Shown here piece by piece: positions 1 to 35,590 of a stretch of DNA of 35,590 nucleotides (position 1 is its first letter; every line of letters begins with the position of its first letter). The position numbers and the translations under genes were made by a program. This DNA is from Thermoplasmata archaeon (GTDB lineage: Archaea; Thermoplasmatota; Thermoplasmata; Halarchaeoplasmatales; Halarchaeoplasmataceae), in NCBI GenBank assembly GCA_007129655.1, contig SKVC01000063.1:1-35590 (forward strand), written 5' to 3'. The notes beneath the pieces are model-generated. The model saw only the letters and a program-made list of their open reading frames with translations. It searched no databases and was not told the origin of the DNA.

Positions 1-2
1 AC

Positions 3-1274
3 TCCTTGACACATCTGGAAAGTGAGATCGAAGAGCTAAAGGATAAACGGCAGGTTGTTTCCGATGAAATAAAAAAGATATCTCCAGAGGAACTTTCGAG
101 AACCCTGAGCAAACTTATGGAGGAAGAAGTCTCTCTGAACAAAAAGATAAACGGATTGACTTCAGATATCACACTGAAAGAGGAAAATAAAAAACGGCTA
201 AAAGATGATATTGTTAACCTTAAAGAAAAACGAAAGGAGCTTAAGGATTCTATAGCAAACTGTCGATCTCAGATAAAGAAAAAGGGGATGAGTATGAAAG
301 ATTATTCGGAGGAATTGAAAGGTTTAGAGAAAAATCTATCCTCCATGGACAGTGAACTACAGGAGCTCAGAGAAAAACGTGATAAGCTATCCGAGGAAAG
401 GATCAATATCAAGGGAGATCTAAAAGGATTAGAGTCCGAATTTGAAGCTAAAAAGATATACATAAGAGGCCAGAAAGATAGCTTAAAGCAAAGACAGGCA
501 AACTTAGAAGAAGTAATAGAAGAGATGGGCGATGATGTAGATCACAGTGGATCGGAATTACCGAGTATGAAAGAATTGAAGAACACTGTTCGAAGATGTG
601 AAGAGAAGATGAATTCTCTTGGTAACGTCAATCTTAGAGCCATAGAAGACCACGGCGAAAAGAAGGAAGAAAAGGATAAACTTCAGGAAGAGTACACCGC
701 CCTGGTTGATAGGCACGATGAACTGAACAAGTTGATCGAGGAACTCGATGATAAGAAGAAGATCGGATTGATGAAAGTTAAAAACGAGATAAATGAGAAT
801 TTCATCGAAGTTTACAAGGATCTTTCCGGAGGCGGGGACGCACACATAGAGCTAGAGAATCCCGATTCACCCTTCGAAGGTGGACTTATAATAAAGGCAA
901 GACCACCGGGAAAAAAGGTACACAGGATACAGGCTCTTTCCGGAGGCGAAAAAGGATTGGTTTCCATGGCATTTATCTTCGCCATACAGAAATACGACCC
1001 ATCCCCGTTCTATCTACTGGACGAAATCGACCAGAATCTTGATGCGGTCAACGCGGAAAAGGTAGCGGGGATGATAAAGGGTAATTCGAAGTCCGCGCAG
1101 TTCATACAGGTATCACTGAGAAAGGTAACACTCAAAAAATCCGACCATATAATCGGTGTAACCATCAACAGTAAAGGTCTATCCGATGTGATAATGATGG
1201 TTGACTTAGGTACTGAAAAGGAAGTCGACCTGCCGGAGTTATCCGGTATGAGTAAATTGGAAACGGAGGCTTAA
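3..1274 (+). CDS. smc: SMC chromosome-segregation ATPase, C-terminal part (5' truncated by window)
   Basis: This is the C-terminal half of an SMC protein, the ATPase arm of the condensin-like complex that compacts and segregates the chromosome. The reading frame is open to the window edge, so the TTG offered as start by the ORF track at base 6 is not a real start; the Walker A head and hinge lie upstream of the window. What is visible is a long charged coiled coil (about residues 1-290), the SMC-typical stretch SLGNVNLRAIEDH near residue 205, the ABC signature LSGGEKG near residue 311, and Walker B plus catalytic glutamate FYLLDEID near residue 335, followed by the D-loop region QNLD. Family SMCs usually have DEIDAALD here, so QNLD is a mild variant. 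The scpA gene begins 3 nt after the stop, as expected for a two-gene SMC-ScpA operon. Confidence 0.95.
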   Translation, partial: SLTHLESEIEELKDKRQVVSDEIKKISPEELSRTLSKLMEEEVSLNKKINGLTSDITLKEENKKRLKDDIVNLKEKRKELKDSIANCRSQIKKKGMSMKDYSEELKGLEKNLSSMDSELQELREKRDKLSEERINIKGDLKGLESEFEAKKIYIRGQKDSLKQRQANLEEVIEEMGDDVDHSGSELPSMKELKNTVRRCEEKMNSLGNVNLRAIEDHGEKKEEKDKLQEEYTALVDRHDELNKLIEELDDKKKIGLMKVKNEINENFIEVYKDLSGGGDAHIELENPDSPFEGGLIIKARPPGKKVHRIQALSGGEKGLVSMAFIFAIQKYDPSPFYLLDEIDQNLDAVNAEKVAGMIKGNSKSAQFIQVSLRKVTLKKSDHIIGVTINSKGLSDVIMMVDLGTEKEVDLPELSGMSKLETEA

Positions 1275-1277
1275 ATA

Positions 1278-2255
1278 ATGGTTGCAGAGGTACAACAACA
1301 GGCATTCGATACTGAATCAAAAGAAAAGATCGTAGATCATCTCGTGTTCCATAAATCCATAATCGACCATCAGCGTAACGGAGATAGGATAAATGATTAC
1401 ATTCAGATGATCGAAGATGTCGGAGAAAAAGGAACCTACCATATCTCGGAAGACCCGTTCGAATGCGCGATCGCATCTATCTTCAAACTCGTTATCGAAG
1501 AAACCATGGATCCATGGGAGATCGACTTGGTGTCCTTCACAAATATGTATCTGGAAAGAACAAAGTCCAGTGAATCATTTAACTTTATAGTCGCCGGACA
1601 GATAGTGAAGATGGCCTGGTCCATATTGAGGATGCAGTGCGAAAAGGTGCTGGATACCGCAGTTACCAAGGAAGAACAAGAGGAGTGTCTTGAAGACGAC
1701 TTCATCTCCCAGTGGGATATATTCGACTACGATATGTACGAAGAACCGGAAGATATAGATTTTGAAGATAAATTACAGGGCGGTGACCCACCGATAGAAC
1801 GAGTCGTTCGTCGTAAAGACCGTAAGCCCGTAAGTCTTATCAACCTTGTCGACGCCTTCGAAGATGCAAAAAATGAAGCTCTACATAGAGAGAAGATGGA
1901 ACGGCTCAGAGAAGAACGAAGTGAAGAAAGGAAGAAAGCCGAAAAAGAGCGAAAGAAAAATTACGATGCTACGGCGCATAAAGAAGATCTACAACACGAT
2001 ATTTCAGTTATATGGGAACGTATTTGCTGGTACCATCAAAAAAGTTTAGAGTTCGGAATGATACATAACGATAGATTGAACGATCTCATTACGGCATTTA
2101 TATCCATACTATTTCTGCACAGAGATAGTAAGATAAAGGTAACTCAAACAAACTTCCCTTTAGGACAGATCATGCTCGAGAATCTAACACCGGAAAATGA
2201 GAGACCTAAGGTAGAAAAGGATCCGCAGGTACTTGAAAACATTGTAACCATTTAA
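1278..2255 (+). CDS. scpA: Segregation and condensation protein A (kleisin)
   Basis: Kleisin subunit that bridges the two SMC heads. The N-terminal region has the ScpA pattern of a helix pair ending in DPWEIDLVSFTNMYLER (about residues 75-95), corresponding to the usual 'xxIDIWDIPI' segment of the family, and the last ~60 residues (NDLITAFISILFLHRDSKIKVTQ) fit the winged-helix that contacts the SMC head. The middle (residues ~190-240) is a highly charged, K/E/R-rich linker. Length is 325 aa, somewhat longer than typical bacterial ScpA because of an N-terminal extension and this linker. A GGAGG site lies about 8 nt before the ATG, inside the end of smc, so translation is coupled to smc. The stop codon overlaps the stop of the convergent rli1. 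Confidence 0.9.
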   Translation: MVAEVQQQAFDTESKEKIVDHLVFHKSIIDHQRNGDRINDYIQMIEDVGEKGTYHISEDPFECAIASIFKLVIEETMDPWEIDLVSFTNMYLERTKSSESFNFIVAGQIVKMAWSILRMQCEKVLDTAVTKEEQEECLEDDFISQWDIFDYDMYEEPEDIDFEDKLQGGDPPIERVVRRKDRKPVSLINLVDAFEDAKNEALHREKMERLREERSEERKKAEKERKKNYDATAHKEDLQHDISVIWERICWYHQKSLEFGMIHNDRLNDLITAFISILFLHRDSKIKVTQTNFPLGQIMLENLTPENERPKVEKDPQVLENIVTI

Positions 2256-4009
2256 GCGTAATAGTATTCTCCGGAGGCCTTTTGCTCACGATCCAATCTT
2301 GAATCAATTTTGTTAACTCGGGGTCTTTTTGTATCCTGATCCCTTCTAAAGGTAATACCCACTTCTTTGAGGAAGCTGTTCATGCCTTCTCGCATCTCGT
2401 AAGGTCCGCATCCCTTACCGCTGATTCCGGGTATACCTGTAAAATTCATGATCATATCCGACACGTAGTCGATGAAGTAAACGTCGTGGTCTACTATCAA
2501 ACCGGCTTTCTGGCTTTTTTCCATGAACCTTCTTATGGCACGGGCGGTCTCCATGCGAGTATTGGAATCCAGGTATGCACTGGGTTCATCGATCAGATAT
2601 AGTTCGGCTTCCCTACCCAAGGCTAAAGCCGTTACCACACGCTGAAGCTCTCCGCCACTGAGATTGGATAGTTCTCTTTCGAAAAGAGGTTCCAGTTCGA
2701 GTGGCTTGACTATCTCGGACTGGAAGAGATTACTCTCGAAGGTGTCGTATATCTGTGTGTGAAATAAGTCCATTACTCGTCCTTTGTATTCTGGTTTAAT
2801 GTACTGAGGTTTATAGCTGACAGATATGTTTGATTCTATCTTTCCTTCCGTAGGTTCTATGACTCCGGCCAGCATCTTAACGAAGGTAGTTTTACCGGTG
2901 GCATTGGGGCCGACTATTCCAACTACTTCTCCCCTGGGTACTATTCCCGGTTCGGTTTCGAGCCTAAAGTTGTCCCATTCCTTGATCAAATTACCGTATT
3001 CTATCAATGGTTCAGTATGCCAATTTTTATTTGGAGCATGCCTTTCGAATTTTATCTCAGTGCTTCTGAAGCGTATGTTCTCTTCGTCCAAAAATCCACT
3101 GAGGAAGCTGTTGATACCCCTGCGTATTCCCTTTGGGTGTGTGACTACGCCGTAGGCACCTACGGAACCATAAAGTAGATGTACGGTATCCGCCAAGATA
3201 TCAAGGACCGCAAGGTCGTGTTCTATCACCATTATCTGGCTTTCCTTGCTTTTTTCTTTCATCACCTTAGCTACGTTCAATCTTTGCTTTATATCTAGAT
3301 AAGAAGAAGGTTCATCATAAAAGTAAACGTCTGCTTCTTTAGTCGAAGCAGCAGCGATGGCAACTCTCTGGAGCTCTCCTCCGGATAAGTTGGTGATGGG
3401 TGCATCCAAAGTGTTTACGATCTCGAGTTTTTCCACCCAATTCATGTAATCGTCACCTACCCGTGATAAGAGGTCTTCCACCTTTCCACGGTAATGAGCA
3501 GGTATCTTATCTACGTACTGTGGTTTTACAGAAGTTGTTAACTGCTCGTCAGCCAGTTTTTCGAAATAATTAACCATAGCTGTTCCGGAATAGTGCTCTA
3601 GTACCGCTTCCCAGGATGGATCTTTTTCGTAGGCTCCGAGATTCGGTATTATCTCTCCGGACATGATACGTATGGCGGTGGTCTTCCCGATACCGTTTGC
3701 TCCCAGTAGCCCTACAACGCTTCCCGATTGTGGGATCGGAAGACGGTATATACGAAAGGAGTTTTCACTGAACTGGTGTACCAGTTCGGTTTCCAGCTCT
3801 TCGGGTAGATTGATTATCTTGATGGCATCGTAAGGACATTTAACTACGCATATGCCACAACCTGCACAGAGAGGTTCGGAGATACGTACTCCTTTGTCGG
3901 TTTTTACTATGGTTTCGTCGCCGGTTCTTACCTTGGGGCAGTACTTTATGCATTCGTAGTTGCATCGGTCGTAACTACATCTATCCTCAAGAACAACTGC
4001 TATTCTCAT
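2252..4009 (-). CDS. Ribosome recycling ATPase Rli1/ABCE1
   Basis: ABCE1/Rli1 splits post-termination ribosomes in archaea and eukaryotes. The N-terminus carries the two [4Fe-4S] clusters: CSYDRCNYECIKYCP and CAGCGICVVKCP. Two nucleotide-binding domains follow, each with a Walker A (GANGIGKTT and GPNATGKTT), a signature LSGGELQR, and Walker B segments ending in DEPSSYLD and DEPSAYLD. Length of 585 aa is normal for the family and nothing appears missing. The ATG at 4009 is preceded by a TATA-like TCATATATC about 22-30 nt upstream, suggesting a leaderless mRNA. It is divergent from the zinc-ribbon gene and convergent with scpA, sharing the palindromic TTAA as overlapping stop codons. Confidence 0.97.
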   Translation of the reverse strand: MRIAVVLEDRCSYDRCNYECIKYCPKVRTGDETIVKTDKGVRISEPLCAGCGICVVKCPYDAIKIINLPEELETELVHQFSENSFRIYRLPIPQSGSVVGLLGANGIGKTTAIRIMSGEIIPNLGAYEKDPSWEAVLEHYSGTAMVNYFEKLADEQLTTSVKPQYVDKIPAHYRGKVEDLLSRVGDDYMNWVEKLEIVNTLDAPITNLSGGELQRVAIAAASTKEADVYFYDEPSSYLDIKQRLNVAKVMKEKSKESQIMVIEHDLAVLDILADTVHLLYGSVGAYGVVTHPKGIRRGINSFLSGFLDEENIRFRSTEIKFERHAPNKNWHTEPLIEYGNLIKEWDNFRLETEPGIVPRGEVVGIVGPNATGKTTFVKMLAGVIEPTEGKIESNISVSYKPQYIKPEYKGRVMDLFHTQIYDTFESNLFQSEIVKPLELEPLFERELSNLSGGELQRVVTALALGREAELYLIDEPSAYLDSNTRMETARAIRRFMEKSQKAGLIVDHDVYFIDYVSDMIMNFTGIPGISGKGCGPYEMREGMNSFLKEVGITFRRDQDTKRPRVNKIDSRLDREQKASGEYYYA

Positions 4010-4030
4010 TTAATGCCCATAATATGTGGT

Positions 4031-4039
4031 GATATATGA
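4031..4039 (-). promoter_or_regulatory. TATA-like box of rli1
   Basis: On the minus strand this reads TCATATATC and lies 22-30 nt before the rli1 ATG. That spacing places the transcription start at or next to the ATG. No start site data are available, so this is inferred from position and composition only. Confidence 0.45.
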
Positions 4040-4067
4040 GGTTGGCGGAAGATAGATGACGATAATG

Positions 4068-4075
4068 TTTAAATA
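4068..4075 (+). promoter_or_regulatory. TATA-like box of zinc-ribbon gene
   Basis: TTTAAATA lies 25-32 nt before the ATG at 4100, the classical archaeal TATA spacing for a leaderless transcript. No Shine-Dalgarno sequence is seen before the ATG, which agrees with this. Confidence 0.55.
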
Positions 4076-4099
4076 CTTTCCACAAAATCAATCCTATAG

Positions 4100-4615
4100 A
4101 TGTTTCTTGTGCCCTTCGAGCTTAGTAGCACTACCGTGGTACCTTTTCTGGTGATGATAATAGGATTATTGATAATCATATTTTATCTGCTGTATCGATA
4201 CGAGGGTTCCGGTAAAAAGCGTAAACATCTTAAGGTTAGGGAAAGTGAAAGACAGCCTGATTTCGAATGCCCTCGCTGCGGTGCACACGTGGATGCTGAA
4301 ACACCGGTTTGTTTAGAATGTGGTGCAGAATTCGAGGATGAGGTATATTCTTGTCCTGTGTGCGGTACCGGTGTCTCTACACACGATGAGAGCTGTTCTG
4401 AGTGTGAAGAAGTATTTGTGGTTACCGAGAGAGATTTCGAATGTCCCACATGCCGTGCTCCGGTGGATAAACACGATAAAGAATGTAAAAAATGCGGGGC
4501 ATCATTCTGGAGTCCAGTAAAGAGATCCTCAGATTACGACCCTAAAAAGGAAGAAAAGAAAAGCAGTAGGATCGATCCGTCACAGATCGAGATAGTCGGG
4601 GACGAAGATAACTAG
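4100..4615 (+). CDS. Membrane-anchored protein with repeated zinc ribbons
   Basis: A 171-aa protein with one N-terminal membrane helix (about residues 12-33, TVVPFLVMIIGLLIIIFYLLY) followed by a cytosolic cysteine-rich part. From residue ~54 there are six CxxC-type knuckles: FECPRCG, CLECG, YSCPVCG, CSECE, FECPTC and CKKCG, which pair into about three double zinc ribbons. The C-terminal ~35 residues are charged and probably disordered. The specific function is not recognisable; similar proteins are common in euryarchaea and are annotated only as zinc-ribbon proteins. No SD is seen and the start is chosen from the TATA spacing. The gene converges on tgtA and the two stop codons overlap on a palindromic CTAG. 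Confidence 0.8.
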   Translation: MFLVPFELSSTTVVPFLVMIIGLLIIIFYLLYRYEGSGKKRKHLKVRESERQPDFECPRCGAHVDAETPVCLECGAEFEDEVYSCPVCGTGVSTHDESCSECEEVFVVTERDFECPTCRAPVDKHDKECKKCGASFWSPVKRSSDYDPKKEEKKSSRIDPSQIEIVGDEDN

Positions 4616-6522
4616 ATCGAAAATCCATCTCTGGTTCTTGCTGCGAGGCCTTTTTTAAAGTGTAACATCTCCATTGAGTTCATGGTGCTTCTTGCTGTAG
4701 CCACCAGGTTATCGTCTTTATCTACAACCAGAGCTTCATCTCCCGGACGTATATCCTCCCATGCCTGGTTTATAAAACCGGCGAATACGTTCTTTCCTTC
4801 TCGATTATAGGTTGCACTGTCATCTGTTACGCATATCCGTAATACGGGATGTTCCGTTAGTCTATGTGATATCAAGGCCCCTTCAGGTTTTAGTGTGAAC
4901 AAGCCGTCATAATGACGCATAGAGAGTATGTGTTTTCCATCTAAAAGCACGTTTTTGATACTTCCCATACGGTTGGTTTTGAATTCCAGGACTCCATCTG
5001 AAAATATCTGCCCTGCTCCGGAAAAGAATTGGTAATCCGAAATTGTTCGGACCTTCATCTCGTGGAGTTTCATACCGGTGCCCTTGCTCAACGATTCCAG
5101 TGTTTCCTCACCATCCCAAGTGATGATCTCCTCCCGATGCGAACAATGTTGTGATCCATCATAGGTAAAATGCGGAAATAACGATTGGGCGATGGGGTAA
5201 ACTTCATCCATCTCCAAGGGAACTGGTCCGAAGGGTGTGGAAACCAGCAGGTTTACCGGATAGTCCGGAAGCAGCATACTCAATTCTCTGGTAAGATAAC
5301 GGTGATACGGTTTTTTGTCAGGTTTGATATCGAATAAAAGTGTAGGGCCATCAACCGGAGGCTTGTAGGATTCATGTATCCATCGTTGTATCCTTTCCAC
5401 CGTAGGTCTGTGCAGTGTACTTGTACCGGTGTAATAAAGCGCTCCTCTGCGGCTACGTGGTTCGTATCTCTCAAGTATGTTCCAGCCCTTAGATAGTGCT
5501 CGCAGTGATTCATGTATTTGAGGATGAACCCTTGCTCGGACCTCCACCATCTCCCATAGAGATTCTTCCATTATAGCCTGTTTGATCCTGTCTATTTCGT
5601 TATAGCTTATCCAGAGATTGTGTTCCGCGATCTTACGAACCCTTTCTTCACTTTCACGGAGCTCTTTGGCTGTATGAGACTGGCAGACGGGACATAGGCA
5701 TCCCAGATGTTCGATATTTGCGATGTTACGTGTGCCCTCGGGGTACATCATATCGCCACGACGGGCGTACTTAGCATAGGAGCTAGAGTCGAACAGATCG
5801 CAGCCCAGTAGTACCGCGATAGGATACACCATGGGATGTCCGGCACCGAAGAGGTGTACTGGGCCTGCCGGACCGAGACCGCGTTTGGATGCTAAGATGA
5901 TCTCGATCAAGTCTTTGTAACGGTAGTTCTCCAGTAAAGGTACAACGCCGCCGATGGGGTAAAAGGTTCCGTTTAATTTAGAGAGTCGAGCGGCACAATC
6001 CTCTCTGATATCCGGGAATACGCCGCCCTGGATCGGAAGGGCTATGTGACTATCGGTTTCAGAGTATTTACTCAATGCTTGTCGGGCACGTTCAACAGTG
6101 GTACCTACTTTTCTTTCAACTAATTCCCTGCCATCAGTGGGTTCTGTGAACATATCCAGTATTGTGCAGATATCGGAACCGATGCTCATCTGAAAGTCGA
6201 TGATGGTTTCCGGTTCTATATCTATATCTCCGTAAACGTGGGCCTGGAATGTACCGGAGTCCGTCATTATCGTTCCGGGAAAATCAAGTAGCTCGTGTAA
6301 TCCGTCTTGAAGAGCACGCTCTTTTAAATCGGGGCTCTTGAAGATGATATATGAATTGGTGATCAATATCTGTGAGCCGAATTTTTTCTTCAATTCTCTT
6401 GGAGAAATGAATTTTACATTGGGATTGATAACAGGCATTATGTTAGGAGTTTCTACGATACCGTGTGGTGTGGTGAACTCTCCTATTCGAGACATCCCAT
6501 CCCGATGTTTGAGCTCGAACAT
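4612..6522 (-). CDS. tgtA: tRNA-guanine(15) transglycosylase, archaeosine synthesis
   Basis: Exchanges guanine-15 in the D-loop of archaeal tRNAs for preQ0, the first step to archaeosine. The TIM-barrel catalytic domain occupies residues 1 to ~330, with TDSGTFQ (Asp88) and DLFDSSSYA (Asp245) corresponding to the catalytic aspartates of the family, and a zinc site formed by Cys275, Cys277, Cys280 and the following His (CLCPVCQSH). Middle C1/C2 domains follow, and a PUA RNA-binding domain covers about residues 560-636 (DEALVVDKDDNLVATARST). The 636-aa length is that of full archaeal TgtA with the PUA attached. The ATG lies 7 nt after nifS and has a GGAGGAG site 11-18 nt upstream, so the two form an operon. 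Confidence 0.96.
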   Translation of the reverse strand: MFELKHRDGMSRIGEFTTPHGIVETPNIMPVINPNVKFISPRELKKKFGSQILITNSYIIFKSPDLKERALQDGLHELLDFPGTIMTDSGTFQAHVYGDIDIEPETIIDFQMSIGSDICTILDMFTEPTDGRELVERKVGTTVERARQALSKYSETDSHIALPIQGGVFPDIREDCAARLSKLNGTFYPIGGVVPLLENYRYKDLIEIILASKRGLGPAGPVHLFGAGHPMVYPIAVLLGCDLFDSSSYAKYARRGDMMYPEGTRNIANIEHLGCLCPVCQSHTAKELRESEERVRKIAEHNLWISYNEIDRIKQAIMEESLWEMVEVRARVHPQIHESLRALSKGWNILERYEPRSRRGALYYTGTSTLHRPTVERIQRWIHESYKPPVDGPTLLFDIKPDKKPYHRYLTRELSMLLPDYPVNLLVSTPFGPVPLEMDEVYPIAQSLFPHFTYDGSQHCSHREEIITWDGEETLESLSKGTGMKLHEMKVRTISDYQFFSGAGQIFSDGVLEFKTNRMGSIKNVLLDGKHILSMRHYDGLFTLKPEGALISHRLTEHPVLRICVTDDSATYNREGKNVFAGFINQAWEDIRPGDEALVVDKDDNLVATARSTMNSMEMLHFKKGLAARTRDGFSI

Positions 6523-6529
6523 GTGCCGA

Positions 6530-7684
6530 CTACTCCTCCCATAGAGGAGACATCATCCTGAGATTATTAACGATCTCAGGGATAATTTCAAGGGTTTTAT
6601 CTATCTCTTCAACGGTATTGAACTTACACAGGGTTAATCGGACCGAGCTATGGGCTTCAACTTCACCGCAACCGGTAGCCATCAGCGTCCTGGACGGTTT
6701 AAGCTCTGTAGAAGAGCAAGCCGAACCGGTTGATGCGGCTATTCCTTTTCCATCCAGATGTAAAACAAAGGATTCGCCTTCCACGGCATCGAAGGAAAAA
6801 TTAGCATTGTTCGGCAATCTCTTGGTCGGATGGCCGTTGAGTTTTACTTTGTCGATGTTTTCAGTTATATTGGATATCAACCTATCTCTCAATCCCTTCA
6901 TATGGGATATATCGCCGGCCATCTCCGTTCGTAGGAGTTCACATGCTTTACCTAAGCCGATTATACCCGGTACGTTCTCCGTACCGGAGCGGATACCTCT
7001 TTCATGTCCTCCTCCGTGTAATATCGGCGCTAGTTTTACGTCATTAGAAACGTAGAGCGCGCCCACTCCTTTAGGGGCATGGATTTTGTGGCCGGAGAGT
7101 GAAAGCATATCGATACCGATTTTATGTACGTCTATGTCCATCTTGCCGACCGCCTGTACCGCATCGGTATGGAATAAAACATCATGATCGTGAGCTATGG
7201 CAGCGAGCTCTTTCACCGGCTCTATCGTTCCGATCTCGTTGCTAGCATATATGACAGAAGCGAGAACTGTGTCTTCTTTTATTTCGTTCTCAAAATCAGT
7301 TGGATCCACCATGCCGAATTCGTCCACCGGTAGATAGGTGACTTCGTACCCATGTTTTTCTAGATATTTGCAGGTATTATATATTGCCGGATGTTCTATC
7401 GTTGTTGTTATAATATGTTTGCCTTCATTCTTTTCTAAAATACCCTTGATGGCCAGATTATCCGATTCCGTGCCTCCGGAAGTGAATATTATCTCGTCTT
7501 CTTTGGCTCCAATTAAAGCGGCGATCTTAACTCTGGCCTCATCTACCGCATGTGCACTGTCACGTCCCATCTTGTGAAGACTCGACGGATTTCCATAGCA
7601 TTCCGAAAGAAAATCTTCGACGACTTTTTTCACACGTGGGTCGACCTTGGTGGTCGCTGCATTATCTAGATATATGTATTCCAT
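6530..7684 (-). CDS. Cysteine desulfurase (NifS/IscS family)
   Basis: PLP enzyme that removes sulfur from cysteine, for Fe-S cluster assembly and tRNA thiolation. The fold-type I aminotransferase motifs are present: TSGGTESDN (~69-76), IEHPA with the PLP-stacking His98, Schiff-base Lys200 in LSGHKIHAPKG, and the persulfide-forming Cys323 in STGSACSS. Length 384 aa is typical. The short, ordered loop around Cys323 with the SACSS pattern resembles group I (IscS/NifS-like) enzymes. No IscU scaffold gene is beside it. It heads an operon with tgtA; co-transcription with a tRNA modification gene makes a role in sulfur for tRNA possible, but that is inference. Confidence 0.95.
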   Translation of the reverse strand: MEYIYLDNAATTKVDPRVKKVVEDFLSECYGNPSSLHKMGRDSAHAVDEARVKIAALIGAKEDEIIFTSGGTESDNLAIKGILEKNEGKHIITTTIEHPAIYNTCKYLEKHGYEVTYLPVDEFGMVDPTDFENEIKEDTVLASVIYASNEIGTIEPVKELAAIAHDHDVLFHTDAVQAVGKMDIDVHKIGIDMLSLSGHKIHAPKGVGALYVSNDVKLAPILHGGGHERGIRSGTENVPGIIGLGKACELLRTEMAGDISHMKGLRDRLISNITENIDKVKLNGHPTKRLPNNANFSFDAVEGESFVLHLDGKGIAASTGSACSSTELKPSRTLMATGCGEVEAHSSVRLTLCKFNTVEEIDKTLEIIPEIVNNLRMMSPLWEE

Positions 7685-7703
7685 GAGACTATCTCCGGTT
7701 CAA

Positions 7704-7715
7704 CTATATAAAAAG
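7704..7715 (-). promoter_or_regulatory. TATA-like box of nifS-tgtA operon
   Basis: The minus strand reads CTTTTTATATAG 20-31 nt upstream of the nifS ATG. A CCGGAG sequence lies between it and the start codon, so a very short leader with a weak SD is also possible. Confidence 0.45.
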
Positions 7716-7791
7716 AATCAGGTAAAAAGTTTCTGGTAGATATAAACATTATATACCACCCCTCGCATAGAGAATAAAAAGGGGCTGTTCC

Positions 7792-8199
7792 ATGAGACGA
7801 TACGAACTGGTAAAGATAAAGGAAACCGGTATCCTTGAGATACCCGATGACTTCGCCTATGACATAGGCCTTGTTGAAGGATCATACTTCCTGGTAGAGA
7901 TAAATCCGGATATAAAGGAGGCGAATATAGAGAGAGTGGCACTCCCGGGAAAGGATCTTTACGAACTGGAGATAACGGCAGAAGATAAACCGGGAGTTCT
8001 TTCAAAGATAAACGGTATCTTAGGAAAGCACAGAGTGAACATTGCATTCAGCGAGGGAGAAGAGATCAAAGGCACCGGCGTTGCCGCTATAGTAACCATT
8101 ATCGATGTTAGCAAGATGGAAGGTGATATTGAATCTCTGGAATCTGCAATAACAAAGATCAAAGAAGTTAGAGAAGTATACTTAAAAAGTATAAAGTAA
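7792..8199 (+). CDS. AbrB-like plus ACT domain protein
   Basis: A 135-aa soluble protein. Residues ~1-50 (RRYELVKIKETGILEIPDDF) look like a swapped-hairpin SpoVT/AbrB-type N-terminus, and residues ~57-132 form an ACT domain with the typical opening YELEITAEDKPGVLSKINGIL. ACT domains bind amino acids or other small ligands; the combination suggests a ligand-responsive regulator, but neither ligand nor target is visible. A TATA-like TTATATAC at 7749-7756 gives a leader of roughly 14 nt. The 3' end overlaps the convergent mrpD by 18 nt. The assignment of the ACT domain is firm, that of the N-terminal domain tentative. Confidence 0.8.
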   Translation: MRRYELVKIKETGILEIPDDFAYDIGLVEGSYFLVEINPDIKEANIERVALPGKDLYELEITAEDKPGVLSKINGILGKHRVNIAFSEGEEIKGTGVAAIVTIIDVSKMEGDIESLESAITKIKEVREVYLKSIK

Positions 8200-9714
8200 A
8201 AAAACAACTAAGAATCCAAAATACACCATGAAATAAAAGTTATTGGTAGTTGGAAGGTCTTTAAAGCGTTCTCCGAGTTTTTCGATCCCGGTATATTCCA
8301 GCATATTCATCGATAAGAACAAAAAGAACAATGCTCCAGCGGCTCCCAGAAGTAATATATCGACTAAAACTAAAGTGGGATAAAGATAGATACCCAATGC
8401 TATGGAAAGGGCTGCAGGTATAGCGGATATGAATGAACGAGGAGTAACCCGTGTATCAAGTTGTTTATCGTATCCACCATGCCATAACAAATAGTTCATC
8501 TTAAACATTATCAATAGGGCTAAAACGAAGGCGGATTGAAAGAGGAATGCTTCCATTCTACTCAGGCCTATTAGAAGCTCGTTTTTAGCATAAGCGTTCA
8601 AAGACGGAGACATACTACCCAAGGCAAAAGAAAGCATGATCACAGATATGAATATCAGCATATGATGTCGATAAGTTAGATCTCTTATGTTCCTGGTTTT
8701 CTGTTGGTCGGAGATGGTTCCGGTGGTCAAAAATAAACCAACGGTAACTATAGCGTGTGCGAAAACGTAGTATGTCACTCCCATGAAATTCTCCGTCGCT
8801 ATCCCAACCAGTACTATTCCCATGAGTCCGATAGAAGCATAGGCAAGTAGACGCCATACGTCGTTTTGGAACATGGCCATGATAAAACCGAAAAATATGC
8901 TTGCAAAGGCGACTATCATCAGTAATTGGGATAGATGATTCATGGGTAAATAGATGGTGAATAATAGCATGGCATATATCGGTGCCCTCCTCGTCATACC
9001 GGCGAGAAGGGCGCATATGGGAGTATCTGATTCCGAATATACGTCCGGTAACCAGAAATGTAGAGGGAATATACCTGTTTTCAATATCATCGCGGTGAAG
9101 GCCAGGGCGATAGCTATGTCGATCTCACGAGAGCGGGTGATGTTTTCCCGTATCAATTCAAAATTCAGAGAGCCGGTGTTCGCGTAGATTATACCTATTG
9201 ATAGTAGAAATAGATAAGAAGCTATTATCGAGAATATCAAGTATCTGAAAGCTGCTTTCTGGGCCCTTTCACCGCCGGAAAAAGCAACTAAAGCAAAGGC
9301 CGATGCGGAAGCGAGCTCCATCAGAACGAATATATTGAAAAGGTCTTTGCTCAGGAAAACTCCCATCATACCGGCATGCATGATCAGTATCAAACCAAAG
9401 AATTTGTTTTTTCTAGGTTCATCTTGGTAATAAAAGAGAGAATAGAAACCGACTATTCCGAAAACTATGAGCTCTGCTACTAAGAAATATCTGCTATAGT
9501 TGTCCAATCCGATAGCTATGCCGGAGATAGGCTGCCATCCCCCTACGACCATATCTATATCTACGGGTGTACTGTGAAAGATGAATATAAGAGCCGGAGA
9601 AAGTATACCTGCCATGAAGAGTATGTTGGTCAAATGTTTGTGATCGTTTATGAGGCTTGTTAACAATAAAACCATAGCGAAGAATAGTGCCAGTACAACC
9701 ATCATAACTAACAT
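8182..9714 (-). CDS. mrpD: Mrp/Mbh-type antiporter subunit D (NuoM/ND4-like)
   Basis: Large ion-translocating membrane subunit related to MrpD, MbhH and NuoM. About 14 membrane helices span the 510 residues. Family landmarks are a helix-5 glutamate in LMELASASAFALVAF, and KTGIFPLHFWLPDVY with the helix-7 lysine. In the following helix, where relatives usually have a lysine before GVYA, the sequence is GMTRRAPIYA, so two arginines replace it. It is the last gene of the eight-gene operon and overlaps mrpC by 7 nt. Either proton or sodium could be moved; the sequence does not say which. Confidence 0.92.
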   Translation of the reverse strand: MLVMMVVLALFFAMVLLLTSLINDHKHLTNILFMAGILSPALIFIFHSTPVDIDMVVGGWQPISGIAIGLDNYSRYFLVAELIVFGIVGFYSLFYYQDEPRKNKFFGLILIMHAGMMGVFLSKDLFNIFVLMELASASAFALVAFSGGERAQKAAFRYLIFSIIASYLFLLSIGIIYANTGSLNFELIRENITRSREIDIAIALAFTAMILKTGIFPLHFWLPDVYSESDTPICALLAGMTRRAPIYAMLLFTIYLPMNHLSQLLMIVAFASIFFGFIMAMFQNDVWRLLAYASIGLMGIVLVGIATENFMGVTYYVFAHAIVTVGLFLTTGTISDQQKTRNIRDLTYRHHMLIFISVIMLSFALGSMSPSLNAYAKNELLIGLSRMEAFLFQSAFVLALLIMFKMNYLLWHGGYDKQLDTRVTPRSFISAIPAALSIALGIYLYPTLVLVDILLLGAAGALFFLFLSMNMLEYTGIEKLGERFKDLPTTNNFYFMVYFGFLVVFLLYTF

Positions 9715-10022
9715 TCAACCATTGCCTCCAGCTGCTTCTCTCGTTTCATCTTGATGATCATGGCCAAACCAAGAGAAGTGATCGCTACATCTACTACTAA
9801 AGTGGTTATCATAAGTGCCGCCGGTAGAGGGTCAACCGCGGTTTCTACAGGATATATCGGGTATCCGCCTCCTTCTACATAACCGATACCAACGAAGAAT
9901 AGGACAAGACCGACGGAAAGTATGTTGACTGAAATAAGCTGTTTGATGAGATTCTTCTTCACCATAAGGCCGTACATGCCTATGAGCATTATCAGTATCC
10001 CTACATTGGTAGCGTTCAGCAT
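9708..10022 (-). CDS. mrpC: Mrp antiporter subunit C (NuoK-like)
   Basis: A 104-aa, three-helix subunit of the MrpC/MbhG/NuoK family. The segment VDPLPAALMITTLVVDVAITSLGLAMIIKM carries the conserved DPLPxALxxTxIV pattern, and the first two helices (GILIMLIGMYGLMVKKNLIKQLISVNIL) fit NuoK. It forms part of the membrane ion-transfer module with subunits A and D. It begins one base after the end of mrpB and overlaps mrpD by 7 nt, so it is translated as part of the same message. Confidence 0.92.
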   Translation of the reverse strand: MLNATNVGILIMLIGMYGLMVKKNLIKQLISVNILSVGLVLFFVGIGYVEGGGYPIYPVETAVDPLPAALMITTLVVDVAITSLGLAMIIKMKREKQLEAMVEC

Positions 10023-10023
10023 T

Positions 10024-10437
10024 TCAAAACCACCTCAATAATGCGTAGTAAATAACCATGAAACCGGCTCCGACCTTAAGACCGACAAAGATGTTGAATA
10101 AGGGGATCATACCTCCGCTTATTGGAAGGCCGAAGGTTCCCCTGTGTAAAAAATTGTAGAACATGGCTCCGAAAACAAGTCCGATGGATACCATGATAAG
10201 TATGCTTATGGCCATAATGTTTTCGATCATTTTGAACCAGGTCTCGTTTACCTTCTCTTCCAGATTTTTTGAGCCATGGGCTGTCATGAGTAAGATGATG
10301 CTCACTGCGAGAATAACTCCAGCCTGGAAGCCTCCACCGGGAGTTAGGTGTCCGTAGAGCATTATGTAAATTGAATAAGTTACTAGAAAGGGGCTAACCA
10401 TCTTGGTGGTGGTCCTGACGATGTTGCTCATCATCAT
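10024..10437 (-). CDS. mrpB: Mrp antiporter subunit B
   Basis: A 137-aa, four-helix membrane protein with the MrpB/MbhF hallmark LTPGGGFQAGVILAVSIIL after an N-terminal helix beginning RTTTKMVSPFLVTYSIYI. Three successive ATG codons occur at the N-terminus (MMMSN); the first forms an ATGA overlap with the stop of the upstream gene, which supports start 10437. It belongs to the same coupled operon. Confidence 0.92.
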   Translation of the reverse strand: MMMSNIVRTTTKMVSPFLVTYSIYIMLYGHLTPGGGFQAGVILAVSIILLMTAHGSKNLEEKVNETWFKMIENIMAISILIMVSIGLVFGAMFYNFLHRGTFGLPISGGMIPLFNIFVGLKVGAGFMVIYYALLRWF

Positions 10438-10697
10438 TTGCTCTCATCCTCCAAGAGTAGATATGAGCCCAAAACACCGGTAAAGAATATCATCGCTTCG
10501 ATAACACTGTCGTAGAGTCTCCAATCGGCCAGAACACCCATGACAAGGTTTGATACTCCTACTTCTTCCCAATTTTCTACGTAATGTTCGTAGCTGACCA
10601 TGTCGTCAGAACGAGAATACTCCATGGGAAGTAGTACGTAAGCGAGAGATAGCACTAGTAATAATGCCACCAGCCTTTTCAGATTATCCGCGGTCAT
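10434..10697 (-). CDS. Small MbhE-like subunit (C-terminal MrpA / N-terminal MrpB type)
   Basis: An 87-aa protein with an N-terminal helix, a hydrophilic loop of ~30 residues, and a second helix. The segment LVMGVLADWRLYDSVIEAMIFFTGVLG matches the part of MrpA's C-terminal region that reads 'VxxILVDFRGxDTLGE' in relatives, which in membrane-bound hydrogenases is the separate subunit MbhE. The name rests on this motif and on its position. It overlaps its upstream neighbour by 14 nt and the next gene by 4 nt (ATGA). Confidence 0.8.
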   Translation of the reverse strand: MTADNLKRLVALLLVLSLAYVLLPMEYSRSDDMVSYEHYVENWEEVGVSNLVMGVLADWRLYDSVIEAMIFFTGVLGSYLLLEDESK

Positions 10698-10923
10698 CCC
10701 TCACCTCCTCTATCGTATAAAGGAACAAACCGATGATTATACCACCGACGACAAGGGCAGATAACGCTACATCAGGGGCTTTTAGCATGAAAAGTGCGGT
10801 TCCGAATACCAGTGTCAATAGAGATAGTTCTATCACAGAACCTATCAGGTTCTTTTCTTCCACTGCGATGATGGCTAGGATCACCATCAATATCAGTACT
10901 ATTTCAAAAACCATCTCGTGCAT
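10684..10923 (-). CDS. Small MbhD-like subunit (DUF4040)
   Basis: A 79-aa, three-helix membrane protein whose KAPDVALSALVVGGIIIGLFLYT matches the DUF4040 / MbhD pattern (APDVAxTEAxVG), equivalent to a segment of the C-terminal part of MrpA. In Mrp antiporters of the seven-subunit type this segment is fused to the large ND5-like domain; here, as in Mbh hydrogenases, it stands alone. It overlaps mrpG by 20 nt and the MbhE-like gene by 14 nt. Confidence 0.85.
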   Translation of the reverse strand: MHEMVFEIVLILMVILAIIAVEEKNLIGSVIELSLLTLVFGTALFMLKAPDVALSALVVGGIIIGLFLYTIEEVRDDRG

Positions 10924-11218
10924 AGATATCTATTATCCCTTCTGGTTCTACCCCTGATTTGTGTGCACCTCTTGCTATAGCATGGGCTATCATAGGGTTT
11001 ATCATGGCTATCAAAAATGCCAGTATCAAGAATTTGACCTTTATCAACATGGGTGCCTCCGCCACGATAGTTAGAGCTATCAGTATGCTCATGGCACCCC
11101 CGGTATCGCACTTGGTAGATGCATGAAGTCGGGTATAAACATCAGGAAATCGAAGGACTCCTATACTACCTGTGATCATCAGTATCACACCCAGTAATAA
11201 AAACACATATTCTATCAT
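10904..11218 (-). CDS. mrpG: Mrp antiporter subunit G
   Basis: A 104-aa, three-helix subunit of the MrpG/MbhC family with the signature GSIGVLRFPDVYTRLHASTKCDTGG (quoted in part as LRFPDVYTRLHASTK). It overlaps the stop of mrpF as ATGA, a typical coupled start, and overlaps the next gene by 20 nt. The C-terminal ~20 residues are hydrophilic and longer than the minimal family form. Confidence 0.92.
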   Translation of the reverse strand: MIEYVFLLLGVILMITGSIGVLRFPDVYTRLHASTKCDTGGAMSILIALTIVAEAPMLIKVKFLILAFLIAMINPMIAHAIARGAHKSGVEPEGIIDIYARDGF

Positions 11219-11499
11219 GTAGCTTTTTCACCTCTTTCAAAATGTTTTGCGAGGATCAGTGAGCCAACAGTATTCATCATTAGAAGTACTATGGCTAGGT
11301 CTATCAGCAGGTATTCTCCTTTAAGAAATGCTAGTAATGCAATAACTATGGTGATCTTGGTGCTTATTGTATTAAATCCGACGATCCTATCAGGAGTTGT
11401 GGGACCTACCATCAATCTATAGACCAAAATGATCGATGTAAAAAGCACTACGAACAGCGCAATTGTGAACGGGCTCACCAGAAGATATTCTTTAACCAT
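11215..11499 (-). CDS. mrpF: Mrp antiporter subunit F
   Basis: A 94-aa, three-helix protein with the MrpF/MbhB motif GPTTPDRIVGFNTISTKITI and a second helix containing YLLIDLAIVLLMMNTVGS. Small hydrophobic subunit needed for assembly of the antiporter module. Its 5' end lies within the last 25 nt of mrpE, and its stop overlaps mrpG as ATGA. Confidence 0.92.
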   Translation of the reverse strand: MVKEYLLVSPFTIALFVVLFTSIILVYRLMVGPTTPDRIVGFNTISTKITIVIALLAFLKGEYLLIDLAIVLLMMNTVGSLILAKHFERGEKAT

Positions 11500-12080
11500 T
11501 CTTCTATGTCTCCTTTGATCATCGATCCTGCTTTATCTCTATCCATGGTTTCTACATCTATCCAATGTACGTAAAGCTTTGATTCATCCAGTTTACGAAC
11601 AGTGTCTATGGTCATCGTTCCGGGAGTTAATGTTATCGAGTTGGCCAATATGGTCAGACCGGTTTGAGAGTGAAGGTCCGAATCTATCTTCACTATCCCG
11701 GGATTGATGTCTAAAAATATAGCGTGTTTCATCACTTTGAGATTGCTTTCCAGCAGCCTGAAGGCCATGATGAAGATGTATTGTGGTATGTAAAGTAGAA
11801 GTATCCGTAGTGTTTTGATCACTACATTACCGGAGCTCTGTATATCTCCGGTGAACATATCGTACATCAACAGTGAAACTATGAAAGTAACGATTGAACC
11901 GATCAGGATATTCTGCCAGTGAAAAGAAGCGCTCACTACCATCCAGAAGATCATCAATGCAAACCAGGTGATCGCCGTTTTCTCCCATCTAGGTAATTTT
12001 TGAGATTCAAAACTATCAAGCAGAGCCCTTTTATTGACCTCTTCTATCCTCTCTTTAAGATACAGTGGGATTCTACTCAT
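11475..12080 (-). CDS. mrpE: Mrp antiporter subunit E
   Basis: A 201-aa protein of the MrpE/MbhA family: two or three membrane helices in residues ~30-110 followed by a soluble C-terminal part with the conserved run LTILANSITLTPGTMTID. It carries an N-terminal cytosolic extension of about 30 charged residues (SRIPLYLKERIEEVNK) that is longer than usual. It is the first gene of the operon; ATAATATAACC on the minus strand 24-34 nt upstream supports the ATG at 12080 and a leaderless mRNA. Confidence 0.92.
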   Translation of the reverse strand: MSRIPLYLKERIEEVNKRALLDSFESQKLPRWEKTAITWFALMIFWMVVSASFHWQNILIGSIVTFIVSLLMYDMFTGDIQSSGNVVIKTLRILLLYIPQYIFIMAFRLLESNLKVMKHAIFLDINPGIVKIDSDLHSQTGLTILANSITLTPGTMTIDTVRKLDESKLYVHWIDVETMDRDKAGSMIKGDIEEWLKNIFW

Positions 12081-12103
12081 ATCAGGTAGTGTATAACTGT
12101 GTA

Positions 12104-12114
12104 GGTTATATTAT
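12104..12114 (-). promoter_or_regulatory. TATA-like box of the mrp operon
   Basis: The minus strand reads ATAATATAACC, 24-34 nt before the mrpE ATG. It sits in the short gap downstream of rpl37e, so the antiporter genes have their own promoter rather than depending on lsm-rpl37e. Confidence 0.5.
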
Positions 12115-12138
12115 TTTTGGAACTCGGTATAGATCGCT

Positions 12139-12306
12139 TCAGTGTTGTTTTGCCCAAGCAAAGCTCTTGAGTCTAGCGGTTTTACCGAAGCCACAAGCAG
12201 CGCAAACCTTCTTCCGGACGTGAAAGGATTTCTTTCCACATCTCCGGCATACGATGTGTGTCTTGCCTTTGGAACGCTTTCCCTTTGATGGTGTACCTTT
12301 ACTCAT
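12139..12306 (-). CDS. rpl37e: Large ribosomal subunit protein eL37 (L37e)
   Basis: A 55-aa gene too short for the ORF track, read from ATG at 12306 to TGA at 12139. The product begins [17 protein letters not shown], then [22 protein letters not shown] and ends KSFAWAKQH. The zinc finger CxxC-x14-CxxC and the basic N-terminus are exactly those of archaeal L37e, a structural protein of the large ribosomal subunit. It starts 12 nt after lsm; the lsm-rpl37e pair is a conserved arrangement in archaea. Confidence 0.96.
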
Positions 12307-12318
12307 ATTTCATCGCCT

Positions 12319-12540
12319 CTATGGAGAAACATATACGACGTTATCGCCGCGTACTAGAGCTTTTTTTAGCGTACGAGTTTCTTCTCCGTCTATGAACTCT
12401 TTCACATCCTTCATCACTAGATTTAGATGAGGGTCATAGCCTTCGAGCACACCGCGGTATTCCTTACCATACCGGAGCTCGACTATGATGTGATTGCCTA
12501 TGTTCTTGTTAAGCACGGAGAGTGGTTTGTTATCAGTCAT
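12319..12540 (-). CDS. Sm-like archaeal RNA-binding protein (SmAP/LSm)
   Basis: A 73-aa Sm-fold protein. Sm1 motif: VELRYGKEYRGVLEGYDPHLNLVMKD in part (GVLEGYDPHLNLVM); Sm2 motif: KKALVRGDNVVYVSP, with the RG-N residues that line the uridine-binding pocket. Such proteins form heptameric rings that bind U-rich RNA. It is co-transcribed with rpl37e. A TATA-like CTTTAAGTA on the minus strand at 12565-12573 (25-33 nt upstream) supports a leaderless start. Confidence 0.95.
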   Translation of the reverse strand: MTDNKPLSVLNKNIGNHIIVELRYGKEYRGVLEGYDPHLNLVMKDVKEFIDGEETRTLKKALVRGDNVVYVSP

Positions 12541-12564
12541 GTTGTGCCCATTATATACTACCCC

Positions 12565-12573
12565 TACTTAAAG
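12565..12573 (-). promoter_or_regulatory. TATA-like box of lsm-rpl37e
   Basis: The minus strand reads CTTTAAGTA 25-33 nt upstream of the lsm ATG. A second AT-rich block, TAGTATATAA at 12551-12560, is closer to the start than expected for a TATA box, so the first is preferred. Confidence 0.35.
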
Positions 12574-12602
12574 CTAATGCTTCCCGATATAAGATATACA
12601 CA

Positions 12603-12612
12603 AAATATTAAA
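12603..12612 (+). promoter_or_regulatory. TATA-like box of tmk
   Basis: AAATATTAAA lies 24-33 nt upstream of the tmk ATG at 12636. No SD is seen in between, in agreement with a leaderless transcript. Confidence 0.5.
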
Positions 12613-12635
12613 CCGAACTATTCATTGAACACAAC

Positions 12636-13205
12636 ATGTCAAAGTTCGTAGTTTTCGAGGGTATCGACGGCTCGGGTAAATCTACCATAGCCAGGGAACT
12701 GGACATGTCCATCGGACAGCTTTTAATCACCAGCGAGCCGACGGACTCGGATGTGGGGCGGCTGGCCGATAAGGCGGCATACGAAGATACAACCCCGTAC
12801 CTGGAATTGTTTTTGTACCTGGCTGACAGAGCGGGGCATACAGAGTTTATAAAAAAAGAGATGACGAAAGGGTATAATGTACTCTGCGATAGATACTGGG
12901 GCTCCACAGCGGCTTATCAAGCGGCCCATGGGATGATGGAAATGGACTATCTGGTGGAGATACAGATGCCCTTCGTTCTGGAAGCGGATATCACGATCCT
13001 ATTCGACCTACCGGTAGAGGAAGCATTAAAACGGATCTCCGGCAGGGACGATACCAGCAAGTACGAGCGTATGAATTTTCTGGAAAAAGTGAGGGAGAAT
13101 TATCTCAAATTGGCACGGGAGCACGGCTGGGAGATCGTAGATGCCGGCAGAAGGCTGGAAGAAGTGAGAGAAGACGTGCTGGCGTTGGTCGAAAGTATAT
13201 TGTAA
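12636..13205 (+). CDS. tmk: Thymidylate kinase
   Basis: Phosphorylates dTMP to dTDP. P-loop FEGIDGSGKST at residues 7-17, the DR motif in LCDRYWGSTAAYQ, which places the catalytic arginine, and a LID region with FDLPVEEALKRISGRDD. The 189-aa length is at the short end for the family, but all motifs are in order. Base composition is visibly higher in G+C than the neighbouring genes. It is monocistronic, divergent from lsm-rpl37e, and borders the accessory island. Confidence 0.95.
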   Translation: MSKFVVFEGIDGSGKSTIARELDMSIGQLLITSEPTDSDVGRLADKAAYEDTTPYLELFLYLADRAGHTEFIKKEMTKGYNVLCDRYWGSTAAYQAAHGMMEMDYLVEIQMPFVLEADITILFDLPVEEALKRISGRDDTSKYERMNFLEKVRENYLKLAREHGWEIVDAGRRLEEVREDVLALVESIL

Positions 13206-13252
13206 AAATAAGAAAAAAAACATCACAAAATCTTCATCGATTTCTTGCGATT

Positions 13253-13286
13253 ATTTGCCCGTAAATTGCCATTAGAATGTCATTCA
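13253..13286 (+). repeat. Left copy of island direct repeat
   Basis: ATTTGCCCGTAAATTG followed by CCATTAGAATGTCATTCA matches, with two substitutions and a short indel, the sequence at 24415-24446 in the same orientation, 11.2 kb away. The two copies bracket the MntA-HepT/BNR/beta-helix region. No recombinase or tRNA target is visible, so it may be either an island boundary or two members of a dispersed repeat. Confidence 0.5.
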
Positions 13287-13307
13287 CCGCACCTTAACAA
13301 ACATCCT

Positions 13308-13367
13308 TCAACCCCACTTCCGCCTCCGCACACTCGTCGCCACCGTCACCGATAGTGATCCAAAATA
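13308..13367 (-). pseudogene. Decayed C-terminal tail of a BNR/PEF-CTERM protein
   Basis: Read on the minus strand, this stretch gives YFGSLSVTVATSVRRRKWG then a stop, closely resembling the end of the 447-aa BNR protein (FGN..VTVATRVRRKKER stop). The DNA CTCGTCGCCACCGTCACC at 13333-13350 is identical over 18 bases to 14644-14661 inside that gene. An in-frame stop lies just upstream of the tail, so nothing is expressed. It looks like the remnant of another copy of the family. Confidence 0.6.
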
Positions 13368-13386
13368 TCAAGTCTTATCACATTTT

Positions 13387-13722
13387 TCACAGATCATCCA
13401 GCATTTTCTCGAATGCTGATTTCAAAGGCGGGATCTCCTTCGTAACGGTGTTCCAAACCCTTTTGGTGTCCGCTCCGAAATAAGCATGGATCAGTTTGTT
13501 TCTCATCCCTACTATATCCCTCCAGGGGATTTCCGGATATTTCTCTCTTACTTCATCCGGAATATTCCTGACTGCTTCACCAATTATCTCTATCGACCTG
13601 ATCGTGGCATATATGGTTTTATCATCTTTACAAAAAGTGTCATAGTCCATACCCTCAACAAATTTCATACCCTTGTTCGCAGCATCGATCACATCCTGAA
13701 TGTAATCACCGACTTCCCTCAT
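13387..13722 (-). CDS. hepT: HepT-like HEPN toxin RNase
   Basis: A 111-aa HEPN (DUF86) protein. The RNase active-site motif Rx4HxY is present as R74-N-K-L-I-H79-A-Y81. In characterised MntA-HepT systems the toxin cleaves RNA and is silenced when its partner attaches AMP to the tyrosine of this motif. The gene overlaps mntA by 4 nt (ATGA), so antitoxin is made first and toxin translation is coupled. A role in phage defence or plasmid maintenance is known for the family; which applies here cannot be told. Confidence 0.92.
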
Positions 13723-14042
13723 GCGTAGACGACCTCTTTCATGATCTGTTTCCCTATCCGCGGCTTCAGTGCGGATTCCTCCACAAGGTCAACCTTCACC
13801 CCGAGAAGATCGCTGAGGTGGTTCTCGATCTCCACAAATTTCAACAAACCCAAATCCGCATCCTCTGAAAATTCAACCAGTATATCAAGGTCGCTCCCCT
13901 CACCAGCCTCGCTCCGCACATATGAACCGAAGATTCCGATCTTCTCGATTCCGTATTTTCTCCTCAATTCATTTTCATGTTCCTTGAGGATGTTTGTGAT
14001 TTCCGCGAGCTTATCATTTTTACCTTTCATATAATTTAACAA
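13719..14042 (-). CDS. mntA: MntA-like minimal nucleotidyltransferase antitoxin
   Basis: A 107-aa nucleotidyltransferase of the MNT family, with GS at residues 39-40, the metal-binding D51-L-D53 in [10 protein letters not shown] and a third aspartate at D85 (VDLVEE). It is expected to neutralise HepT by AMP transfer. The ORF starts at a TTG (14042) that has AGGAG 6 nt upstream; the in-frame ATG at 14030 would be 18 nt from that site, so the TTG start is favoured. It is the first gene of the pair and lies at the left of the island of surface-protein genes. Confidence 0.92.
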
Positions 14043-14134
14043 CGTTTTCTCCTAATTTTAACTTTCCCATCAAAAACAGGCTTGGAAATAATGCCATACG
14101 CGGTCTATAGAAGAACGAATCGAACGACATCAGC

Positions 14135-14602
14135 ATGAAGATTTCGGATGACCGGGGGATGACTTGGAACGAGCCGATCTCACTTTTGAAGCCGACGGAC
14201 AAGGTGGAACGTATCGAAATCGCCTCCGACGGCGACAAGGTGCTCGTGATGTGGGCGGCGTCAAGTTATTACCAGTTGATATACAGTACGAACGGGGGTG
14301 CGTCGTGGGAAGTGGATGTGAACGAGTACGAGTACACCGGTCGTTCATACCCTGCGGTTGATATCGAAAACGGATATATCTACGTGATCGCGGTGAAGTC
14401 TGCATCGACTACCGAGGAGCAGTCGGTGGGACTGACGGCTGAAGAGCCGCCTCTCGTTGGGACATATACCGAGTTGAAGTGGGGGCCCGAAGGCAGCGAA
14501 GAAGTTAACACGAAAAACCTCGAGATGGCTTATTCCGTCTCCGACATCGAAGTGGTTGGAGAAACGGTATACATCGCCGCTCTTTCTTCAGGGAAAAAAT
14601 GA
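14135..14602 (+). pseudogene. Fragment of a BNR/Asp-box repeat protein
   Basis: The open frame encodes 155 residues without a signal peptide and begins in the middle of a repeat: SDDRGMTW is an Asp-box (SxDxGxTW), STNGGASW a second one. Its layout parallels the C-terminal BNR part of the 865-codon ORF gene downstream (ISDDRGMTW/RSSDQGSTW; STNGGASW/SSDGGASW; VVGETVYIA/VTGETVHVA). Upstream the frame is closed by a TAG at about 14109, and a neighbouring frame reads AVYRR, so the 5' part is lost or frameshifted. The end, SSGKK, also comes abruptly. Probably a non-functional relic. Confidence 0.65.
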
Positions 14603-14618
14603 GTAAAACCTCGAATAT

Positions 14619-15962
14619 TTATCTTTCTTTTTTACGCCGTACCCTCGTCGCCACCGTCACCATCAACATCGTCGCAACCACCGGAACTACGATGTTACCG
14701 AACTCCGGTATCGGCTCGCCGAAGTCAGGGCTTCGCTTGTAGTATATTTCGGAGTTCCCGTCGCGTAGATCGTGCCATACGACATGCTTCATGTTATTGA
14801 CCAGAGCTATACTGGGTCGCCAGGAGTCGTTTGTAGCGTTAGTAAGCCTCAAATCGTCATTCCAGGAGATTCCACCGTCTAATGACTCTTTGAAATATAT
14901 TTCCGCATTCTCTCCGTCATCTATTCGATCAGCCCAAACTATATTGACTTCGTCACCTTGAACGGAAATATCGGGATTTGAGATGATCGGACTTGGACCG
15001 GAAAGTTGCTGCGCCGGATTCCACGTCACGCCGTTGTCCGTCGAGCGGCGGTAGTAGAGGTAGTAGTCCGGCTCCGACCCTGGCCACACTTGTTCCACCC
15101 AAACAATGTGGATGTTGGAGTTGTAAACAGCCATAGCAGATACCACTGAATCCGATGTAGTTTCGGATATTCTTCTTCCGAAGTCTTCATTTCCTAAACC
15201 GTCTTCCCATGTATATCCGTTGTCTTTTGAGATCATCCAATAAATTTGCCAATTCCCGTGTCTTCTATCACACCACGTAACAGCTATATTGGATTCATGG
15301 CCCGCCATCCTGGTTTGAGTGATCGCCGCCGGTGCATATGTTATTCTTCTATCGCTGTCGTCTCCCTGCCCGTTATCAAAGGTTTCACCACCATTTAAAC
15401 TTCTACGATAATATATCTCCCCGTCATCTCCATCTCTAAGGTCCATCCACGATATATGAACGTTAGAACTGTTCACGAATACTTTCGGCCCTTCGGAGTT
15501 ATGTCCGTCGTCGCTGGAGATCATCTGCTCGGTGAGCCAGGTTACGCCTCCGTCTTCCGAGCGGCGGTAGAAGATCTCCCATGCAGGTGTTTTCCAATCA
15601 CCCCAGACGATAGATACGTTGTTCCCTGCAAGTCCGACATCTGGCCAACTAGCCAAAACCCCACTATCAGAGATTTGAAATGGTGTACTCCATGTATTTC
15701 CTGAGTCTATCGATGACATATGATACACTTCAGTAGTATCATCGCTCCAACCTTCATAAGAGATATGAAGGGAAGAACTGTAAACATCTATATTTGCTTT
15801 ATAACCATGTGTCGGAGGATATGTCAACCTGATGTCCTCGCTCCAATTCTCCAGCGGTCCTTCTGAGACCTCAGGTGTTCCGGCAATCATATTAATAGGA
15901 ACGAAAAGTGATACAACCAGAATAACCGTCAAGGCTACCGTGCAGATTACCTTCGTCCTCAT
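14619..15962 (-). CDS. Secreted BNR/Asp-box repeat protein with PEF-CTERM-like tail (B1)
   Basis: A 447-aa exported protein. Residues 1-28 form a signal peptide (TKVICTVALTVILVVSLFVP). From ~38 to ~410 there are about seven beta-propeller-type repeats, many with an Asp-box: SEDGGVTW, SLNGGETF, SKDNGYTW, STDNGVTW, SLDGGISW; each is followed by a strand like IVWxDxRxG. The C-terminus has PEFGNIVVPV, a hydrophobic helix, then RVRRKKER, which is the layout of PEF-CTERM sorting signals processed by an archaeosortase; no archaeosortase is in the window. Asp-box propellers occur in sialidases but no catalytic residues can be assigned, so a binding or adhesive role is equally likely. It is a paralogue of the 462-aa protein at 18676. 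Confidence 0.85.
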   Translation of the reverse strand: MRTKVICTVALTVILVVSLFVPINMIAGTPEVSEGPLENWSEDIRLTYPPTHGYKANIDVYSSSLHISYEGWSDDTTEVYHMSSIDSGNTWSTPFQISDSGVLASWPDVGLAGNNVSIVWGDWKTPAWEIFYRRSEDGGVTWLTEQMISSDDGHNSEGPKVFVNSSNVHISWMDLRDGDDGEIYYRRSLNGGETFDNGQGDDSDRRITYAPAAITQTRMAGHESNIAVTWCDRRHGNWQIYWMISKDNGYTWEDGLGNEDFGRRISETTSDSVVSAMAVYNSNIHIVWVEQVWPGSEPDYYLYYRRSTDNGVTWNPAQQLSGPSPIISNPDISVQGDEVNIVWADRIDDGENAEIYFKESLDGGISWNDDLRLTNATNDSWRPSIALVNNMKHVVWHDLRDGNSEIYYKRSPDFGEPIPEFGNIVVPVVATMLMVTVATRVRRKKER

Positions 15963-16046
15963 GGTATTACAATAACATCTGAGGAAGTTAATAACTCTTG
16001 CCGTAGCCTTGATGTTTTACCTATATTTATACCCCCTCGCCCCCCA

Positions 16047-16058
16047 ATATATATAATT
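16047..16058 (+). promoter_or_regulatory. TATA-like box of the A1-B2-A2 operon
   Basis: ATATATATAATT lies about 95-107 nt before the preferred start at 16154, giving a transcript with a leader of roughly 70-75 nt. This differs from the leaderless arrangement of most first genes in the window. A minus-strand TATA-like GGTATAAATATAGG at 16021-16034 probably serves the divergent BNR gene. Confidence 0.4.
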
Positions 16059-16130
16059 ATTCGACGTAAGTTATTAATAGAACTATGCTGTTAAGGTTAA
16101 CAGCAACCTTTACCAAAAGGGGAGAAAACT

Positions 16131-16157
16131 ATGAAGAGAAAGGAGAGAAGAACATGA
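16131..16157 (+). CDS. Possible leader mini-ORF (8 codons)
   Basis: ATG at 16131 is preceded by GGGGAG with a spacing of about 6 nt and encodes MKRKERRT followed by TGA. Its stop overlaps the ATG of the large gene at 16154 as ATGA. A good ribosome site and a coupled stop-start suggest it may load ribosomes for the gene downstream. It may equally be chance in a purine-rich leader. Confidence 0.3.
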   Translation: MKRKERRT

Positions 16158-18682
16158 TGGAAGATAAAAATAGAAGTATGGTGATTGGGCTTTGTTTTAT
16201 GATCGTATCTGCACTGATATTCAGTGCTGCCGCCGTACCGGCGTTTCCGGTTGAGGATGATGAAGTCAACATACCTCAAACAGCCACCATCGGTCCGGAG
16301 CTGGATCTTGAAATGCCACTGACGGAAATGGAAGCCGAGATGAGGGATGAACCATCTCTTCGAGAGTTATACGACCGTCCGATATTCGACAGAGAACCTC
16401 ATAGGAACTTTATGTACGATGATTTTGATATGCTCTTACATCCGCAGGATAGTTTGAACGCCGAGGAGGAAGAAAGCGACGGACCCGAGAGAACTTTTAT
16501 CGGAGTAACATCCATTCGGGCGGATTCACCCGTCATATACCTGAATCAGGATAATATGATATATTTTACTGTAAATAATTTAGGTGGGGATGTAGGTGAC
16601 GCTGCATATACCGAGAACATAACCGCAGCGATTGAAAGCATCGAAGAACTTCGTGATCAGTATAGCGGGCATCCTCGTGTGGGACAGCTCGAAAAGGCAA
16701 TCGAACGTCTTGAGGAAGCTCTGCTACTGGTTTCGGAACATCAGCGTGAAGAATCTATAAAATCCGTAAGGCAGGCCGTAACTCACTTAAACGCCGCTGG
16801 CCAGGGAAGACAGGGGATACTTACTGAACAGATAATAATTGAGCTCGCTGAAATCGTACAGTTTAAAGTGACCACCGTTATTAATGAAGCAACCTCTAAC
16901 TTCGGCTCTGAACATCCTGATGTGCAGGAAGCAGAAGACATCTACGAGGATGCTGTAGATAAGCTCGACAACGGGAAGTACATACCGGCGATGAATCGTT
17001 TCAGGAAAGCCTTTGAGACCGTACTCGGTGCATATATCTGCGATGTAAACCTTGAACTATACTCATGGATGAGAGACGGTTACGAGAGCGAGATAGGGAA
17101 TGGATTTATCGAGTCTTTCGAGGCCGAATCGTATGAAGTTATCACCCTAACATGGAGTCCTACTCGGAGGGGAATACATTACGTCAGAACAAACATAACG
17201 GGTGAATACATGGTCTATAGTTCTGATGGTGAAAAAGTTGAAAGTCCGACTAAACTCTTTAGCACGGGATTTGTGGTTACATCGGAGGATGAGCCTGAAA
17301 AATGGGGTCCAGGTTACAATTACACTAGTGTTATAACCGTTGAAGAGGGTATTAGGTATCGTGATGGTCCTCTTGTTATTGAGGTTTACGATGATCTGGA
17401 GATCCAATCGGGTGCAGCCCTCCAGCTCAACGAGTCGATAACTCTTGTGATGATGAATACAGAGCCCGGGGAGTTTTCGATCCTAATCGAACCCGATGGG
17501 ACTTTCATCATCGAAAGCCCTGTTGAATCCGCAACGATTACTTCATCAGACGAGGGATATAGAAACACTTACCCCTTCATCAACCATGGGAATGTCCACT
17601 TCACCGGTGCTGCGGTTATGGACACACACGGCCCCGACGACCTCTCTCTACCCGCAGGCATACAGAACCTCCCGGGAAGCACGTGCATACTCGACAACAC
17701 CAACATCCTGGAGGCCGACACCCACAGCGTGTACGCATCGGAGGATTCATCCGTGCAGATAATGGGCGCCGATACGGTCATCGGGCGTGACCTGGATGGG
17801 CAGGAAGATAACGATGAGATCGCAAAAGGCCATGGGATCTTCATCGAGGGCGCCGTGCCGAACATACGGGATGTGACGGTAAAGTACAATCGTCAGGACG
17901 GCATACGTGTTGTCGATTCAAAACCCGGGCCCATACAGGCGGCCAGCCTGCACGAGTACGACTCCGGCGACTACGACCGCCAGCTGACTCATGACGACAA
18001 TACGTCCACTTTGCCCGTAATCGTCGCAGGGAACGGAAACCTGTATATGGTTTACCTGGACGAGGATGCACAGCACATCAACTTCATGAGGTCTTCGGAT
18101 CAGGGCAGTACATGGAGTGCTCCAGCGGTAGTTCCCGGGAGTGAGGTGGAGGAAGGATTCATCCGGAACATCGATATCGATGCCGACGGTGACAACCTGG
18201 CGGTTGCATGGGATGTGTGGATACCGTGGGATGGCGTGATACCATATGGGTTGACCGGAGAGGACGAAGGTCAACGTTATATCGTGAAACTTAATGTACA
18301 GCACAGTTCAGACGGAGGAGCGAGTTGGGCGGATGTACCCTATGTAATAGATGATTCGTCCTTCCCATCGGTGGCCGTCGAAGGGGATACCGTGTATGTT
18401 GCATATTATAAGGGACCGTACTATCGGGATCTGTATATGCCGTATCCTGTTACCGTCAGGATACGATGGGCCGCCGATGGCTGGGAGGAAGTCGAAGAAC
18501 ATGTATTCGATATCATGGTGGGCGTCCCAAAGGTGGCTGTAACCGGCGAGACCGTGCACGTGGCTATCGCCGGTTTCGAAGAGATAATATACGTGCGCAG
18601 TGACGATGGTGGCGTAGATAGCTCAGAAATGTTTATCAACGGGCTAAGTTATATGGCTGTCACGAGAGGCAGGACATGGTAA
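16154..18682 (+). CDS. Large secreted protein: split CARDB-like module, beta-solenoid cap, BNR repeats (A1)
   Basis: About 842 residues from the preferred ATG at 16154, which has AAAGGAG upstream and leads directly into a signal peptide (MVIGLCFMIVSALIFSAAAVPAFP); the ORF track's ATG at 16085 adds 23 unlikely residues. Order of parts: acidic stretch to ~110; first half of a CARDB-like Ig fold (~116-150); helical insertion rich in E/A/L (~152-292); second Ig half ending in ITLTWSPTRRGIHYVRTN (~292-370); a beta-solenoid-like region (~395-605); then BNR repeats with RSSDQGSTW and HSSDGGASW. The N-terminal ~560 residues are a clear paralogue of the 1328-aa protein at 20061. The end is abrupt: the last Asp-box lacks its tryptophan and the frame stops after GRTW with no membrane anchor, so it is probably truncated. 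Role unknown; extracellular. Confidence 0.8.
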   Translation: MMEDKNRSMVIGLCFMIVSALIFSAAAVPAFPVEDDEVNIPQTATIGPELDLEMPLTEMEAEMRDEPSLRELYDRPIFDREPHRNFMYDDFDMLLHPQDSLNAEEEESDGPERTFIGVTSIRADSPVIYLNQDNMIYFTVNNLGGDVGDAAYTENITAAIESIEELRDQYSGHPRVGQLEKAIERLEEALLLVSEHQREESIKSVRQAVTHLNAAGQGRQGILTEQIIIELAEIVQFKVTTVINEATSNFGSEHPDVQEAEDIYEDAVDKLDNGKYIPAMNRFRKAFETVLGAYICDVNLELYSWMRDGYESEIGNGFIESFEAESYEVITLTWSPTRRGIHYVRTNITGEYMVYSSDGEKVESPTKLFSTGFVVTSEDEPEKWGPGYNYTSVITVEEGIRYRDGPLVIEVYDDLEIQSGAALQLNESITLVMMNTEPGEFSILIEPDGTFIIESPVESATITSSDEGYRNTYPFINHGNVHFTGAAVMDTHGPDDLSLPAGIQNLPGSTCILDNTNILEADTHSVYASEDSSVQIMGADTVIGRDLDGQEDNDEIAKGHGIFIEGAVPNIRDVTVKYNRQDGIRVVDSKPGPIQAASLHEYDSGDYDRQLTHDDNTSTLPVIVAGNGNLYMVYLDEDAQHINFMRSSDQGSTWSAPAVVPGSEVEEGFIRNIDIDADGDNLAVAWDVWIPWDGVIPYGLTGEDEGQRYIVKLNVQHSSDGGASWADVPYVIDDSSFPSVAVEGDTVYVAYYKGPYYRDLYMPYPVTVRIRWAADGWEEVEEHVFDIMVGVPKVAVTGETVHVAIAGFEEIIYVRSDDGGVDSSEMFINGLSYMAVTRGRTW
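16500..17930 (+). repeat. Duplicated module, copy 1 (shared with 20237-21640)
   Basis: This coding segment and 20237-21640 are paralogous along their whole length at protein level and nearly identical at DNA level in patches (for example GCATACAGAACCTCCC and GCCGACACCCACAGCGTGTA occur in both). The G+C content is low in the first part and high in the last ~350 bases, which suggests stepwise gene conversion. Confidence 0.75.
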
Positions 18683-20064
18683 GGCTCCCGAAAATGGGTG
18701 TGCAGCGGGCACGAAAGAGGAAGCGGGAAAGTAGGTCGAAGTATGTTTCCATCATTATCGTCTTTCTGATTATGGTCGTGGTAGTGCTGGGCGGTGCGAT
18801 GTTGTCCGATACTAACTACAGTTCAAGTGCATACGATTACAGGACGAGAAGTCCACCCGGCTGGAGCGAGGATGTGAGGATATCGTACAATTCTACTTCC
18901 GATCGAGAACCAGCAATTGCAGTTGAAGGTGAAGTTGTACATATTGTGTGGAGGAGTACATGGTTTGGAGGACAAATATTTTACACTAAATCAAATGATG
19001 CGGGAGAAAACTGGAACGAGCCAGTGATGATAGGTCCTTTGGATTATGGTTGTATGAGACCAGATATTGCTGTTAGCGGTGATGATGTGCATGTGGTATG
19101 GGAGAACAATAACGCTTCGGCCCGGGAGATTAGGTATCTGAGGTCTGTTGATGGTGGTGACACATGGCTCCCCGAACGGATGATCTCCAGCGACGACGGG
19201 AATAACTCGCAGGCCCCGAAGATCGCCGTGAGCGAGGACGGGATGGACGTGCATGTTGTCTGGGTCGATAGCAGGCATGCGGATGAGTCGTTTCCTCCTA
19301 ACCTCGAACTGTACTACAACCGCAGTCATGATAGAGGCTTGACATGGGAAGGAGAAATGCGTCTTACCGAGGCAGATTATGAATCAACAGGACCGAATAT
19401 AGCTGTTGTGGGGTCTTCAGTACACGTAGTTTGGATGGACGAACGTGCCGGAAAGTGGGATATTTATTACAGGCACTCACTTGACAGGGGAGCGACATGG
19501 GATGGAGAGGTTATAATATCCGACAGCCCTAATCACGAAGGGCCGGCAGACGTAGCTACATCTGGAGAGACCATACATGTGGTTTGGGATCGAACCGTAT
19601 CTGGCGAAGACTTGATCCTTCACCGTATGTCTACGGACAACGGAGGAACATGGAGCGAATCACAGGTTCTTACAACTTCACCCGTTCGAGCAGTTCGACC
19701 AAGAATAGTTACAAATGGAGATGAAGTACATATGGTGTGGTTTGACGGACGAGATGGGGGAAATGAAATATATTATAAGAACTATGTATCTGAAGTCTGG
19801 GGAGCAGACACCAGACTTACATACACGGACAATAGCGAATCACTGAGTCCTAACATAGCCATTGATAACGATAAAATACATGTAGTATGGCATGATGACA
19901 GGGATGGAGATCTCCCAGAGATTTATTACAAACGTAACCCCGATTTTATCAATGTGCCTGAGTTTGGACATGTATTACTCCCTGTAATCGTAACAATCAT
20001 TATTTACGTTATTTATATATATAATCAGAAAAAAGAAAAACATAAAAGGAGGACAAAAACATGA
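18676..20064 (+). CDS. BNR/Asp-box repeat protein with N-terminal anchor and PEF-CTERM-like tail (B2)
   Basis: A 462-aa protein. A very basic N-terminus (QRARKRKRESRSKY) precedes one membrane helix (VSIIIVFLIMVVVVLGG), so the bulk is outside the cell. About seven propeller-type repeats follow with Asp-boxes SVDGGDTW, SHDRGLTW, SLDRGATW, STDNGGTW and strands of the HVVWxDxR type. The tail VPEFGHVLLPVIVTIII... ending in KKEKHKRRTKT is the same type as in B1, and the two proteins share most of their repeats. The ATG overlaps the end of A1 by 7 nt; an alternative ATG is at 18694. Its TGA overlaps the next ATG as ATGA, so A1, B2 and A2 are one coupled operon. Confidence 0.82.
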   Translation: MVRLPKMGVQRARKRKRESRSKYVSIIIVFLIMVVVVLGGAMLSDTNYSSSAYDYRTRSPPGWSEDVRISYNSTSDREPAIAVEGEVVHIVWRSTWFGGQIFYTKSNDAGENWNEPVMIGPLDYGCMRPDIAVSGDDVHVVWENNNASAREIRYLRSVDGGDTWLPERMISSDDGNNSQAPKIAVSEDGMDVHVVWVDSRHADESFPPNLELYYNRSHDRGLTWEGEMRLTEADYESTGPNIAVVGSSVHVVWMDERAGKWDIYYRHSLDRGATWDGEVIISDSPNHEGPADVATSGETIHVVWDRTVSGEDLILHRMSTDNGGTWSESQVLTTSPVRAVRPRIVTNGDEVHMVWFDGRDGGNEIYYKNYVSEVWGADTRLTYTDNSESLSPNIAIDNDKIHVVWHDDRDGDLPEIYYKRNPDFINVPEFGHVLLPVIVTIIIYVIYIYNQKKEKHKRRTKT

Positions 20065-23000
20065 AAATAGATGAGAAAATATTGAGCATATTGGCTACAC
20101 TACTGATACTGCTAAGTTCAGTAGCTGTAACCGGAGTATCGAGCATTTCGTACGAAGAAGAAACGAACGAATCGACTATGATATATCACAGTGAAGAAGA
20201 TATGACGTCCTTGAGTGGAAAGCTGACCGACACTTTTCTGAAAGTCGAAAGTGTCAGAGCAGATAGTCCCGTGGTATATCTCGATCGGAATAATAATATC
20301 TCCGTGAAAATATTAAATTCTGGAGCAAATGTAGGGGATGAATCCTACACCGAGAACATAACCGCTTCAATCGAAGACATCGAAGCTCTCCTTGAATTAT
20401 ACTCAAATAATCCAAGAAACAAACTCCTGGAAAAAGCGATAGAGAGTCTTGAGGAGGCTCTGTTGCTGGTGTCGGAACATCAACGAGAGGAATCTATAAA
20501 ATCGGTACGTCAAGCGGTTGTACATCTTCACGCAGCCGGCCAGGGTAGGCATGGGATACCGAGAGAAGATGTGATAACCGCACTGGCGGAGACTGTCGAA
20601 CTGAAAGTTTGGACAGTGATAGAACAGGCGAGAAGTAGCTTCGGGTCTGAACATCCTGATGTGCATGAAGCGGAGGACATATACGAAGATGCCGTAGATA
20701 AGCTCGAAGACGGGAAGTATATACCAGCGATGAATCGTTTCAGGAAAGCCTTTGAAATAGTGCTTGGTGCGTATGTATGTGATGTTAACCTTGAACTATA
20801 TTCATGGATGAGAGACGGTTATGAGAGCGAGATCGGGAGTGGGTACATAGAGTCATTTGAAGCCGAATCGTACGAAGTTATTACGATAACATGGAATCCT
20901 ACTAGAAGAGGGATAAATTATGTGAGGGTGAATATAGCGGGTGAGTACATTGTCTATAGCTCGGATGGAGAGGCGGAGGAAAGCCCTACTAAGACATTTA
21001 GCTTCGGCTTTGTAGTTACATCTGAGGATGATGAAGAAGAAAGGTGGGGGCCAGGTGGTCCTGGGGCAGGTTATCATGATTATAGTAATGTTAGCGCAGA
21101 TGAGGGTATACGTTATCGTGATGGACCACGAATAATTTTTGTCGAGGATAGTAATCTAACCATCGAATCGGGCGCAGCGCTACAGCTCAACGAGTCGATA
21201 ACTCTTGTGATGGAGAATGAATATGCTGAACAATTTTCGATTGTCATCGAACCCGATGCAGCATTCATCATCGAGAGCGAAGTAGGTGATGATATTTCAA
21301 CGATAATTACAGCACCTAACCGTAATACATACCCATTCCTAAACCACGGCACAGTCCACTTCACCGGTGCTTCCGTTATGAAGACCTTTGGGAACCGTAG
21401 CGATCTCGAAGAGCCCGCCGGCATACAGAACCTCCCCGGGAGCACTTGCATACTCGACAACACAAACGTACTCGAAGCCGACACCCACAGCGTGTACGTT
21501 ACAGGTAATACGGAAGCACATATTCGAGGAACCGAAACGATAATCGGTCGGTTGGATGAACACAACGAGAACATAGCTACGGGACATGGGGTCTTCGTCG
21601 ATGGAGCTACATCGCATATCGAGAATGTGACAGTGCAACACAACCAGATGAATGGAATAAAAATTTTGTCATCTAGCTACAACAACATAACAAACAACAT
21701 CTTGTTGACCAACAACATTGGCATATATTTAAGATTCGCACACGACAACCTTATCAACAATAACACTGCGCCATCTAACGACGAGTATGGAATTTACCTT
21801 ATGAAATCCGAAAGAAACACTATTACCAACAACACAGTCAAAACTAACTACCGCGGTTATTATGGTATTTATCTTCGGGAGTCTAATAGCAACACTCTTG
21901 AGAACAATAGTGCAAATTCGAATTCCGAAGGTATTTTGCTCATGTTGTCATCAAACAATAAAATACATAACAACACCGCCAACTCGAATGACTTCCGAGG
22001 TATTTACCTAAGCGCGTCCTCGGACAACACCATCACCAACAACATCGCCAACTCGAATAATTGGGCCGGCATCTACTTTGATACCGACTCTAGCTACAAC
22101 GTCATTGGGAACAATGACCTCTCAAAAAATGGTTTTGGCATCGTCATCCAGAGGTCATCCAACAATATTATCCAGAATAATATTGCAACCATGACTGTAG
22201 ACCGCAGTATCTACCTCCTAGCCTCATCTAACAACAACACTATTTACAACAATACCGCCAATTCGGAGTACAGACACGGTATATACCTTCAGAGATCTCA
22301 CTACAATACCATCTCTAACAACGATGTATCAGACAACGATAGGGATGGAATCTATATCGAGTGGTCCAGTAATAACATTCTGAAGAAAAACATAGCTTAT
22401 TTCAATGGCTACAACGGCATCTACCTATATTCATCTTGCAACAATACAATCATTAACAATCTCGCAAAAGACAACAATAGAGATGGATTCTACCTCGATA
22501 TGTCTGACGGGACCAAAATTGTCAACAACACCGTTTTGAACAACAATTACGGTATCTATCTCTCATCTTCTAAAAACAACACCATCGCCAACAATACCCT
22601 ATCGAACAATTACCACGGAATCTACATGGAGGGTTCTTCTTCGTCGATCATCAGGAACAACCGCATAGGCACGGCCTACTATTCCGTTGAAAACGAACTC
22701 GTGTACGGACCAGCCAGCGGTGGCGAAACATGGCCATTCTATTTAGATAACGAGTATATATCAGAATGCACCCTCTATCTCGATAACGGTTACGAGCTGT
22801 ATGAATTGACGGAAGGAGTTGATTATATTTTAGACTATGAACAGGGTGAGATATACTTGATCGACTGGACATTGAGTACTGGTGACATCATCTATGCGGA
22901 CTACACTTACCTGATACCAAACGACGGCAATATCTATGGGATATACAGTATTGAATCATCTCCAACGATAGAGGGCAATAAGATCATTTGGAATGAGAAA

Positions 23001-24047
23001 GACGGAATACATATAGACAACTATGGAGATCTTACTCACACACCGGTAATCAAAGACAATACGATCTACGGCCATCGGGACGGTGTGGGTGTAAACGTGC
23101 TCAACTCGGCTGTACTGATAAAAGATAATCTCATCGCCAGTAACAGGGACGGTGGGATAATTATGTATAACTCCACAGGTGAGATAAATCAGAACATAAT
23201 CAATGGTAACTGCCGTCCGTGGTCATACACACCACCGGAGTGGATGTATACAGGGATACATCTACTCCAATCCGATAACGTATGGATACATAATAACAAT
23301 CTCTCTTCCAATCGTGTAAATATCGCTATTGAACAGTCCTCCAACATAAATATCGAGTGGAATGAAATAATAGATCAACCCGCAATCGAGATCAAGATAT
23401 ATCCTCCTCCGCCATCGACACGTGGTATAATCTCCATTGATTCTCAAAGCGAGATATCGAACAATACCATCAGAGGTACTTCTTATGGAATGATTATCGA
23501 ATATGCAGATGATACTACAATAATCAACGACAACAAGTTCTATCCCATGGAAGAATACGGGGCGCTCAATGCACTACACCTGAAGTGGTCCTCGCCGATA
23601 ATAAAGAACAATAATTTCTCTCATGCGGAGGGTTGGGGTATTTACTCGATCTACGGAGCTCCCGCCAACAGCGGAGTCAACGGAACTCAACTGATCGAGG
23701 AGAATACATTTGGTTATTGTGGTCAAGGATGGGTAGTGCAGTACTGGCGGTTCCAGGTACGCGTTTTAGAACATGATGAAGCCGTTGAAGGCGCCGATGT
23801 CGTGATCTGGGACAATCTCGGTGGCGCTGCGGTATGGGAAGGAACCACCGACGAAAACGGTGATACAGACGAAATCGTTCTGCCCCAGTATTCGTGGGAT
23901 TCCGAAGGAGAGAAGACACAGTATTCACCCTATACGGTATTGGTAGATTCCGATTACTGGTACCTCATATCATATATCCATCTGGAATCGAATATCCTGC
24001 TGGAAGTTGATGTCGGTACGGGGGATCATACGATAAAACCATACTGA
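20061..24047 (+). CDS. Very large secreted protein: split CARDB-like module plus NosD-type beta-helix (A2)
   Basis: A 1328-aa exported protein starting with a signal peptide (ILSILATLLILLSSVAVTG). AAAGGAGG stands 8 nt before the ATG. Residues ~60-95 and ~237-310 form the two halves of a CARDB-like Ig fold; ~96-237 is the helical insertion seen also in A1; ~330-530 is a beta-solenoid-like region. Residues ~533-867 hold about 15 parallel beta-helix repeats of 22-25 residues of the form GIYLxxSxxNTIxNNxAxxN (NosD/CASH type), followed by an interruption and further repeats to ~1220. The last ~95 residues (VRVLEHDEAVEGADVVIW...) look like a carboxypeptidase-regulatory-like beta-sandwich. Such beta-helices commonly bind or cut polysaccharide, but no active site can be assigned. 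There is no membrane anchor, so it is likely secreted or attached via partners. Confidence 0.85.
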   Translation: MKIDEKILSILATLLILLSSVAVTGVSSISYEEETNESTMIYHSEEDMTSLSGKLTDTFLKVESVRADSPVVYLDRNNNISVKILNSGANVGDESYTENITASIEDIEALLELYSNNPRNKLLEKAIESLEEALLLVSEHQREESIKSVRQAVVHLHAAGQGRHGIPREDVITALAETVELKVWTVIEQARSSFGSEHPDVHEAEDIYEDAVDKLEDGKYIPAMNRFRKAFEIVLGAYVCDVNLELYSWMRDGYESEIGSGYIESFEAESYEVITITWNPTRRGINYVRVNIAGEYIVYSSDGEAEESPTKTFSFGFVVTSEDDEEERWGPGGPGAGYHDYSNVSADEGIRYRDGPRIIFVEDSNLTIESGAALQLNESITLVMENEYAEQFSIVIEPDAAFIIESEVGDDISTIITAPNRNTYPFLNHGTVHFTGASVMKTFGNRSDLEEPAGIQNLPGSTCILDNTNVLEADTHSVYVTGNTEAHIRGTETIIGRLDEHNENIATGHGVFVDGATSHIENVTVQHNQMNGIKILSSSYNNITNNILLTNNIGIYLRFAHDNLINNNTAPSNDEYGIYLMKSERNTITNNTVKTNYRGYYGIYLRESNSNTLENNSANSNSEGILLMLSSNNKIHNNTANSNDFRGIYLSASSDNTITNNIANSNNWAGIYFDTDSSYNVIGNNDLSKNGFGIVIQRSSNNIIQNNIATMTVDRSIYLLASSNNNTIYNNTANSEYRHGIYLQRSHYNTISNNDVSDNDRDGIYIEWSSNNILKKNIAYFNGYNGIYLYSSCNNTIINNLAKDNNRDGFYLDMSDGTKIVNNTVLNNNYGIYLSSSKNNTIANNTLSNNYHGIYMEGSSSSIIRNNRIGTAYYSVENELVYGPASGGETWPFYLDNEYISECTLYLDNGYELYELTEGVDYILDYEQGEIYLIDWTLSTGDIIYADYTYLIPNDGNIYGIYSIESSPTIEGNKIIWNEKDGIHIDNYGDLTHTPVIKDNTIYGHRDGVGVNVLNSAVLIKDNLIASNRDGGIIMYNSTGEINQNIINGNCRPWSYTPPEWMYTGIHLLQSDNVWIHNNNLSSNRVNIAIEQSSNINIEWNEIIDQPAIEIKIYPPPPSTRGIISIDSQSEISNNTIRGTSYGMIIEYADDTTIINDNKFYPMEEYGALNALHLKWSSPIIKNNNFSHAEGWGIYSIYGAPANSGVNGTQLIEENTFGYCGQGWVVQYWRFQVRVLEHDEAVEGADVVIWDNLGGAAVWEGTTDENGDTDEIVLPQYSWDSEGEKTQYSPYTVLVDSDYWYLISYIHLESNILLEVDVGTGDHTIKPY
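20237..21640 (+). repeat. Duplicated module, copy 2 (shared with 16500-17930)
   Basis: Second copy of the N-terminal module. The helical insertion has near-identical stretches such as SLEEALLLVSEHQREESIKS-like and GSEHPDVxEAEDIYEDAVDK in both proteins. Beyond 21640 the two genes diverge completely: beta-helix here, BNR repeats in copy 1. Confidence 0.75.
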
Positions 24048-24287
24048 GAACATTAAATCTTCTCGAACTCGATGTGATGCAAAGGGGATATCAGCTAACA
24101 GGTCGCTGACAGAACAGGGTTGGAGATAATATGCTATCGAGAGGTATGCTGAAAGGATGTTAACGGTATCCTTGAATAGGGAGTGATCATCTACCACTCG
24201 CTTTCAGACGTACTAGCACAATGGATGAGAGTGATCCTTTATCTGCAATTTACGCTCTGTTAAAAGTGTATTGAACCGAATAGATAA
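24048..24287. other. Gene-free gap after A2, possible gene remnant
   Basis: No intact gene is seen here. On the minus strand at ~24050-24203 a short open stretch reads KRVVDDHSLFKDTVNILSAYLS and continues to VREDL, with natural-looking codon use, before running antisense into A2. A stop lies directly upstream. It may be a fragment of a lost gene, perhaps a transposase, but no family could be recognised. Confidence 0.3.
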
Positions 24288-24327
24288 TGGACAATGCCAA
24301 AAGTTCTAAAAAACTTTTCGCTGTCCA
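24288..24327. repeat. Two-tier inverted repeat
   Basis: TGGACA (24288-24293) pairs with TGTCCA (24322-24327), and inside it AAAAGTT (24299-24305) pairs with AACTTTT (24312-24318), leaving a 6-nt loop. The pairing is exact in both stems. It could be an insertion-sequence end, a MITE relic or an RNA structure; there is no adjacent transposase. Confidence 0.5.
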
Positions 24328-24355
24328 CTAAAAAGTGTTTTAATGAACATATCAG

Positions 24356-24614
24356 AAAGCTTGCGCTTTATAATAGATCGTCTATAGACTCACCCGACTT
24401 ACATTACAATAAGAATTTGCCCGTAAATTGGCGTTAGTATCATTCAGAATGCTATCGCATTCTAAAAACTCGTGAAGCAGAGCTTCCCTCGCCAGCAGGA
24501 ATGCAGAGCATTCCTCCAGCTCGTAAATCATAGATTTACTCGTCTCCCCCTCGGCGCTTTTTACAATTCGAATATTCATGAGAATTTAAAAAACAAGAAG
24601 AATCTTTGATTCTT
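24356..24614. repeat. Array of small perfect hairpins with CTCG spacers
   Basis: At least six consecutive short inverted repeats with 3-4 nt loops: AAAGC/GCTTT (24356-24369), AGAATGC/GCATTCT (24446-24463), GAAGC/GCTTC (24474-24486), AGGAATGC/GCATTCCT (24497-24515), GTAAATC/GATTTAC (24523-24539) and AAGAATC/GATTCTT (24598-24614). The tetramer CTCG separates several of them (24469, 24488, 24520, 24539, 24550). The stems differ in sequence, so it is not a CRISPR array. The 65-codon minus-strand ORF 24382-24579 runs through it and is probably fortuitous. Confidence 0.7.
24415..24446 (+). repeat. Right copy of island direct repeat
   Basis: ATTTGCCCGTAAATTG followed by GCGTTAGTATCATTCA, matching 13253-13286 in the same orientation. 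It leads directly into the hairpin array, which the left copy lacks, so the left copy may be a truncated member of the same element. Confidence 0.5.
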
Positions 24615-24699
24615 TGGAGTCTTCATAACTTCCGAACAATGTGATGAAGTTTGAAGGTGAAGAAAATATTTGATTTTGTGTACCTTTTTATTTTACCCG

Positions 24700-24720
24700 C
24701 TTTGTTTTTTATAAAAATAA
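24700..24720 (-). terminator. AT-rich region likely ending thermosome transcription
   Basis: On the minus strand this reads TTATTTTTATAAAAAAC about 45 nt after the thermosome stop, an oligo-T run of the kind used by archaeal RNA polymerase to terminate. The plus strand also has T-runs here (24683-24690 and 24705-24710), so it could act in both directions. Confidence 0.35.
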
Positions 24721-24761
24721 GGGAAGGGGTTTTTAGTCTGTTATAGTTGGTATGGCCGAGC

Positions 24762-26420
24762 TTACATCATGCCGCCCATGCCGCCCATTCCTGGTGGCAT
24801 TCCGCCGGCTCCCGGTGGCATTCCGCCTTCGCCGCCACCGCCGCCTTTGGATGCGACTACGTCGTCGATCCTGAGGATCATGTTGGCGACTTCGGTAGCT
24901 GCCTGGATGGCCTGGTTCTTTACACGGAAGGGCTCGATTACCTTGCCCTCGATCATATCGATTATCTCTCCGCTGATGATCTCGATCCCGTGGGTGTGCT
25001 TGCCGTCTTTCTCGTGGGCAGCGTTCAGCTTCATGAGTATGTCGATACCGTCCATACCTGCGTTCTCCGCAAGTGTGCGGGGTATTATGGAGAGTGCCGA
25101 TGCGTATGCTCTTATAGCAAGCTGTTCACGACCTTCAACGGTGTCCGCATAGTCCTCGAGTTTATTCCTTAGCTCGATCTCCGTAGCACCGCCGCCGGGC
25201 AATATTGCGCCGTCTTCGATGGCTACAGCGACTACCTTGAGTGCATCGTGTATAGCTCTCTCAAGCTCGTCGACTATATGGGATGTACCGCCTCTGAGTA
25301 ACAGAGATACGGACTTACCTTTGTCTGCTCCTTCTATGAAAGTCATGTGATCGTCGGCTATCAGCTTTTCGTGTACCGAATCTGCTTTGCCCAGATCTTT
25401 CTTTGTTAGATCCTTCAGATTGGTAACGACCTTGGCTCCGGTAGCTTTGGCCAGCTTCTTCATGTCGGATTTCTTGACACGGCGTATCGCAAAGATACCT
25501 TTCTTAGCCAGGTAGTGCTGTGCTAGATCATCGATGCCTTTCTGGCATAGGAGTACGTTTGCTCCAGCCTTGACGACGTAATCCACCATGTCTTTTATGG
25601 ATTTTTCTTCTTCATCAAGGAATTGCTGCAGTTGATCAGGACTGGTTATCTCTATTTCAGCGTCCATCTCTGTGTTCTTGATCTCGATCGCGGAATCCAA
25701 CAATGCGATCTTAGCATCCTTTACTTCCTTGGGCATGCTGGGATGGAGTCGTTCTTTATCAAGTATCAAGCCGTTGATGAGTTCCGATCGATTCACACTA
25801 GCGCCAGCTTTCTTCTCGACTTTGATGTTATCTATATCGACTACGAAGTTACCGTCTTCCTTTTCGGCGACCTGTTTTACCGCTGTTACCACCATATTGG
25901 CTAGTTCTATCTTGTTGCCTTCGATGGATTTACCGGTCATCGCGGTCATTGCGACATCCTTCAAAAGTTCTACATCGTCTATGTCGATCTCTATCTTAGA
26001 TTCTTCAAGAATTTCACCGGCCCTGATCGCGGCCATCCTGAATCCCTTGGCTATTATGCTGGGATGGACTTTCTGTTCGATGAGATCCTCGGCGTGTTTC
26101 AAGAATTCTCCGGATAGTACCACAACAGTTGTGGTTCCGTCACCGCATTCATCGTCCTGACTCTCGGCTACCTCGACTACCATCTTGGCAGCCGGGTGTT
26201 CGATGTCAATTTCGCTAAGTATAGTTGCACCATCGTTGGTGATCACAACGTCGCCCAGGCTGTCAACGAGCATCTTGTCCATGCCCTTTGGTCCTAGGGT
26301 AGTTCTAACCGCGTCAGCGATGGCTTTTGCGGCTGCGATGTTCTTTTTCTGAGCATCGCTGCCTCGTTCGCGTGTCGTGCCTTCTTTTAACAGTAATATT
26401 GGTTGGTTTCCTCCAAACAT
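24762..26420 (-). CDS. Thermosome subunit (group II chaperonin, Hsp60)
   Basis: Folds other proteins in an ATP-driven double ring with a built-in lid. Family motifs are [14 protein letters not shown] (~38-51), NDGATIL (~62-68), [10 protein letters not shown] near residue 95, and [12 protein letters not shown] and [11 protein letters not shown] further on. The 552-aa protein ends in the Gly/Met-rich tail [14 protein letters not shown] typical of archaeal subunits. Only one subunit gene is in the window. The minus strand has AGGTGG 7 nt before the ATG and TATATAG boxes further upstream, so this mRNA has a short leader, unlike most other first genes here. Confidence 0.97.
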
Positions 26421-26454
26421 TTTTCTACCACCTGTAATTTTTTTAGTATCTTTT

Positions 26455-26478
26455 GCTATATAGAGGTTCTATATATAG
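26455..26478 (-). promoter_or_regulatory. TATA boxes and SD of thermosome gene
   Basis: The minus strand contains CTATATATAG (about 26469-26478) and CTCTATATAGC (26455-26465). The first would start a transcript with a leader of ~28 nt that includes AGGTGG at 26428-26433. Two overlapping TATA-like elements may reflect regulated (heat-inducible) expression, which is known for archaeal chaperonins but not shown here. Confidence 0.4.
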
Positions 26479-26508
26479 TTTACTATCTGTCTCCGTCGAA
26501 AAATACAC

Positions 26509-26519
26509 AAATATTTTAA
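26509..26519 (+). promoter_or_regulatory. TATA-like box of PUA/PAPS-reductase gene
   Basis: AAATATTTTAA lies 24-34 nt before the ATG at 26543. This spacing is the main reason to choose that ATG rather than the earlier 26453 of the ORF track. Confidence 0.5.
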
Positions 26520-26542
26520 CCATCATACATGTGCATTCTAAT

Positions 26543-28297
26543 ATGCCTGCAGTTCATCTGGGACGTTTGGAGTTACATTGGTGTCCAAATTGCAATGTTC
26601 CTTTATTGAATGGAGATACTTGTGGAATTTGTTCCCAAGAACCAGATCCAGTAAAGGTGACTCCTCCGGGAGATGTAAGGCCGGCTTTTGAGTACGATAT
26701 AGAATTGATAAGGAAGACCATCGACCTCCAATGGGGAGACGGATATTCCGAACGTATCTTTTCAGAAAACAAGATAGTTCTTCTAAATAGCTGCCCGAAT
26801 CTCGACCGAATGGATGAGGTGATCGTCGACGGCAGAGTAGTGGGAACCCTTAGATACGATCTCAGAAGACGATTTGCAGATAAATTCCCCTATCAGTTTA
26901 TTCTAAGACGATGGGATGCCTTGCCCACTCCGGAAAAAGGATATGTGCTCATGGATAAAGGAGCGGTGAAACCTATAAAGAACGGGGCCAGTGCTTTGGC
27001 AGTAGGCATAATGGAGGCAGATGAGGATATAGAACCGGAAGATGAAGTATTGATTTTAGACCCGGACGGCCGGGTGATCGCTACCGGCCCCTCTTACAGA
27101 GATGGTAAAGAGCTATTGGAGGCGGCCTACGGTAAAGGGGTCAAGGTAAGGTGGAAGGCGGCGGATCATCGACCGAAAAGCGGCGAACAGGACTGGGATC
27201 TCGTACTAAAAGCTAACGATCAAAATATCGGTTCAATGGTAGATAAGGCCATCGAATTCATAGAAGACAAAGTAAAGGAGATATCACTGCCAACCGCAGT
27301 ATCATACAGCGGAGGTAAAGATTCTTTGGCTACACTATTACTTGTGATCGAAGCAGGGATAGATACGGACATGCTCTTCGTAGATACCGGTATCGAGCTA
27401 CCTGAAACCATCGAAAACGTAAGAAAGACTGCAGAAAGATATGATCTGAATCTTAAGACCAAAACGACCGAAGGAGGTTACTGGGACAGTGTAGAATACT
27501 TCGGTCCTTCGGCAAGGGATTACCGCTGGTGTTGTAAAACATGTAAGCTCGGCCCCATCGCGGGATTGATCAAAGAAGAATACAAAGACGGTGTGCTTTC
27601 TTTCATCGGCCAGAGACGGTATGAATCCGAGAATCGGATGCAGCATGGAGATACCTGGGATAATCCGTGGATACCGGGCCAGGTAGGAACGTCGCCTATA
27701 CAAAATTGGACCGCACTCCATGTATGGATGTATCTCTTCTCCCGGGAAGCGGAATACAATCCATGGTACGAAAGAGGTTTCGAAAGGATCGGTTGCTGGC
27801 TGTGTCCTGCATCCGACTTGGCGGAATTAGAGATACTTAGAGATAACTTTGAGGAGTACCAGAGATTCGAGGATGTACTAAAGGAATACTCCCAAAGGGT
27901 CGGACTGTCTGATGAATGGATCGAGTACGGAATGTGGAGGTGGCTTCAGCCTCCGGGAGAGATGATAGCTATGCTCGAAGATAGGGGAGTCGTATTCGAA
28001 AAAACAGTACAGACAGATATAAAATTGCCCGATAAGGATGGTATCCTATCCGACGAAAGGACGGTAAAGCTTATAGATTCCATCGGTAAAGAGCTATCCG
28101 ATAAAGAACTAGGGGAACTTTATCTGCGTGCAAATCACTGTGTAGAATGTGGTATCTGTGCAGCTAGATGTCCCCAGGATGCCATAGTGATTGAAGAGGG
28201 TATAACAATAGACAGTGAAAGATGTGATTCTTGCGGCGTCTGTATCAGTAGTAAATGCCCTGTATTAGAATTCAAGGTGCGCTCGAATAACTCTTAA
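26543..28297 (+). CDS. Zinc ribbon-PUA-PAPS reductase-ferredoxin fusion protein
   Basis: A 584-aa protein counted from the ATG at 26543. The upstream 30 codons of the ORF track have no family character. Domains in order: zinc ribbon CPNC...CGIC (Cys14, 17, 27, 30); a PUA-like RNA-binding domain (~120-205, ALAVGIMEADEDIEPEDEVLI); a PP-loop ATPase of the PAPS reductase type with SYSGGKDSLATL (~252-263) and CCKTCKLGP; and a C-terminal 4Fe-4S ferredoxin with CVECGICAARCP and CDSCGVCISSKCP. Archaeal relatives are annotated as PAPS reductase family proteins. PUA plus PP-loop chemistry suggests sulfur transfer to RNA rather than sulfate assimilation, but that is inference. The 3' end overlaps trm1 by 26 nt. 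Confidence 0.9.
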   Translation: MPAVHLGRLELHWCPNCNVPLLNGDTCGICSQEPDPVKVTPPGDVRPAFEYDIELIRKTIDLQWGDGYSERIFSENKIVLLNSCPNLDRMDEVIVDGRVVGTLRYDLRRRFADKFPYQFILRRWDALPTPEKGYVLMDKGAVKPIKNGASALAVGIMEADEDIEPEDEVLILDPDGRVIATGPSYRDGKELLEAAYGKGVKVRWKAADHRPKSGEQDWDLVLKANDQNIGSMVDKAIEFIEDKVKEISLPTAVSYSGGKDSLATLLLVIEAGIDTDMLFVDTGIELPETIENVRKTAERYDLNLKTKTTEGGYWDSVEYFGPSARDYRWCCKTCKLGPIAGLIKEEYKDGVLSFIGQRRYESENRMQHGDTWDNPWIPGQVGTSPIQNWTALHVWMYLFSREAEYNPWYERGFERIGCWLCPASDLAELEILRDNFEEYQRFEDVLKEYSQRVGLSDEWIEYGMWRWLQPPGEMIAMLEDRGVVFEKTVQTDIKLPDKDGILSDERTVKLIDSIGKELSDKELGELYLRANHCVECGICAARCPQDAIVIEEGITIDSERCDSCGVCISSKCPVLEFKVRSNNS

Positions 28298-29342
28298 AAA
28301 TATCCAAAACAACCGACGAAGCTGCGTCTGTTTTGAAAGCTGTAGGTGAGAAATGTGTTTTTACAGATTTATTGTTTCTTTCACGAAGCTCTGTGATGAT
28401 ATAATCAAGGGGAGGGGGAGGTAATTTAAGATATTTAGATATGATGGAATTATCATAGAAAAACGGGGGCATTGAAGATTCTTTTTTCCACATCTCTAAA
28501 GATCCTTCTTCCATGGTTCCAACGGATGTCATCCTCTCCAATATTTTCTTGGAGAATAACTGACCGGTCCACAGCGGTCCTGTTTTTTTGCCCTCTTCCC
28601 AGTCGTACTCTCCGAAATCGTAGCGGCCCAGCTTCTGAAGTGCATCATCGGCTTTTTTTGCCCCGGCTTCTAGTTTAACGTAAACACGAAAATGATGTCC
28701 ATCGTAATAAGATAGTAAAGGAACTGCGGCTCGATCGTATCTGGCTGCTTCACGAACAACGTGTCCGATCAAAATTCGCAAGCCATTTTCGTGTCGGCAC
28801 CAGTTATTCTCCGGTCGAGCCGAATAAAGACGTAGACATTTTTTGGTATAAGTACCGCACAAAACCGAAGTGTCAGTGGCACTTAAACCGACTACTCCGT
28901 TTCTAGCTGTATAACGGAGAACCGTAGGTAAAAACGGTACCGGGGTCCCGAATGGATCCAGATCCACATAATCATACTTACAACGATTGTTGAGCAGATG
29001 AGATTCTATTGATTCGTTGAAAATATCAACATCCACATCATTGATAGCTGCATTTTTTTTCATCAGTTTAATCGACTCGTGAGATACGTCTGTTAGAGTA
29101 ACTTCGCCCGAATAGAGTTCGTTAGCCATCCTGATACCTCGGATCCCAGAAGCGGCCATTCCATCGAGTAAATTCTTTCCATTTACATCCCACGCCTTAA
29201 GGAACGATATGGATATGTCCCTGTTCATCTCCATAGCAGGATTGTAAAAAACCGGTAGATCGGTACCTCTCGGTCCCGGGCCTTTTTTGTGCTCGGGAAC
29301 AAATACTTCTGTTTCACCTTCTGATAACTTCACGAGTTTCAA
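28272..29342 (-). CDS. trm1: tRNA (guanine(26)-N2)-dimethyltransferase
   Basis: SAM-dependent enzyme that dimethylates G26 of tRNA. N-terminal EGxxEVFVPEH and FYNPAMEMNRD match the family; the methyltransferase core shows DGMAASGIRGIRMANE (SAM binding), TLTDVSHES, and the catalytic DLDPFGTPVPF. A C-terminal domain follows; total 356 aa is normal for archaea. The start is a TTG that overlaps the stop of the THEP1-like gene as TTGA, indicating translational coupling. Confidence 0.95.
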   Translation of the reverse strand: MKLVKLSEGETEVFVPEHKKGPGPRGTDLPVFYNPAMEMNRDISISFLKAWDVNGKNLLDGMAASGIRGIRMANELYSGEVTLTDVSHESIKLMKKNAAINDVDVDIFNESIESHLLNNRCKYDYVDLDPFGTPVPFLPTVLRYTARNGVVGLSATDTSVLCGTYTKKCLRLYSARPENNWCRHENGLRILIGHVVREAARYDRAAVPLLSYYDGHHFRVYVKLEAGAKKADDALQKLGRYDFGEYDWEEGKKTGPLWTGQLFSKKILERMTSVGTMEEGSLEMWKKESSMPPFFYDNSIISKYLKLPPPPLDYIITELRERNNKSVKTHFSPTAFKTDAASSVVLDIFKSYSSAP

Positions 29343-29911
29343 GAATAACCGCCTTTGAGCTCATCTTTTATTAATTCAACCACCTTATGCGGTAAAATTC
29401 CCTTGTTGATCTCAGTTAACTCGAATATCCGTACATCGTCCCTCTTGCGTACGTCCTGCAGGAGCTTGTTTCTCGATTTTTTGTGGAACGTAAGTATGAG
29501 GGGTTTATCTACCTCAAAAACAGCCTTTACAACTTCGTTAAATCTTTCACTTTGTACGTGCATCTTACCGGCTTCGTCGACCAGTATCACATCGTCTCTG
29601 AGTGCCGCATCTTCTATCGCCTTTACGCCAACTTCTTCGAGATTTTCAATATCAACGTTATAACCATCTATATTAACCGATGAATCTAGATGTAAATGAG
29701 CTAATATCGCCTTTTCTTTTGTCCGCCAATTCATCACTTGATATCCCACAATCCGGTTGTCCTCCATTATTGGCTCTGTAAGCAATCCTCCTACACTGAT
29801 TCCTTCTTCATTTAGCATTTCGATTATCTTTTTGAGGGACTCGGTCTTGTCCACACCGAACAAACCACTTATACCGATTTTTAAACTTTGTACCATCTTA
29901 TCTGAACCCAT
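29339..29911 (-). CDS. THEP1-like nucleoside-triphosphatase with altered P-loop
   Basis: A 190-aa protein of the THEP1/DUF265 family (nucleoside-triphosphatase with adenylate kinase-like fold). Family features seen are GYQVMNWRTKEKAILAH, GYNVDIENLEEVGVKAI and the Walker B region VILVDEAGKMHV. The Walker A is SGLFGVDKTES where relatives have GxPGxGKTT; the middle glycine is an aspartate (codon GAC, one transition from GGC) and the second Thr is Glu. Binding of NTP may therefore be weak or lost. The start could also be the second ATG (29896). It is coupled to trm1. Confidence 0.8.
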   Translation of the reverse strand: MGSDKMVQSLKIGISGLFGVDKTESLKKIIEMLNEEGISVGGLLTEPIMEDNRIVGYQVMNWRTKEKAILAHLHLDSSVNIDGYNVDIENLEEVGVKAIEDAALRDDVILVDEAGKMHVQSERFNEVVKAVFEVDKPLILTFHKKSRNKLLQDVRKRDDVRIFELTEINKGILPHKVVELIKDELKGGYS

Positions 29912-29947
29912 AATAGTGTTCTACCTAAAATAATTATTCTATCGAAA

Positions 29948-30334
29948 TCAGCCTATCGATTCTAGATACATAAGAGGATAATCCAATTCAGAAATATATT
30001 CCATACGGCCTACTGCTTCGACTCCTTTGAAATTAACGTAAACTTTAACTTCTAGCATATCACCGGAAAGGGTAGTGTAATCGAAAAACGCACTTTCAGT
30101 TCTGTTTTCCAGGCCTTTAGGAAGTATCTTTACTTCGGCCTTGGTTACAAAAGCCTGTCTTTCCGTGGTCTTTTCTATAGCCCTTTCAAGGATATCAAGG
30201 TTTTCGCTGCTCACAGGTGTTCCTATGAACTGATGAAATAGAGCTCCCAGCTTGATCCCCAGTTCGAAGGCGGCTCTTTCGCTGTCGTTACAGTTGAAAT
30301 AACTATCGGCTACTTGATCCATTTTTTTTGTCAT
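29948..30334 (-). CDS. mptD: Archaeal dihydroneopterin aldolase (MptD/DUF372)
   Basis: A 128-aa protein resembling the archaeal MptD family, which cleaves dihydroneopterin to 6-hydroxymethyl-dihydropterin for methanopterin- or folate-type cofactors. Supporting text: ERAAFELGIKLGALFHQFIGTPV near the N-terminus and the following LERAIEKTTERQ, both characteristic of this short family. The gene overlaps pssA by 32 nt; there is a 36-nt gap before the THEP1-like gene. An alternative start is the methionine at position 5. Identification is by remembered family pattern and is moderately secure. Confidence 0.7.
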   Translation of the reverse strand: MTKKMDQVADSYFNCNDSERAAFELGIKLGALFHQFIGTPVSSENLDILERAIEKTTERQAFVTKAEVKILPKGLENRTESAFFDYTTLSGDMLEVKVYVNFKGVEAVGRMEYISELDYPLMYLESIG

Positions 30335-31046
30335 TTTTCAACACCATCAAAGGTCCTATTATAACATATGTAAGACATATTATAGATGCTATTATCAACA
30401 GTAATAGACCCATAGGATAACTAATTTTTGCCAGAATGATGCCTGCAAAAGAGATTATAAGTAAAAATGCACCGGCGATGTATGTATTGCCTCTTAACTT
30501 AGGATAGGGAATATTTGAATAAAGTAAACTACCGAGGACAAAGGTGATCGCCAATACGGGTAAGGGTCGGTGGTTCAATAGACCTATGGATCCAAATAGG
30601 GACGAGAGTAATACCACCAGGATGGCCACCATAGGGGTCGGCAGGCCGTTGAAATATGTTTTATGGGTCTCCCGAGAAAATCGTCCCAGCCGTAATATGC
30701 CGAAGAAAACCAGCATCATCGGTATAATTGTAGCTGCCCCGTTTTGATATGACTGCCATGCTCTACCGAGCTCGACGTCATAAAATTGAGAGTAAACCAA
30801 GAGTGCCGGGGCAAAGCAGAATGATAGGGTATCCGCAAAGGTATCAATATAGGTCCCTAGAAGGTGTTCTTTGCCCAACTTTCTTGCAAGCCAACCGTCA
30901 AAGCCGTCCAAACCGATGCATAGAATTATCATGAGTGAGGACAGGAAGTATCTATCATCTATTATGTAAGTTATAGCTAAAAAACCCAGTATTCCATTTA
31001 ATATGGTGATGTAATCAGGGATGGTAAATCCCTTAGGTTTCCTCAT
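30303..31046 (-). CDS. pssA: CDP-archaeol/diacylglycerol serine phosphatidyltransferase
   Basis: Integral membrane enzyme that transfers serine to CDP-archaeol, giving archaetidylserine. The CDP-alcohol phosphotransferase motif is complete: DGFDGWLARKLGKEHLLGTYIDTFAD in shortened form D..DG..AR........G...D...D starting at about residue 47. Seven or eight membrane helices fill the 247 residues. The ORF track starts at 31052, but ATG at 31046 overlaps the stop of the upstream decarboxylase gene as ATGA, the coupling seen throughout this operon, and is preferred. Confidence 0.9.
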   Translation of the reverse strand: MRKPKGFTIPDYITILNGILGFLAITYIIDDRYFLSSLMIILCIGLDGFDGWLARKLGKEHLLGTYIDTFADTLSFCFAPALLVYSQFYDVELGRAWQSYQNGAATIIPMMLVFFGILRLGRFSRETHKTYFNGLPTPMVAILVVLLSSLFGSIGLLNHRPLPVLAITFVLGSLLYSNIPYPKLRGNTYIAGAFLLIISFAGIILAKISYPMGLLLLIIASIICLTYVIIGPLMVLKNDKKNGSSSR

Positions 31047-31636
31047 ATCCATACCCCCAAGGTAGTTTCTCCCGCCTTTACTAAATCACCCTTTCTTACA
31101 GAAAATGATACCTTACGGGGAAATTTCAATTCCACTCGAGAGCCAAATCGTATCATACCGATCCGCTGTCCCTTTTTTACATGCTCTCCCTTTTTTACAT
31201 AGGGTACCGTTCTACGAGCTATTATACCTGCTATCTGTGTTACAGTTACCATCCCGTAGTCGGTTTCTATTTTGAATGTCTGCCTTTCGTTGTTTTGGCA
31301 ATCTTCTACGTTCGCAGGTCTGTGTTGCCCCGGTATGTGTTCTATTGAGATCATCTGTCCGGAGACCGGGCTTCTGTTCACGTGAACGTTATGGATACCC
31401 ATGTAAACGGTTAATGCACCCTTATCCAATTTGATTATCTTACCATCGGCCGGGGAAACAATACCGGATGATATTTGCCTCTCAGGATCTCTGAAGAAGA
31501 TGATAGCTATGAATAGGATCACAAGCTGTATTACCGACACGACCATCAGAACCGGATAAAAAATAGACAATATAAGAACTAATAGTAAAGATACGGATAT
31601 CAAGACCAGCGGTACTCCGGCTCCTTCTGCCAACAT
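31043..31636 (-). CDS. asd: Archaetidylserine decarboxylase proenzyme (PSD family)
   Basis: Converts archaetidylserine to archaetidylethanolamine. Two N-terminal membrane helices (residues 7-47) are followed by FFRDPER, SPADGKI, GIHNVHVNRSPVSG and the self-cleavage site FGSRVEL, where Ser166 would become the pyruvoyl group. Length 197 aa fits the short archaeal/type II form. It is directly followed by pssA with an ATGA overlap, so the two steps of the pathway are made together. It lies 45 nt after ftsZ and could be read from the ftsZ promoter. Confidence 0.93.
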   Translation of the reverse strand: MLAEGAGVPLVLISVSLLLVLILSIFYPVLMVVSVIQLVILFIAIIFFRDPERQISSGIVSPADGKIIKLDKGALTVYMGIHNVHVNRSPVSGQMISIEHIPGQHRPANVEDCQNNERQTFKIETDYGMVTVTQIAGIIARRTVPYVKKGEHVKKGQRIGMIRFGSRVELKFPRKVSFSVRKGDLVKAGETTLGVWI

Positions 31637-31681
31637 CGATATCAGATATAAGAGGAGGGTAAAGGTTTTTTCGACGATGTT

Positions 31682-32815
31682 TCAGCTTACCATCTGTATG
31701 CCGTTGCCGTCATCTCCGCCTAAGACCATGTTAGCCGCACTTTCACTATCGGAATGTACGTTCGTGATCACCAATAGTATCTTGATAGTGTTCTTGAGGT
31801 CGTGTTCTATGGTGCATCCCCAGATGATCCTAGCTTCGGGTGAAATTCTCGAGTTGACCAGTTCGGCTGCACGTTCGGCTTCCTTTACCGTCATGTCTTC
31901 TCCACCGGTAACCTTGATCAAGGCGCCTTTGGCTTCACTAAGATCTATATTACCAAGTAGCGGTGAACCTAGTGCTTGGTTGACTGCTTCATCGACTCGT
32001 TGATTAGGATCGTCGGATTCTCCGATGCCTATCATCGCCAGGCCGCCGTCGTCCATGATGGTTCTTACATCGTTGTAATCGAGATTGACCAGACCGGGTT
32101 TGGTTATTATCTCTGTTATTCCCTTGATCGATTCCATCAGTACCTCGTCTGCGACTTTGAACGCAGCATCCAGGGGTAAATTCGGAACCAACTCTAGAAG
32201 TTTATCGTTAGGTATCACGACGGTGGTATCACAGAATCTTTCTAGTCTCATCAGTCCTCTTTTAGCGTTATTCATCCTTTCTCTACCTTCGCCTTGGAAG
32301 GGGAAAGTAACTATACCCATCGTTAGAGCACCTTCGTCCTTAGCCATGCTTGCTATCACAGGGGCGGTTCCGGTTCCGGTTCCTCCACCCATACCTGCGG
32401 TGATGAAAACTATGTCCGAACCTTCGATGATACTTTCTAGTTCTGCCTTGGATTCCATAGCAGATTCTTCGCCCACCTCGGGCCGTGCTCCGGCACCTAG
32501 TCCTCTGGTCTTGTTTTTACCTAAAAGAACCTTTTTTTGTGCGTGGGTATGGAGTAAATGCTTTGCATCGGTATTGCATGCGATCAATTCGGCTCCGGTG
32601 ATACCTTCTTGTGTCAGACGGTCTACAGTATTGCTTCCTCCGCCTCCACAGCCGAATATCTTGATATTTACCTCCAAGGTTTCCAAAAGCTTCCGCAGTT
32701 CTTCATCTTCCGGTGCTTCGCCCTCGTCTATACGGGGTTTCTTGGTGTCATGTTCCTTTTCTCTTACATGTCTGTTAAGAGCTTCACTTACTAATTTTTC
32801 CATGAGATATCCCAT
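31682..32815 (-). CDS. ftsZ: Cell division GTPase FtsZ
   Basis: Tubulin-like GTPase of the division ring. The 377-aa protein has FGCGGGGSNTVDRL (~54-67), the GTP signature GMGGGTGTGTAPV (141-153), RMNNAKRGL, and the T7 loop NLDYNDVRTIM that activates the neighbouring subunit. The first ~48 residues are a charged extension usual for archaeal FtsZ; the C-terminal linker is very short and a classical DIPxFLR-type tail is not seen. Start 32815 or 32803 (second Met) are both possible. The upstream region carries regularly spaced TGTCAGA repeats, suggesting transcriptional control. Confidence 0.96.
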   Translation of the reverse strand: MGYLMEKLVSEALNRHVREKEHDTKKPRIDEGEAPEDEELRKLLETLEVNIKIFGCGGGGSNTVDRLTQEGITGAELIACNTDAKHLLHTHAQKKVLLGKNKTRGLGAGARPEVGEESAMESKAELESIIEGSDIVFITAGMGGGTGTGTAPVIASMAKDEGALTMGIVTFPFQGEGRERMNNAKRGLMRLERFCDTTVVIPNDKLLELVPNLPLDAAFKVADEVLMESIKGITEIITKPGLVNLDYNDVRTIMDDGGLAMIGIGESDDPNQRVDEAVNQALGSPLLGNIDLSEAKGALIKVTGGEDMTVKEAERAAELVNSRISPEARIIWGCTIEHDLKNTIKILLVITNVHSDSESAANMVLGGDDGNGIQMVS

Positions 32816-32848
32816 CCATATTTTTATTCACAATGAAGGTAAAGAGGT

Positions 32849-32858
32849 ATATAAGGAT
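32849..32858 (-). promoter_or_regulatory. TATA-like box of ftsZ
   Basis: The minus strand reads CTTATATACC 34-43 nt before the ATG at 32815, giving a leader of about 10 nt. The first of the TGTCA repeats begins directly upstream of it at 32859. Confidence 0.5.
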
Positions 32859-32981
32859 TGTCATTCAATGTCAGATAATGTTTTATGGCACTGGCTCCCG
32901 ATTTACGATGTCAGAATATCATTGGTGATCATCTATATTGTTGCTATTTGTCAGACAATAAGGTATTTAACGTCAGACAAT
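32859..32981 (+). promoter_or_regulatory. Phased operator-like repeats between ftsZ and wecB
   Basis: TGTCAGA begins at 32869, 32909 and 32949, exactly 40 nt apart. A variant TGTCATTCAATG starts at 32859 and CGTCAGACAA at 32971. The copy at 32948-32958, TTGTCAGACAA, is a perfect palindrome around a central A. The 10, 40, 40 and 22 nt spacing places sites on the same DNA face, as for a multimeric transcription factor. Confidence 0.55.
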
Positions 32982-33023
32982 TTTTCATGATAACAATTGA
33001 TCTCTCGAGAAAATTGTATCGAT

Positions 33024-33033
33024 AAATTATTTA
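33024..33033 (+). promoter_or_regulatory. TATA-like box of wecB
   Basis: AAATTATTTA lies 24-33 nt upstream of the wecB ATG, compatible with a leaderless transcript. Confidence 0.5.
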
Positions 33034-33056
33034 TCCATGAGATGATGGCGTAACAC

Positions 33057-34130
33057 ATGAAGATCGCTGTAGTTGTGGGCACTAGACCCGAGATAATCAA
33101 GATGTCACCGGTTGTCAGAGCGCTTAAAGATAGAGATGCGGATTTTCAACTGATACACACAGGCCAGCATTATGACCATTATGTTTCGGACATATTCTTT
33201 AAAGAGCTAGAACTCCAGAAGCCAGACGTACATCTATCGATAGGGAGCGGAAGCCAGGCAGAGCAAACCGGAAAGGCACTTATACGGTTGGAGGAAGCGT
33301 TCAAAAATTACGATGTCGATCTAGTTCTAGTCCAGGGCGACACGAATACGGTTCTAGCCGGTGCGCTTGCAGGGGCGAAGCTGGGAATTAAAGTAGGACA
33401 TGTAGAAGCGGGTTTACGCAGCTATGATCTAAGGATGCCGGAAGAACACAACCGTAGAGTAACCGATCATCTGGCAGATATGTTATTTGCACCCACGGAG
33501 GAATCTGCAGACATACTGAGGGGAGAAAAAGTCATGGGGGCCGTACATGTAACCGGTAATACAGTCATCGATGCCTGTATACAGAACATGGAACTTGCGG
33601 AGGATAAAGCCGACTTAGATTTCGATACTCCGGGAGATTTCGTTTTGATAACGGCCCATCGCGCGGAGAATGTAGATAACAGAAAGGTTCTGAAACAACT
33701 TGTAGAAATATTCGAGGGGATACCAAGAAAGAAGGTATATCCCATCCATCCGAGAGCGGAGAAGATGTTCAAGAAAACCGGTCTTTACGAAGATTTGAAG
33801 AGTATCAAAGGGATGCACGTCGTAAAACCCCAGGGATACTTTGAATTCTTGGTACTTATGAAGCGAGCGAAATACATACTGACCGATAGCGGAGGGATCC
33901 AGGAGGAGGCCACTGCGCCGAACATAAACCGAAAGGTTTTCGTGCTTAGGGATTCCACCGAGAGACCGGAAGCGATCGATTCGGGGCATGCGGAAGTTGT
34001 GGGAACCGATCCAGACAATGTTCTACAAGCGATCGATAGGTTTGAGGAGAATAAATGGAAAGGCGGAAGATGCCCCTACGGCGACGGTAAAGCAGGCCAA
34101 CGGATCGTAGATATAATATTACAAGATTGA
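33057..34130 (+). CDS. wecB: UDP-N-acetylglucosamine 2-epimerase (non-hydrolysing)
   Basis: Interconverts UDP-GlcNAc and UDP-ManNAc, feeding surface polysaccharide and glycoprotein synthesis. The GT-B fold is evident: VVGTRPEIIKMSPV at the N-terminus, HTGQHYD, VQGDTNTVLAGALAG, GHVEAGLRS, PEEHNRR, TAHRAEN, and SGGIQEEA in the C-terminal domain. All family landmarks are present in 357 aa. No other sugar-nucleotide gene is adjacent; the next gene encodes a secreted protein, which may be glycosylated. Confidence 0.95.
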   Translation: MKIAVVVGTRPEIIKMSPVVRALKDRDADFQLIHTGQHYDHYVSDIFFKELELQKPDVHLSIGSGSQAEQTGKALIRLEEAFKNYDVDLVLVQGDTNTVLAGALAGAKLGIKVGHVEAGLRSYDLRMPEEHNRRVTDHLADMLFAPTEESADILRGEKVMGAVHVTGNTVIDACIQNMELAEDKADLDFDTPGDFVLITAHRAENVDNRKVLKQLVEIFEGIPRKKVYPIHPRAEKMFKKTGLYEDLKSIKGMHVVKPQGYFEFLVLMKRAKYILTDSGGIQEEATAPNINRKVFVLRDSTERPEAIDSGHAEVVGTDPDNVLQAIDRFEENKWKGGRCPYGDGKAGQRIVDIILQD

Positions 34131-34148
34131 GTGTATAAGAAATAGACG

Positions 34149-34155
34149 ATTTTTT
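34149..34155 (+). terminator. Oligo-T run after wecB
   Basis: A GATTTTTTAC run begins ~18 nt after the wecB stop codon. Archaeal polymerase commonly stops at such T-tracts; there is no stem-loop. Confidence 0.35.
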
Positions 34156-34228
34156 ACAATATAATCTGGTCATCGACTATGGATAGGGAAATCTATTTAT
34201 GCATTAAAAGGTATAACAGTGTGATATA

Positions 34229-35590
34229 ATGGTCTTCAGAAGAACATTGATTTTGGTTATCACATTTGTGTTGTTAGTGGGTATGTTGTCTTTTGATAAT
34301 GGTTTTATTCTAGGAAAAGGCTCTTCTAATTCATATTCGAAAATATCCGGTAACCATTATTCCGGTGAAGGTACGCTGGAAGATCCTTATATGATATATG
34401 ACATAAATGACTTGCAGGCTATCAATGAAAATTTGAACGCTCATTATGCGTTAGCCAACGACATCGATGCTAGTGATACTATGAGTTGGAACTTCGGTTC
34501 CGGGTTCCAACCCTTGGGGCCAGGTCCATACGACAATAATGCGAATTACTTTAAAGGCAGTTTGGATGGTCGTAATCATGTAATAAGTGGATTACACATA
34601 AATCGCCTTGAAGAAGGCCAGATCGGCTTATTCGGATGCATAGACTGGACAGGAACTGTGAAGGATTTGGGTTTAATAGACCACAATGTAACCGGAGGTA
34701 ATCATGTGGGTGCACTTGTAGGTTACAACGAAGGTACGCTTTCCAATACTTATGCAGACGGGAATATCACCGGCATAAGTACCGTCGGAGGACTTGTAGG
34801 ATGGAACTATTGGGGTGAGGTGAAAAATTCTTACGCAGCAGGAAAAACAGTCGGATTATGCTGCGGCGGTGGATTGATAGGTGGTGACTCTGTAGGGATA
34901 ATAGAGAATTCGTTTTATGACAAGGAAACAACTGGTAGGTCCGATACTGGTAGAGGTGTAGGTAAAACCACATCGGAGATGATGACTATAACCACTTTTG
35001 AAGAAGCTGATTGGGATATAATCGCAGTGGATGATTTCAACATCAGAGACACCAATTTTACATGGAATATTGTGAACGAGAAAAGCTATCCATTTTTGAG
35101 TGGTATGGCTGTATCGATGAGAGAATATTCGCTACAAATAGAAGTCATGGGTCAGGGTTCGACCATCCCAGCTCCCGGTACACACATATTTACTGATGGT
35201 CAAGAAGTGCGGATAGATACGATCTCCGAACTAGAGTGGGTATTTAGCCACTGGACGGACGATGAAGGACTTATTTCCAAAGATGATAATATAGTTATCA
35301 CTATGGACGGAGATAAGTTTCTTACGGCACATTTTACAGTAAGAGAAGCTATAAACCCCCCAATAGTAAACATAATTACTCCCGAAAACGAAGATATTTT
35401 TGATACGTGGAGTATAATATTAGAGTGGGTTTCCGAGGAAGGGACTTACCCTATAATACACTATAAGATAAGGTTTAACCACGGAGATTGGTATAACATC
35501 GGTGTACTTGATTCCTATCTTTTAGAAAATTTAGAAGATGGGGAACACAATGGTTCATTGAAAGTAGTCGATGAGATGGGTAACGAAAAT
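34229..35590 (+). CDS. Secreted GLUG-repeat protein, 3' truncated by window
   Basis: Not in the ORF track because it runs off the window; 454 codons are open to the last base. The ATG at 34229 starts a signal peptide (RRTLILVITFVLLVGMLSF). Residues ~45-240 contain a beta-solenoid type domain with GLUG motifs (GLFG, GALVGYNEGTLSNTYADG, GGLVGWNYWGEVKNSYAAG). Residues ~300-380 resemble an InlB-B/Listeria-Bacteroides-type repeat (WVFSHWTDDEGLISKDDNIVITM), and from ~385 an Ig-like domain begins (PPIVNIITPENED). Typical of archaeal surface adhesins or S-layer-associated proteins; the true function and C-terminal anchor cannot be seen. An AT-rich stretch at 34191-34206 is the probable promoter. Confidence 0.85.
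   Translation, partial: MVFRRTLILVITFVLLVGMLSFDNGFILGKGSSNSYSKISGNHYSGEGTLEDPYMIYDINDLQAINENLNAHYALANDIDASDTMSWNFGSGFQPLGPGPYDNNANYFKGSLDGRNHVISGLHINRLEEGQIGLFGCIDWTGTVKDLGLIDHNVTGGNHVGALVGYNEGTLSNTYADGNITGISTVGGLVGWNYWGEVKNSYAAGKTVGLCCGGGLIGGDSVGIIENSFYDKETTGRSDTGRGVGKTTSEMMTITTFEEADWDIIAVDDFNIRDTNFTWNIVNEKSYPFLSGMAVSMREYSLQIEVMGQGSTIPAPGTHIFTDGQEVRIDTISELEWVFSHWTDDEGLISKDDNIVITMDGDKFLTAHFTVREAINPPIVNIITPENEDIFDTWSIILEWVSEEGTYPIIHYKIRFNHGDWYNIGVLDSYLLENLEDGEHNGSLKVVDEMGNEN

Follow-up and report, generated by a model that had tools for sequence, protein, structure and literature searches.

Do the overlapping surface-protein genes on a contig of an uncultured member of the Thermoplasmata form a system with its own logic, or are they an altered form of an arrangement that is more regular in related genomes? 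The window analyzed here is the entire contig C33 (35,590 bp) of a 1.63-Mb MAG that consists of 159 contigs and is 90.5% complete. The first-pass annotation described a translationally coupled unit of three modular surface proteins, A1, B2 and A2, in which A proteins with exchanged C-terminal halves present different binding surfaces and B provides the membrane link. The relatives used for comparison are Thermoplasmata MAGs, including B1Sed10_191R1, HAP25 and HAP27. The genomes compared are all drafts and for the most part MAGs; A or B genes are cut by the end of a contig in places, and bins are possibly mixed, as suggested for one of them (G013) by contig coverages of 15–63x.

The surface gene cluster and its surroundings

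The A1 (positions 16154–18682), B2 (18676–20064) and A2 (20061–24047) genes are indeed arranged as an overlapping unit, all on the plus strand, with overlaps of 7 nt (ATGGTAA) and 4 nt (ATGA). G013 likewise has the B2/A2 overlap but not the A1/B2 overlap, as its A1 homologue stops 36 nt before the ATG of B2. The B1 gene (14619–15962, minus strand) lies outside 16154–24047, head-to-head with A1, and its product is, as had been proposed, a paralogue of B2 (35% identity). The divergent B1/A1 intergenic region (15963–16153) contains TATA-like sequences, and both its halves are conserved in the relative G002, which possesses a B1 orthologue (65% identity) and in which contigs C129 and C139 each carry one half of the window's intergenic sequence at the ends that face each other.

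Both B proteins comprise an N-terminal signal or transmembrane (TM) segment, a predicted seven-blade Asp-box (BNR) propeller, and a PEF-type motif (IPEFG in B1, VPEFG in B2) followed by a TM segment and a basic tail; B1 matches Pfam BNR_2 at 1e-13. Another B-like gene in the window's genome (L027; G000:C20:3-1208) runs off its contig end. A1 is a truncated A protein of 842 aa. Its CARDB domain (16490–17278) is split by a helical insert of ~135 aa (helical part at ~16634–17038); farther downstream are half a propeller (17921–18628; HMM positions 2–221 of 399) and a tail (18629–18682) in which A homology is lost and the frame continues into the B2 5′ leader. In A2, the A module leads directly into a NosD β-helix, with neither a propeller nor a C-terminal TM segment.

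On the other side of B1, and convergent with it, F0 (14111–14602, plus strand) is the leftover of another A-type propeller (HMM positions 49–205), and a short sequence at 13310–13350 (minus strand; VTVATSVRRRK in translation), found as a repeat, resembles the 3′ end of a B gene. Between the two lies a HepT/MntA-like toxin-antitoxin pair on the minus strand, similar in sequence to pairs in three relatives. Four genomes have such a pair next to an A or B gene, at 13387–14042 in the window and at 4750–5432 in L021, 7784–8418 in L059 and 210–868 in L060. HepT is 93–96% and MntA 89–94% identical between the window and the three relatives, the neighboring surface proteins being far more diverged, and the genomes with such a pair beside A or B contain only 3–4 HepT matches each.

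Two 26-bp direct repeats (88%) at 13253–13278 and 24415–24440, ~11 kb apart, bracket the whole surface cluster, and the right-hand copy is part of an intergenic repeat that also occurs at G000:C93. An island bounded by these repeats was considered and rejected: the repeats are an intergenic element present elsewhere in the genome, and there was no evidence of excision. A scan of viral contigs for a viral origin of the cluster yielded no relative.

A1 and A2 are reduced forms of one architecture

HMMs were built for the A module, the A propeller and B, and A loci from 400 genomes of the class Thermoplasmata were annotated. A1 and A2 had been described as sharing ~560 N-terminal residues. The similarity itself is clear (65% identity over 521 aligned columns), but the shared module is not N-terminal: it covers A1 residues 114–621, and residues 1–112 are merely 13% identical. 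This module consists of a CARDB domain with a helical insert, followed by the first turns of a β-helix. The CARDB profile (Pfam PF07705) matches two of the eight alignment members, the best at 1.6e-6, and does not match A1 itself, probably because of the insert. The insert is absent from the A protein of G025, and its helices are predicted, with low confidence, in the L080 homologue. For A1, no Pfam or NCBIfam match was obtained at the default threshold. That A2 ends in a NosD-type parallel β-helix, as initially noted, was confirmed by Pfam matches at 4e-74 and 3e-87; its score against the NosD copper maturation protein TIGR04247 is 148 bits, the cut-off being 300, with the β-helix repeat alone in common.

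The combination of the A module with C-terminal domains in relatives, which the first-pass annotation had suggested examining, bears on its claim of exchanged C-terminal halves. Four relatives encode near-complete A proteins (G007:C75, 1746 aa; G002:C139, 1330 aa; G025:C31, 1495 aa; G013:C9, 1385 aa with the N-terminus missing). In all four, a propeller that spans essentially all 399 profile positions comes after the module common to A1 and A2, and in-frame β-helix repeats come next, so that the order is CARDB, β-helix start, complete BNR propeller, and the remainder of the NosD-type β-helix in one chain. The C-terminal halves of A1 and A2 have therefore not been exchanged; both proteins are reduced forms of the same architecture. 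A1 does end in a half propeller, although this is no normal BNR domain and has no Pfam BNR match, and A2 is an A protein without the propeller. The idea that A modules offer different binding surfaces through exchanged C-termini is thus unsupported, A1 being a truncated gene and A2 a propeller-less version. Distant A proteins (G111, G105, G083 and G162) match only the β-helix part of the module and leave the A propeller profile unmatched. A structural model of A has low overall confidence (pLDDT 57.6), and the fold search performed with it was dominated by the propeller. A-type proteins in other families reach 2305 aa (L104, 7504–14418), 3308 aa (L106, 227–10150) and 3080 aa (L108, 4275–13514).

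Given the whole propeller and β-helix of the relatives, A1 is a 3′-truncated A gene that stops about half-way through the propeller at the B2 5′ leader. Homology to A ceases at an Asp box (SDDGG) near position 18620, after which the frame runs into the leader that starts at ~18641 (18641–18690) and is closely similar to the sequence upstream of B2 in G013. On contig C23 of that genome, an A-type propeller end and the first β-helix coil are followed by a stop codon, the leader and the B2 ATG; the A1-B2-A2 order is thus conserved in an independent assembly in which the end of A1 differs. The 8-bp word GATGGTGG is found both at the SDDGG Asp box of the window's A1 and at the A1 end of G013, and its presence at the two sites would fit a microhomology deletion. 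The missing second half of the A1 propeller was not found elsewhere in the window's assembly. In G013, A2 is cut at ~299 aa and abuts a frame that, from its sequence, we take to be hutU-like; a frame of presumably the same kind likewise follows the full A gene of G007. Seen in a single MAG, the decayed form of a more regular system can look like a novel operon; only relatives reveal the system itself.

Pairing of A with B and the predicted nature of B

Of the confident A loci, 13 have a readable flank, and at all 13, two of which are those of the window, a B gene adjoins A; they belong to families f1, f11, f18 and f22. The pairs are mostly head-to-head (window B1/A1, G007:C75, G025:C31, G074:C301, G074:C245, G111:C1, G105:C97, G105:C124 and G083:C27), and some are in tandem, with B before A (window B2-A2, G013:C23, G002:C9) or A before B (G162). 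The G074:C245 pair is weaker, its A gene being below threshold in the locus annotation and recovered by the profile used for the co-variation analysis below. G013:C9 points the same way, as A there faces the tail part of a long B gene (77% to the B tail of G008), and so do the ends of the G002 contigs C129 and C139, which are outside the 13. Exceptions are weak or fragmentary, namely, a 35-bit match in G026 with no B and a 134-aa fragment in G013:C2. Two loci with A at a contig end, G002:C93 and PUOJ01000122, were left out as unreadable; the latter (L081) is labelled Bacteroidales, its A gene has an archaeal-type downstream neighbor, and the contig is probably misbinned.

With 2–13 strong B matches per genome and ~2000 genes assumed, the chance of a B neighbor is ~0.2–1.3% per A locus. 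In a control, no B-profile gene was detected in 14 stretches around distant β-helix matches, some of which reach a contig end on one side. A modules found mostly alone had been named as the observation that would speak against the original proposal; the linkage to B is instead far beyond chance. The two genes also co-vary: across 12 pairs, the A and B identity matrices are correlated with a Mantel r of 0.64, a value inflated by shared species history and reached in 0 of 5000 permutations. Two genomes, G074 and G105, each carry two pairs of different lineages. In the G074:C301 pair, A and B both resemble those of G025 and family f1, and in the G074:C245 pair, A is close to that of G105:C124 and G083, with B leaning narrowly the same way (0.38 vs 0.30–0.35).

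This near-invariable pairing across several Thermoplasmata families points to an undescribed two-protein cell-surface system; no described BNR/NosD surface pair was found in searches of an open-access subset of the literature. Hardly any surface proteins of uncultured Thermoplasmata are annotated, and a co-varying pair provides both a unit for predicting a surface complex and a marker for such systems in metagenomes. Our preferred reading, to which we assign a probability of about 0.5, is that A and B constitute a conserved surface pair, with A as a secreted binding rod and B as its lectin-like partner, and that the window contains two copies of the pair, one of them decayed. A possible, though more doubtful, explanation is that the unit is a mere decaying duplication of ordinary surface genes, with A1 and F0 as pseudogene remnants, the gene overlap as a deletion accident, and no complex implied at this locus. 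The half propeller of A1, F0 and the B 3′ remnant are what such decay would leave behind, as are the three A pieces of G013, one cut on the N side, one cut on the C side and one a fragment. However, the A1 frame is open over 842 codons, G013 retains both the A1-B2-A2 order and the B2/A2 overlap, and the A-B pairing holds across families.

GH33 sialidases have six-bladed propellers and a RIP motif with the first catalytic Arg. In an AlphaFold model of the window's B2, obtained with four sequences, an N-terminal helix precedes seven three-stranded blades and a C-terminal helix (pLDDT 82, pTM 0.79). The number of blades in the model is that of the PLL lectin fold and not of GH33, and the RIP motif is found in none of 15 B proteins, each of which has 5–7 matches to the Asp-box pattern. 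Among the best 50 Foldseek matches listed for the B2 model, sialidases come first by E-value, whereas the TM-score normalized by target is highest for the non-enzymatic PLL lectins (0.70–0.71, compared with ~0.2–0.6 for sialidases). Because of these TM-scores and the absence of the RIP motif, we favor a lectin-like B, whose predicted seven-bladed propeller is more similar to that of PLL lectins than to the sialidase fold. Unlike the PLL lectins of Photorhabdus (PMC6943638), B carries Asp boxes as well as a hydrophobic segment at the N-terminus and a tail at the C-terminus, and the two are ~12–13% identical in the fold alignment. The blade number, the TM-scores and the absence of the RIP motif make it unlikely that A and B are a hydrolytic pair, in which B would be a sialidase-like glycosidase and A a polysaccharide-lyase-like β-helix, even though B shares Asp boxes and Pfam BNR_2 matches with sialidases and these give the best E-values among the fold matches listed.

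The first-pass annotation saw B as the membrane link through its anchor and PEF tail, and this holds in part. Every complete B protein of the window's family f1 has a C-terminal hydrophobic segment, mostly after P/S-E-F, and B is predicted to be anchored in this family; the PEF tail is not general, as a C-terminal membrane segment is absent from the majority of B proteins in families f11, f18 and f22, which mostly end in a conserved GEGYWVH...W domain. None of the A proteins checked has a strongly hydrophobic C-terminal segment. The P-E-F motif, hydrophobic span and basic tail of B1 and B2 resemble PEF-CTERM and PEFG-CTERM signals, and the window's genome contains archaeosortase-family (TIGR04178) matches above cut-off on G000:C102 and C133, although the isolated B1 and B2 tails score below the curated PEF-CTERM and PEFG-CTERM cut-offs (18.3 vs 23 and 18.1 vs 25 bits). 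In L103, L104, L105, L107, L108 and L109, a GEGYWVH...VW domain stands in place of the membrane tail, and the A protein of G007 seems, by eye, to end in a relative of this domain. By our reading of the sequences, some B genes encode PKD-like C-terminal regions.

If A and B are a conserved surface pair, A would be a secreted, unanchored multidomain rod with a CARDB domain (carrying the helical insert in the window's family) and then a β-helix into which, in several members, a seven-blade Asp-box propeller is inserted. B would be a secreted seven-blade Asp-box propeller that, in the window's family, would be anchored by its PEF/PEFG-type hydrophobic tail, which an archaeosortase may process. It would most likely hold or cap A at the cell surface, and the two together might bind glycans or other extracellular polymers, for adhesion or uptake; a secreted complex of this kind is plausible. 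The stronger proposal, that A and B are an obligate, undescribed surface apparatus of Thermoplasmata, in which A-embedded and membrane-held B propellers form a polymer-binding complex diversified by recombination among copies of the pair, is tentative. The limited reach of the PEF tail and the low confidence of the A model weigh against our preferred reading, and so does the ability of B to do without A or to work with a different partner, given that strong B genes occur in G001, which has no A match, that G007:C16 has B and no A, and that the long B gene of G008 (L064, 4865–10275) is head-to-head with a subtilisin-like protease (subtilase) gene and not with A.

Mosaic history of the locus and related systems

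The identity of A1 to other A proteins is mosaic. Its residues 1–112 are 60% identical to their positional counterpart in the A protein of G002 and 13% to A2, and for residues 296–375 the identity is 85% with A2 and 52% with the G002 protein, a pattern consistent with gene conversion between A1 and A2 or an exchange of modules between them. F0 is a diverged remnant of a first propeller half, and together with the B 3′-end remnant and the mosaic A1, it indicates that the locus gained and lost copies repeatedly. The best reading of the window is a duplicated A-B pair with module exchange and decay: a head-to-head B1/A1 pair would have gained a tandem B2-A2 downstream, A1 would afterwards have lost its 3′ part as far as the B2 leader, and its middle would have been homogenized with A2.

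Mosaicism, together with the A fragments in G000 and G013, could also be taken to mean that A copies and fragments swap segments by recombination for antigenic variation. We find this improbable: the window contains only two A copies, their DNA identity peaks at 86%, which is low for frequent conversion, the fragments are few and diverged, and no long inverted repeats were found. A phase-variable poly-G tract in the divergent promoter was likewise rejected, as it is present only at the G002 contig end, is not conserved and is missing from every other intergenic region inspected, so that a sequencing artefact is likely. The tract of 28 G (L062, 6176–6203) closes the contig inside the conserved B1/A1 intergenic region. 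An assembly chimera at the A1-B2 junction, conceivable in a 159-contig MAG with similar paralogous segments and in view of the bin mixing suggested for G013, is very improbable because in that independent assembly, too, the end of an A-type propeller is immediately followed by this B2 leader.

Like the locus described here, the cell-wall genomic island of Haloquadratum walsbyi (PMC4535781) is variable and encodes clustered large surface proteins, of which some have parallel β-helices; a gene pair of the A-B type is not among the features described in the available part of that source. Secreted archaeal proteins that combine propeller and β-helix modules were already reported in 2002, as cited in PMC4535781. 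The conserved pair differs from these in that the propeller of A is of the Asp-box/BNR type and is located between β-helix segments of one protein, and in that a second propeller protein, B, is encoded by a conserved adjacent gene.
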